A stretch of DNA of 48,952 nt from Chloroflexota bacterium (GTDB lineage Bacteria > Chloroflexota > Limnocylindria > P2-11E): NCBI GenBank assembly GCA_005889405.1, contig VBFY01000038.1, positions 1 through 48,952 of the forward strand. The letters are read 5' to 3'. Both the position numbers and the translations under genes were made by a program. The notes below the pieces were generated by a model that saw nothing but the letters and a program-made list of their open reading frames with translations, had not been told where the DNA came from and made no database searches. Positions 1 to 48,952 of this stretch are shown one piece after another. How positions within the stretch are numbered: position 1 is the stretch's first letter; each line of letters starts with the position of its first letter.

Positions 1-188
1 GAGATCGCGCTGGAGCGGAACAGGAACACCGGCATGCGCTGCGCGGCGGCGGCCAGGCCGATGAGGATCGCCAGCATCAACGGGTCGACGTGGGCCAGGC
101 TGAGCGTGCGCAGCGACTGCGCCAGCGCCAGCGCCCCCAGCGCGGCGACGAAGAGGACATACGTCTTCATCAGCTGTTTGCGATCCAT
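1..188 (-). CDS. Partial membrane protein, N-terminus only
   Basis: The minus strand is open from an ATG at 188 to the window edge. The peptide begins MDRKQLMKTYVLF, followed by alternating hydrophobic stretches (FVAALGALALA, LMLAILIGLAAAA), so at least two membrane segments are likely. A strong Shine-Dalgarno-like AAGGGGGG lies 5 nt upstream. The stop of the upstream subtilase is only about 11 bp away, so the two are probably co-transcribed. The style resembles the membrane-sensor N-terminus of GGDEF or HD-GYP proteins, but no catalytic domain is in the window and the function is unknown. Confidence 0.55.
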   Translation of the reverse strand, partial: MDRKQLMKTYVLFVAALGALALAQSLRTLSLAHVDPLMLAILIGLAAAAQRMPVFLFRSSAI

Positions 189-198
189 CACGCCCCCC

Positions 199-1914
199 TT
201 AATCGACCGGGTCCCAGGACGTGCCGGTCCCCGATTGCGCGCCCGTGGACTGCTGGTCAGTTGATTGCCAGGTCACTGCTTCCCAAGTCACGCCTTCCCA
301 GGTCACGCCTTCCCAGGTGAAGCCTTCCCACGTGACGTTCTCCCACGTCACCGCATCCCAGCTCACGTTCTCCCAGGTCACGCCCTCCCAGCTCGTGCCG
401 GCCGAGTCGACGCCGCCGTGGTACGTGAGGTCGCGCCACACGAAGGGCTGGCCCTCGATGAATTTCCGCATGTCCTTGGCAAACGCGTCGCTCACACGGT
501 CCGGCGCGAATTCCCTGCCGGGATCGACCGATGACACGGCCTTGTACGCGTTCACGAGACCTGCGCCACGATCGAACGGCGTGCCGAACGTCAAGGCGGT
601 CGCGGAGGACTTGAGCCGCTTCTTGATCTGTGCCGGCAAGAGCGCCGGGTTGCGCTCGACCATGAGCGCGATGACACCGGTGACCACCGGAGCGGCCATC
701 GAGGTGCCGGACAGGCGGTAGTAGTTCGCGGTCAGCGCACCGGTCGCGACGACCTGGCGATCCGGGAAGAGCGTGTCGAGCTCGCTCCCTGGCGAGCGGA
801 GGCTGATCATCTTGCGGCCCGGCGCCACGAGGTCCGGCTTCGACAGGTTGTCGAAGACGGTGCGGCCGCGTGAAGAGAACACCGTCATGAGGTCGTCGAA
901 CGGGAGGCTCGTTCCGTTGTCGTCGAGCGCGCCGACCGTGACCACATAGGGATCCGTGGCCGGCGTCGTGACCGTGCCAGCGAGTGGGCCGGTGTTGCCG
1001 GCGGAGACGACGACAGTGACGCCCGCGAAGTTGAGGACCTCGGCGGCAGTCGCCATAAAGTCGGACTTGTAGCTGCCGGTCGGCGTCGCGCCGAGCGACA
1101 TGTTGACGACCCTGATGTTGTAGGCGTTTCTATTCGCCAGAACCCACTGCAGCCCGCGGAGGATCGTCGACACGTTCGAGCTGCCGGTCGCGTCGATGAC
1201 GCGGACGTTGATGATGTTCGCGCGCGGCGCGACGCCGGTGTACGCGCCGCCCGAAAGCGTGCCGTCGCCCGCAACGAGGCCCGCGACGTGCGTGCCGTGT
1301 CCACCGGGGTCGCCGGTCGAGGTGCTCGACACGGTCGGCGACGCGGTGGTGAAGTCGATCGACGCGACGATGCGACCGGCGAGGTCCGGGTGCGGGTAGA
1401 CGCCGCTGTCGACGATCGCCACGCCCACGCCCTGGCCGGTCACGCCGAGCTGCGACCAGACCTGCGGTGCGTTCACTTCGAGGATGCCCGGCGTTTGCGC
1501 CTTCGCGCTGTCGAGCGCGGGATCGAACTGTGCGCGGAGCTGCTGGTCCTTGGCCACGTAGTCCACGTCGTTGTCTCGCGTGAGCTTCAGGACCTGAACG
1601 CCCTTGAGCCGAGCCGAGACCGCGCCGACGATCGCAAGAGCGTGCTTGAGGCTGCCACCCTGCTTCGTCACGGACTTCGCCGCTGCTTCGATGCGGCGCG
1701 CGGTGGCCCGATCCGCGTGTTTGTCGGAATCGCTGGGGACGGAGCGAACGATGACGTCGAAGTCGGCGGTCGGCGCCGCGAGGACCTCGGTCAGGAATGA
1801 TGCGTCGATCTTTGTTGCGTCGAAGGCGCGTGCCTCGATCGGAGTTCCCGCGGTCCCCACGAGGACCGCGACGGTGATCGTCACAGCCAGCCAGCGCATC
1901 GCCGACCTGATCAC
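199..1914 (-). CDS. Secreted subtilisin-like serine protease (S8) with C-terminal WExVT repeats
   Basis: 571 aa. Residues 1-30 form a signal peptide. Residues of about 50-125 look like an I9-type inhibitor propeptide. The S8 catalytic domain follows, with Asp169 (VAIVDSGV), His206 (GGHGTHVAG), oxyanion Asn307 (SAGNTG) and Ser405 (SGTSMAAP), so the triad is complete. After residue 505 the fold ends in nine Trp residues exactly five apart (SW/TW-E/D-G/N/A-V/F pattern, Trp509 to Trp549) and a short Ser/Thr/Gln tail. The protein should be exported and self-processed. The natural substrate cannot be inferred. It is transcribed toward the partial membrane protein. Confidence 0.93.
   Translation of the reverse strand: MIRSAMRWLAVTITVAVLVGTAGTPIEARAFDATKIDASFLTEVLAAPTADFDVIVRSVPSDSDKHADRATARRIEAAAKSVTKQGGSLKHALAIVGAVSARLKGVQVLKLTRDNDVDYVAKDQQLRAQFDPALDSAKAQTPGILEVNAPQVWSQLGVTGQGVGVAIVDSGVYPHPDLAGRIVASIDFTTASPTVSSTSTGDPGGHGTHVAGLVAGDGTLSGGAYTGVAPRANIINVRVIDATGSSNVSTILRGLQWVLANRNAYNIRVVNMSLGATPTGSYKSDFMATAAEVLNFAGVTVVVSAGNTGPLAGTVTTPATDPYVVTVGALDDNGTSLPFDDLMTVFSSRGRTVFDNLSKPDLVAPGRKMISLRSPGSELDTLFPDRQVVATGALTANYYRLSGTSMAAPVVTGVIALMVERNPALLPAQIKKRLKSSATALTFGTPFDRGAGLVNAYKAVSSVDPGREFAPDRVSDAFAKDMRKFIEGQPFVWRDLTYHGGVDSAGTSWEGVTWENVSWDAVTWENVTWEGFTWEGVTWEGVTWEAVTWQSTDQQSTGAQSGTGTSWDPVD
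268..393 (-). repeat. 15-bp coding tandem repeat (WExVT pentapeptides)
   Basis: About nine tandem copies of a 15-bp unit encode (T/S)W(E/D)(G/N/A)(V/F) in the tail of the subtilase. Trp codons recur every 15 bp without a break. The repeat stays in frame and is part of the protein. Confidence 0.85.
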
Positions 1915-1982
1915 GTTCTCGCTCTACTCCCCACCAGCCGCTCGAGTGCGAGCTCGAGTCGGCGTTAGTAAGGGGTCAATAG

Positions 1983-1999
1983 GTCATTAGGGCAATGAC
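1983..1999. promoter_or_regulatory. Inverted repeat GTCATT-N5-AATGAC in the subtilase upstream region
   Basis: The 207-bp gap 1915-2121 holds no gene. A perfect 6-bp inverted repeat with a 5-nt spacer lies about 70-85 bp upstream of the subtilase ATG and could be an operator. Two CTCGAG hexamers (1941-1946, 1953-1958) lie closer to the start. No convincing -35/-10 pair was found. Confidence 0.3.
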
Positions 2000-2121
2000 T
2001 ATGTGGACCCAAGTGGGGGAGCGATACGTGTCCGAGACTCGCGTCGCGCTCGGCTACCGCGAATTGATGACGAGCGTCTTGCGTGCGGACTAGAAAATTA
2101 CGGACCGAGACGCCGCAGCGA

Positions 2122-3132
2122 TCACGGATGCACGCCGATCGCGCGCATCGCGACGGCGACGATGTAGCCGAGGACGAAACAGCCGGGGATGGTCAAGACC
2201 CACGCGGTCACGATGCGTCCCGCTATACCCCAGCGCACCGCGGAGAGCCGACGCGTGGAGCCGACGCCGAGGATCGCACCGGAGATGGCGTGCGTCGTGG
2301 AGATCGGAATGCCGAAGCGCGTCGCGATCTCGATCACCGTGCCGGCGGTCGTCTCCGCCGCGAAGCCCTGCACCGGCGTGAGCTTGGTGATGCGCACGCC
2401 CATCGTCCTCATGATCCGCCAGCCGCCGGTGGCGGTGCCGATGCCGATCGCGACGGCGCAGATGACCTTCACCCAGTCCGGGATGTAGAAGTCGGCCCCC
2501 GTCGGCACGACACCGTATGCCGCGAGGGCGAGCGCGATGATGCCCATCGTTTTCTGTCCGTCGTTGCCGCCGTGGCTGAACGCCATGTACGCGCTCGAAA
2601 GGATCTGCGCACGGCCGAAGAATCGCTGCACCCAGCCGAACGACGTGTTCCGCAGGATCCAGTACAGCCCGAGCATGAGGAGATAGCCGACGAGGAACGC
2701 GAGCGCCGGCGAGTAGACGACCCCGAACGTGGTCTTCTGCAGTCCGCTCACGATGATCACGTCGAGGCCGTGCACCGCGACGGAGGCCCCGATGATCGAG
2801 AAGATGAGCGCATGGCTCGACGACGTCGGCAGGCCGAAGTACCAGGTCAGCAGATCCCACGCGATCGCGGCGATGAGCGCGGCGACGACGAGGTCCTGCG
2901 TGACCACCTTCGCGTCCACGATGCCGTTGCCGACGGTCTTGGCGACGGCCACACCCGAGAGCGCGCCGACGAGGTTGAGGGTCCCCGCCATGAGCACGGC
3001 CTGGACCGGGGTCAGCACGCGTGTCGCGACGACCGTCGCTATCGCGTTCGCCGCGTCGTGGAAGCCGTTGACGTACTCGAAGATCACGCCGAGGAGGACG
3101 ACCAGCGCGAGGAGGATGAGCGCGTTATCCAC
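2122..3132 (-). CDS. pit: Inorganic phosphate transporter, Pit family
   Basis: 336 aa from a GTG start (VDNALILLALVV). This start leaves 8 bp after the upstream gene's stop; an in-frame upstream extension would run into that gene. The protein has the duplicated Pit signatures: NGFHDAANAIA near the N-terminus, GLPTSSSHA, then FSHGGNDGQKTMG and IPISTTHAISGAI in the second half, among many hydrophobic helices. The family symports phosphate with H+ or metal-phosphate across the inner membrane. It follows the DUF47 gene, the usual Pit accessory arrangement. Confidence 0.93.
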   Translation of the reverse strand: MDNALILLALVVLLGVIFEYVNGFHDAANAIATVVATRVLTPVQAVLMAGTLNLVGALSGVAVAKTVGNGIVDAKVVTQDLVVAALIAAIAWDLLTWYFGLPTSSSHALIFSIIGASVAVHGLDVIIVSGLQKTTFGVVYSPALAFLVGYLLMLGLYWILRNTSFGWVQRFFGRAQILSSAYMAFSHGGNDGQKTMGIIALALAAYGVVPTGADFYIPDWVKVICAVAIGIGTATGGWRIMRTMGVRITKLTPVQGFAAETTAGTVIEIATRFGIPISTTHAISGAILGVGSTRRLSAVRWGIAGRIVTAWVLTIPGCFVLGYIVAVAMRAIGVHP

Positions 3133-3140
3133 TGCGCTCT

Positions 3141-3758
3141 CTAGCTGTGCTTGATCACGATCATCTCGACGATGTTCGCGACGTCCTCGCACCGGTCGAT
3201 CGCCACCTCGATGAGCGAGTGGATGTCCTTCCACTTGATGATCTCGATCGGGTCGCTGACGTTCGCGAAGAGGTCGCCTACGGCGTCACGGAAGACCTGG
3301 TCGCCCTCGTTCTCGTAGGTGTGGATCTTGATCCAGAACGGCTCGAGACCCTTGAGCCCTTCGAGCGCCTTCATCATCGCGACCATCTCGGTCGCAGCGC
3401 CGACGAGCGCCTTCGCCTGACGGATCGCCTGGGGGCGGACGCTCTGGACCTTGTAGAGCAAGACGACCTCGCTCACGTCGTATGCGACGTCGGCGACGTC
3501 GTCGAGCCTCGAGGCGATGCCGATGATGTCCTCGCGATCGAGCGGCGTGACGAAGGTCTCGTTCAGGCTCCTGAAGATCTCGTGGGTCAGCTGGTCGCCG
3601 TAGTGCTCGATGGCGTGGATGTCGCGCACCTTGCTCTCGACGTTCGTGAAGTCAGTGAGCAGCCGTTCGAGCGCGACCGCCGCCTCGAGGCTGTTCGTCG
3701 CGTGCTTGTCGAACTGGGTGAAGAAGAAGCTCTTCTTCGGGAGCAGCGAAAGGCGCAT
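3141..3758 (-). CDS. DUF47 (PhoU-like) Pit accessory protein
   Basis: 205 aa, mostly helical and charged, beginning MRLSLLPKKSFFF as usual for DUF47 proteins. Such proteins form PhoU-like helical bundles and are typically encoded next to Pit transporters, where they are thought to modulate phosphate uptake. The ATG at 3758 is preceded by a strong GAGGAGGG Shine-Dalgarno. The gene is the first of a two-gene operon with pit, 8 bp from the pit GTG. Family and context agree well. Confidence 0.92.
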   Translation of the reverse strand: MRLSLLPKKSFFFTQFDKHATNSLEAAVALERLLTDFTNVESKVRDIHAIEHYGDQLTHEIFRSLNETFVTPLDREDIIGIASRLDDVADVAYDVSEVVLLYKVQSVRPQAIRQAKALVGAATEMVAMMKALEGLKGLEPFWIKIHTYENEGDQVFRDAVGDLFANVSDPIEIIKWKDIHSLIEVAIDRCEDVANIVEMIVIKHS

Positions 3759-3819
3759 GGCTTTCCCTCCTCTCGGGACACAAAGGGCGCGCCGCGAAAC
3801 TCTAGCGATGCTCCTGCCG

Positions 3820-4893
3820 TTACGCGACTTCGCGTCGAATGGACGTGACGGCGCCGACCGCCATCACGAGACCGAAGACGACGAGGATGCCGATGTCGCG
3901 CAGGACGAGCGGATCGGCGAGCTCGTAGCCCTTGATCATGACCGACCGCAGCGCCTCGTTGGCGTACGTCAGAGGGAGGACCGCGGAGAGCGGTCTCAGG
4001 TAGTCGGGCAGCTGGTCGACCGGGATAAGGAGCCCCGAGAGGAAGACCTGCGGCAGCAGGACGATCGGCACGAACTGCACGGCCTGCAGCTCGTTGCGAG
4101 CCGCCGCGGAGACGAGCAGTCCGAGCGAGACCGCGCCGATGACGAGCACCGCCTCGACGATGAAGATCGTTGCGAGGGTACCGCGGTAGTGCACCTTCAG
4201 GACGAAGACGGTGAAGAGCAGGATCACGATCGCCTGCAGCAATGCGAAGAAGCTGAAGCCCGCGAGATAGCCAAGCACGAGCTCTGCTCGGCGGAGTGGC
4301 GTAGCCATGAGCCGCTCGAGCGTCCCCGTCGTACGTTCGCGCAAGAACGACACGGCCGACAGCAGGAAGATGAAGAAGAACGCGAAGAACGCGACGAGCA
4401 CCGGCGCGAGATAGTCGAGGATCGAGTAGTCGGGTCCACCGTAGAGCTGATCGACCTGCACCGCTGGGCCGCCGCCGAGCAGGACGCTGGCCCCCGCGAG
4501 CGTGTCGGCCAGCGCCTTCTGGATCGCGCCTCCGATGGAGCCGCTCTCGAGCGGATCGGCGCCCTCGATCTGGATATGTAGCGTCGTACCCTCGAGCCAC
4601 ACCACCGCGTCGACCTTGCCGTCCCGCAGCTGACTCAGGCCCTCCTCGAACGTGCCACGCCGTCCGTGGATCGCGCTCGACGCGACGAAGCGGTCGACGA
4701 TCGGCGCCGGGAAATTGAAGCGGTCCGTTGCGACGACGACTGTGGGGACGCGCTCGGTCGCCACGCCCCAGACCGCCCCAACAAGCGAGAGCACCACGAC
4801 CGGCGCGACGAAGAGCAGTCCCAACGAGCGCCGATCGCGCCGGAATCCGAGGACGATGCGCTTCGCGACTGCTCTTACGCGATGCCCATTCAT
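3820..4893 (-). CDS. ABC-2 type transporter permease
   Basis: 357 aa. One N-terminal membrane helix (LGLLFVAPVVVLSLVGAVWG) is followed by a roughly 150-residue extracytoplasmic region and then five to six helices (FFAFFFIFLLSAVSFLRER; FFALLQAIVILLFTVFVLK; IFIVEAVLVIGAVSLGLLV). The motif RERTTGTLERLMATPLRR is typical of ABC-2 permeases of the YhhJ/DrrB kind. The ATG overlaps the ATPase stop (ATGA), so the two genes are translationally coupled. The substrate is unknown; drugs or lipids are common for this family. Confidence 0.9.
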   Translation of the reverse strand: MNGHRVRAVAKRIVLGFRRDRRSLGLLFVAPVVVLSLVGAVWGVATERVPTVVVATDRFNFPAPIVDRFVASSAIHGRRGTFEEGLSQLRDGKVDAVVWLEGTTLHIQIEGADPLESGSIGGAIQKALADTLAGASVLLGGGPAVQVDQLYGGPDYSILDYLAPVLVAFFAFFFIFLLSAVSFLRERTTGTLERLMATPLRRAELVLGYLAGFSFFALLQAIVILLFTVFVLKVHYRGTLATIFIVEAVLVIGAVSLGLLVSAAARNELQAVQFVPIVLLPQVFLSGLLIPVDQLPDYLRPLSAVLPLTYANEALRSVMIKGYELADPLVLRDIGILVVFGLVMAVGAVTSIRREVA

Positions 4894-5636
4894 CAGCGCG
4901 CCTCCGCGAGCGCGAGGAAGGCGCTCTCCAGATCAGGGGTTCCCGCCCGCGCGACGAGCTCGTTCGCGGTGCCTTCGGCCAGGACGGCGCCGGCGCGGAT
5001 CAGACCGAGGCGGTCGCAGCGCGACGCCTCGTCCATCACATGACTGGAGACGAGGAGCGTCGTTCCCGACGCCGCCAGCTTACGGAAGTACGCCCAGAAC
5101 TCCTGCCGCAGCAGCGGGTCGACGCCGACAGTCGGCTCATCGAGGAGAAGCAGGCTCGGCCGGTGGAGGAGGGTCGCCGCGAGCGAGACGCGAGTCCGCA
5201 TCCCGCTCGATAGCGTGTTTACGACGGACCGCTGTCGATCAAGGAGGTCGACGGTGCGCAGCGCCTCCACGATTCGCTCGTCGGCGTGCGCGACTCCCTG
5301 GAGCGCGGCAAAGAACCGCAGGTTCTCGTCGACCGAAAGGTCGCCGTACAGAGCCGCCGCCTGTGTCATGTAACCGACACGTCCGGCACTCACCGCCGCG
5401 CTCGGCGCCCCACCCAGGACGGTGAGCATGCCTCCTTCCGGCCGGAGCAGTCCGGCGACGCAGCGGATAAAGGTCGTCTTTCCGGAGCCGTTCGGCCCGA
5501 GCAAGCCGTAGATCTCGCCGGCGCGGATCGCGAGATCAAGCCCGCGTAGTGCTTCGATGGCGCCGAAGCGCTTCCGGACACCCTGCGCGTCGACGGCGAA
5601 TTCAGTTTCCACGTTTAGCTCGTCGGCCGGAAACAT
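4893..5636 (-). CDS. ABC transporter ATP-binding protein (ABC-2 exporter)
   Basis: 247 aa ATPase with Walker A (GPNGSGKTT), Q-loop (YMTQAAALYG), signature LSSGMRTRVSLA (in place of LSGGQ), Walker B (LLLLDEPTVGVDP) and H-loop His (LLVSSHVMDEA). It belongs to the CcmA/DrrA-like multidrug group. It overlaps the downstream permease by ATGA, making a two-gene exporter. An ATG at 5636 was chosen; a GTG nearby (VETEFAVDAQG) is an alternative, and neither has a strong Shine-Dalgarno. Confidence 0.92.
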   Translation of the reverse strand: MFPADELNVETEFAVDAQGVRKRFGAIEALRGLDLAIRAGEIYGLLGPNGSGKTTFIRCVAGLLRPEGGMLTVLGGAPSAAVSAGRVGYMTQAAALYGDLSVDENLRFFAALQGVAHADERIVEALRTVDLLDRQRSVVNTLSSGMRTRVSLAATLLHRPSLLLLDEPTVGVDPLLRQEFWAYFRKLAASGTTLLVSSHVMDEASRCDRLGLIRAGAVLAEGTANELVARAGTPDLESAFLALAEAR

Positions 5637-5808
5637 AGTCGAGATCGACGGCGGGTATCGGTTTCGTCAACGGCGCGAGGGTCGGAACGCGGCACGCGTC
5701 GGCGGCGTCTCCACAGCTGGCGGCATGAAAAACATGGCACAACAGTTGCTTATGACGGCTGTCCAGCAAAGGGTTCCGCCCCCAACGCGGCGGGAAAGGA
5801 CGGCGGTC

Positions 5809-6000
5809 ATGGACGCGTTCTTCGCTGGTCTTGTCTTCGGTATCGCGTTTGGGATGGTCGTCGTCGGCTTTCTTGCCGTCGGGTCTTATCAGCGCGGCTT
5901 CAGCCAGGCCCTCGAGCGTCGCAAGGAGTGGCGCGGCGAGCTCGTCGCCCGGCAGGTCGTCGCGCGCCGCGCGCTGGAGCAGCTCCGCAAGGCGAGCTAG
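5809..6000 (+). CDS. Small single-pass membrane protein of unknown function
   Basis: 63 aa: M-DAFFAGLVFGIAFGMVVVGFLAV forms one membrane helix, followed by a basic, helical cytoplasmic tail (ALERRKEWRGELVARQ). AAAGGA upstream of the ATG at 5809 supports this start over longer in-frame ones. It is followed by a hairpin terminator and faces the gene at 6067. Not recognised. Confidence 0.6.
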   Translation: MDAFFAGLVFGIAFGMVVVGFLAVGSYQRGFSQALERRKEWRGELVARQVVARRALEQLRKAS

Positions 6001-6025
6001 TTTCGCCGCAGCTCAAACACTGGTC

Positions 6026-6054
6026 GTAAGGGGCCGCCGAAGGGCGGCCCTTAC
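6026..6054. terminator. Hairpin between convergent genes (putative bidirectional terminator)
   Basis: GTAAGG-G-GCCGCC-GAAG-GGCGGC-CCTTAC forms a 12-bp stem with one bulged G, midway between the stop at 6000 (plus) and the stop at 6067 (minus). There is no long U tract on either side, so efficiency as an intrinsic terminator is uncertain. Confidence 0.7.
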
Positions 6055-6066
6055 GTACTTCCGGGA

Positions 6067-6516
6067 TTACTTTCCGAACCACGACCGTCGGAGATCGTCG
6101 ATCGCCTGCTGAAGCCGATCGACGAGTCCCGGGATGCCCGTCGGCGCGATCTCGACGTCGCCGGATCGCGAGATCCGCAGTTCGTCGCCCGGCTGGACCG
6201 CCGCCTTCACGGCCGCGCGGTCGGCGGTGACCGTAAACACGACGCGGTCCTGCTCGGTGATGATGCTCGCGACCCGTAAGCGTCCATCCGGGAGTGCCTT
6301 GATGACCGCTTTCAGATCGGCGTCGCTCCGGATATCGGCCTTCGGCTGGGGAGCGATCCGCGCGACGGTCTTCCCGACCTCGTCGAAGAACGTCTGGGGC
6401 CCACGCACGACGCTCCCGATCACCGCGGCGAAGAGACCCACGGCGAGCAGCACGGCGAACATGCCGATCACGAACTGGAGCGCCCATATCGGTAGGAACG
6501 CGCCTGCACGCTTCAC
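6067..6516 (-). CDS. Membrane-anchored protein of unknown function
   Basis: 149 aa from a GTG. An N-terminal helix (LPIWALQFVIGMFAVLLAVGLFAAVIG) precedes a soluble domain of about 100 residues containing TVTADRAAVKAAVQPGDELRISRSGDVEI, which reads as a small beta-rich domain. The C-terminus is amphipathic (LVDRLQQAIDDLRRSWFG). No family recognised. It is divergent from the YvcK gene with a 46-bp gap. Confidence 0.6.
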   Translation of the reverse strand: MKRAGAFLPIWALQFVIGMFAVLLAVGLFAAVIGSVVRGPQTFFDEVGKTVARIAPQPKADIRSDADLKAVIKALPDGRLRVASIITEQDRVVFTVTADRAAVKAAVQPGDELRISRSGDVEIAPTGIPGLVDRLQQAIDDLRRSWFGK

Positions 6517-6562
6517 GTCTGCTCAGGCTAGCAAGGGGGTGCATATCTGCGAAGATGCGGCG

Positions 6563-7585
6563 ATGGACCCACTCAAGGTCGTCTGTGTGGGCGGTGGGCT
6601 GGGTGCGCCGACCGTCATGGCCGGCCTGCGCGCCTACACCTCGGACATCACAGGACTCATCGCCGTTACCGACTCGGGACGCTCGACCGGTAAGGTGCGC
6701 ATCGCGCTCGACGTGCCGGCGCCCGGCGACATCCGCAACGCGCTCACCGTCCTCGCGGAAGGCGATCCGGTCCTCACGCGCCTCTTCAACCACCGCTTCG
6801 AGACCGACAAGAGCGAGGAACTCAACGGCATGGCCTTCGGCAATCTCTTTCTCGCGGCGCTGACCCAGCAGGAAGGGTCGTTCCTCGTCGCGGTCGAGGA
6901 GGCGTCGCGCCTCCTGAAGCTCCGCGGGCGCGTTCTACCCGTCACCCTCTACAACACGCACCTCTGCGCCGAGCTGACCGACGGCAGCGTCGTCGAGACC
7001 GAGGTCAACGTGCGCGCGGTGGGGAAGGCGCCGATCGAGCGGGTCTTCCTCAAGGACAGCCAGGTCGGCGCAACGCCCGGCAGTGTCGAGGCCATCGCGT
7101 CGGCCGACCTCATCACGCTCGGACCGGGCAGCCTCTACACGACGGTGTGCGCGTGTCTGCTGGTTCCGGAGATCGCGCGCGCGATCGCGAATGCCGACGG
7201 TCTGGTGGTATACGTCGCGAACACCACGCGGCAACCGGGACAGACCGACACGCTCACGCTGTCCGATCACGTGCGCGCGGCGCAGGACTATCTCGGAGGG
7301 TCGGGTCTCGACGCTGTGCTCGTGAACGACGACCCGCCGCCCGCGCATCTTCGCGACCATTACGCGGAGCGAGGCCTCGCGTTGCTCGACCCCACCGCGG
7401 ACGAGCTCGACCGCATCCGCGCGCTCGGCGTCCGCCCGGTGACCGCGCCGATCATCGACAAGTGGAGCGGCCCGCGCGACCTGTGGCTCAAGGAGGACAC
7501 GATCCGCCACGACCCCGAGCGCGTGGCACGTGCGCTCCTCGATCTCGTCGAGCACCGCCGGCGTCCCGCGCTTCGCGCGCTGTGA
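6563..7585 (+). CDS. yvcK: YvcK/CofD-like protein (gluconeogenesis factor family)
   Basis: 340 aa. The N-terminal VVCVGGGLGAPTVMAGLR, the TDSGRSTG motif, the PAPGDIRNAL motif, NGMAFGNLFLAAL and LGPGSLYTTV are family signatures. YvcK-type proteins bind UDP-GlcNAc and influence cell-wall precursor allocation and growth on gluconeogenic substrates; they resemble the F420 enzyme CofD. The nearby RapZ and WhiA genes usual in Firmicutes and Actinobacteria are absent; instead the stop overlaps the start of argF (GTGA). ATG 6563 is the first start that keeps the nucleotide-binding Gly-rich loop at the N-terminus. Confidence 0.87.
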   Translation: MDPLKVVCVGGGLGAPTVMAGLRAYTSDITGLIAVTDSGRSTGKVRIALDVPAPGDIRNALTVLAEGDPVLTRLFNHRFETDKSEELNGMAFGNLFLAALTQQEGSFLVAVEEASRLLKLRGRVLPVTLYNTHLCAELTDGSVVETEVNVRAVGKAPIERVFLKDSQVGATPGSVEAIASADLITLGPGSLYTTVCACLLVPEIARAIANADGLVVYVANTTRQPGQTDTLTLSDHVRAAQDYLGGSGLDAVLVNDDPPPAHLRDHYAERGLALLDPTADELDRIRALGVRPVTAPIIDKWSGPRDLWLKEDTIRHDPERVARALLDLVEHRRRPALRAL

Positions 7586-8526
7586 CCGCCGTGTGGGCGC
7601 GCGTGCGCAACTTCGTCTCGATCGCCGAGCTCGATCCGGGGGGTCTCGCGCACCTGCTCGAACGCTCCGCCGCGCTCAAGGCCGCGCGCCACCGGCGCGA
7701 GCCGCTGCTGGCGGGCCGCACGCTCGCGCAGATCTTCGAGAAGCCGAGCCTGCGAACACGGCTTTCCTTCGACGTGGGGATGACCGAGCTCGGCGGTCAC
7801 TGCGTCTATCTTTCACCACAGGAGGTCGGCCTCGGCAGGCGCGAGAGCGTCGCCGATGTCGCACGCGTCGTGAGCCGCATGGTCGACGCCGTCGTGCTCC
7901 GTACGAACGCGCACGAGACGATCGAAGAGTTCGCGCGCTTCGCATCGATCCCGGTGATCAACGGGCTCTCCGATCTGTCCCATCCCTGCCAGGGCCTGGC
8001 GGACATCCTGACGATCAGCGAAAAGAAGGGACCCGATCTGCGCGATGTCATGGTTGCCTACGTCGGCGACGGGAACAACGTCCTCAACTCGCTCATGCTC
8101 GCGGTGGTCCTGCGCTCCGCACGCATGCGTGTCGCGACACCTGTCGGCTTCGAGCCCATTTCGCGTTACCGCGAGCTCGCGGAGCGCAAGGCCCGCGAGG
8201 CGAATGGCTCGATCGAGTTCGGCAGCGATCCCATCGCGGCGGTGCGCGACGCCGACGTGGTTTACACCGACGTCTGGACGAGCATGGGGCAGGAGCAGGA
8301 GTACGAGCGCCGGCGCCGCGCGTTCATGGGTTATCAGGTGAATGCGCAGCTGCTCCGTCACGCAAAGCCGGACGCGATCGTGATGCACGACCTGCCGGCA
8401 CACCGTGGCGAGGAGATCACCGACGAGGTGCTTGACGGCCCGCAGAGCGTCGTCTTCGATCAGGCCGAGAATCGGCTCCACACCCAAAAGGCGATCCTCT
8501 GCTGGCTGCTGCGAGGTGACTCGTGA
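7582..8526 (+). CDS. argF: Ornithine carbamoyltransferase
   Basis: 314 aa from a GTG at 7582 that overlaps the yvcK stop. It converts ornithine plus carbamoyl phosphate to citrulline in arginine synthesis. Visible motifs are the carbamoyl-phosphate loop FEKPSLRTR (52-60), HPCQ (134-137), the ornithine-side SMG loop (DVWTSMGQE) and the C-terminal HDLPAHRGEE (269-278). Most family members have HCLP at the last site; here Cys is replaced by Asp270. Length fits the family. SMG favours an ornithine rather than an aspartate or N-acetylornithine enzyme. Confidence 0.9.
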   Translation: MTAVWARVRNFVSIAELDPGGLAHLLERSAALKAARHRREPLLAGRTLAQIFEKPSLRTRLSFDVGMTELGGHCVYLSPQEVGLGRRESVADVARVVSRMVDAVVLRTNAHETIEEFARFASIPVINGLSDLSHPCQGLADILTISEKKGPDLRDVMVAYVGDGNNVLNSLMLAVVLRSARMRVATPVGFEPISRYRELAERKAREANGSIEFGSDPIAAVRDADVVYTDVWTSMGQEQEYERRRRAFMGYQVNAQLLRHAKPDAIVMHDLPAHRGEEITDEVLDGPQSVVFDQAENRLHTQKAILCWLLRGDS

Positions 8527-8984
8527 AAGAGCGCGTGATCCTCGCGGACTGCTGCGAGGACTGGATCATCGAATGGGGCGGCTTCTACAAATCCGATCGT
8601 TCGTTCAGCTGTCCGGAGTGCGCGACGGCATGGAAGAAGACAGACACCGACACATATCGGCGCGGCGACGGACGGGTCTTCACCCGGCGCACGCGCGTCG
8701 GGCCGCAGGCGTCGTTCCCGTACCTCGGCGCCGCAGACGGCCACCAACCCAACGTGGAGCGGTGCTGCGCGAAGATCCTGTTGTCGCAGGGTGAACGGAT
8801 GGCCGATGGGGCCTTCGTGTGTCCGGTGTGCGGGACCGAGTGGCAGCGGCGCACCGAGCGGCTCCATGGCCTGCGCATCGCGGTATTCGCGAAGGCCGCG
8901 CTCGCGGAGCCGCTCACGATCCAGGCGGGTCGAACGCGGCCGTTCCTCGTGACGCTTTCGGAATATTCGCCGCCACGCGACTAG
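8523..8984 (+). CDS. Unknown protein with duplicated CC...CPxC putative zinc sites
   Basis: 153 aa from a GTG that overlaps the argF stop. Two halves share a pattern: Cys10-Cys11 then Cys30-Pro-Glu-Cys33 followed by ATAW, and Cys81-Cys82 then Cys100-Pro-Val-Cys103 followed by GTEW. Spacing is nearly identical (18 and 17 residues between CC and CPxC), indicating internal duplication of a small metal-binding unit. No signal peptide or membrane helix. Not recognised; zinc binding is inferred from the cysteines. It ends a yvcK-argF operon. Confidence 0.72.
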   Translation: MKERVILADCCEDWIIEWGGFYKSDRSFSCPECATAWKKTDTDTYRRGDGRVFTRRTRVGPQASFPYLGAADGHQPNVERCCAKILLSQGERMADGAFVCPVCGTEWQRRTERLHGLRIAVFAKAALAEPLTIQAGRTRPFLVTLSEYSPPRD

Positions 8985-9033
8985 CCGCGCTGCTACGCGC
9001 CTGAGACCGGCGACTCCCCCGAACGGCTGATGA

Positions 9034-9074
9034 GGGGGTGATACCCCCGCACCAGACTCACTCGCGGTGGTGAG
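9034..9074 (+). promoter_or_regulatory. Two hairpins in the leader of the FecR gene
   Basis: GGGGGT-GAT-ACCCCC (9034-9048) and CTCAC-N8-GTGAG (9057-9074) are perfect inverted repeats in the 92-bp gap upstream of the FecR ATG at 9077. The second ends at the purine-rich GAGGG next to the start codon, so folding could limit ribosome access. The first could instead terminate the upstream operon, but it lacks a T run. Confidence 0.4.
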
Positions 9075-9076
9075 GG

Positions 9077-10171
9077 ATGGATAGATCCGCTGGCGTGGTG
9101 TGGATGGGGGGCTCCAAAGGTCCGAGTCGCCTGCGAAGGGTGACCGGGCCCGTCGTCCTCGGCTTCCTTCTGTTCACCGCGTTCAGCGTCGGCGGTGGCT
9201 TCGGCGGTCGTGCCCTCGCCGCGTCGACGACCGTCACGGTCATCTCCGGCGACGTCGAGGTCAGACACGGCGCGACCGGGTCGTTCGTGAGTGCGACCGA
9301 CGGCGAGGTCCTCGTTGCGGGTGACGCCGTGCGCACCGGCGACGGTTCACGCGCGATCCTGACGTACTTCGAGGGGTCGACGGTGAGCGTCGAGCCGAAC
9401 ACCGAGCTCGCGATCGAGAACGCGTCCGCGCTCACCGACGGCAGCACCATCGTCGTGATGCAGCAGAACTTCGGTCGCACCTGGCACGTCGTGACCAAGC
9501 TCATCACCGGCAACTCCAAATACGAGGTGAAGACGCCGGCCAGCACCGCTTCGGTGCGCGGCACCGCGTTCCAGGTGGACAGCGACAGCGAGCGGACCAT
9601 CGTCACGACGACCGAGGGCACCGTGGTGGATCGTGTCGCGGACCCGGACCACCAGGGCCAGACGGTCGACGTGCCCGTGCCTGCCGGGAAGACGCACGAG
9701 CACAAGAAGAACGCGCGCCCGGCGCCCGCCGCGGCGGCGCCCCGACCGGAGCGCATGGTCACGGTGACGCTCGACGATCAGAACTCGCTCGTCATCGACT
9801 CGCAGGGACGCGCGAACGGCATCGACAGGAACGGGAAGAAGCACCTTGAGACGCCCGGCGCACAGCTCGTGAAGACTCCGGACGGAAAGCTCCAGATCGT
9901 GCTCCCGAACGTATCGGACGGCCGTCTCGAGGCGCTGGTGCGCATTACTGGCGGCGGTGAGGTCGACGTGCAGACGACGGTCGAGGACCGGGGCATGGAG
10001 CCGGTGAAGACGCAGACCAAAGTCACCGCCGACACGACCGGTCAGGGCCGCGCGAGTGTCGACGTCACGCGGACGGCCGACGGCAGGACCAACGTGAGGC
10101 AGTCGACCGGTTCGGTGAACTCGAAGGCGCCGGGCGCAGTGGATGCGCTCTTCGGTGGGAAGAGGCCTTAG
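9077..10171 (+). CDS. FecR-domain exported or surface protein
   Basis: 364 aa. A hydrophobic segment (VTGPVVLGFLLFTAFSVGGGF, about 22-42) acts as signal or anchor. A FecR domain follows (about 50-190): VTVISGDVEVRHG, VLVAGDAVRTGDGSRAILTYFEGSTVSVEPNTEL, KTPASTASVRGTAFQV. The remainder (VTVTLDDQNSLVIDSQGRANGI...) is beta-type and matches the equivalent part of the gene at 46024. Unlike classical FecR, no sigma-factor-binding cytoplasmic domain is seen, so a surface or matrix role is more likely than iron signalling. A second in-frame ATG at 9104 is possible. It ends tail-to-tail with the LAGLIDADG gene, stops overlapping. Confidence 0.83.
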   Translation: MDRSAGVVWMGGSKGPSRLRRVTGPVVLGFLLFTAFSVGGGFGGRALAASTTVTVISGDVEVRHGATGSFVSATDGEVLVAGDAVRTGDGSRAILTYFEGSTVSVEPNTELAIENASALTDGSTIVVMQQNFGRTWHVVTKLITGNSKYEVKTPASTASVRGTAFQVDSDSERTIVTTTEGTVVDRVADPDHQGQTVDVPVPAGKTHEHKKNARPAPAAAAPRPERMVTVTLDDQNSLVIDSQGRANGIDRNGKKHLETPGAQLVKTPDGKLQIVLPNVSDGRLEALVRITGGGEVDVQTTVEDRGMEPVKTQTKVTADTTGQGRASVDVTRTADGRTNVRQSTGSVNSKAPGAVDALFGGKRP

Positions 10172-11001
10172 CGGAGCGGCGTGATCCGCGTCTCGCGACC
10201 GTTCGCCTTGTCGCGCGACCACATCATGTAGTGCTTGTGACACAGGCCGCGACCGCGATGTGGCGCACTACACCCGGGAACAACACACGACAACGGCGGA
10301 TCGATGAGACGGATCGGATGGTACTGCGAGAGTGCCGCGTCGATTGCTTCAGTTCGGCGCTGGCCCATGAACGCCCGAAGGCGTTTCATCCATTCGGCTG
10401 CGTGGGCGCCTCCTACCTGTGCTACGAACGTTGGGCGCCACTCTGGCCGGCGCGCTTCACGTAAGGCGACGGAACGGGCCTCGACGAGCTTTGCCGCTAT
10501 CCGAACAACGGAGCCGTCGCACATGTTCAGTGAGATCACCGGGTAACTGTCGCAGGTCAACGAGAACGTGCCCTCGCCTTCCAGCAGGCCCGCGAGCCAA
10601 CTCAACGCACGCGGATCCCTGCTCGTGGAGCCATCGATCCCGTCCAAAACTGGGAAGCGCGGAGCTTTCGGCCGTGACCGACGTCCGCGAGGACTCCAGC
10701 GCGCCAGAACCCGATCGATCTGCGCGGTGCGCTCGGGGCCGAGGACAGGGCGCATTGCGATCATCAGATCCACAGCTTCGGCGCCCCTCAACTGGGTAAT
10801 GAAAGGCGGTTTGTAGTGAGCCTGGCGGGGTCGTATCGGAGTGACTGCGCGATCTAGAAGAGCTGCCGATCGCTCCACGACATCACGATCGGTCATGCGG
10901 ATCCTGACGACAGGCGCGTTCGGGCGCGACGGCGGCCCGCTCATGAACGTGCCTTCTCCCTCGAGGATGCCAGCGAGCCAATAGAAGGGATCGAGCGCCA
11001 T
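10168..11001 (-). CDS. Free-standing double-LAGLIDADG protein with Cys/His C-terminal motif
   Basis: 277 aa with two LAGLIDADG-like motifs, WLAGILEGEGTF (8-19) and WLAGLLEGEGTF (135-146), each opening a domain of about 120 residues, as in single-chain homing endonucleases or related DNA-binding proteins. Acidic residues at the motif ends (LEGEG) are kept in both copies, so nuclease activity is possible. The C-terminus adds Cys239-x4-Cys244-x9-Cys254-x2-His257, a likely zinc-binding element. It is not inside an intron or intein: no split host gene flanks it. It lies downstream of tRNA-His on the same strand. Confidence 0.8.
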   Translation of the reverse strand: MALDPFYWLAGILEGEGTFMSGPPSRPNAPVVRIRMTDRDVVERSAALLDRAVTPIRPRQAHYKPPFITQLRGAEAVDLMIAMRPVLGPERTAQIDRVLARWSPRGRRSRPKAPRFPVLDGIDGSTSRDPRALSWLAGLLEGEGTFSLTCDSYPVISLNMCDGSVVRIAAKLVEARSVALREARRPEWRPTFVAQVGGAHAAEWMKRLRAFMGQRRTEAIDAALSQYHPIRLIDPPLSCVVPGCSAPHRGRGLCHKHYMMWSRDKANGRETRITPLR

Positions 11002-11002
11002 C

Positions 11003-11076
11003 GCATCTACATCGCACCGTCGCGACGTCGGTGCAATAGGACTGAGTGACTAGGTCGGACTCCGCGATGTAGATGC
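11003..11076. repeat. 13-bp perfect inverted repeat between tRNA-His and the LAGLIDADG gene
   Basis: GCATCTACATCGC (11003-11015) and GCGATGTAGATGC (11064-11076) are exact reverse complements separated by 48 bp. A smaller inverted repeat GCACCG/CGGTGC (11014-11019, 11029-11034) overlaps the left arm. The left arm is 1 bp upstream of the LAGLIDADG ATG and the right arm is 9 bp beyond the 3' side of tRNA-His. Confidence 0.8.
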
Positions 11077-11085
11077 AAGCTGCTG

Positions 11086-11157
11086 GGCGGCTAAGCAGTT
11101 TCGAACTGCTACTGGATGGTCCACAACCATCAGTGCTGCCATTACACCATAGCCGCC
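11086..11157 (-). tRNA. tRNA-His (anticodon GTG)
   Basis: Reading the minus strand, GCGGCTA pairs with TAGCCGC in the acceptor stem, with an encoded extra 5' G (G-1) opposite C73, the hallmark of tRNA-His. The anticodon arm is GATGG-TTGTGGA-CCATC, giving anticodon GTG. The T arm is AGCAG-TTCGAAA-CTGCT. A full CCA tail is not encoded. It is the only tRNA seen in the window. Confidence 0.96.
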
Positions 11158-11163
11158 GTGAGA

Positions 11164-11179
11164 GACAGGCACTCCTGTC
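11164..11179. terminator. Hairpin after the ccm operon
   Basis: GACAGG-CACT-CCTGTC forms a perfect 6-bp stem with a 4-nt loop, lying between the stop of the last ccm gene (11208, minus strand) and the 5' end of tRNA-His (11157). It is a candidate terminator or processing site, but has no U tract, so tRNA-His may be co-transcribed. Confidence 0.45.
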
Positions 11180-11207
11180 GGAATGAAATGTTAGACGACT
11201 GGCTGGA

Positions 11208-12011
11208 CTAGAGTCCCGCTTTCTTCTTCGCGTCCTCGTAGAGCGGACGCACCATCGCAGCACCGGGATGGAATTCGCCGACGTCGAGATAGATCGTCCA
11301 GGTGTCGACCGCACCCCGCCAGTCCTCGCTGCGGTACTGGATCAGCCCCTTCAGGAACAGCGCGTCCGCATCGCGCGGACGCAGCGTGAGCACGCGGTCC
11401 GCGGCGATGCGCGCGCCGGCGAGCTCGCCCGAGCGGAAGAGCATGAAGCCGATCCCATTGAGCGCGGGAACACTCTCCGTGTCGATCGCGAGGACAGCTT
11501 GATACGTCGCGACCGCCTCGGTCACGCGGTCCTCGCTCACGTAGGCATCCGCGAGCGCGAGCAACGTCGGCACGTCACGCGGATTCGCCTTCGCGCGCGC
11601 CTCGAGCCCCGAAGTCGTCGGGCCGGCGGGGACCGATCCGGTGATCGACTCCCCAGGCGCGCGGTCGCCCGCGGCACGCGGCAGCTCGATCACGACGAGT
11701 ACGACGGCGATGCCGGCGAGCAACGCGGCGAGCACGAGCGTCCGCCACGGGGCGGGCACTGTTCGTGTCTCGTGTCGGGCAACGAACGCGCCCCGTTCGA
11801 GCAGCGAGCGCAGCCGCTCGTGATCGGCGGGCGCGATCGTGCCCGCGGCGCGCGCGAACTCGAGATCGCGAAGCGAGCTCACCGCGCGCGCTACGTCGTC
11901 GTGCGCGTCGGTGGTTTCGACCGGCCATGCGAGACCGCGGCGCGCGAGCAGCGGCCGCACGGCGAGCGCGAGGCCGGCGAGGAACAGTGTCGTGAAGAGG
12001 AGGTAGCTCAC
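11208..12011 (-). CDS. CcmI-like TPR cytochrome c biogenesis protein
   Basis: 267 aa from a GTG overlapping the ccmH stop. An N-terminal helix (SYLLFTTLFLAGLALAV) and a cytoplasmic coiled region with the CcmI-like pattern AVSSLRDLEFARAAGTIAPADHERL lead to a second helix (LVLAALLAGIAVVLVVIEL). The C-terminal half contains TPR-like repeats (PTLLALADAYVSEDRVTEAVATYQAVLAIDTESVPALNGIGFMLFRSGEL). CcmI-type proteins chaperone apocytochrome c to the haem lyase CcmF/H. It is the last gene of the ccm operon. Confidence 0.85.
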   Translation of the reverse strand: MSYLLFTTLFLAGLALAVRPLLARRGLAWPVETTDAHDDVARAVSSLRDLEFARAAGTIAPADHERLRSLLERGAFVARHETRTVPAPWRTLVLAALLAGIAVVLVVIELPRAAGDRAPGESITGSVPAGPTTSGLEARAKANPRDVPTLLALADAYVSEDRVTEAVATYQAVLAIDTESVPALNGIGFMLFRSGELAGARIAADRVLTLRPRDADALFLKGLIQYRSEDWRGAVDTWTIYLDVGEFHPGAAMVRPLYEDAKKKAGL

Positions 12012-12490
12012 TCGGCACCGTCCGCTTGCGGCAGATCGAGCGCTTCCTCTCGCGCGACGCGCTCCCGGAGCGCGGCGAGCTCTCGCGTGGACGGCGCGGC
12101 CGCGCTCGGTACGATCGCGCGCATCCGCCGGACCACGACGGCAAGACCCGCCGCGAGCGCGACGACAGGTACGAGCCAGATCAACCCGGTCCACGACGAT
12201 GCGGGCGGCGAGAGCAGTACCCAATCGCCGTACGACGCGCGGAACTCGCCGCGGATCTCGTCGTCGGTCCGGCCCTCGGCGACGCGCTGCACCACCAGAT
12301 CGCGCATCTGCCGCGCGCTCGCCGCGGGCGAATCCTTCACCGAGAGCCCCTGGCACGTCACGCATCGCAGCTCGCTCGTGATCCGATCGACGCGCTCCGC
12401 CGCCGTCGTCTCGTGTGGCCAGGCGCTCCAGGCGACCGCGCCGAAGATCGCGAGCAGCGCGACGAGGATGACTGCGCGCTCGCGCGTCAT
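12008..12490 (-). CDS. ccmH: Cytochrome c maturation protein CcmH/NrfF family
   Basis: 160 aa. An N-terminal helix is followed by the hallmark LRCVTCQG (Cys43, Cys46), which reduces the CXXCH of apocytochromes for haem ligation outside the membrane. A second helix (WTGLIWLVPVVALAAGLAVVV) anchors the C-terminus. It overlaps ccmG (ATGA) and the CcmI-like gene (GTGA). Length and motif match the family. Confidence 0.93.
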   Translation of the reverse strand: MTRERAVILVALLAIFGAVAWSAWPHETTAAERVDRITSELRCVTCQGLSVKDSPAASARQMRDLVVQRVAEGRTDDEIRGEFRASYGDWVLLSPPASSWTGLIWLVPVVALAAGLAVVVRRMRAIVPSAAAPSTRELAALRERVAREEALDLPQADGAE

Positions 12491-13020
12491 CGCGACGCCT
12501 GCGCGCGGAGCTTGTCGATGCTCGCCACGAGCGTCGCCTCGTCGACAGGCCCGATGTGGCGACCGGCGATGACGCCGTCGGGTCCGATGAAGTACGTTTC
12601 GGGCGGGCCGAACACCCCGTACGCGAACGCGATGCGGCCATCGTCGTCACGCACGGTGGGCCAGGTGACGCCGTTGGTGCTCACGTACGTGCGCGCCTTG
12701 TCCGTCGCGTCCTCGTACACGATGCCGATGAAGACGACGTCGCTGGTGCGATAACGCTCCCACACGCGCACGAGAGCCGGGTTCTCCTCTTTGCACGGCG
12801 GGCACCACGACGCGAAGAAGTTCAGGACGACGACCTTGCCGGCGTAGTCGCTGAGCGACAGCGTGCCGGTTCCGTCGAGCCTATCGGCGGTGAACGCGGC
12901 GGCCGGCTTGTTCACGGTGCCGGTGCGGATGTCGTGCGGGTCGCGCCGGAACGAGAGCATCAGCACGACGACGAGCGCCGCGATGCCGACGACGATCGAG
13001 TAGCGCAGCCACCTCGGCAT
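12487..13020 (-). CDS. ccmG: Thioredoxin-like CcmG/DsbE/ResA protein
   Basis: 177 aa: a membrane anchor (YSIVVGIAALVVVLML), then a thioredoxin fold with the WCPPC active site (Cys73, Cys76) and a Gly-Pro-Pro-Glu-Thr-Tyr segment including the cis-Pro loop (GPPETYFIGPDG). It delivers reductant to apocytochrome c cysteines together with CcmH. It lies between ccmF (4-bp gap) and ccmH (overlap), the standard position for CcmG. Confidence 0.93.
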   Translation of the reverse strand: MPRWLRYSIVVGIAALVVVLMLSFRRDPHDIRTGTVNKPAAAFTADRLDGTGTLSLSDYAGKVVVLNFFASWCPPCKEENPALVRVWERYRTSDVVFIGIVYEDATDKARTYVSTNGVTWPTVRDDDGRIAFAYGVFGPPETYFIGPDGVIAGRHIGPVDEATLVASIDKLRAQASR

Positions 13021-13024
13021 CAGA

Positions 13025-15031
13025 TCAGTCGCCTACCGTCGCGGGCGCTTCGGTGAGCGGGCGCATGACTTCGCGGCGTTTCGGTTGCGGCAGCGCGGCG
13101 ATCACCGCGCCCAGGCCGACGACCCCGCCGCCGAGCCAGAGCCACGAGACGAGCGGGATGACCAGCACGCGGATCGTCGCCCACGACCGCGCGCTCGTGT
13201 CGTACGCGACGAGGATCGTGTACACGTCGTCGTGGAGACCCGCGGCGATGCCGGGTGAGCCGACCGCCTGCGTCGCGTTGGGGAAGAACAGGAGTGCCGG
13301 GCGGAGATTCTCGTCGGCGCCGTTGCCCGTGATCGCGAGATCCGCGACGAGCAGATCGCGCTGGGGCTCTCTCACGCTGCGAAGACCGCCGAACGCCACG
13401 GTGTAGCCGGCGGCCTCGAAGTGATCGCCGGCGCTGACGGTGCGCTCGACCTCGACCGTCTTCGACTGGCTTGTCGCCACGGCGACCGCGACGAGAACGA
13501 TGCCAAGATGCACGATGTACCCGCCGTAGCGGCGACCGCTGCGCCGCAGCAGGTTCGCGAACGCGGTGCTCGCGCTCTCGCCGTGCAGCGCCCTTCGGGC
13601 GCGGATTCCGCGCGCGAACTCCTGCACGACCGTCGCGACAACGAACGCCGCGAGCGCATAGGTGAGCACCGCGAAGGCGCCGCCGAGTGCGGTCGCGACC
13701 GCGAGGAGCGCGCCGCCCGCTGCAGCGACGATGGGCGCGGTGAATTGCCTCTCGAGCGTCACGCGCGACGCCCCGTGCCACGGGAGCTGCGGGCCGATAC
13801 CCATGAGGAAGAGGAGCGCGAGTGCGAGCGGCACCTCGACGCGATCGAAGTACGGCCGTCCGATCGAGAGCTGCGCTCCGCTCAGCGCCTCCGCGATGAG
13901 CGGATAGAGCGTGCCGAGCAGGACGGTCAGCGTCGCGGCGACGAAGACCACGTTCTGGAACAGGAAGATCGCCTCCCGCGAGAGCGGCGTGCCGACGGCG
14001 CCTGCGTCGCGCAACGTGGGAAGGCGCCACAGCAGCAGACCGACCGAGAGGACGACGATCGCCACGAGGTAGCCGAGGAGCAGCGGCCCGATGGCGGACT
14101 GCGTGAACGCGTGTACCGAGTTCACGACGCCGCTGCGCGTAAGGAACGTACCGAGGATCGTGAGCGCGAAGGTCGCGATCACGAGGGACAGGTTCCAGCT
14201 GCGGAGCAGGCGACGTTTCTCCTCGACCATCACCGAGTGCAGGTACGCGGTCGCGACGAGCCACGGCATGATCGCGGCGTTCTCGACCGGATCCCAGGCC
14301 CAGTAGCCGCCCCAACCCAGCACCGCATACGACCACCACGAGCCCGCGACGATGCCGACGCCGAGCAGCGCCCACGACACGAGCGCGAAGCGCCGAGTCG
14401 CCACCAGCCAGCGATCGCCGCCCTCGCCGAGGATGAGCGACGCGATGGCGTAGGCGAACGGGACCGAGAACAGGACGTAGCCGAGATAAAGGAGTGGCGG
14501 GTGCAGCGCCATGAGCGGATGGTTCTGCAGCAGCGGGTTGGGGCCGTTCCCGTTGAGCGGCACGATGTCGCTCCGCACGAAGGGATCGGCGGCGGGCGTC
14601 GTGACCAGTAGCAGGAAGAACGTGAGCATCGCGAACAGGACCGCGAGTGCGGTCGTCGCGAGGCGGGGCAGGGCGGGCGTGCCACGCCAGGCGACATACG
14701 CCGTCGCGCCGGCGAGGATCGCCGTCCAGAGGAGGATCGATCCCTCGAGCGCCGCCCACAGCGAGACGACAGTGAAGAAGAGCGGCGTCTCAAGGGCGTT
14801 GTTCCGCGCGACGTACGCGATCGAAAAGTCATGCGTGACGAGCGCGCCGATCATCGCGAGCGCGGCGAGCACGACGAGCAGGAACGTGATGAGCGCCGAC
14901 CAGCGCGCGCTCGCGAGCGCGCGGCCGTCGCGCTTCGCCGCGGCGTACGCGGCTGCGCCGATGCCCCAGATCGCGAGCGGCAGCGCCGCGCGCAGCGCGC
15001 CGGTGCCGAGGTCCGCGAAGCTGAAGCTCAA
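13025..15031 (-). CDS. ccmF: Haem lyase subunit CcmF
   Basis: 668 aa with about 14 hydrophobic segments. The haem-handling WWD signature is WGGYWAWDPVENAAIMPWL, and conserved helices surround LMALHPPLLYLGYV. CcmF/CcmH ligate haem to exported apocytochromes. The start is a TTG overlapping the ccmE stop (TTGA), consistent with translational coupling. Length agrees with System I CcmF proteins. Confidence 0.95.
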   Translation of the reverse strand: MSFSFADLGTGALRAALPLAIWGIGAAAYAAAKRDGRALASARWSALITFLLVVLAALAMIGALVTHDFSIAYVARNNALETPLFFTVVSLWAALEGSILLWTAILAGATAYVAWRGTPALPRLATTALAVLFAMLTFFLLLVTTPAADPFVRSDIVPLNGNGPNPLLQNHPLMALHPPLLYLGYVLFSVPFAYAIASLILGEGGDRWLVATRRFALVSWALLGVGIVAGSWWSYAVLGWGGYWAWDPVENAAIMPWLVATAYLHSVMVEEKRRLLRSWNLSLVIATFALTILGTFLTRSGVVNSVHAFTQSAIGPLLLGYLVAIVVLSVGLLLWRLPTLRDAGAVGTPLSREAIFLFQNVVFVAATLTVLLGTLYPLIAEALSGAQLSIGRPYFDRVEVPLALALLFLMGIGPQLPWHGASRVTLERQFTAPIVAAAGGALLAVATALGGAFAVLTYALAAFVVATVVQEFARGIRARRALHGESASTAFANLLRRSGRRYGGYIVHLGIVLVAVAVATSQSKTVEVERTVSAGDHFEAAGYTVAFGGLRSVREPQRDLLVADLAITGNGADENLRPALLFFPNATQAVGSPGIAAGLHDDVYTILVAYDTSARSWATIRVLVIPLVSWLWLGGGVVGLGAVIAALPQPKRREVMRPLTEAPATVGD

Positions 15032-15444
15032 GGTGTCTGGTGGCTCGGCGTGGCGCCGGGCGAGGGCGGCGCGTACTGCTCGTCGTGCTTCGCGATGACC
15101 TGTGTCGCCCGGAACGTGCCGTCCGCCGCGAACGTGCCCTCGACGACCGCGCCGGCACCTTCGCGCAGGAGCGCGGGCGGCGCCCCCGTACCGATGACCG
15201 CGGCGCGCGTGGTGCCATCGGTGAGCACGAAGCGCAGGTCGCGCGTCTGCGGGTCGTACCGCAGGCTGCCGGTCTCGACCTGGCCGCCGAGCCGCACCGC
15301 GGTGCCGGGGGCGATGTTCCGCTCGCGGGCCTCGGTCGGCGTGAGGTAGTACACCGTCGAGCTCGCGAGGTTCTGGACGGCGACGAAGCCGATCAGCACC
15401 GCGGCGGCGAGCACCGCGATCAGCAGGACGCGGCGCGCTCCCAT
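15028..15444 (-). CDS. ccmE: Haem chaperone CcmE
   Basis: 138 aa from ATG 15444 (MGARRVLLIAVLAAAV), 4 bp after the ccmD stop. A longer GTG start at 15477 would overlap ccmD by 29 bp and is less likely. One membrane anchor precedes an OB-like domain (VRLGGQVETGSLRYD) ending in AKHDEQYAPP. His120 is the covalent haem-attachment residue and Tyr124 the axial ligand of the H-D-x-x-Y type. Confidence 0.94.
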   Translation of the reverse strand: MGARRVLLIAVLAAAVLIGFVAVQNLASSTVYYLTPTEARERNIAPGTAVRLGGQVETGSLRYDPQTRDLRFVLTDGTTRAAVIGTGAPPALLREGAGAVVEGTFAADGTFRATQVIAKHDEQYAPPSPGATPSHQTP

Positions 15445-15448
15445 GGGC

Positions 15449-15565
15449 TCAGTTACGCGGGCGTTGCGCACGGTCACGGCGCCGGCGCAGTGAGATGAGG
15501 TACAGCGCGATGCCGCCCCACACGACGACGTAGGCGGCGACGATGAAGCCGAGGTTCTCGATCAC
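15449..15565 (-). CDS. ccmD: CcmD small membrane subunit
   Basis: 38 aa (V-IENLGFIVAAYVVVWGGIALYLISLRRRRDRAQ...). One membrane helix followed by a basic stretch is the CcmD pattern. CcmD helps release holo-CcmE from the CcmABC complex. The GTG start overlaps the ccmC stop (GTGA). Its place between ccmC and ccmE is diagnostic despite its short length. Confidence 0.88.
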   Translation of the reverse strand: MIENLGFIVAAYVVVWGGIALYLISLRRRRDRAQRPRN

Positions 15566-16263
15566 GCTCGCGCCTCGAGCATGCGACGTTGTCGGTCGAG
15601 CTCGATCGACATGCGCTCGGCGAGGAACGCGAAGTACACGAGCGTGAACGCGACGACGCAGATCCCCAGCGTCATGCCCATCGCCGCGTCGAGCGACGGG
15701 CTGCCGCCGGCGCGCAGCACGGTCGGCAGCTGGTGCAGCGAGTTCATCCACAGCACCGACAGATGAACGATCGGGATGTCGATGACGGCGATGACGCCGA
15801 TCACCGCGGCACGTGTGGCCCGCCGCGAGAAATCGGTCGAAAGCGACCGCAGGAGCAGGTAGCCGACGTACATCATGAACATGATTGCCGTCGTCACCAG
15901 GCGCGGATCCCAGGTCCACCACACGCCCCACGTCGGCTTCGCCCAGATCGAACCCGCGACGATGAACATGCCGGTGAAGAGCACGCCGACCTCGGCCGAT
16001 GCGACCGCGAGGGCGTCGAACCACGGTCGCTTCGTCCAGAGCCACCCGAGGCTCGCGAGGAAGACGACGAAGAACGCGAGGTACGCGAGCCACGCGAGCG
16101 GGACGTGGACGTAGATGATCCGGTATACGTCGCCCTGCACGGCGTCGGTCGGCGCCCACACGAGCGCCATGAACGTCGCGATCAGCGAGCTGGCGACCGC
16201 GAGGCGGCCCAGCCAAGGGCGGACGCGGATGGTGGGGAAGGGCGCCGCAGTCGTTTCGATCAT
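15562..16263 (-). CDS. ccmC: Haem-handling protein CcmC
   Basis: 233 aa from ATG 16263, which overlaps the ccmB stop (ATGA). Six hydrophobic helices and the WWD motif WGVWWTWDPRLVTT are present, along with the flanking His of IIYVHVPLAW. CcmC transfers haem to CcmE. Length fits the family. Confidence 0.95.
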   Translation of the reverse strand: MIETTAAPFPTIRVRPWLGRLAVASSLIATFMALVWAPTDAVQGDVYRIIYVHVPLAWLAYLAFFVVFLASLGWLWTKRPWFDALAVASAEVGVLFTGMFIVAGSIWAKPTWGVWWTWDPRLVTTAIMFMMYVGYLLLRSLSTDFSRRATRAAVIGVIAVIDIPIVHLSVLWMNSLHQLPTVLRAGGSPSLDAAMGMTLGICVVAFTLVYFAFLAERMSIELDRQRRMLEARA

Positions 16264-16928
16264 TCGATGGCCGCAGGGACGATGGTAAGGCCGAGGACCC
16301 CGTACACGAGCGCGAAGGCTGCGAGGATTCCGGCCCATCCGAGAGATGCCGACGCGTCACCGGTCAGCGCGGCCGCGGCACCTTGGGTGCATGCGACGAG
16401 CTGAGGCATGAGGATCGGGAACGACAGGATCGGCACGAGGGCAACGCGCGCGCGCACCCGCAGCGCGAGGAGTGTCACGAGCACGATGACCGGTGGCAAC
16501 GCCAGGATGCCGAGTACGCCAACGAGCACCAAATGTCCGGCGAGCGCGACGCCGAGGTCGAGCAGCACGAGCGAGAGCAGCGCTGCGGCAAGCGCGACGA
16601 TCGCCAGCACGATCGCGATCGCGATCAGCTTGCCGGCGTAGAGCGCCTCGCGGCCGCCGTCGAGCATGAGGACCGCGTCGATCGCGTCATCCTCGAGCTC
16701 GCGGTCGAACGACCGCGTCGCCACCAGCGTCGCGGCGAAGAGGATCGCGATCCAGTAGAGCGCGCTCGCCACGCCGGGCTGCCGCGCCTGCACCGGTCCG
16801 ATCGCGAGGCTTTCCATGAGCACGAGGAGGCCGGTGAATGTGAGTGCCGCGACGAATCCGTCGGGGTGCCGGCGTTCGGCGGCGAGCTCGCGCGCCGCGA
16901 CGAGCAGCGCGCGGTCGAGAGCGTTCAA
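16260..16928 (-). CDS. ccmB: CcmB ABC transporter membrane subunit
   Basis: 222 aa, about six helices, with the CcmB-type N-terminus (RALLVAARELAAERRHPDGF) and FDRELEDDAIDAVLMLDGGREALYAGKL. It forms the CcmAB transporter that drives release of haem-loaded CcmE. The start is a TTG overlapping the ccmA stop (TTGA). Confidence 0.92.
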   Translation of the reverse strand: MNALDRALLVAARELAAERRHPDGFVAALTFTGLLVLMESLAIGPVQARQPGVASALYWIAILFAATLVATRSFDRELEDDAIDAVLMLDGGREALYAGKLIAIAIVLAIVALAAALLSLVLLDLGVALAGHLVLVGVLGILALPPVIVLVTLLALRVRARVALVPILSFPILMPQLVACTQGAAAALTGDASASLGWAGILAAFALVYGVLGLTIVPAAIE

Positions 16929-17536
16929 GCCTCGCGCAGCGTGCCGTCGTCGAGGACGTAACGGTGCGTCGCGTCCTGGTCGAGCTCGTGGTGCATGTGC
17001 GTCGCCATCAGCACCGCCTGCCCGCGTACGAGCGCGGTGTTGATCGCCGCGCGCAGGCGAACCAGCGCGTCGGAGTCGAGATCGGCGAAGGGCTCATCGA
17101 GCAGCACCAGCGGCACCTGCTCGGTCTCGATCCGTGCGAGGGACGCGCGCCGTCGCTGGCCGGCCGAAAGTCGCTCGATCGGGCGATCCATCTCGTCCTT
17201 CAGTCCCCACTTCCTCAGTGCTTCGGCCACGTCGCTCGCGACGTGACCGCGGAACGCTGCGAGGAACATCAGGTTCTCGCGCGCCGTGAGCCCGCGCAGC
17301 AGCATCGGACGATGCCCGATGTACAGGGGTGGACCGCCGGGCACGCTGCGGTGACCGCGCGCGAGCGGCGCCAGCCCGGCGAGGGCGCGCAGCAGTGTCG
17401 TCTTGCCCGCGCCGTTCGGACCCCGCAGCAGCGTGAGGCCCGGCCCGAGCTCGAGCGAGATCCCCCGAAGGACCGTTCGGTCATCGAGGACGACCGTGAC
17501 ATCGTGGAGCGATGCGTTCTCTGGCACGCGCCGCAT
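16925..17536 (-). CDS. ccmA: CcmA haem ABC transporter ATPase
   Basis: 203 aa ATPase with Walker A GPNGAGKTT, signature LSAGQRRRASLAR, Walker B PLVLLDEPFADLD and H-loop MATHMHHEL. It is the first gene of the nine-gene ccm operon. Its ATG (17536) overlaps by 2 bp the divergent ATG of the cytochrome c gene (17535), so its promoter must lie inside that gene. Confidence 0.93.
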   Translation of the reverse strand: MRRVPENASLHDVTVVLDDRTVLRGISLELGPGLTLLRGPNGAGKTTLLRALAGLAPLARGHRSVPGGPPLYIGHRPMLLRGLTARENLMFLAAFRGHVASDVAEALRKWGLKDEMDRPIERLSAGQRRRASLARIETEQVPLVLLDEPFADLDSDALVRLRAAINTALVRGQAVLMATHMHHELDQDATHRYVLDDGTLREA

Positions 17537-17909
17537 GATGGAGCGGGTCCTATGCCTCTGCAGCCTGGCCGTCGTTGTCCTGGTGGTCGCCTGCGCGCCC
17601 GAGCCCACCGCGACCGATCCGATCGCGCGCGGCCGGCAGGTGTATCGCGAGCTGGGCTGCGCCAACTGCCACGAGGGGACCATCACCAACTTCCTTCGGC
17701 CGGTCGGTCCGCCCCTGAACGAGGTTGGCCGGGTGGCGGCCACACGCGTCGCGGGCATGAGCGCCGAGGAGTACCTCCGCCGGTCGATCACCGATCCGGG
17801 TGCCTACGTAGTACCTGGGTACCCGGACTCCATGCCCCGGGGGCTCGCCCGGGACCTGTCACCGGAAGATCTGGCCGCTCTGGTTGCCTATCTGGCCTCG
17901 TTGAGGTGA
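17535..17909 (+). CDS. Monohaem c-type cytochrome lipoprotein
   Basis: 124 aa. A short lipoprotein signal with lipobox LVVAC (Cys20) is followed by one haem site CANCH (Cys42, Cys45, His46) and a Met in YPDSMPRG as the probable distal ligand. The fold resembles small class I cytochromes, such as the cytochrome domain of oxidase subunit II. It should be matured by the divergent Ccm system. The sigma factor starts 3 bp downstream. The alternative ATG at 17538 is equally possible. Confidence 0.88.
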   Translation: MMERVLCLCSLAVVVLVVACAPEPTATDPIARGRQVYRELGCANCHEGTITNFLRPVGPPLNEVGRVAATRVAGMSAEEYLRRSITDPGAYVVPGYPDSMPRGLARDLSPEDLAALVAYLASLR

Positions 17910-17912
17910 GAG

Positions 17913-18506
17913 ATGGCTCCTAACGACCCCCTGCCGGAGACCGTTACGCCTGGTGGAAAGGAAGAGGATGCCGCTCTGGCCGTACGAGCCGCAAAGGGTG
18001 ATCCGGCAGCGTTCGGAGTGCTCTACGACCGGCATGTCAGCGCCGTCTACCGGTACGTCTACTACCGGGTGCGGGACGACGCCGAAGCGGAAGACCTCAC
18101 CAGTGATGTGTTCATGAAGGCCCTGCGAGCGATCCCACGGTACGAGCCGCGTCAGGCGTTCCTCGCCTGGCTCTACCGGATCGCGCGCAACGCCGTCATC
18201 GACCACGTCCGCCGCGGCGGCCGCCAGGTCTCGTTCGAGGACGCGCTCCTGCACCCCGAGGTGCACAACGCGATCGACCCCGACCTCGAGGTCCTCGCCG
18301 GCTCCGACAAGGCCACGCTGCGAACGGCGCTCGGGCAGCTCACGCCGCTGCAGCAGGAGGTCATCGTTCTTCGCTTCCTCGAGGGCTACTCGACCGATGA
18401 GATCGCGAGGCTGATCGGCAAGCGCGAGGGCACCGTGCGCGGGATCCAGTTCCGCGCGCTTGGCGCCCTGCGTCAGCTCATCCCGTCACGGGAGGCACTG
18501 GGTTGA
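17913..18506 (+). CDS. ECF-type RNA polymerase sigma factor
   Basis: 197 aa with a sigma-2 region (AFGVLYDRHVSAVYRYVYYRV...EDLTSDVFMKAL...FLAWLYRIARNAVIDHVRR) and a sigma-4 helix-turn-helix (LTPLQQEVIVLRFLEGYSTDEIARLIGKREGTVRG). The Shine-Dalgarno-like GAGGTGA precedes ATG 17913. It overlaps a DUF5667 gene, the usual partner of a group of ECF factors in Actinobacteria and Chloroflexota. Regulon unknown. Confidence 0.93.
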   Translation: MAPNDPLPETVTPGGKEEDAALAVRAAKGDPAAFGVLYDRHVSAVYRYVYYRVRDDAEAEDLTSDVFMKALRAIPRYEPRQAFLAWLYRIARNAVIDHVRRGGRQVSFEDALLHPEVHNAIDPDLEVLAGSDKATLRTALGQLTPLQQEVIVLRFLEGYSTDEIARLIGKREGTVRGIQFRALGALRQLIPSREALG

Positions 18507-19228
18507 GTCAGCGTCGACTTCCCGAGCCGCGTCTCCGCGACGAGTTCCGTCGCGAGCTGCGCGCGCGCCTCATGCGCGAGGCTGCTGTCACGCTGACGGG
18601 CAAACGTCGTGACACGGCGTGGACCGCGTGGCTGCGGCCCGCGCTCGCCGTCGGTCTTGCCGCACTGGTGCTCGTCGCCGGCGCTGGTTCGGCCGCGGCC
18701 GGTAGCGTCCCGGGTGATCCCGCCTTCGGCCTGAAGCGCGCGATCGAGGAAGTTCGTGTCGCACTCACGTTCGACGATGTCGAGCGGGTGCGCCTGCTGG
18801 CTGAGATCGCTGATCAGCGGCTCAGCGAGCTCGAGAAGGTGGCCACTCGCGACGACAAGGCGCCGACGGCGTCGGAGGAATACGCCCTCGCGGTGACCCG
18901 TTTCCGCGATGCCGTCGACACGCTGCAGGAGGCCGCGCCCGAAGACAAGAGCGCGCTGGCGCAGGACGTGGCCGACGCCGCGCGTGAGAAGCACGAGATC
19001 ATCCTCGAGCAGTTGAAGGACCGGCTTTCCGAGAAGGCCAAGGTCTCCGTCGACCGAGCGCTTGAAGAAGAGCGCAAGGACACGACGCAGAACGCCAAGG
19101 ACAAGCAGGACCACAACAACCGCAACCCGGGCGGCGCCTCACCGAAGACGAACGACCCTTCGCCGCGTGGCAGCGAGCGCACGACCTCGCCACGCACCGC
19201 GACGCCGCGGCCGACGGGCCGGCCTTAG
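18503..19228 (+). CDS. DUF5667 protein, probable membrane partner of the ECF sigma factor
   Basis: 241 aa from a TTG overlapping the sigma stop (TTGA). The N-terminus is basic and cytoplasmic (about 1-45), one membrane helix follows (LRPALAVGLAALVLVAGAGS), then the DUF5667 core (VPGDPAFGLKRAIEEVRVALTFDDVERVRLLAEIADQRLSELE) and a low-complexity Pro/Thr/Arg/Lys tail. Genetic coupling suggests anti-sigma or sensing activity; no zinc-type anti-sigma motif is seen. Confidence 0.85.
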   Translation: MSQRRLPEPRLRDEFRRELRARLMREAAVTLTGKRRDTAWTAWLRPALAVGLAALVLVAGAGSAAAGSVPGDPAFGLKRAIEEVRVALTFDDVERVRLLAEIADQRLSELEKVATRDDKAPTASEEYALAVTRFRDAVDTLQEAAPEDKSALAQDVADAAREKHEIILEQLKDRLSEKAKVSVDRALEEERKDTTQNAKDKQDHNNRNPGGASPKTNDPSPRGSERTTSPRTATPRPTGRP

Positions 19229-19449
19229 CGGGGCGGAGGCCCGGCGCTCGGCGGAACTTCGCCGCGACGCGGCTCTCGCCTTAGATCGATCGCGGGTATC
19301 GGCCCATGCGGCGGCCCTGGCTGCGGCGGCGACGGCGGAGGCAGCTCATCCTCGTCTGACTCGAAGCTCCAGTGCGCGACTCTGCCGATGCGACGCGCGA
19401 TCGAACCAAGTGCAGACGCCAGCGCGCCCGCGAACCCCCCGGTCCTCAT
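19225..19449 (-). CDS. Possible small proline-rich protein
   Basis: 74 aa: a short helical N-terminus (GFAGALASALGSIARRIGRVAHWSF), an acidic patch (ESDEDE) and a Pro-rich tail. It converges with the DUF5667 gene and overlaps its last bases. There is no strong Shine-Dalgarno. It may be real or chance; no family recognised. The remaining 125 bp to the next gene (19450-19574) hold only a small hairpin (CGTGCC-AGGT-GGCACG, 19472-19487). Confidence 0.3.
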   Translation of the reverse strand: MRTGGFAGALASALGSIARRIGRVAHWSFESDEDELPPPSPPQPGPPHGPIPAIDLRREPRRGEVPPSAGPPPR

Positions 19450-19574
19450 GCCTGGTACTTAGAGCAGCGAACGTGCCAGGTGGCACGATGGCTGCATAAC
19501 AGACCCTCCATGTGCACTTGTAAGGTCTGCGTCAGCGAGCGCATCTTCCTCCGGATCCTGGCACTCCTCATCTC

Positions 19575-19964
19575 GTGAAGTACATCCTCATCGCGGAGGA
19601 CGACGCCGACGTCGCCGAGCTCCTCCGCGAGGTGCTGAGCGAGCACCTTGACGTCGCGACCGAGAACGTCGCGAACGGCGCGCTCGTCATGGACTCCCTC
19701 GTCGCGCGTCGGCCCGATCTCCTCATCCTCGATATCGAGATGCCCGGCCTGAGCGGCCTCGATGTGTTCGACCTTATGCGTAACGACCGCCACTGGCAGG
19801 GCGTGCCGATCCTTTTCCTGACGGCCCTTCCCGAAAAGGCGCCGACCGCGAACGCGCCGGCGGGCGTGCACGAGATCATCGCGAAGCCGTTCGACATCAA
19901 CAGCCTGCTCGCGACGGTGGATCGCCTCATGGCCGGCAACCGCCGCCCCGAGATCGCGGCTTAA
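19575..19964 (+). CDS. Single-domain response regulator
   Basis: 129 aa CheY-like receiver with the acidic pocket EDD near residue 9, phospho-acceptor Asp in LLILDIEMPG, Thr in FLTALP and Lys in IAKPFD. No output domain, so it works through protein contacts or phosphotransfer. A GTG start gives the usual KYILIAEDD N-terminus. No kinase is nearby. Confidence 0.88.
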   Translation: MKYILIAEDDADVAELLREVLSEHLDVATENVANGALVMDSLVARRPDLLILDIEMPGLSGLDVFDLMRNDRHWQGVPILFLTALPEKAPTANAPAGVHEIIAKPFDINSLLATVDRLMAGNRRPEIAA

Positions 19965-19965
19965 C

Positions 19966-21873
19966 CTAGCCCGCGGTTTGCTCCGGCTCGTGCGCCCGCA
20001 CGAGCTGCGGCCAGCGTCCGCGCACCGCCGCGGCGATCCCCTCGGCATCGAGCCCGTAGTGGCGCCGCCACAGCCTCTGCGCACCGTGGTCGACGTGCTC
20101 GTCGGGGATGCCCAGCATCTCGAGCTCCACCCGCGCGCCGCGTTCGTGGAGCAGCTCTGCGACCGCGGAACCGAAGCCGCCGGCCACGACGTGCTCCTCC
20201 ACCGTCACGAATCGGGGCGTTCGCGCGGCGAGCGCCAGGAGACGCTCCGCGTCCAGCGGCTTGGCGAAGCGGGCGTTCACGACCGTGGCCTGCAGCCCCT
20301 CATGGGCGAGCGTCTCGGCCGCCTCGAGCGCCGCGTTCACCGGTTGCCCGTACGCGATGATGACGAGGTCGTCGCCTTCCCGCAGGGTCTCCGAAACGCC
20401 GATCGGGAGCTCGCGGGGAGCCGCGGGGATCGTGACACCGAAGCCCGTGCCACGCGGGAACCGGACACCGATCGGACCACGCTGCGCAGCGGCGTGATGG
20501 TGCGCGGTCCAGAGCATGTCGCGTAGCTCGGCCTCGTCCTTCGGCGCCATGAGGGTGAAGCCCGGCAGCGGCCGGAGATACGCGATGTCATACAGACCCT
20601 GATGCGTCCGGCCATCGTCGCCGACGATGCCCGCGCGGTCCATGGCGAACACGACCGACAGATCCTGCACGGCGACGTCGTGGAGCACCTGATCGAAACC
20701 GCGCTGCAGGAACGTCGAATAGATCGCGACGACCGGGACGATGCCCTGCGTCGCGAGGCCGGCGGCCATCGTGACCGCGTGCTGCTCACAGATCCCGACG
20801 TCGATGACGCGCTGCGGGAACTCGCTGAAGAGCGGAAGCATCCCGGTGCCGCCGGGCATTGCCGCCGTGATCGCGACCGTTCGTTCGTCGCTCTTCAGGA
20901 TCTCGCGCACCGCGTCAGCGAATACCGCGGTGTACTGGGGCGCGGTCGCCTTCGCTGCGCCGGTCGCGGATACGCCGTGCCATTTCACGTTGTCGTCCTC
21001 GGCTGGACCGTAGCCGTGGCCCTTCTGAGTATGCACGTGCACGAACACCGGTCCGTCGCGGAAGTCGCGCGCCTTCGCGAGCACGTTCTCGACCGCGAAG
21101 AGATCGTGACCGTCGACGGGACCGAAGTACGTGAAGCCAAGCTGCTCGAAGAGCAGATTCGGGATGAGCAGCGCCTTGAGGCTGTTGAAAATCCGGCGTC
21201 GCGCCTCTTCGGCGAGCTCGCCTGCGGGCATGTGGTCGAGCACCTGTCGCACGACATGTTTCGCACCGCGGTACGGCGTCGCGGTGCGCACCGCCTCGAG
21301 CATCCGCGAGACCGCGCCGACATTCGGCGCGATGCTCATACCGTTGTCGTTGAGCACAACGATCACGCGGCGGTGATCGTGGCCGACGTTGTTGAGTCCC
21401 TCGAACGCGAGGCCCGCGGTGAGGGCGCCGTCGCCGATGACGGCGACGACATTCCACTCCTCGCGCTTGAGGTCGCGCGCGAGCGCCATCCCGTGCGCGG
21501 CCGAGATCGAGGTTCCGGCATGGCCAGCGCCGAACTGATCGTGTTCGGATTCGGTCCGCACCAGGAATCCCGAGATGCCGCCAAGCTGTCGCAGCGTGTC
21601 GAAGCGCGCCCGGCGACCGGTGAGCATCTTGTGCACATAGGCTTGATGGCCGGTGTCCCACACGATCTTGTCGCGCGGCGACTCGAAGACCCGGTGCAGG
21701 GCGACGGTGAGCTCGACAGTGCCAAGGCTCGACGAGATATGGCCGCCGGTACGCTGGACCATCTCGACCGTGTACTCGCGGATCTCGCGACACAGCTGGA
21801 GCAGCTCGTCCTTGTGGAGCGCGCGCAGATCGCGCGGGTCGTTGATGCGCTCGAGCACGGTCATCGTGCCCAT
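19966..21873 (-). CDS. dxs: 1-deoxy-D-xylulose-5-phosphate synthase
   Basis: 635 aa, full length for DXS. It condenses pyruvate and glyceraldehyde 3-phosphate, using thiamine diphosphate, in the first step of the MEP isoprenoid pathway. Signatures include GGHISSSLGTVELTVALH, WDTGHQAYVHKMLTGR, the ThDP motif GDGALTAGLAFEGLNN, DRAGIVGDDGRTHQG and a transketolase C-terminal domain. An ATG at 21864 (MTVLERI) is an alternative to 21873 and would fit a leaderless mRNA. It converges with the receiver gene with a 1-bp gap. Confidence 0.95.
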   Translation of the reverse strand: MGTMTVLERINDPRDLRALHKDELLQLCREIREYTVEMVQRTGGHISSSLGTVELTVALHRVFESPRDKIVWDTGHQAYVHKMLTGRRARFDTLRQLGGISGFLVRTESEHDQFGAGHAGTSISAAHGMALARDLKREEWNVVAVIGDGALTAGLAFEGLNNVGHDHRRVIVVLNDNGMSIAPNVGAVSRMLEAVRTATPYRGAKHVVRQVLDHMPAGELAEEARRRIFNSLKALLIPNLLFEQLGFTYFGPVDGHDLFAVENVLAKARDFRDGPVFVHVHTQKGHGYGPAEDDNVKWHGVSATGAAKATAPQYTAVFADAVREILKSDERTVAITAAMPGGTGMLPLFSEFPQRVIDVGICEQHAVTMAAGLATQGIVPVVAIYSTFLQRGFDQVLHDVAVQDLSVVFAMDRAGIVGDDGRTHQGLYDIAYLRPLPGFTLMAPKDEAELRDMLWTAHHHAAAQRGPIGVRFPRGTGFGVTIPAAPRELPIGVSETLREGDDLVIIAYGQPVNAALEAAETLAHEGLQATVVNARFAKPLDAERLLALAARTPRFVTVEEHVVAGGFGSAVAELLHERGARVELEMLGIPDEHVDHGAQRLWRRHYGLDAEGIAAAVRGRWPQLVRAHEPEQTAG

Positions 21874-21887
21874 ACTACGGGCGCGTG
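21864..21887. promoter_or_regulatory. Candidate bidirectional -10 element between dxs and the SDR gene
   Basis: CATACTA (21871-21877) reads as CATACT on the plus strand, 8 nt before the SDR GTG at 21885, and as TAGTAT on the minus strand, 7 nt before the second dxs ATG at 21864. Both spacings suit leaderless transcripts. The gap between the genes is only 11 bp. This is inference from spacing and similarity to TATAAT. Confidence 0.4.
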
Positions 21888-22607
21888 CTGGATCTTTCGT
21901 CTTGTGCGGCGGTCATCACCGGCGCGACCGGCAATCTCGGAGCGGCCGTCCTCCGCGCGTATCTCACACGTGGGACGCACGTCGCCGCGGCGGTGCGCGA
22001 TGCCGCGAAGAGCGAGGCGCTGCGATCGTCGCTCAGCGACGTGGCTGGATCTTCAGACGATCCGCGCCTGCTCGTCATCGAAGCCGATCCCGCCGATGCG
22101 TCGGCGATGGAAGCGCTCGTCGAGCAGGTCCTCCGCGCCTGGGGTCGCGTCGACATCCTCAACAATCTCGCCGGCATCTTCAAAGGCGGACCGTCGCTCG
22201 ACACGCGACTGGTGCGCGAGCTGTGGGAAAGCAACGTGCTGACCGCGGTCACCGCGAGCGCCGCCTGTCTACGGCCGATGCGCGCTCGGGGATACGGCCG
22301 CATCGTCAACGTGTCCGCCATCGGCGCGCAGAAGGGCGGCCGGAATAACGCCGCATATGCGATGTCGAAGAGCGCGCTCGTCCGCTGGACCGAATCCTGC
22401 GCCGCGGAGGTGAAGGGCGAGGGCATCACCGTCAACGCGGTCCTGCCCACGACGATCGATCATCCGGTGAATCGCGCGCAGATGCCGAAGGCCGACCCCA
22501 AGCTCTGGCCGTCGCCGGATGAAGTCGCGAACGTCATCCTCTTTCTGTCGTCGCGTGAGTCAAGCGGCGTGAACGGCGCAGCGATCCCGATCGTGGCGCG
22601 GACCTAG
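21885..22607 (+). CDS. Short-chain dehydrogenase/reductase (SDR)
   Basis: 240 aa Rossmann-fold oxidoreductase with the cofactor loop TGATGNLG, the N-N-L-A-G motif, a catalytic Ser (NVSAIGAQ) and YAMSK (Tyr-x3-Lys). The C-terminal DEVANVILFLSSRESSGVNGAAIPI is typical of classical SDRs. NAD(P)H dependence is family knowledge; the substrate is unknown. GTG start at 21885. The DUF2269 gene follows 12 bp downstream. Confidence 0.9.
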   Translation: MLDLSSCAAVITGATGNLGAAVLRAYLTRGTHVAAAVRDAAKSEALRSSLSDVAGSSDDPRLLVIEADPADASAMEALVEQVLRAWGRVDILNNLAGIFKGGPSLDTRLVRELWESNVLTAVTASAACLRPMRARGYGRIVNVSAIGAQKGGRNNAAYAMSKSALVRWTESCAAEVKGEGITVNAVLPTTIDHPVNRAQMPKADPKLWPSPDEVANVILFLSSRESSGVNGAAIPIVART

Positions 22608-22619
22608 GAGGACGAAGCG

Positions 22620-23072
22620 ATGGATTTTCAGTTCATCAAGTTCATCCACGTGCTGCTCGCGATCGTCGCGGTCGGCTTCAACGCCTCGTACGGGATCTGG
22701 CTCGCGCGTTCCTCGACAGCGACACAGGCGACGCAGAGCCACGTCCTCCGCACGATCAAGTTCCTCGACGACCGCTTTGCGAATCCCGCCTATGGTCTCC
22801 TGCTGATCACCGGCCTCCTCATGGCCTTCAGCGCGGGGATCCCCTTCAGCCGACTGTGGCTCGCGGCGGCCATCGGTCTCTGGCTCGTGCTGGTGTTCGT
22901 CGGCCTGGGCATCTACACGCCGACCCTGCGCGACCAGATCCGCGTGCTGGAGAGCGAAGGTCCGGGGAGCGAGGAATACCAGCGTCTTGCTGCGCGCGGC
23001 CGGACCGTCGGCATCGTCCTCGCGATCATCGTGGTCGTCATCGTCTTCCTCATGGTGACGAAACCCGCCTAG
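22620..23072 (+). CDS. DUF2269-family membrane protein
   Basis: 150 aa with four helices: FIKFIHVLLAIVAVGFNASYG, YGLLLITGLLMAFSAGIPF, LWLAAAIGLWLVLVFVGLGI and VGIVLAIIVVVIVFLMV. The N-terminal KFIHVLLAI and a long central loop fit DUF2269 integral membrane proteins of unknown function. TAGGAGGA is a good Shine-Dalgarno. Its 3' end overlaps the convergent SGNH gene by 23 bp. Confidence 0.78.
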   Translation: MDFQFIKFIHVLLAIVAVGFNASYGIWLARSSTATQATQSHVLRTIKFLDDRFANPAYGLLLITGLLMAFSAGIPFSRLWLAAAIGLWLVLVFVGLGIYTPTLRDQIRVLESEGPGSEEYQRLAARGRTVGIVLAIIVVVIVFLMVTKPA

Positions 23073-23664
23073 CCGGCAGCCGATCGCGGAGCGCGTCCGC
23101 CCATTCGGCGTAGGCGGCGGCCGATGGGTGCAGCCCGTCCGGCGCGTGCATCCCGCGTCGCATTTGGTCGCGCATGAGCGGGAAGATGTCGACGTACGTC
23201 GCGCTCGCGCGTTCCGCTTCTTCGCGTGCGATCGCGTTGAAGCGCTCGATGCGCGCGGCGATCCCCGCCGGATCTCCGAACGATGCGCCGGCGCGCGACA
23301 GTGACCAATCCGGCTGTGGCAATGCGTACACGACCGCGGCGGCCGCCTCGGCGCGAACGTGTTCGTAGATCACGCGCAGCCCGTCGCGATAGCGATCGTC
23401 CGAGGAGCCGGCGACGATGTCGTTCGCGCCGATGAGGAGCGTCACCAACGTTGGCTGGAAGACGGCAACGAGTGGAAGCTCCTCGACGATGAGATCGTCG
23501 GTGCGGTAACCGTTCACGGCCGGATTCCGGAGCTCGACGCCGCGGCCGCGACCGTTCCAGAGGCGCACGAGCACCGCCGGGAACGAACGGTCCGGCGTCG
23601 TGCCCGTTCCGATCGTGAACGAGTCGCCGAGGGCAAGCCAGCGCTCTGTCGAAGGAATGCCGAT
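23050..23664 (-). CDS. SGNH/GDSL hydrolase with no standard start codon
   Basis: About 204 aa. The family blocks are GDSFTIG (catalytic Ser), GANDI and DGLHPS (catalytic Asp and His), so an esterase/lipase/acetylhydrolase active site is complete. Upstream of the GDS block the frame is open for about 30 codons but has no ATG, GTG or TTG. An ATC at 23664 (GGAG 6 nt upstream) or an ATT at 23658 could initiate. A GTG at 23574 would lose the catalytic Ser. The start is therefore tentative. Confidence 0.72.
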   Translation of the reverse strand: MGIPSTERWLALGDSFTIGTGTTPDRSFPAVLVRLWNGRGRGVELRNPAVNGYRTDDLIVEELPLVAVFQPTLVTLLIGANDIVAGSSDDRYRDGLRVIYEHVRAEAAAAVVYALPQPDWSLSRAGASFGDPAGIAARIERFNAIAREEAERASATYVDIFPLMRDQMRRGMHAPDGLHPSAAAYAEWADALRDRLPARRVSSP

Positions 23665-23716
23665 GGAATGCTCCGCTGTTCTAGTGTGTGGAAGCTCTTT
23701 CCAGAAAGGACCGCTC

Positions 23717-25042
23717 TTGGCCGACTACGACCTCGTCATCATCGGCGGTGGCCCCGCCGGGCTTACCGCCGGACTGTACGCCGCGCGCGCGAACATGAGC
23801 GCGGTCCTGCTCGAGGGCAAGGACGTCGGCGGCGAGATTCTCAACACCGATCTCATCGAGGACTACCCCGGTTTCGCGTCCGTTACCGGAACTGAGCTCG
23901 CCCAGAAGATGGCCGACCATGCACGCAAATTTGGTCTCAAGATCGAGACCTACGCGCGCGTGAAGCAGATCCGCGTCGACGGCGACCGCAAGGTCATCGA
24001 GCTCGAGGATGGCACCACGCACCGCGCGTACGCCGTCATCATCACCGTCGGCGGCGAGCCCACCAAGCTCGGCGTTCCCGGCGAGGCGGAGTACCACGGC
24101 CGAGGCGTGTCGTACTGCGCCGTCTGCGACGGCGCGTTCTTCAAGGGCAATGACCTCGCCGTCATCGGCGGGGGTGACAGCGCGTTCCAGGAGGGCCTGT
24201 TCCTCACGCGTTTCGCGAAAAAGCTGCACCTCGTGCACCGGCGTGGCGAGTTCCGCGCGCAGGCGATCCTGCGGGACCGCCTGCTCGCGAAGGACCTCGT
24301 CCACACCGTGACCCCAGCGACGGTGAAGGAGATCGGTGGCGACGGCACCGCTGTGCGATGGATGGACGTCGAACGTGACGGCAAGGTCGAGCGCATCCCG
24401 GTCGAAGGCGTGTTCGTGTTCATCGGCTTCAAGCCGGTCGGCAGTCAGCTCTTCGCTGACCACATCGCGCATGACGAGAACGGGTATCTCATCACCGACC
24501 AGTTCATGCAGACGAGCATTCCCGGCGTGTACGCCGCGGGCGATACGCGCGCGCAGCTCGCCAAGCAGATCACGACCGCCGTCGGCGACGCCACGACGGC
24601 GGTGCTCCATGCCGAGCGCTACATCGAGGAGCTCAAGGACATGGAGCGTGCCTTCCCGCAGGCGCCGCGCGAGGTCGTCGCCCAGACCGCGAGCCGCATG
24701 ACGATACTCACATTCCCGCCAGGTGCGGTCGTCATGCGCCAGGGCGAGCCTTCGGATCGCTTCTACGTCATCGCGAAGGGCGAGGCGGTCGTCGTCCACC
24801 GCGAGCCGGACGGGTCCGAGCGGACGCTCAACACGATCCACGCCGGCGATTTTTTCGGCGAGGTCGGCATCCTCACCGGACACGCGCGGAACGCGACGGT
24901 GCGGGCGAAGACTTCCCTCGAGGTGCTGGCGCTCGACGCCGACGGCCTGCGCACGCTGATGTCGAGCTCGCAGAAGACCAGCGATGACGTGGCACGCGTC
25001 GCGAAGTCGCGCGAGCGTGTCGAGGACGGTGCCGCGGGCTAA
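23717..25042 (+). CDS. Thioredoxin reductase-like flavoprotein fused to a cyclic-nucleotide-binding domain
   Basis: 441 aa from a TTG at 23717 with AAAGGA 6 nt upstream. Residues 1-310 form a low-molecular-weight thioredoxin reductase: FAD loop IIGGGPAGLTAG, redox CAVC (Cys134, Cys137), NADPH loop VIGGGDSAFQEG and the C-terminal FAD motif GVYAAGDTR. Residues from about 328 form a Crp-like cNMP-binding domain (FPPGAVVMRQGEPSDRFYVI, FFGEVGILTGHARNATV) in which the Gly-Glu and Arg of the phosphate cassette are kept. There is no DNA-binding domain. Cyclic-nucleotide control of disulfide reduction is inference. Confidence 0.9.
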   Translation: MADYDLVIIGGGPAGLTAGLYAARANMSAVLLEGKDVGGEILNTDLIEDYPGFASVTGTELAQKMADHARKFGLKIETYARVKQIRVDGDRKVIELEDGTTHRAYAVIITVGGEPTKLGVPGEAEYHGRGVSYCAVCDGAFFKGNDLAVIGGGDSAFQEGLFLTRFAKKLHLVHRRGEFRAQAILRDRLLAKDLVHTVTPATVKEIGGDGTAVRWMDVERDGKVERIPVEGVFVFIGFKPVGSQLFADHIAHDENGYLITDQFMQTSIPGVYAAGDTRAQLAKQITTAVGDATTAVLHAERYIEELKDMERAFPQAPREVVAQTASRMTILTFPPGAVVMRQGEPSDRFYVIAKGEAVVVHREPDGSERTLNTIHAGDFFGEVGILTGHARNATVRAKTSLEVLALDADGLRTLMSSSQKTSDDVARVAKSRERVEDGAAG

Positions 25043-25455
25043 GCCGCGATCGGCGGAGCAAGCTCCTTGATGTCGGCGATGAGCTCGTTGAGGTCGAACG
25101 GCTTTTGCAGGACCTTGCGGATGCCGCGCTTCCGGAACTCGGGACCGTACTCTTGCGACACCGCCGTCTCGAAGATGACCGGGACGCGCCGCAGGCGATC
25201 ATCCTCGTGCAGCCGGTCGTAGAGCTCGAGGCCGCTCATGCCCGGTAGCCCGACGTCGAGGAGGAGCAGATCGGGCTTCACCTGCTCGCAGGTGTGCAGT
25301 GCTTCGCTCGCGCGCGTCACGAGGATGGCCCGGTAGCCATCCTCGTCGTTGATCACGCCCGCGAGGAGCTCCCCGATCGGCCGGTCGTCCTCGACGACCA
25401 TGACGATCCTCGTTCGCGCGTTACCGGCTGTAACCATGCCCTCTGGGCTGCGCAT
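25039..25455 (-). CDS. Single-domain response regulator
   Basis: 138 aa receiver: acidic pocket in VVEDDRP, phospho-acceptor in LLLLDVGLPG, Thr in FETAVS and Lys in VLQKPFD. No output domain. Possible starts are ATG 25455 and ATG 25437. It converges with the reductase fusion, stops overlapping, and lies 125 bp downstream of the next receiver gene on the same strand. Confidence 0.86.
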   Translation of the reverse strand: MRSPEGMVTAGNARTRIVMVVEDDRPIGELLAGVINDEDGYRAILVTRASEALHTCEQVKPDLLLLDVGLPGMSGLELYDRLHEDDRLRRVPVIFETAVSQEYGPEFRKRGIRKVLQKPFDLNELIADIKELAPPIAA

Positions 25456-25580
25456 CCCGTGCCACGCCGCGGGATTGTCACCCCATTCGCAGGCGGTTAT
25501 TGCAACGATCGTGTGTCGGTGCGCGAGTGGAGCCTCGGTGCTGAACGATCAGGCAAGCGACGAGGGCGGGATATTTTCGA

Positions 25581-25973
25581 TTAGCGGTCTTTGTGTGTGC
25601 GCTTTGCGTGCGCGGGCAGATATTGGTCGATGGCCGCGCGAAGCTGCTCCGGGTAATACGGCTTCGCGAGGAATCCGTCGCAGCCGGCGGCCAGCGCGCG
25701 CTCGCGGTCCGGCGGCGTCGCCGACGCGGAGATGGCGATCATCCGCATGTCCTTGCCCCACGCTTCCCTGCGGACCGCGCGAGCGAACGCGAACCCGTCG
25801 AGCCGTGGGATATGTAGATCGAGCAGGATGAGCTCCGGGCGCGTTGCCTGCGCGACCGCGAACGCGGTCTCGCCGTCCATCGTCGTGATGGGCTCGTGCC
25901 GCGCGAGCCGCACGATGCGCAGGGCCAGGTCCATGCTCGCGGCGTCGTCTTCGACGATGAGGATGCGGGCCAT
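25581..25973 (-). CDS. Single-domain response regulator coupled to the NYN gene
   Basis: 130 aa receiver: acidic pocket EDDAAS, phospho-acceptor LILLDLHIPR, Ser/Ala at the switch (AISASA) and Lys in FLAKPYYPEQL. The ATG overlaps the stop of the NYN gene (ATGA), so the two are translated together. No DNA-binding output domain. Confidence 0.88.
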   Translation of the reverse strand: MARILIVEDDAASMDLALRIVRLARHEPITTMDGETAFAVAQATRPELILLDLHIPRLDGFAFARAVRREAWGKDMRMIAISASATPPDRERALAAGCDGFLAKPYYPEQLRAAIDQYLPAHAKRTHKDR

Positions 25974-27670
25974 CAGTTCGCGGCTTCCGTTCCCGTTCCG
26001 GCCGCGGTCGTCTTGTTGCGCCCGCGTCCCCCGCGCCGGCGTCCGCCGCGCGATCCGCGCCTGGTGCGCTTGCGTGGCGCTGCCGGTGCCGCGGCCTCGT
26101 CCGTCGTGGCGGGGAGGGCGGCGTCGTCGCCCTCCGTCTCCGCCGCTGCCGCGGTCGCCGTGACGGCGCGTTCGATGGCACTGCCGTTCAGGCCGCCGAA
26201 CTCACCGAGGATCGCGCGGACTTCGGGATGATCGCGCGTGATGACGAAGCCGGCCTTCTTACCGTGATCCTCGGGCTTCATGATGCCGCGCTCCACCGCG
26301 CTACGGATGTTCGACTCGAGCGCGTCGCCCTCGACGCGTGAGAGGAGCTCAGCGAACAGCGCCGCGTTCACCCAGTCGGCACGGTCGCCATGCGCGCGTG
26401 TCGTGCTGACGAAGTTGAAGAGGTGCGCGACGGCCGCCGCGGGCTGACGTGCGTACACGACGAGCGGGTGCTCGTCGACGAGCCAGCACATCGTGATCTC
26501 GCGGCCGTCGCGCTGGACCGATTCGCTCTGGATCGCGCCGCGCTCTTCGGCGATGTTGAAGAGCGTCTCGAGCAGCACGCGGCGCTGCGTCCTGCCGCGC
26601 GCGATGCCGCCGGGCTGGTCGGCACGGGAGAGCGGGTCGAGGACCGCCTCCACGACCGGGACGCGCTTGGTGTCCTTGGTCACAGTGTTGATGCGCCGGA
26701 GCAGCCGCACGAAGTGGAAGTACGTCTCGGCCACGAGCGCTGAGCCGAAGTTCGGCGCGAGGAGCTGCTTCGCCTTTGCGCGGGTACGGCCTTCGAACTT
26801 CGCCTCGATGTGGCGCTGCTCGATCGCGGCGTCGATCCGCTCCTCGAGGACGCTGGATGCCTCCTTCTCGGAGAGCGGCACGACGGAGCGAACGAAGTCG
26901 CCGCGCGCCATCGACGACGCGTGTATGGCGACGAGCTGATCGAGGAGGAGGACGGCGAGCCGGCGCTGCTCCTTCTCTGATTCGGGTGAAGCGGTCGGGA
27001 CGACAGCCGGCACGATCGGTGGGGTGGCGCGCACGACGCGGCCGCCGCCGCTGCTACGACCGGCGCCCCGCCGCGCGCGCGTGCGCGCGGGAAGCGGCTC
27101 GTCGGGACGCCGCTCCTCTTTGCCGTGCTGGGTGTCGTCGGCGCGCAGGCCGCCGCGCGTCCAGCGCGCCTCGGGAATGAGGTCTTCGAGCAAGAAGACG
27201 TCATCGCGCAGGTGCGGTGACTCGCGCAGCTCGTTCGCGAGCGAGAGATCGCCCGCGACGAGGTAGACCTTCTTGTCTTCGTCCTTCAGCGCCTTGCACA
27301 AGGCGTTCAGGTCGCGGTCGCCGGACACGATGAACCAGACCTCGATGTCGGGTCGATCCTTGTAGAGGAGCTTCATCGCGCGGGTGATGAGGACCGCGTC
27401 CGACCGGCCCTTGAGCAGCCGGCCGCTCATGCGCTGCGCGACCGGGATCGGTTCGATGCCGGTGAACTCGAGCGCCATGAGCAGCGTCTCGTCCTGCATC
27501 GCGACCTCCTGTCCGAAGATCGCGAGCTTCACGCGCACAGGCCCGAATTCGGCGGCCTTTTTGAGTATGGCTTGCAGGATCGCGAGGGATGACGGCAGCG
27601 GTCCGGTGGTGTGCTGCCGCAGCGTGTAGTAGACGTTCTCCCAGTCAATGAGGAGAGCGACGTCGGGCAA
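25973..27670 (-). CDS. NYN-domain (PIN-like) protein with basic RG-rich C-terminus
   Basis: 565 aa from a TTG at 27670, with AGGAG about 6 nt upstream. The NYN domain spans about 1-165: LLIDWENVYY at the N-terminus, SDAVLITRAMKLL and FIVSGDRDLNALCKAL supply the acidic residues expected of a metal-dependent RNase fold. A Pro/Arg-rich linker (about 180-235) leads to a helical middle and C-terminal region. The tail [20 protein letters not shown] is strongly basic, suited to RNA binding. Target RNA unknown; nuclease activity is inferred from the fold. Confidence 0.88.
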   Translation of the reverse strand: MPDVALLIDWENVYYTLRQHTTGPLPSSLAILQAILKKAAEFGPVRVKLAIFGQEVAMQDETLLMALEFTGIEPIPVAQRMSGRLLKGRSDAVLITRAMKLLYKDRPDIEVWFIVSGDRDLNALCKALKDEDKKVYLVAGDLSLANELRESPHLRDDVFLLEDLIPEARWTRGGLRADDTQHGKEERRPDEPLPARTRARRGAGRSSGGGRVVRATPPIVPAVVPTASPESEKEQRRLAVLLLDQLVAIHASSMARGDFVRSVVPLSEKEASSVLEERIDAAIEQRHIEAKFEGRTRAKAKQLLAPNFGSALVAETYFHFVRLLRRINTVTKDTKRVPVVEAVLDPLSRADQPGGIARGRTQRRVLLETLFNIAEERGAIQSESVQRDGREITMCWLVDEHPLVVYARQPAAAVAHLFNFVSTTRAHGDRADWVNAALFAELLSRVEGDALESNIRSAVERGIMKPEDHGKKAGFVITRDHPEVRAILGEFGGLNGSAIERAVTATAAAAETEGDDAALPATTDEAAAPAAPRKRTRRGSRGGRRRGGRGRNKTTAAGTGTEAAN

Positions 27671-27886
27671 GGGATTCTCCTATGGAGCGCACACGCCGCC
27701 CGACCCGTTCGCGGACCCCTTTCGGAGTCACGCGCTAGATGCTCACCCTCGTCCAAACGCTCTTTGGCTCACGAGTTTCGTGTCGCCCAAGCGCGGTCGG
27801 TACGCGAGCGCGTCCATCACGAACGCATTGGTCGTCGCGCGCGCCGTTTTTGTTGTGATGCCAGTGTAGCCGACAGGATCTGTGCC

Positions 27887-28861
27887 GTGCGAGACAACTT
27901 GGATCTGCTCCCACCTCCGCCTCCGCCGCTCGAGCCCGGACGGGCCGCGGAGCTCCTCGCCGCCTGCGATGTCCGCGACGCGATCCTCGCCGTGACTCCG
28001 TGCGCGGGCGGGATAACGAATGCGAACTTCGCCGTCACGCTCGCAGGTGGTCGCCGCGTGCTGCTGCGCGTCTACCACTGGCCGCATCAAGAACCCGACC
28101 TTGAGCGGGGCAGAAAAGAGGCGTTCCTTCACGAGTTCCTAGGGACGGCCGGGGTCGCGGTGCCGCGCGTCCACGGGGTTGCGGCCAACGGTGAATGCGT
28201 CGTGCTGGAGTGGATCAACGGCGAGCGCCTTCGAGATATCGCACCAGGGACAAAGGGCGTCGAAAGCGCGTGGGAAGAGGCTGGTCTTGCTCTCCGGCGA
28301 GCTCACGAGCTTCCTCCGCTCTTCGACCGCGCCGGCGTCATCGTCGGTGATCATCTCGAGCCCTTCGAGCAGCCCTGGGGTGAGTTCCACGCATCACTCA
28401 TTCGGGCGCATGCACGGAAGCTTCGCACGCTGGAGCGGATCAGCGGCGCGCAGCTCGCGCGTGTCCAGGCGCTCAGCGAGCTCGCGTCGCGGGCGCTCGG
28501 TCACGACGCGCGAGTCCGACTGCTGCATAACGATCCGCACGCCGCGAATATCCTCGTCCGTTCCGCCGCGTCGAGGTGGCGACTTGCCGCGTGGCTTGAC
28601 TGGGAGTACGCGTGGATGGGCGATCCGGAGTGGGATCTAGCCCGCTTCGATGTCTTCACGCGGGCGCAAGTTGGAGCTGTCGACAGCGCGTTCTGGCGCG
28701 GCTATGGTGCACGCCCTGATCCCGCGAAGCGCGGCTTCTATGAACTTCACGCCATGCTCTGGTTCGGTTCGTTCCCCAATCCCCGGCCGAGTTCGCTAAT
28801 CGAGGCCGCGCGCGCCTACGTCGCGGATCTCGATCGCAATCTCGACGTACTCTCGGCGTGA
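27887..28861 (+). CDS. Aminoglycoside phosphotransferase-family (small-molecule) kinase
   Basis: 324 aa from GTG 27887. APH-fold motifs: ITNANFAVTLAGGRRVLLRVY (ATP loop and Lys/Arg region), catalytic loop HNDPHAANIL (His214, Asp216, Asn221) and the metal-binding WLDWEYAWMGDPEWDLA. The family phosphorylates antibiotics but also sugars, choline or homoserine; nothing here indicates resistance. It overlaps tldD, forming an operon. The 216-bp divergent gap 27671-27886 holds no clear element. Confidence 0.82.
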   Translation: MRDNLDLLPPPPPPLEPGRAAELLAACDVRDAILAVTPCAGGITNANFAVTLAGGRRVLLRVYHWPHQEPDLERGRKEAFLHEFLGTAGVAVPRVHGVAANGECVVLEWINGERLRDIAPGTKGVESAWEEAGLALRRAHELPPLFDRAGVIVGDHLEPFEQPWGEFHASLIRAHARKLRTLERISGAQLARVQALSELASRALGHDARVRLLHNDPHAANILVRSAASRWRLAAWLDWEYAWMGDPEWDLARFDVFTRAQVGAVDSAFWRGYGARPDPAKRGFYELHAMLWFGSFPNPRPSSLIEAARAYVADLDRNLDVLSA

Positions 28862-30297
28862 TGCCCTATCGCGATTCCCAGCTAGCCGACCTCGTCGATC
28901 TCGGCGCGCGGCGGGGCGCATCCTACGCCGACGCGCGCCGGGTCGAGCGCGAGTACGAGGCGGTCTCCGTTCGCGACGGGGAGGTCGAATCGGTCACGCG
29001 GTCGGGCGACCGCGGCATCGGTTTTCGGGTCCTGCACCACGGTGCCTGGGGTTTCGCCGCCACCGACCGGACGGAGGACATGTCACTGCGTTCCGTCGTT
29101 GACGAAGCTTTCGCGCGCGCAGAGGCTGCGGCAGGCACGCGCGCGGCGCCGGTCGCGTTGGCGCAGGTCGCACCGCAGCGCGGCGAATACCGCACGACCC
29201 TCCTGCGTGACCCATTCGCCGTCCCGCTCACGGACCGCATCGCACTGCTGCGCTCCGCGGACGCGAACCTCAAGGGTCCGCACGCCGTGTCACGACGTGG
29301 CAGCGTCGCCGCGTACCGCACACGCAAGCATCTCGTCACGAGCGAGGGCACCGACGTGCGCCAGGAGATCGTCGAGTCCGGCGCGGGCCTCAGCGTCACC
29401 GCGGTGAAAGCCGGTGCCAAGCCGGCGCAGCGCTACGACAGCCGCCTGGTGCGTCAAGCGGGGTGGGAGTTCATCGATTATCTCGATCTCCCCGGGCGCG
29501 CCGCGCGCTATCGCGACGACGCGGAGGCGATGCTCGACGCGCCGCTCGCCGCCGAGCGGCCGACGACCCTCGTGTTCACGCCCGAGTTCCTCGCGCTGCT
29601 CGTGCACGAATCGTGCGGCCATCCCACGGAGGCCGACCGCGTGCTCGAGCACGAGATCGCGTTCGCGGGGACGACCTTCATGTGGCCGACGGACCGAGGC
29701 ACGCTCCGCTATGGCTCGGAGCACGTCTCGATGACGGCCGACGCGACGGTGCCGGGCGGCATGGGGACCTTCGGCTGGGACGACGACGGCGTGCCTGCGA
29801 TGCGGACCAAGCTCATCGATCGGGGCACCTTCGTCGGCTACCTCACGTCGCGCGAGACCGCGGCCGCGCTCGACCTGCCGGTCGCGATCGGCTCGGCGCG
29901 CGCCGAGGGCTGGCAGCACTTCCCGATCGTGCGCATGGTGAACGTGAGCCTCGATCCCGGGACGCAGCGCTACGACGCACTGCTGCGCGGCGTCGACGAT
30001 GGGCTGCTCCTCGAGGCACCTGCCTCGTACTCGCTCGACAACAAACGGCAGAACTTCCACTTCTCGACGCAGTCGGCACGGGTGATCCGGAACGGCGCGC
30101 TCGAGGGCTACGCGCGAGGCGTCTCGTTCCAGTCGCTCACGCCGGCGTTCTGGGGACGGTGCGACGGCGTCGCCGACGATTGGGAGCTGCACGGTTTCCT
30201 GTCGTGCGCGAAGGGCGAGCCACTCCAGCTCATGCGCGTTGGTCACGGTGCCGCGCACGCACGCTTCCGCGACGTGCCGATCGAGGTGCGTGGGTGA
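28861..30297 (+). CDS. tldD: TldD-like metalloprotease subunit
   Basis: 478 aa. The zinc site HESCGH (His249-Glu250 to His254, HExxxH) and the surrounding LLVHESCGHPTEADRVLEH identify TldD. TldD with TldE forms a heterodimeric protease that trims unfolded peptides or RiPP leader sequences. GTG 28858 overlaps the kinase stop; ATG 28861 was chosen. The partner gene follows with a GTGA overlap. Confidence 0.92.
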   Translation: MPYRDSQLADLVDLGARRGASYADARRVEREYEAVSVRDGEVESVTRSGDRGIGFRVLHHGAWGFAATDRTEDMSLRSVVDEAFARAEAAAGTRAAPVALAQVAPQRGEYRTTLLRDPFAVPLTDRIALLRSADANLKGPHAVSRRGSVAAYRTRKHLVTSEGTDVRQEIVESGAGLSVTAVKAGAKPAQRYDSRLVRQAGWEFIDYLDLPGRAARYRDDAEAMLDAPLAAERPTTLVFTPEFLALLVHESCGHPTEADRVLEHEIAFAGTTFMWPTDRGTLRYGSEHVSMTADATVPGGMGTFGWDDDGVPAMRTKLIDRGTFVGYLTSRETAAALDLPVAIGSARAEGWQHFPIVRMVNVSLDPGTQRYDALLRGVDDGLLLEAPASYSLDNKRQNFHFSTQSARVIRNGALEGYARGVSFQSLTPAFWGRCDGVADDWELHGFLSCAKGEPLQLMRVGHGAAHARFRDVPIEVRG

Positions 30298-31658
30298 CGG
30301 TGCGCGGTCGCGACGCGATGCTCTCGCCGCTCCAGTACGCGCTGCGCGACGTGAAGGCGGACGAGGCGGAGCTCTGGGTACGTCGCCGACGCTCGGCGAT
30401 CAGCCGATACGCCAAGAACGAGATCCACCAGAACGCCGTCGCGGACGAGACGCACGTGCAGGCGCGCGTGGTGGTCGCGAAGGCCGTCGGTATCGCGAGC
30501 GCGAACTCGCTCGACCCGGCGGATCTCCGTCGGCTGGTGGCCGATGCGACGGCCGCGGCGCGCGAGAGCGCCGCGAACGACGACTGGCCGGGCCTCACGG
30601 CGCCGGCGCCGATGCCGGAGGCGCAGGCGTACGACGCCGAGACCGCCCGCGCCGACGCCCGCAGTCAGGCCGATGCGATCAAGCGCATCACCGCCGCGGC
30701 GAAGGAACGCGGGTTCCGCGCGGCGGGCACGCATCAGATCGAGCTGAACGAGGACGCGCTCGCGAACACCAACGGCGCGGCGGCGTACGCGCCCGGCACC
30801 ATGGCCTATCTGCGCGCGCTGGTGACGAGCGAGAGCGGGACCGGTTGGGCCGAAGATCTCGGCTGGAGCGCGCGGTCGCTGGATCCTTCGGACGTGGCTG
30901 CGCGCGCGATCGAGAAGGCCGCTCTCGATCGCGACCGGATGCAGCTGCCGCCCGGCGACTACGAAGCGGTGTTCGAGGAGCTCGCGGTGGCCGAGGTCCT
31001 GCGCTTCATGTCGCTCACCGGCCTCACCGGGGAGACGGTGAAGGACGGGCGCTCGTTCATGGCGGGCAAGTTCGGTGAGCAGGTCACCGGCCCGCGCTTC
31101 TCGCTGTGGGACGACGCTCTTGACGGTCGCACGCTGGCGATCCCATTCGACGTGGAGGGCACCCCGAAGCAGCGGGTCACGCTGGTCGAGGGCGGCGTCG
31201 CCAAAGGTGTGGTGTATGACCGTCAGTCGGCGCGCTGGTTCGACACGCGCTCGACGGGGCACGCGGCCGATCCCCGCCGCTACAGCGTCGGCGGCCATGC
31301 GGGCAATCTCACGATGGCCGGCGGCGACGCGAAACGCGATCAGCTCATTCGCGCTACGCGGCGCGGTCTGCTCATCACGCGCTTCCATTACACGAACACG
31401 CCGGACCCCAAGCGCGCGGCGATGACCGGCACGACGCGCGACGGCACGTTCCTCATCGAGAACGGTCGGATCACGCGCGCGCTCGCGAACGTGCGCTACA
31501 CGATGAGCGCGCTCGACCTCTTCTCCGGCATCGAGCTGCTCGGGCCTCAGCGGCTCGCCCGCGACTGGTGGTCTTCCAACGGGATGGGCTCGATCGTGTG
31601 CCTCTGCCCACCGATCAAGGTCGCGCGCGCGACGATCACCGGCTCGAGTCCGATCTAA
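30294..31658 (+). CDS. pmbA: TldE/PmbA-like protease partner subunit
   Basis: 454 aa from a GTG overlapping the tldD stop; ATG 30318 is an alternative. It has the PmbA/TldD fold: N-terminal AELWVRRRRSAISRYAKNEIHQN, a middle beta domain and the C-terminal GGDAKRDQLIRATRRGLLITRFHYTN, but no HExxxH, as expected for the TldE half. Together with TldD it should form the active cytoplasmic complex. No RiPP precursor was seen nearby. Confidence 0.9.
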   Translation: MTVRGRDAMLSPLQYALRDVKADEAELWVRRRRSAISRYAKNEIHQNAVADETHVQARVVVAKAVGIASANSLDPADLRRLVADATAAARESAANDDWPGLTAPAPMPEAQAYDAETARADARSQADAIKRITAAAKERGFRAAGTHQIELNEDALANTNGAAAYAPGTMAYLRALVTSESGTGWAEDLGWSARSLDPSDVAARAIEKAALDRDRMQLPPGDYEAVFEELAVAEVLRFMSLTGLTGETVKDGRSFMAGKFGEQVTGPRFSLWDDALDGRTLAIPFDVEGTPKQRVTLVEGGVAKGVVYDRQSARWFDTRSTGHAADPRRYSVGGHAGNLTMAGGDAKRDQLIRATRRGLLITRFHYTNTPDPKRAAMTGTTRDGTFLIENGRITRALANVRYTMSALDLFSGIELLGPQRLARDWWSSNGMGSIVCLCPPIKVARATITGSSPI

Positions 31659-31781
31659 CGCGCTCGATACCCATCTGCCGCATCGTCGTTACGCAAGCGC
31701 ATGAGTGCGCCCTAACGAAGCGAGCAGTCGGGCTCCGCGAATGCTCGTAACGGAACTCGAATTCTGAACGAGGTGTTGACA

Positions 31782-32528
31782 ATGGACGCGATGCTCGCTG
31801 CTTTCCTCGTCGCCATTCCGTCGATCGTCGGCGCGCTCCTGCTGCTCGTCATCGGCTGGATCGTCGCCGGCATCGTGGGCGGACTCGTTACGCGACTGCT
31901 CCGCAAGGTCGGTCTGGACACGCTCGCCGCGAAGGCGGGCATCACCGCATTCCTGCAACGCGCGCGCATGAAGCTGGATGCCGCCGGACTGGTGGGCGGC
32001 ATCATCACCTGGTACGTGCGGCTCATCTTCGTGATCATGGCCGCGAACGCGGTCGGGATCACCGCGGTGAGCTCGGTGTTGAACCAGATCATCGCCTTCA
32101 TCCCGAACCTGCTGGTGGCCCTACTGATCCTCGGCGCGTTCGCGTGGCTCGCGGGCGTGGTTCGCAATCTCGTCACCGGCGCCACCGAAAGCGCCGGCGT
32201 GCAGAACTCCGGCGCGCTCGCGACGCTCGCCTACGCCACCGTGCTCGGCTTCGGCATCGTGGCCGCGGCATCGCAGATCGGCGTTGCCGCGACGCTGATC
32301 AACATCCTGTTCACCGGCGTCGTCGCGGCCGTCGCTCTCGCGTTCGCCCTCGCCTTCGGGCTGGGTGGCCGCGAGGAGGCGGCGAAGGCACTGCGCGATT
32401 GGCGTGGCCAGGCGTCATCGGCGATGGAGCGAGTAGACACTGCGCCAGCTCCTGCCAGGGGCGACGGCAAACCCGATTCGCTGATCGAGGAGCGCATGCG
32501 CCGCGATCAGCTCTCGCGCCAGAGCTGA
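31782..32528 (+). CDS. Membrane protein with conserved TM-helix repeats (mechanosensitive-channel-like)
   Basis: 248 aa from ATG 31782, with GAGGTG 7 nt upstream. Four to five helices carry the pattern PSIVGALLLLVIGWIVAGIVGGLVTRLLRKVGLD and a second copy (IIAFIPNLLVALLILGAFAWLAGVVRNLV). This resembles the TM_helix repeat proteins related to small-conductance mechanosensitive channels, without the MscS beta domain. The C-terminal tail is charged. Confidence 0.75.
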   Translation: MDAMLAAFLVAIPSIVGALLLLVIGWIVAGIVGGLVTRLLRKVGLDTLAAKAGITAFLQRARMKLDAAGLVGGIITWYVRLIFVIMAANAVGITAVSSVLNQIIAFIPNLLVALLILGAFAWLAGVVRNLVTGATESAGVQNSGALATLAYATVLGFGIVAAASQIGVAATLINILFTGVVAAVALAFALAFGLGGREEAAKALRDWRGQASSAMERVDTAPAPARGDGKPDSLIEERMRRDQLSRQS

Positions 32529-32568
32529 CCGACCCACATCGCGGTAAGGGTGGGCCGGGGCCTCGGCG

Positions 32569-33108
32569 CTACCGGTCCACCTTGCCGCTCGCAAGGGCCT
32601 GGAGATATCGCACGACTTGCCACCGCTGCGTGTCCGAGAGCGTGTCTTTCCACGCCGGCATACCCGTCCCCGCGACCCCGTTGGTGATCCAGTACTGGAT
32701 CTCTCCGGGCGCGTGCTGAGGCACGTGTAGCTGCAGGTTGACCGGCTTGGGGTTGAGCACGAACGCCTGCGGGCCGTCGCCGAGCCCGCGTGGTCCGTGA
32801 CAGATCGCGCAGTTCGCCTGGAAGACCACGCGCCCCGCGTCGATCGTCTCTTGCGTGTCCGGTGTCGGGTTCTGCGCGAAGCGCGCGGTGAACGGGACTG
32901 CCGGCGTCGGGATGTTCGGCGCGACCGTGAACGCGAGCGCGTACGAGACGAGGACAAGCGAGCCGAGCGCACCCGCGCTGATGGCGAACCGCCGCCACTC
33001 GCCGCCGCGGTAGCGCGTCACCAGCGCGAGCAAGAGGAACACGACCCCGCCCGCGATGAGGAACTGCGCGATGTCCTGCAGTCCTTGGCGCGAGATGGGG
33101 AACGTCAC
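32569..33108 (-). CDS. Membrane-anchored class I cytochrome c
   Basis: 179 aa. Two N-terminal helices (AQFLIAGGVVFLLLALV; ISAGALGSLVLVSYALAF) anchor a periplasmic-side cytochrome domain with CAICH (Cys100, Cys103, His104) and a probable distal Met in GTGMPAWKD. The domain resembles the cytochrome modules of oxidase or copper-linked electron chains. The GTG start overlaps the stop of the 47-aa gene. Last gene of the Fur-headed operon. Confidence 0.88.
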   Translation of the reverse strand: MTFPISRQGLQDIAQFLIAGGVVFLLLALVTRYRGGEWRRFAISAGALGSLVLVSYALAFTVAPNIPTPAVPFTARFAQNPTPDTQETIDAGRVVFQANCAICHGPRGLGDGPQAFVLNPKPVNLQLHVPQHAPGEIQYWITNGVAGTGMPAWKDTLSDTQRWQVVRYLQALASGKVDR

Positions 33109-33248
33109 TTGCTCTTCTCTTTGGCCTTGGGCTTACGCGACGACCACATGTACAGGACGATGAGGATGACCAGCGGCAGGCCGAACTCGAGGATCTCGTC
33201 GAGCCAGGTGCCGGTCGCGCCGTGTGGCAATACGGAGAGCAGCGTCAC
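33105..33248 (-). CDS. 47-aa single-pass membrane protein
   Basis: A GTG start overlaps the CopC/CopD stop and its own stop overlaps the cytochrome GTG, so it is embedded in a coupled operon. The peptide has one helix (FGLPLVILIVLYMW) and a Lys-rich C-terminus. No family recognised; an accessory subunit is plausible. Confidence 0.72.
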   Translation of the reverse strand: MTLLSVLPHGATGTWLDEILEFGLPLVILIVLYMWSSRKPKAKEKSK

Positions 33249-35149
33249 CTCGTGACTTCGAGGTCGTACACACCGCTGCCGGCGTCGCTCACGCTGATCG
33301 TGACCTTCCAGGAGCCCGCGTCGAGTCCCGGCACCGTGAAGCGGTAGCGACCCGGGCCGAGCTCGGCGGTGTTCTCGACGGCGTCCAGTGCCGGCGCGGT
33401 GGTTGGCCCGCTGAACGTCGCGTGCACTTTCTTGCCGGTGACGGGATCGCCCTTCGAGTCCACCACGACTGCATTGATAGTGAGGGGTGCGCCCGCCTGC
33501 GGCTGGAACGGCTCTGAGAACACGATGAGCTGATACGGCGGGATCGCGATGATCTTCGTCGTCGCCTCCTGACCCACGGGCTGGGACACGGGCACCGTGA
33601 AGAGCGCCGTGATGTCGGGTCTGCCGGCCAGACGCACGATCACCTGGACCTTCCAGGTGCCGAGCATCGCCGTCGGGCTGCCCTCGGCGGCGTACTCGCC
33701 GGGCGCGCGCTCGGTCGCGACGAGCTCCTGCTCGCCCATGTCGTGCTCGACCATCGTGAAGCGGAGCGCGACCTTCTCCGCACCGGTGATCGGCGTGAGG
33801 CCCTGCTGCACTCTCACGACGAAACGGTTGCGACCGGGAAGCGTCGTCGCCGTGAGCAGCTCGATGCGGATCCCGCTGGTGTGCTTGGTCTCATCGAAGG
33901 CGGCCCCGTTCGCCTGCGCCGGCGGCGCGAACGCGGTGAGGAACCCGGCGGCGACCAGCACGCCCGCGAAGAGCGCGGTCTCGCCGATGACGCCACGCCA
34001 GAACTGCGCGGCGGCTGCGCGGCCGCGTCGCATCCGCGGTCCCCACACCAGCAGATTGAGCGCTCCGAGCCCGAGCAGCAGGGTGAGCAGCACGATCTTC
34101 GCGAGCAGCGCGATGCCGTACGGGGTCTCGACGAGATCTTCGAGGAGCACCAGGCGATCAAGCGCCTGCAGCGTCCCGGTCGTGATGATGACCGCCGTGG
34201 CGGCGAGGGCAGTGAGCGAAAACCGCCAGATCGTGCGCCCGAGCTCCTTCGGATCCTCCGCTCGCGCTGAGAGCATCACGACATACGAGAACGCGACGAC
34301 GCCACCGAGCCAGATCGAGATCGCGATGACGTGGAGATAGTCGAGCGCGAGGTAGCGGAGGTCGCCGCTCGCGGCGGCGTGCGACACGAGCGTTGCGGTG
34401 AGTCCGGCTGCGAGCCCGAAGAACGCGGTCGCCTCGCGGCGCGCGTCGGCCGGTAGCAGTCGCGAGGGCACCGCCAGCGCGGCGACCGCCGCCACACCGG
34501 CGACCACGCGCAGCGCGAGCAAGAGCAGCAGCCGCCCGGGGATGTCGGCGCCCTGATTCAGAATCAGCAGCGCGCCGCCCGCGACGAGCCCCGCACCACC
34601 GATGATCACCAAACGCCGTTCACGCCGCGCCTCGCCGTCGGTCGCGGGAACGCGGATGAACATCGTGAAGAACGCGAGACCGGTCAGCAGCGCCATCCCG
34701 GCGTACGAGAGCGCGCGGCCCGCGATCTCGAGCGCGGTCGGCGAGGGAGCGGACGGCCCGATGTCCTTGATCGCCGGAAGCGGCGCGTTGATGGCGAACG
34801 CGAACGCGCCGTTCGTCTCGTGGCCATCGACGGCCGAGACCGTGGTCCACGAGACGATGTAGCCGCCGTCGCCCATCACCCCGAGCGACACGCGCAGCGT
34901 GTTCGGTTCGTCGCTCACCAGCGTCACGTCGTGGTTATCGAACCGGTTCCCATGGACGTCCAGCACCGCGACGTCGCTGCCGCGCGCAGCTGGCGTCTCG
35001 CTGAAGGTGACGCGAACTTCCGCTGGCGGCTTCGTGAGGCGCGCGTCGGACGCGGGGTTCGACTTGACGTAGTTCGCGTGCGCCGCCGCCGCGCCGCCCA
35101 TCAGGATGAGGACGGACGCGGCGACGAGCGCCGCGAGGAGTCCGCGCAC
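33245..35149 (-). CDS. CopC-CopD fusion with C-terminal YtkA/FixH-like domains
   Basis: 634 aa from a GTG. A signal peptide ends at AAAHA, leaving the N-terminal His typical of CopC. The CopC domain (about 24-125) has VRVTFSE and the DGH motif. About eight helices follow (about 145-400) with the CopD pattern YLHVIAISIWLGGVVAF. The rest contains one or two beta-type domains like YtkA (GTWKVQVIVRL..., GRYRFTVPGLDAGSWKVTI). Copper binding and transfer is known for CopC/CopD; a link to cytochrome oxidase is inference. Confidence 0.9.
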   Translation of the reverse strand: MRGLLAALVAASVLILMGGAAAAHANYVKSNPASDARLTKPPAEVRVTFSETPAARGSDVAVLDVHGNRFDNHDVTLVSDEPNTLRVSLGVMGDGGYIVSWTTVSAVDGHETNGAFAFAINAPLPAIKDIGPSAPSPTALEIAGRALSYAGMALLTGLAFFTMFIRVPATDGEARRERRLVIIGGAGLVAGGALLILNQGADIPGRLLLLLALRVVAGVAAVAALAVPSRLLPADARREATAFFGLAAGLTATLVSHAAASGDLRYLALDYLHVIAISIWLGGVVAFSYVVMLSARAEDPKELGRTIWRFSLTALAATAVIITTGTLQALDRLVLLEDLVETPYGIALLAKIVLLTLLLGLGALNLLVWGPRMRRGRAAAAQFWRGVIGETALFAGVLVAAGFLTAFAPPAQANGAAFDETKHTSGIRIELLTATTLPGRNRFVVRVQQGLTPITGAEKVALRFTMVEHDMGEQELVATERAPGEYAAEGSPTAMLGTWKVQVIVRLAGRPDITALFTVPVSQPVGQEATTKIIAIPPYQLIVFSEPFQPQAGAPLTINAVVVDSKGDPVTGKKVHATFSGPTTAPALDAVENTAELGPGRYRFTVPGLDAGSWKVTISVSDAGSGVYDLEVTR

Positions 35150-35745
35150 TAAGCCCGGCGCCGCGACACGGCGAAGGCCGCGCCGAGAGCGACGATGCCG
35201 ATGACGAGGGCCGCTGCCGACAGCAGCCGGGTCTGATCGAGGCCACCCTGCAGGTCGTCAAGACGCTTGCTGAGCTCCTCGCCGGTGGGGACCTTGACCG
35301 GGTACTGGACCGCGGTCGCCGAATCGACGTCGTCGAAGCGACCTGGACCGGACTCGAACTTCTCGTCGACGTTCTGCGTGTCGATCTTCCCCTTGATGTG
35401 GAAGGTGTAGGTGCCCGCCACGGTCGGCATGAAGTTGCCCTCGTACGCGCCGGGCGTGCCAAAGCGTGCGGCGAGGGTGAGTGGGAGCGGCGCGAGGCCA
35501 CCGGTCTGGAGCTCGACCGTGAGGGTCTTCTCGAGACCCTGCACGCCCTTGCCCGATCGCGTGTCCGTGATGCTCAGGTCGAGGCCGTTCATGAGGCCCG
35601 CAAATGCCGGCTCGTTCAGCCAACCGACTTCGAATTCGTATGGCCCCACCGTGCGACGCTCGTGCGCCGCCGCGGTGCCGGCGAATGCGATGAAGCCCAT
35701 CACGACGACCAGCGTCGCCGCAACGAACGAGATGAGACGCGTCAT
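35149..35745 (-). CDS. Secreted protein with C-terminal membrane anchor, CopC-associated
   Basis: 198 aa from ATG 35745 (GGAGGG 5 nt upstream). A signal peptide ends AAAHE. The extracytoplasmic domain starts HERRTVGPYEFEVGWLNEPAF and is beta-rich, a coiled segment follows (EELSKRLDDLQGGLDQ), and a C-terminal helix plus RRR (AAALVIGIVALGAAFAVSRRR) anchors it. Its stop overlaps the CopC/CopD GTG. Function unknown; metal or redox role suggested by context and the N-terminal His. Confidence 0.78.
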   Translation of the reverse strand: MTRLISFVAATLVVVMGFIAFAGTAAAHERRTVGPYEFEVGWLNEPAFAGLMNGLDLSITDTRSGKGVQGLEKTLTVELQTGGLAPLPLTLAARFGTPGAYEGNFMPTVAGTYTFHIKGKIDTQNVDEKFESGPGRFDDVDSATAVQYPVKVPTGEELSKRLDDLQGGLDQTRLLSAAALVIGIVALGAAFAVSRRRA

Positions 35746-35802
35746 ACGACCCTCCATGGTCTTTCGTGCCCGACGCTCACCGGGCCGCTCGTAGGCGGAG
35801 GG

Positions 35803-36171
35803 TCAGGCTCGCGGCGGTCCCAGGATGAGCGGCGAGCGCCACTGCGACTGCGCGATCCGTGCCGGCGCGAGCTCCGCGAGCGGACGACGCGTCGGCCGCG
35901 GCAGCCGCGGCCACGCGAAGATGAGCAGCCCCAGAACGAAGGCAAATGTTGCCGCGTCCGAGAAGTGTTCCGTGAGGACTCCCCGCCGCGGATCGAAGCG
36001 CGCCTGCATGTTGGCGAGGAAGATCGGAAGGCGATACGCCGCCAGCACGTGGTCGTGGTACTTCGGCGTTCCCGGTGGGTCGACGTGCGGCGCGACGACG
36101 AGCCCGGAGCCCGCGAGCGTGGCGCCGGTGACGGCGAGCGCGAAGACGACGATCGCGATCATACGCATCAC
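35803..36171 (-). CDS. Membrane protein of unknown function in the Fur/CopC operon
   Basis: 122 aa. The N-terminal helix (MIAIVVFALAVTGATLAG) could be a signal or anchor, and a second helix (AATFAFVLGLLIFAWPRL) lies near the C-terminus. The loop holds HVDPPGTPKYHDHVL, with several His residues. GTG 36171 overlaps the Fur stop; ATG 36168 is the alternative. Not recognised. Confidence 0.62.
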   Translation of the reverse strand: MMRMIAIVVFALAVTGATLAGSGLVVAPHVDPPGTPKYHDHVLAAYRLPIFLANMQARFDPRRGVLTEHFSDAATFAFVLGLLIFAWPRLPRPTRRPLAELAPARIAQSQWRSPLILGPPRA

Positions 36172-36593
36172 TACTCTGAGGATACGTTCGCGCAGGCCTT
36201 GCAGACACCGACGATCGCCGAATGCGCCAGATCCGCCTGGAAGCCGTGCTCGTCCCGCAGTCGGCGAGCGAGGGGTTCGAGAAGTCCGATCGGGACCTCC
36301 TGCTCGGCGCCGCAGCTACGGCAGACGAGGTGGCCGTGGCGCTGCGCATCTGCGCGGTGCCAGCGCGTCACCCGGTCGTCGAAATGCGTGTGCGTGACAT
36401 ATCCGAGCTCCTCGAGGGCCTCGAGGTTCCGGTACACCGTCGAGGGGTCGATCTGCGGATGACGCGCCCGGACCCGGGTCGCGATGTCGTCCGCCGTCAC
36501 GTGATGGCGAGCCCGCTGCAGCGCCTCCAGCACGAGGCGGCGCTGAACGGTCATCCGCCTACCGCTCGCGTGCAGCCGGTCATCAATCTCCAT
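36171..36593 (-). CDS. Fur-family metalloregulator (first gene of the CopC/CopD operon)
   Basis: 140 aa from ATG 36593, with GAGG 8 nt upstream. A winged helix (RRLVLEALQRARHHVTADDIATRVR...STVYRNLEALEELGYV) is followed by the dimer domain with metal-site residues HGHLVCRSCG and CKAC. The four Cys form the structural zinc site. Which metal is sensed cannot be read from sequence. It is divergent from a NiCoT-like transporter, with TTGC motifs between them, so a Nur-like nickel role is possible; copper or iron are alternatives. Confidence 0.88.
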   Translation of the reverse strand: MEIDDRLHASGRRMTVQRRLVLEALQRARHHVTADDIATRVRARHPQIDPSTVYRNLEALEELGYVTHTHFDDRVTRWHRADAQRHGHLVCRSCGAEQEVPIGLLEPLARRLRDEHGFQADLAHSAIVGVCKACANVSSE

Positions 36594-36620
36594 GGCGCAA
36601 GCCTCGCGCAAACGCGAGCG

Positions 36621-36656
36621 TGTTGCAACAGACCACTATTGCGGCTCTTTGCGATA
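36621..36656. promoter_or_regulatory. Candidate metalloregulator operator between fur and the NiCoT gene
   Basis: The 91-bp divergent gap contains the perfect palindrome TGTTGCAACA (36621-36630) and two further TTGC hexamers, TTGCGG (36639-36644) and TTGCGA (36649-36654). Known Nur boxes pair TTGCAA-like hexamers, though with 5-nt spacing; here the last two are 4 nt apart. Also present is a small hairpin CTCGCG-CAAA-CGCGAG (36603-36618). Confidence 0.4.
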
Positions 36657-36684
36657 AGCATGATCGGTCGGTACGCTGCGAGCC

Positions 36685-37602
36685 GTGGATCTCAGCCTCG
36701 TCGTGTTGCTCGTCGGTATGGCCGCTCTCGGCTTTCGCCACGGGTTCGACTGGGATCACATCGCCGCGATCACCGACATCACGAGCACGACGACGGCGGG
36801 CCACGCCGAGGTCGACGTGCCGGCGGCGTCGCCGGTAACGCCGCACGGCCACGATGTGGGCGAGATGCGCGGGCACACGCACGCCCACGCGGCGAGCGGA
36901 CCGGGAGCGATGCACGTGTTCGGCGAATCGCGCTTCGCGCACGAGCAGCGGCACGCGGTCGGCCTCGCATCGCTCTACGCACTGGGACACGCATCGGTCG
37001 TGCTGGTCCTGGGGGTGCTGGCGCTCACGCTCGGCGCGGTCCTCCCCGATTGGGTCGACCCGATCCTCGAGAAGGTCGTCGGCGTGACCCTGGTGCTGCT
37101 CGGCGCATGGGTGATCTATTCGGTGGTGCAGTACCTACGCGGCAGGAGCGAGTTCCGGCTGCGCAGCCGCTGGATGCTCGTCTTCGATCTCGCTCGCAAC
37201 GCCTGGGACGCGCTGCAGGCGCGCATCCACGGACACGAGCACCGACCCTCGGCGCACTCGACGCAGTACGGTCCGCGCACCGCGTTCGGCGTTGGGATGA
37301 TCCACGGTATCGGCGCCGAAACGGGGTCGCAGGCGCTGCTCCTCGCGGGGATCGCCGGCGTCACCGGGACCACCGGGATCGTCATCCTTCTCGCGTTCAT
37401 CGTGGGCCTGCTCCTCTCGAACACGCTCGTCGCGGTGGTCAGTGCGAGCGGCTTCATCGGCGCCCAGCGCATGCGGACGCTGTACGTCATCGTTGGCGCG
37501 TTCGCGGGTGTGGCCAGCCTCGCGATCGGCACGCTGTTCATCGTCGGTCTCGGAACGGTGCTGCCGGACCTGCAGCAGCTCATCTTCGGCGGCGGGAGCT
37601 AG
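36685..37602 (+). CDS. NiCoT-like nickel/cobalt transporter
   Basis: 305 aa from GTG 36685. The first helix carries HGFDWDH, matching the HX4DH metal signature of the HoxN/NixA family. About seven helices are visible, plus a His-rich loop (HGHDVGEMRGHTHAHAA) that may bind metal, and a second motif GMIHGIGAETGSQ. It faces a Fur-family regulator, consistent with metal control. Substrate Ni or Co is inferred. Confidence 0.8.
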   Translation: MDLSLVVLLVGMAALGFRHGFDWDHIAAITDITSTTTAGHAEVDVPAASPVTPHGHDVGEMRGHTHAHAASGPGAMHVFGESRFAHEQRHAVGLASLYALGHASVVLVLGVLALTLGAVLPDWVDPILEKVVGVTLVLLGAWVIYSVVQYLRGRSEFRLRSRWMLVFDLARNAWDALQARIHGHEHRPSAHSTQYGPRTAFGVGMIHGIGAETGSQALLLAGIAGVTGTTGIVILLAFIVGLLLSNTLVAVVSASGFIGAQRMRTLYVIVGAFAGVASLAIGTLFIVGLGTVLPDLQQLIFGGGS

Positions 37603-37609
37603 AAGGGCG

Positions 37610-38716
37610 GTGAAGCGCGTGCTCGCGGCGTTGCGGATCACCCTCGTCGCGGCGGCGCTCACATTGACCGGGTGCGAAGGATTGAACCAGGGGCAGGGGA
37701 CCAGCGTGCTCGACGCGCACGTCGTCCGCGTGATCGAGACCGGCGACCGGAACCCGACGCCCACGGGCATGCGCCAGCCTTTCCAGCGCCTCGAGCTTCA
37801 GCTCGACGGCGGCCTCTACCGCGGCGAGGTCGTCACCGTGGAATGGGGCGGCCGCCGCGCCCTCGACCCGAGCGGTTTCCTGCGCGCGGGCGATCAAGTG
37901 CTCGTCTCAGAAAGCCGGGACGGCGGCCAGCGCACGTACGCGATCCAGGAGATCGTTCGCCTGCCCGCGCTCGCCCCGTTCGCGGTCGTGTTATTCGTCG
38001 CCCTGCTCGCCGTCGCGCGACTAAAAGGACTGGCCGCGCTCGCCGGGCTCGCCGCCAGCATCGCGGTGTTCCTACTCGCGATCGTGCCGGCGCTGCAGCG
38101 CGGCGGCGATCCACTTGTCGCGACGCTCATCGGCGCGGCCGGCGTCGTCACGGTATCGGTATTCGTCGTCCACGGCGCGAACCGCAAGAGCGTGGCGGCG
38201 CTGCTCGGAACGCTCGCGGGGCTCGTCGTCATAAGCGTGATCGCAAGCGTCGGCCTCGCGACGCTGCATCTGACCGGGCTCGGCACCGAGGACCAGATCT
38301 TTCTCGCGGTGGGGACCGAGGGGCGTATTGACATGCCGCGACTCGTCCTCGCCGGCGTCATCGTCGGTTCGCTCGGCGCGCTCGTCGATATGTGCGTCGG
38401 CCAGGCCTCGGCGACGATGGAGCTCGCGTCGCTGGAAGCGGGACTACTGCCGGCGCAGCTCTATCGCTCGGCGCTCAACGTCGGACACGACCACATCGGA
38501 TCGCTCGTGAACACGCTCGCGCTCGCGTACTTCGGTGGCGCGCTGCCGCTCGTGCTGTTGCTCTCGCTCGGTTTCCAGCCGTTCTCGGTCGCGCTCAACA
38601 GCGAGGAGATCATCGGATCGATCTTCACCGTGCTCTCGGCGAGCATCGGCCTGGTCCTGTGCGTGCCGATCACCACCGCGATCGCGGTCTATTTCGCGCG
38701 GCGTCGTGTGACCTAG
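37610..38716 (+). CDS. YibE/F family membrane protein
   Basis: 368 aa from GTG 37610. A signal or lipoprotein-like N-terminus (LTLTGCEG) precedes a small beta domain (about 25-120) and about seven helices. GALVDMCVGQASATMEL and NVGHDHIGSLVNTLALAYFGGALP are YibE/F hallmarks. Function of the family is not established. It starts 7 bp after the NiCoT gene, so the two are co-transcribed. Its stop overlaps the convergent zur-like gene. Confidence 0.87.
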   Translation: MKRVLAALRITLVAAALTLTGCEGLNQGQGTSVLDAHVVRVIETGDRNPTPTGMRQPFQRLELQLDGGLYRGEVVTVEWGGRRALDPSGFLRAGDQVLVSESRDGGQRTYAIQEIVRLPALAPFAVVLFVALLAVARLKGLAALAGLAASIAVFLLAIVPALQRGGDPLVATLIGAAGVVTVSVFVVHGANRKSVAALLGTLAGLVVISVIASVGLATLHLTGLGTEDQIFLAVGTEGRIDMPRLVLAGVIVGSLGALVDMCVGQASATMELASLEAGLLPAQLYRSALNVGHDHIGSLVNTLALAYFGGALPLVLLLSLGFQPFSVALNSEEIIGSIFTVLSASIGLVLCVPITTAIAVYFARRRVT

Positions 38717-39159
38717 AGCGCTGCCTGCTCGCGACGGCAGCGGGCGCAGAGACCGTAGAAGTCGAGCCGCTCGTGATCGACCTGGAAGTCGTGTCGGTCG
38801 CGGATCCCGCGGAGGACCGGACGAAGGATCGTCTCGTCGACGTCCTCCACGCGCTGGCAGCTAGTGCAGACCAGGTGATGGTGGTGCTCGGAAACGCACG
38901 CGACGTACGCCGAGACGTGCCCCGGTCGCTCCAGCCGCGTCGCCATGCCGGCCTCCACCTGCGCCTCAAGGGCGCGGTAGATCGTCGCGAGTCCGAGCCG
39001 CGGGTGGCCGCGGTGCAGACGCTGGTGCAGCTCCTGCGCCGAGGTGGCCTGCCGCTCAGCCGCAAGGGCCTGCGCGACTATGACCCGCTGCTTCGTGAGG
39101 CGCCTGCCACGCGAGGTGATGCGTTTCGCGAGCACCGTCCGCGTGGCTGTTCGTGCCAT
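38713..39159 (-). CDS. zur: Fur-family regulator, probably Zur
   Basis: 148 aa: winged helix (TKQRVIVAQALAAERQATSAQELHQRL...LATIYRALEAQVEAG) and a metal-binding dimer domain with HHHHLVCTSC and YGLCARC. It is divergent from znuACB with a strong Fur-type box between them, so zinc-responsive repression of the transporter and of itself is the simplest reading. The assignment Zur rather than Fur or Mur rests on this context. Confidence 0.85.
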   Translation of the reverse strand: MARTATRTVLAKRITSRGRRLTKQRVIVAQALAAERQATSAQELHQRLHRGHPRLGLATIYRALEAQVEAGMATRLERPGHVSAYVACVSEHHHHLVCTSCQRVEDVDETILRPVLRGIRDRHDFQVDHERLDFYGLCARCRREQAAL

Positions 39160-39190
39160 ACCGACAGCATACTCCTCGGTTCGGCGTTTC

Positions 39191-39209
39191 GAGTATGATT
39201 CTCATTATC
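39191..39209 (-). promoter_or_regulatory. Fur/Zur-type operator
   Basis: On the minus strand this reads GATAATGAGAATCATACTC, matching 16 of 19 positions of the classical Fur box GATAATGATAATCATTATC. It lies 32 bp upstream of the zur-like ATG and 34 bp upstream of the znuA GTG, well placed to repress both. A further inverted repeat CCCAT-N7-ATGGG (39219-39235) overlaps the znuA Shine-Dalgarno. Confidence 0.8.
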
Positions 39210-39242
39210 TGATTGAGACCCATTCTCGTGATGGGAGACGAC

Positions 39243-40103
39243 GTGAATAGGCTCGCAAACCTCCTGCTCGTTCTGCTCGCGGCCGCCCCAGTCGCGGGGT
39301 GCGCCCTCGTCGCCGGCGGAAGCGCGCAGGTCCTGACGACGACGACGATCCTCGCCGATATGACGAAGCAGGTCGCGGGCGACCGCATGTCGGTCGGCTC
39401 GATCGTGCCTGCCAGCGCGCATGTCGAGGAGTACGAGCCGCGGCCGGACGACGCGAAGCGGATGTCGGAGGCGAGGCTCGTCATCACCAACGGGCTGGAT
39501 CTCGATAAGTGGGTCGAGCCGCTGCTGCGCAACGCCAAGGACGGAACGCCCGTCGTGGTCGTCACCGATGGTCTACCGGACATCGACGGCAATCCGCACA
39601 TGTGGTTCGACCCGACTCTGGCGCGGAAGTACGTCGACAAGATCCGTGACGCCCTCATCGCTCTCGACCCCGCTGGCCGGGAGGTCTACACGGCTAGCGC
39701 GCTGAGGTACTCGCAAGAGCTGGTCGCTCTGGACGCGGAGCTCAAGGCGAGGGTCGTGACGATCCCGGCTGGCGGCCGCAGGCTCGTGACCTCACACGAC
39801 GCCTTTCCCTACTTCGCGAAGGCGTTCGGCTTCGAGATCGTCGGCTTTGCGCAGCCCGAGCCGGACAAGATGCCGTCGGCCGGCGAGCTCGCCGACCTGA
39901 TCGACAAAGTGAAGGCCGCGAACGTGCCGGCGATCTTCTCCGAGGCGGGCGTCTCGCCACAGCTCGCAGAGACGATCGCGAAGGAAACGGGTGCGAAGGT
40001 CATCACCGATCTGCCGACGGACAGCCTGCTCGACAAGCCGGCCGATTCATACCTCGGGCTCATGCGCGTCGTCGTCGACAAGATCGTCGCCGCGCTGAAA
40101 TAG
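39243..40103 (+). CDS. znuA: Metal ABC transporter substrate-binding lipoprotein (ZnuA/TroA type)
   Basis: 286 aa from GTG 39243 with GGGAG upstream. Lipobox VAGC (Cys20). Metal ligands of the cluster A-I family: His119 (GNPHMWFDP), His185 (TSHDAFPYF), Asp260 (LPTDSLL) and a first-site His60 (SAHVEEYEP). The first motif has two extra residues between His and the Tyr-Glu-Pro, so the ligand could shift. The third ligand being His favours zinc over manganese. The zinc role is supported by the zur-like gene and operator. Confidence 0.87.
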   Translation: MNRLANLLLVLLAAAPVAGCALVAGGSAQVLTTTTILADMTKQVAGDRMSVGSIVPASAHVEEYEPRPDDAKRMSEARLVITNGLDLDKWVEPLLRNAKDGTPVVVVTDGLPDIDGNPHMWFDPTLARKYVDKIRDALIALDPAGREVYTASALRYSQELVALDAELKARVVTIPAGGRRLVTSHDAFPYFAKAFGFEIVGFAQPEPDKMPSAGELADLIDKVKAANVPAIFSEAGVSPQLAETIAKETGAKVITDLPTDSLLDKPADSYLGLMRVVVDKIVAALK

Positions 40104-40903
40104 TGAAACGGGGTGTGGGCCCGGCTCGCGTATCGTCGCTGCCCGTGAACGATCCGGCCGTCATCGAGCTACGCGGTGTCCGTGCTGGGTACGACGGACG
40201 CACGGTCATCGAGGACGTCAACCTGACGGTGCGCCGCGGCGAGCTCGTCGCGCTGGTCGGCGCCAATGGCGCCGGGAAATCGACACTGCTGAAGGTCATC
40301 GTCGGCCTGCTCCGCCCGTACGAGGGAAGCGTGAGCGTGCTCGGATCAGCGCCGGGCGCGAGCGCGCGTCGCCTCGCGTACCTGCCGCAGGCCGAGACGG
40401 TGCATTGGGACTATCCGCTCCGCGTTGAGGACGTCGTCCTCATGGGACGCGTCGCACATGCGGCACCGGGACACGGCCCGACCGCAACGGATCGCGACGC
40501 CGCCCGAAGCGCGCTCGGCCGCGTCCAGGCGGACGATCTCGCGCGGAGGCCGATCCAGGCCCTGTCGGGAGGGCAGCGTCAGCGCATCCTTCTCGCGCGG
40601 ACCCTCGCGTCCGATCCCGAGCTGCTGTTGCTCGATGAGCCCGCCACCGGCGTCGACCCCGCGACGGAGGAGCAGCTCATGTCCCTACTCGGCGATCTCG
40701 CGAGCCACGGCCGTACGGTCCTCGTCTCCACGCACGATCTCGCGAGCGTGATGGCGCATTTTCCGCGTGTGCTCGCGATGAACGGTGGCATCGTCGCCGA
40801 CGGAGACGCCTCCATCCTTCGCGACGATGCGATCCTGCGCCGCACGTACGGCGGCCACCGGCCAGGCGGTCCACAGCACATCGCGGACGAGCACCATGTC
40901 TGA
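40103..40903 (+). CDS. znuC: Metal ABC transporter ATPase
   Basis: 266 aa. Walker A GANGAGKST, signature LSGGQRQR, Walker B LLLLDEPATGVDP and H-loop STHDLA are intact. The GTG overlaps the znuA stop (TAGTG); a GTG at 40145 (VNDPAVIEL) is an alternative start closer to the domain edge. It energises uptake through the permease encoded next. Confidence 0.9.
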   Translation: MKRGVGPARVSSLPVNDPAVIELRGVRAGYDGRTVIEDVNLTVRRGELVALVGANGAGKSTLLKVIVGLLRPYEGSVSVLGSAPGASARRLAYLPQAETVHWDYPLRVEDVVLMGRVAHAAPGHGPTATDRDAARSALGRVQADDLARRPIQALSGGQRQRILLARTLASDPELLLLDEPATGVDPATEEQLMSLLGDLASHGRTVLVSTHDLASVMAHFPRVLAMNGGIVADGDASILRDDAILRRTYGGHRPGGPQHIADEHHV

Positions 40904-41726
40904 CCTCCTCGAGCCGCTGCAGTACGCGTTCGTCCAGCGCGCGCTGCTCGCCGCGGTCCTCGTCGCGCTCGTGTGCGCGAGCGTCGGCGTGTTCGTCGTG
41001 CTGCGGGGACTTGCCTTTCTCGGTGACGCGATCGCGCACGCGGCCTTTCCCGGCGTCGTCATCGCGTTCCTGTTGAAGATCAACATCGTGATCGGAGGCT
41101 CGATCGCAGCGGTCGCGTCAGCTCTCGCGATCGGCGCGGTCGCCCGACGGTCGGGTCTGAAAGAGGACACCGCGATCGGGGTGGTGTTCTCGGGAATGTT
41201 CGCGATCGGCATCGTCCTTTTCAGCAGCATCCGGACCTACACCGGTGACTTACTCGGAATCCTCTTCGGTGATGTGCTGGGAGTCTCCACCGAGCAGCTC
41301 GTGCTCGCAGCGATCACGGCGGCGGCGGTGCTGGTCGCGCTGTGGCTCATCTGGCGTCAGCTCGTGTTCGTCAGCTTCGACCCGATCGGCGCGGCCGCAG
41401 CCGGTCTCAATACGCTGCGGTTCGACACCCTGCTCCTCGGGCTCATCGGTCTTGCGATCGCGGTGTCCGTCCAGATCGTCGGCGTCGTTCTCGTCGTGGC
41501 GATGCTCGTGACGCCGGCCGCCACCGCGCGGCTCCTCGCGCAGGACCTCCGTGCCCTGGTCGTCGGCGCACTGCTCGTCGCCGTCCTGTCGTCTGTCGCA
41601 GGCATCTGGCTTAGTTACTACGTGAACGCGGCTTCAGGTGGCACCATCGTGCTGGTGGCCACGACCCTGTTTGGCCTGGTCTGGACCGGGCGCACGATCG
41701 CGCGGAGCCGTGTGGCGGCCGGTTAG
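40896..41726 (+). CDS. znuB: Metal ABC transporter permease
   Basis: 276 aa with eight to nine helices; FVVLRGLAFLGDAIAHAAFPGVVIAF is the typical ABC-3 (ZnuB/TroC) segment. ATG 40896 overlaps the end of znuC by 8 bp. With znuA and znuC it completes the importer. Confidence 0.91.
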   Translation: MSDLLEPLQYAFVQRALLAAVLVALVCASVGVFVVLRGLAFLGDAIAHAAFPGVVIAFLLKINIVIGGSIAAVASALAIGAVARRSGLKEDTAIGVVFSGMFAIGIVLFSSIRTYTGDLLGILFGDVLGVSTEQLVLAAITAAAVLVALWLIWRQLVFVSFDPIGAAAAGLNTLRFDTLLLGLIGLAIAVSVQIVGVVLVVAMLVTPAATARLLAQDLRALVVGALLVAVLSSVAGIWLSYYVNAASGGTIVLVATTLFGLVWTGRTIARSRVAAG

Positions 41727-42189
41727 CGCGCTCGCGATCGCGCTCGTCGTTGCGGCGTGCGGACCGCGACCGGTCACGGTCGAGCGCACGGCCACGCCGA
41801 CGGTCATCATCGTGCCGACCGAGCTGCCGAACGGACGGGTCGAGATCGCGATACAGCCAACGTACGTGCTGGGCGAGCCGACGCGGATCGACGTGACCAT
41901 CATCGCGACGCAGGGCGCCGTCACCGGGCCCCTCGAAGCGCGGGTGAGCGCGAGCGGCATCAATGAAGCCGGCTCGCCGGCCGAGGAGCTCGTGCGCCGT
42001 CTCGACACGAACGCGGCCACGGTGACCGCGGGCGGGCGCGCGACGACATCGCTGACCTGGGACGGCGACGACGAGTTCGGCGTCCGCGTTCCGGCGGATG
42101 CCTACGTTTTGCTGCTCGAATTCGAGTCGAACGACGGCGAGTCCACGCGCACGGTCCGAGCGACGGCGACGCTCCAAATGAACGACTAA
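41710..42189 (+). CDS. Putative lipoprotein of unknown function
   Basis: 159 aa from GTG 41710, overlapping the znuB 3' end by 17 bp. Signal (VSALAIALVVAAC, lipobox Cys) followed by a Thr/Pro-rich linker and a beta-type domain (GRVEIAIQPTYVLGEPTRIDVTI, DAYVLLLEFESNDGESTRTVRATATLQ). It resembles immunoglobulin-like or BsuPI-like folds in character. Possibly a znu operon accessory; not recognised. Confidence 0.65.
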   Translation: MWRPVSALAIALVVAACGPRPVTVERTATPTVIIVPTELPNGRVEIAIQPTYVLGEPTRIDVTIIATQGAVTGPLEARVSASGINEAGSPAEELVRRLDTNAATVTAGGRATTSLTWDGDDEFGVRVPADAYVLLLEFESNDGESTRTVRATATLQMND

Positions 42190-42199
42190 CATCGAAAGC

Positions 42200-42367
42200 G
42201 TGCCTGTCGATAAGCAGCTACTCGAGATCCTCGTCTGCCCGGCGGACCACGGTCCGCTGCGCGAGGAAGGCGATCGTCTCATCTGCGGGCGCTGTCGCCG
42301 CCGGTATCCGGTGCGCGACGGCATCCCGGTGATGCTCATCGAGGAGGCCGAGCAGCCAGCGTCCTAG
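42200..42367 (+). CDS. Trm112-like small zinc protein
   Basis: 55 aa from GTG 42200. The sequence runs KQLLEILVCPADHGPLREEG then ICGRCRRRYPVRDGIPVML, the Trm112/YcaR fold with Cys in LVCP and CxxC in CGRC. The usual first CP-x-C is changed to CPADH, so only three Cys plus His may bind zinc. Such proteins serve as methyltransferase partners or in unknown roles. Too short for routine length cut-offs but clear by pattern. Confidence 0.82.
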   Translation: MPVDKQLLEILVCPADHGPLREEGDRLICGRCRRRYPVRDGIPVMLIEEAEQPAS

Positions 42368-42384
42368 AACGGAAGGAGCCCGCC

Positions 42385-43428
42385 CTGGCCACTCAGATCA
42401 CTCCGGACATGACCATCGCCTCGGTCGTCGACCGCTGGCCCGACTCGGCGCGGATCTTCGCCCGCTACACGCTCGGCTGCGCGTCGTGCGCGATCAGCAA
42501 GAGCGAGACGATCGCGCAGGCCGCGGCTGGTCACGGCGCCGGGCGCGTGAAGCTCGACGACCTGATCGGCGAGCTCAACACGTTCGCGGACACCGGCAAG
42601 CTGCCCGAAGGCGCGCCGCCGGCGCCATCGCTTGCCGCGAAGGGCGTCCCGCGCGGCATGGCCGAGCAGAAGGGCATCAAGCACGTGATCGCAGTGATGT
42701 CCGGCAAGGGCGGCGTCGGGAAGTCGCTCGTCGCGGGTCTGCTCGCGGTCGGACTGAAGCGGCGCGGCTTCAGCGTCGGCGTCCTCGACGGCGACATCAC
42801 CGGTCCCTCGATCCCGAGGATGTTCGGCGTGCGCGAGAAGCCGATGTCGGCGGATGGCAAGACCCTCGTCCCGCCGAAGTCGCGTGGCGGAATCCCGATC
42901 ATGTCGATGAACCTCATCCTGCCGAGCGAAGAGGAGGCCGTGATCTGGCGCGGCCCGATGGTGTCGGGCGCGATCCGGCAGTTCTTCAGCGACGTGCAGT
43001 GGGGCGAGCTCGACTATCTCATCGTCGATCTCCCGCCGGGCACGAGCGACGCGCCGCTCACCGTGATGCAGGCGTTGCCCGTGGATGGCGTCGTGCTGGT
43101 GACCACGCCGCAGGCGCTCGCGACGATGGTCGTCACGAAGGCGGTGAAGCTCGTGAAGCAGCTCGGCGGCGACATCATCGGCGTCGTCGAGAACATGGCC
43201 TACGTCACGCTCCCCGACGGAGGCCGCCTCGAGGTATTCGGTCCATCGCAGGGCCTCAAGCTCGTCATCGCCTCGAACGCGCCGCTGATGGGGAAGCTGC
43301 CCATCGATCCTGCGATCGCGCGCGACGCCGACAACGGCGACATCGAGAACTACACCTCGCCCGAGGCCGACGAGCTTGTCGAGAACTTCATGCTCGTCGC
43401 GCCCTTGAAGGAGCCGGTCCGGGCCTGA
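42385..43428 (+). CDS. DUF1858-Mrp/NBP35 P-loop ATPase
   Basis: 347 aa if begun at CTG 42385, which has AAGGAG 6 nt upstream; ATG 42409 is the conventional alternative but has no Shine-Dalgarno and would clip the ITPDMTI edge of the domain. DUF1858 (about 5-60) carries GCASC (Cys32, Cys35). The Mrp domain has the deviant Walker A SGKGGVGKS, DGDITGPSIP and LIVDLPPGTSDAP. The C-terminal CxxC normally in ENMSY-x2-CP-x-CG is absent (ENMAYVTLPDGG). Mrp proteins carry or assemble Fe-S clusters. Confidence 0.9.
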   Translation: MATQITPDMTIASVVDRWPDSARIFARYTLGCASCAISKSETIAQAAAGHGAGRVKLDDLIGELNTFADTGKLPEGAPPAPSLAAKGVPRGMAEQKGIKHVIAVMSGKGGVGKSLVAGLLAVGLKRRGFSVGVLDGDITGPSIPRMFGVREKPMSADGKTLVPPKSRGGIPIMSMNLILPSEEEAVIWRGPMVSGAIRQFFSDVQWGELDYLIVDLPPGTSDAPLTVMQALPVDGVVLVTTPQALATMVVTKAVKLVKQLGGDIIGVVENMAYVTLPDGGRLEVFGPSQGLKLVIASNAPLMGKLPIDPAIARDADNGDIENYTSPEADELVENFMLVAPLKEPVRA

Positions 43429-43452
43429 ACCCGTAGTCGCTAACCTTCGCGG

Positions 43453-44697
43453 ATGCTCGCACGCGCGCGGCAACATTCCGGCGGCCTGTATCTCTTCATC
43501 GCCACTTCCGCCGCGAACGTCCTTGGGTTCGGCTACCAGATCGTCATGGCGCGGCTCCTCCGACCGGAGGAGTTCGCCGTGCTCACGGCTCTGTTCGGCA
43601 TCCTCATCCTCGAGTCCATCTCGAGCCAGGTCATCCAGTCCGCGACGGCCAAGCTCGCCGCGCAGTACCGCGCGCGGGACGAGGAGGCGGCCCTGCACGC
43701 GTTCGTGCGCCGCTGGGCCGTGCGCGTCGGCGGCGGGGCCGCCGCGGTCGGGCTTCTCGTCGCTCTGCTCTCCGGCGTGCTCGCAGGCGCGCTCGCGCTG
43801 CCCGCGCTGTCCGTCGCCCTGTTGGGGCTCACGCTGTTCCTCGCGCTCAGCTTCACGTTCGGGCTTGGCCTGCTCCAGGGTCTGGCGCGCTTCGTGTGGA
43901 TGGGGACCGCGCTCATCGCGCAGGCGGGCGCTCGGCTCGCCGTCGGCGTCGTGCTCGTGCTGGTGGGCCTCGGCGTCGATGGAGCCTTCACGGGCGCGAC
44001 CGCGGCGATCGCGCTTAGCCTCGTCGTCGTGGCGGTGCCGCTCCTTCCCTTGTTCCGTGCGGCTCGCGGGAGCAGGGTGACGCATGAGCTCGGGCCCGCG
44101 GAGACGCGGTTCTTCGCCCTTTCCGCTGTCGTGCTGCTCGCATACGCGGCGCTCACGAACATCGACGCGGTCCTCGCGCGGTCGCTCCTGCGGCCACAGG
44201 ACGCGGGCGCCTACGCCGGCGCGATCACGATGGGGAAGATCGTCCTCTTCGCGCCGATCGCGATCGGCTTTCTGCTTCTCGAGCGCACCGCGCGCACGCA
44301 CGCGCTCGGCGAGGACACCGATCACGCTCTGTTTCTCGCGCTCGCGTTCGTGCTCGCCACGAGCGGCCTCGTCGCCCTCGCGTACATCCTGGTCCCCGAT
44401 TTCCTCGTGCCGCTCGTCGTCGGCTCGCAGTATCCGGAGACCGCGAAGATCGTCGGCACGTACGGCGTCGCCGCACTCGCGAATGCCCTGCTCAACCTGT
44501 GGATCTCGTACTTCATCGGGCGCGGTGAGATGCGGGTCGGCTTACTGCTCGCGCTCGCCGTGGTGGCGGAGCTCGTGTTGTTGCTGACGAGCGCGACCGA
44601 TCCGCTGGCGATGGCACGAATCGTCCTCGTCGTCGCGCTCGCGACGCAGGCTGCGGCGGTGGCGACGTTCACTGTAAGGAAAGCGCGCGCGGGCTAG
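43453..44697 (+). CDS. MOP-superfamily flippase (Wzx-like)
   Basis: 414 aa, about twelve helices. The N-terminus GGLYLFIATSAANVLGFGYQIVMARLLRPEEFAVL is typical of polysaccharide/lipid-linked oligosaccharide flippases. No glycosyltransferases are nearby, so the substrate is unknown. It converges with the NarL-type gene with a 4-bp overlap. Confidence 0.84.
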   Translation: MLARARQHSGGLYLFIATSAANVLGFGYQIVMARLLRPEEFAVLTALFGILILESISSQVIQSATAKLAAQYRARDEEAALHAFVRRWAVRVGGGAAAVGLLVALLSGVLAGALALPALSVALLGLTLFLALSFTFGLGLLQGLARFVWMGTALIAQAGARLAVGVVLVLVGLGVDGAFTGATAAIALSLVVVAVPLLPLFRAARGSRVTHELGPAETRFFALSAVVLLAYAALTNIDAVLARSLLRPQDAGAYAGAITMGKIVLFAPIAIGFLLLERTARTHALGEDTDHALFLALAFVLATSGLVALAYILVPDFLVPLVVGSQYPETAKIVGTYGVAALANALLNLWISYFIGRGEMRVGLLLALAVVAELVLLLTSATDPLAMARIVLVVALATQAAAVATFTVRKARAG

Positions 44698-45341
44698 AGG
44701 GCGGTCGCGTCCACCAAGCCGTTGCGCACGGCGTAGATCGCGGCCTGCGTGCGGTCCGAGACGTTGAGCTTCTCGAGGATCGCCGCGACATGGCTTTTCA
44801 CCGTCTCCGGCGAGAGCACGAGCTTGTCGGCGATCTCGCGATTCGAGAGTCCTTCGGCGACGAGGCCGAGGATCTCGCGCTCGCGTTTGGTGAGATTCTT
44901 CGCCGCCGACGCGACTGGGCCAGCGGGTTTCATCTCACTAAGCATCCCGCGCAGGAGCTTCGATTCGATGAACGCGCCGCCGGTCGAGACCTGGCGGATC
45001 GCGTCGACGAGCTCTTCCTTCGAGACATCCTTCAACAGGTAGCCGGCGGCTCCGGCACGCACGGCGTCACGGAGGTAGGCGGGGTTGTCGTGCATCGTGA
45101 CCATGATCACCGCGGTGCGCGGGCGCTCCTCTTTGATCTTCTTGGTCGCCTCGAGGCCGTCCATGTCAGGCATGCGCACGTCCATGAGGACGACGTCCGG
45201 CAGATCCCGACGCGTGGCCTCGATGGCCTCGCGTCCGGTGCGCGCCTCGCCAACGACCTCGATGCCGTCGGCCTTGAGGAGCATTGCCGCCACGCCCTGT
45301 CGGACCAGCTCGTGGTCGTCGACGAGCAGGACTCGTGTCAC
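44694..45341 (-). CDS. NarL/FixJ-type response regulator with LuxR HTH
   Basis: 215 aa from GTG 45341 (VTRVLLVDDHELVRQG). The receiver has DDH, phospho-acceptor in VVLMDVRMPDMDG, Thr in MVTMHD and Lys in LLKDVSKEE. The output is LuxR-type HTH (LTKREREILGLVAEGLSNREIADKLVLSPETVKSHVAAIL). DNA targets unknown and no cognate kinase in the window. It lies downstream of the degenerate receiver gene on the same strand. Confidence 0.92.
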   Translation of the reverse strand: MTRVLLVDDHELVRQGVAAMLLKADGIEVVGEARTGREAIEATRRDLPDVVLMDVRMPDMDGLEATKKIKEERPRTAVIMVTMHDNPAYLRDAVRAGAAGYLLKDVSKEELVDAIRQVSTGGAFIESKLLRGMLSEMKPAGPVASAAKNLTKREREILGLVAEGLSNREIADKLVLSPETVKSHVAAILEKLNVSDRTQAAIYAVRNGLVDATAL

Positions 45342-45399
45342 GGGCTGATTGTACGGGCCACGGACGAAAGAGCCCTCGCGCACATTGCTGAATGGAGGC

Positions 45400-45843
45400 T
45401 CAGTAAATCGCGAGCCAGACGAGGTAGATCACGAGCAGCGCCACCGCGAGCACGAGCAGCACGAGGACGATCGTGCCGAGCGTTCCGAGGGTCGCGGGAG
45501 ACATCGGCCGTGTGACCCCATCGATCATCTTCACGAACTCGGCCGCCGTCGCGTCCTTGCGTAGCCAGCCCCGTCCCTCAGGTAGTCGCCGCAGCAGCGT
45601 CCGCCCATCGGCCTCTGTCCCCGACAGGACGAGTGTCGGCGCGCCGAGGTGCACGCGCGCTCCACCGCCTAGCAGCGTGCCATCGATGAGTGCGACATCG
45701 GGTCGCCAGTCGCGGAGCGCGGCCGCCTCCGCCGCCCCGGCAACACGACGGAGGTCGTAGCGCTTCTCGAGCCGGAGCAGGGTCTCGATGCCCGATCCGA
45801 TCACGGGGTGAGCGACCACGAGAAGCACCCGTGTCTGTGCCAA
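45400..45843 (-). CDS. Degenerate receiver-like protein with C-terminal transmembrane helix
   Basis: 147 aa. RVLLVVAHPVIGSGIETLL aligns in style with NarL-type RVLIVDDHPVVREGL, but the acidic pocket is VA instead of DD. Asp54 (DVALIDGTLL) and Lys96 (GWLRKDATAAEFVKMI) sit at phospho-acceptor and Lys positions. The switch Thr/Ser region is LVLSGTE. The rest (about 121-147, LGTIVLVLLVLAVALLVIYLVWL) is a membrane helix. Phosphorylation is unlikely without the acidic pair. Confidence 0.68.
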   Translation of the reverse strand: MAQTRVLLVVAHPVIGSGIETLLRLEKRYDLRRVAGAAEAAALRDWRPDVALIDGTLLGGGARVHLGAPTLVLSGTEADGRTLLRRLPEGRGWLRKDATAAEFVKMIDGVTRPMSPATLGTLGTIVLVLLVLAVALLVIYLVWLAIY

Positions 45844-45984
45844 TGCCGCTATTCAACGCCACGCGCGGCGCCCATCGCGCCCATTAAATAGGTGCGTCCC
45901 CCAGGCGGGCGAGCGAGCTGTCGCTGATCCGTCGACCTTGTAGGGAATCGCGACACGCCTCTCCTACCTTTCTCACACCTGCGA

Positions 45985-46022
45985 CCGATAGCCCTAAAGC
46001 GGCCCAAACCCGAGGCTATCGG
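45985..46022 (+). promoter_or_regulatory. Leader hairpin directly before the ATG at 46024
   Basis: CCGATAGCC (45985-45993) and GGCTATCGG (46014-46022) are perfect 9-bp inverted arms around a 20-nt loop. The right arm ends one base before the ATG and contains part of the only Shine-Dalgarno-like sequence (GAGG), so folding should block initiation. The loop CTAAAGCGG... matches no riboswitch I recognise. Confidence 0.6.
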
Positions 46023-46023
46023 C

Positions 46024-48952
46024 ATGCCAACACGGGTCCTCGTAGCCGACGACCACCTCGCGATCCGCGAGGGTATCCGCTCGCTACTTGCCCCGGATGA
46101 CGAGCTCCTCGTCGTTGGCGAGGCCGCTGACGGCGTCCAGGCGAGCCGCATGGCGCTGGAGCTCAAGCCGGACCTGATCCTTCTCGACAACTCGATGCCG
46201 GGCAAGACCGGCCTCGAGGTCGCCCGCGAGCTGAGGCCACTCCTGCCCGACGCCTCGATCGTCTTCCTCACGCTCGACCCCGGGATTCGCGACCTCGCGC
46301 TCGCGGTCGGGGCGGTCGCGCACATCTCAAAGGACACGGCACCACAGGAGACTCTCCGCATCCTCCGCCAGGTCGCGCTGAATCGCGCGCAGGCGAAGCC
46401 GGCGGAGCTCACCGCGATCGAACGCACGCTTGCCGGAGCGCTCGTTGAAGAGCACCTCTTCACGAACGATCAGATGGCGCGCCTCGTGGCGTCGCGGCAA
46501 GCGCGCGAGTCCCTCGCGGCCGCCCTGATCCGGACCGGTCTCATTCCCGACGCGCGCGCGGCGCAGGTCCTCGCGCGTGTCAGCGGCAGGCCACTCGTGA
46601 CGCTCACTCCACACCACGACACCGGAGTTGTGCGCCTCGCTCGCGGCCGCCGCAGCCTCATCGACCCGATCGATCCGACCGTTGCCGCGCAGCTCGCGAA
46701 ACGTCTGTGCGAGCAGCGTCACGTGGTCCTGCTTTCGCTCGGCCGTAGCGAGGCGACCCTCGCGATGGCGAACCCGCTCGACGATCAAACGCCGAACGAT
46801 GTCAGCGCTCTCCTCGGAAACGTCCCGGTCAACGTCGTGACTGCCAGCGCCGGCGAGATCGCAGCTGCGATCGCGCGCGGCTTCGTCGCCCCAAATCCAA
46901 AGATCGCAGCGATACCGGTCGCCGAGCGCGCCGCTTCGAGCGAGCGCCGGCGCCGCCCGCTCCTTCTCATCGCTGCCGTCCTCGCCGCGCTACTGCTGTT
47001 CGTCACGAGCGCCGGCGTGATCCTTGGCCCGGCCGCGAGTGCGGTTCAGGCGCGCGCGAATGTCACGATCTTCCAGGGCAACGTGGACGTGCGCAGCGGC
47101 AACGGCGCATTCGCGCCGGTCGGCACCGGTTACGTCGTGCGACAGGGCGACACGCTCCGCACGCGTGCCGCGTCGAACGCAGCGCTCACCTTCTTCGATG
47201 AATCGGTGGTCGTCCTCGAGCCCGGCACCGAGATCGAGATCGTCGAGCTCCGCGCACAGTCCAACGGCGCGATCGCTGCGACGCTGCGTCAGACCGCTGG
47301 CACGACGTGGCACGTGGTCACTCACCAGTCTTCTACGCGCTACGCCGTCAACACGCCGACCGCGACCGCGTCAGTGACGGGCACGGCCTTCACAGTCCGT
47401 GTCGACGGCGCGGGCGCAACGACGATCAGCACCACCGAGGGCGCCGTCGACGTGCGCGGTGTCGATAGCGCGTCCAACGCGAACCTCTCGGTGACCGCGG
47501 GCCTCACGACCACGGTCGCGTCGAAGGGTGTGGCGCCGTCGGCCGCCGCCACGCTCGCGCAGACCAGCGTCACCTTCGTGCTTGACGGCTCGCGCGACGC
47601 GGTCATCGTCGACCGCACGGGTCGGTCCGCCGGCATCAGCGATGGCACCCTCGTTCGCTACATCCCGGGCTCGACGGTGGCTCGCGTGGAATCGAATGTT
47701 GTGGTGACGATCCCGAACGCCGATGGCGATCGCTTCGGATCGGTCGTCACACCGCTCGGTCGCGCCGACAACGTGAGCGTCGCTGCCGAGGCACACAACT
47801 CGGACGGCGTCGTCGTCGCCCACATCTCCGACACACGCCCCGTCGTTGACGGCGTCGCCGTCGGTGGTGTTCGCGTGAGCAGTAGAGAAATTGTTTCGCT
47901 CAGCGCCGACGTCGTGCGCACGCTGCCGTCGCCGATGACTGCGAGCGTTCCCGCGAACAACGGCTCCGACATCCTCGCGCTCTTCCGTCGTGAGCCGAGC
48001 GCCGCCGGCAACGCGGGTCCAGCCGGCCCCGCCGGCACGCCGGGTCCCGCGGGTCCTCCTGGTCCTCAGGGTCCGACTGGGACTGCTGGCGCCGACGGCA
48101 CTACGGGTGCGCAGGGCCCTGCGGGTGGTGCGGGCGCGAACGGTGCGAATGGTGCGAGTGGTGCGCAAGGGATCGCTGGAGTGAACGGCGCCGATGGCGC
48201 GACGGGTCCGATCGGTCCCGCGGGCGCCAATGGATCTGTTGGTCCTGCTGGCCCGGCTGGTCCCGCCGGCCCCGCTGGTCCTGCTGGCGGCCCGACAGGC
48301 CCCGCAGGTCCTGCTGGTCCGACGGGTCCGACAGGTCCGACTGGCGCCGCCGGCGTTGCCGGTCCCGCGGGAACGAATGGTGTTGATGGCGCGACTGGCC
48401 CGACTGGTCCCGCCGGTACCGCAGGTGCTGCGGGACCGACTGGTCCTACTGGTGCAGCCGGCGCGAACGGGGTTGATGGTGCGACCGGTGCGACCGGAGC
48501 TGCCGGGACGAATGGTGTTGCTGGTGCGACCGGTGCTCAGGGTCCGATCGGTCCAGTTGGTCCGACAGGTCCTACTGGTGCGACGGGTGCCGCAGGCGCG
48601 ACTGGTCCTACTGGAGCGGCCGGCACGAACGGGGTTGATGGTGCGACCGGTGCGACCGGTGCGACTGGTGCAACCGGAGCTGCCGGGACGAACGGTGTTG
48701 ATGGTGCGACCGGTGCTCAGGGTCCGATCGGTCCAGTTGGTCCGACAGGTCCTACCGGTGCGACCGGTGCGATTGGTGCCACGGGCGCAACCGGAGCTGC
48801 CGGGACGAATGGTGTTGATGGCGCGACCGGTGCTCAGGGTCCGATCGGTCCAGTTGGTCCGACAGGTGCGACCGGTGCGACTGGTGCCACGGGCGCGACC
48901 GGAGCTGCCGGGACGAATGGTGTTGCTGGTGCGACCGGTGCTCAGGGTCCGA
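46024..48952 (+). CDS. Receiver-MshEN-TM-FecR-collagen chimeric surface protein (partial)
   Basis: One frame is open for 976 codons with no stop before the window end. Domains: receiver (1-120) with ADDH, acceptor Asp in [10 protein letters not shown], Thr in FLTLD and Lys in HISKD; a GspE N-terminal/MshEN-like domain (about 133-287, [12 protein letters not shown]..., [38 protein letters not shown]); RRRR and a membrane helix (313-335); FecR domain (about 345-500, [40 protein letters not shown]); a beta-type region (about 513-655) like that of the gene at 9077; then collagen Gly-X-Y repeats from 662. Cytoplasmic sensing linked to an exposed stalk is inference. Confidence 0.88.
48007..48952 (+). 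repeat. Collagen-like Gly-X-Y repeat array
   Basis: About 104 Gly-X-Y triplets, with one register break (an extra Gly, codon 48286-48288). Early triplets are GPA-rich; later ones are built from a longer unit containing GAAGTNGV(D/A)[16 protein letters not shown], recurring at 48496, 48676, 48793 and 48901. The intervals (180, 117, 108 bp) are all multiples of 9 bp, one triplet. The array continues past the window. Confidence 0.93.

Follow-up and report, generated by a model that had tools for sequence, protein, structure and literature searches.

A thioredoxin reductase with a C-terminal cyclic-nucleotide-binding domain in a Chloroflexota family, a candidate for control by cAMP

A thioredoxin reductase (TrxR) joined to a Crp-type cyclic-nucleotide-binding (CNB) domain is represented by ATII-TrxR from the Atlantis II brine pool, which combines PF07992 and PF00027 and for which NADPH-dependent thioredoxin reduction was shown (PMC6544261). 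This protein is 87% identical to a Cupriavidus metallidurans TrxR (PMC6544261), and its CNB domain is N-terminal (residues 13–146, with the reductase at 234–522 of 552), while in the protein considered here the reductase comes first (3–308) and the CNB domain follows (326–436). The preliminary description of this locus had mentioned N-terminal nucleotide-domain fusions in related flavoproteins, for which ATII-TrxR is an example (PMC6544261), and had called the C-terminal arrangement less familiar. The latter agrees with the literature searched, in which no C-terminal CNB-TrxR fusion was found and ATII-TrxR was the sole relevant case of TrxR with CNB.

The mycobacterial cAMP-dependent lysine acetyltransferase Pat (Rv0998/MSMEG_5458) is activated by cAMP through relief of autoinhibition and is thus a precedent for the gating of a bacterial enzyme by a fused CNB domain (PMC8556138), and in mouse HCN2 the residues E582, R591, and R632 are named as important for cAMP binding (PMC3283738).

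The fusion gene and its reductase module

The window, i.e., the whole analysed stretch of 48,952 nucleotides, carries the TrxR-CNB gene at positions 23717..25042 of the plus strand, and the assignment of its 441-residue product with a TTG start is based on the open frame, the ribosome-binding site, the Pfam domain pair, and full-length orthologues. The putative Shine-Dalgarno sequence AGAAAGGA (23703..23710, plus strand), read from the sequence, lies 6 nt 5' of TTG 23717, and the N-termini of orthologues coincide with the residue of this start. The frame is open from 5' of the TTG through the stop at 25042, and the frameshift between the two domains which the preliminary description had considered as a possible objection is absent. 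The domain search places Pyr_redox_2 (residues 4–291, 6e-46, far over the cut-off) and then cNMP_binding in one protein. Frameshift or chimeric assembly was ruled out by the single open frame and by an architecture kept in 23 genomes, and the conservation of the complete architecture throughout a family of genomes excludes a chance origin; on this sequence evidence it is close to certain that the fusion gene is real.

Three stand-alone response-regulator receiver genes are located near the reductase, at 19575–19964 (plus strand), 25039–25455 (minus strand), and 25581–25973 (minus strand), of which the second is convergent with the reductase and overlaps its stop by four bases.

The N-terminal part of the product is predicted to be a complete low-Mr TrxR, as had been proposed from the first reading. 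The module with its FAD, NADPH, and FAD domains (residues 3–308; 23723..24640, plus strand) was delimited by TIGR01292, PDB matches, and AlphaFold, and the FAD/NADPH two-domain fold of about 310 residues is present by Pfam, NCBIfam, and PDB structure matches. The redox-active motif C134-A-V-C137-D-G (CAVCDG; 24116..24133, plus strand), which in E. coli TrxR reads CATCDG, has both cysteines invariant in alignment A1 and in orthologues, and the NADPH motifs GGGDSA (151–156) and HRRGEFR (174–180) are conserved both among the orthologues and across an alignment of 36 sequences. The TIGR01292 thioredoxin-disulfide reductase model is matched over its full length by residues 4–303 (E 3e-100) with 334.8 bits, narrowly below the curated cut-off of 343.45 bits, which is an annotation threshold and not a biochemical feature, so the name thioredoxin reductase is used here by fold and motifs.

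The full-length AlphaFold model is confident (pLDDT 90.3, pTM 0.80), with the TrxR module mostly above 90. PDB matches of TrxR structures over residues 1–309 reach Z 38–40, with 39.9 as the highest value, and up to 46–47% identity, and the FO conformation fits the reductase part better than FR (5mjk, rmsd 2.3, vs 5mh4, rmsd 6.2).

The CNB domain and its pocket

In the AlphaFold model a TrxR helix (285–312) is followed by a short helix (318–327) and then by the CNB domain; the helical linker between the modules, made of the tail of the first helix and of the second one, was set at residues 309–325 (24641..24691, plus strand). The C-terminal CNB domain with beta barrel, alphaB, and alphaC (residues about 326–436; 24692..25024, plus strand) is indicated by structure matches and by Pfam cNMP_binding (PF00027; residues 332–417, 2.5e-24, 85.5 bits against a cut-off of 27.5). 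When modelled alone it reaches pLDDT 78.7, and the CNB model matches PKG, MloK1, SthK, HCN, and Rv0998 acetyltransferase CNB structures with Z 17–19, including cAMP- and cGMP-bound ones.

The intact cNMP pocket (FGE...RNATV) noticed in the preliminary description corresponds to the phosphate-binding cassette FGEVGILTGHARNATV at residues 380–395 (24854..24901, plus strand), and the closer comparison upholds it, with the ligand-contact residues invariant across orthologues: F380, G381, E382, L386, R391, and A393 are unchanged in 22 of 22. Identity to the window protein among the same orthologues is 33–94% for the CNB domain and 69–96% for the TrxR part; as judged by these sequences the CNB domain evolves faster than the reductase, with its pocket frozen. 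Of the 93 residues of the CNB domain 11 are invariant, and each of the six pocket positions tested belongs to these (hypergeometric P 6e-7, a naive value ignoring phylogeny and structural constraint). In the alphaC helix Arg432 (25010..25012, plus strand) is also invariant in the alignment and stands 41 residues past R391, as does R632 of HCN2, and the spacing E382–R391 is 9, so that both distances are those of mouse HCN2 E582/R591/R632; the HCN sequence was checked against PDB chains and gives a gap-free alignment with the window CNB. In the E382–R391–R432 region a gap of two residues occurs in one orthologue (L130).

FGE and Arg are often conserved in CNB domains, also in some for which cNMP binding is not required. 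In the present case a dead CNB domain is disfavoured because the pocket residues are invariant and have HCN2-like spacing. An explanation of the domain as a degenerate or structural tail without ligand could appeal to its faster divergence and to its loss at the orthologous locus in two genomes (G091 and G171), but the domain is kept, with its ligand contacts invariant, in 23 of the 25 family genomes, which makes such an explanation improbable.

The nature of the ligand was considered separately. In well-studied cAMP/cGMP sites a small residue (Ala, Ser, or Thr) follows the pocket Arg, and in the orthologues the residue following R391 is N, I, L, R, T, S, or V; as it varies so widely, no preference for cAMP over cGMP is claimed from this position. 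This variability, together with the presence among the CNB structural matches of 6hyq, a cAMP-independent PKA regulatory subunit with CNB fold bound to guanosine, would suit a sensor of some other ligand (a nucleoside, a different nucleotide, or a small metabolite) instead of a 3',5'-cNMP. However, the ribose-binding Glu and the phosphate-binding Arg are among the residues invariant in all 22 orthologues, the alphaC Arg keeps the HCN2 spacing, and the genome contains cyclase genes, so a ligand of this other kind is judged unlikely, and the pocket, by its sequence, probably binds a cyclic nucleotide.

Distribution, ancestry, and genomic context

The order includes 29 genomes, 25 of them with a TrxR match, and the fusion is found in 23 of these 25 at 62–95% identity, a count which includes a few partial or end-damaged copies. 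Related contigs in the public collection belong to Chloroflexota metagenome-assembled genomes (MAGs), the scan being biased to close relatives. None of the matches listed, up to an E-value limit, for the remainder of the class (177 genomes) or for 400 genomes of the phylum was a fusion, and a CNB-first permuted query of 400 Chloroflexota genomes gave no N-terminal fusion among the matches listed up to such a limit. When plasmids were searched for relatives, close or permuted, the matches listed were ordinary TrxRs and other flavoproteins, the best with about 47% over the reductase part.

A phylogeny of the fusion had also been suggested in the preliminary description, and the tree of the TrxR part requires two changes, which are taken as a single gain on the stem of the family followed by a single nested loss. 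All other TrxRs lie outside the fused group with 100/100 support, and G091 and G171 are nested within it, where they form with two fused members a clade supported at 98/92; the fusion is accordingly read from the tree as ancestral to this Chloroflexota family. In G091 and G171 the reductase ends after its last helix, without CNB, at the orthologous locus, and in G091 it is flanked, as in the window, by short-chain dehydrogenase and NYN-domain-type genes (identities by reading), with the reductase stop adjoining the NYN stop. Two family genomes (G415 and G075) contain a second, unfused TrxR (L134 and L135), 37–38% identical; TrxR matches elsewhere in the class have about this identity, so the family may have acquired the fused type as a replacement.

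The genome of the window is a MAG of 3.05 Mb in 114 contigs, judged 96% complete, and a search of this 96%-complete MAG found no other TrxR. It contains thioredoxin-family genes (best match E 4e-33), with a thioredoxin gene at G000:C48, and 14 matches to the PF00211 class III cyclase domain, some of which are in long frames of about 1100 residues and may be non-catalytic. The best cyclase match (L136) is a membrane-type protein that gives a good alignment to adenylyl cyclases of mycobacteria and mammals, in which its Lys (VEKIRTIGD) and Asp (FDIWGDSVN) stand opposite their counterparts in the second catalytic domain of AC8, the adenine-specifying residues of mammalian adenylyl cyclases; by sequence it is a likely adenylyl cyclase. 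In G091 and G171 only 2-3 cyclase domains and 5 CNB domains are present vs 14 and 15 in the genome of the window. A link between loss of the CNB and loss of cyclases was not counted as evidence, as it would concern one event in incomplete genomes.

The CNB domains of the window's genome number 15, and CNB tails also occur on a DyP-type peroxidase, an MFS transporter, and a pyridoxal-dependent (PLP) decarboxylase. The DyP-type peroxidase (Dyp_perox_N/C; L003, G000:C36, about 24484–24774, minus strand; also L203) is a second redox enzyme with a C-terminal CNB and has an intact FGE...PRTATV cassette. At another locus (L004, G000:C28, about 45653–46319) the MFS transporter (plus strand) and the decarboxylase (minus strand) face each other with their C-terminal CNB ends, the cassette of the decarboxylase looking degenerate, and a further CNB domain (L008, G000:C24, from about 779) is N-terminal on a multi-pass membrane protein that reads as transporter-like.

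The spread of the 15 domains, some of them on unrelated enzymes and transporters in an adaptor-like manner, and the known alphaC-mediated dimerisation of CNB domains in CRP-type proteins are compatible with a role in placement or assembly, in which cyclic nucleotide binding would oligomerise the reductase or tether it to other CNB proteins and leave catalysis unaltered. A frozen pocket amid a drifting domain is nevertheless more in keeping with ligand-dependent behaviour than with a passive scaffold, and a role in placement or assembly appears rather unlikely, though less so than a different ligand or a tail without ligand.

Proposed function and comparison with known systems

The most economical view of the protein is that of a housekeeping NADPH-thioredoxin reductase whose tail would bind a ligand and have a regulatory role. 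The preferred reading is that of a thioredoxin reductase modulated by cAMP via the CNB domain set on the last helix of the FAD domain, for which we estimate a probability of about 0.55 from sequences and models. Control of the reductase activity by the CNB domain has, taken by itself, about an even chance, and the genomic context of cyclase-domain genes and a sole TrxR makes cyclic-nucleotide control of the reductase plausible. Among the possible ligands cAMP leads, as the pocket has the canonical form and the genome encodes a likely adenylyl cyclase. In the proposed sequence of events cAMP (less likely cGMP) from the class III cyclases of the organism would be bound in the CNB pocket by E382, R391, and the alphaC R432, the alphaC lid would close, and the helical linker joined to the FAD domain would move; the signal may reach the reductase by this linker helix, by the FO/FR domain rotation, by dimer geometry, or by thioredoxin access, changing thioredoxin reduction. 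In the available part of the report ATII-TrxR was active in assays without a listed cyclic nucleotide, and no cyclic-nucleotide effect is described there (PMC6544261), which suggests that a CNB domain need not be an obligatory switch.

On a wider and only tentative view, cAMP would directly gate the only TrxR of these bacteria and set the thiol-disulfide reducing flux of the whole cell after translation, and the CNB tails of the DyP peroxidase, transporter, and decarboxylase would represent a general plug-in of the lineage. The supply of NADPH and thioredoxin is normally regarded as the limit on thioredoxin reductases, and a conserved nucleotide-sensor tail on the apparently sole TrxR of most family genomes would be a direct link from second-messenger signalling to redox homeostasis.

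The fusion has the fold, the CxxC pair, and the NADPH motifs in common with TrxB proteins (TIGR01292; Bacillus cereus 7aaw, Staphylococcus aureus 4gcm, and Thermosipho 7jyp), but the solved TrxB proteins stop near residue 310, where the fusion continues into the CNB domain. Pat, too, is a bacterial enzyme to which a CNB domain is fused (fold match Z 18.6–18.8); however, it is another enzyme with an N-terminal CNB, and the comparison is of the works-like kind only. In HCN2, SthK, and MloK1 the CNB domain is also C-terminal to the effector module, and the spacing of E, R, and the alphaC Arg is that of HCN2, but these proteins gate ion channels, and identity over the aligned CNB residues is about 23–30%. 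The closest relatives of ATII-TrxR are Cupriavidus proteins and not those of Chloroflexota. In summary, within the literature searched CNB-TrxR fusions were already known in the CNB-first order, and the new element is the opposite order, which has become fixed in a bacterial family on the apparently sole TrxR of most of its genomes. With N- and C-terminal fusions both in view, the repeated evolution of such control becomes testable.
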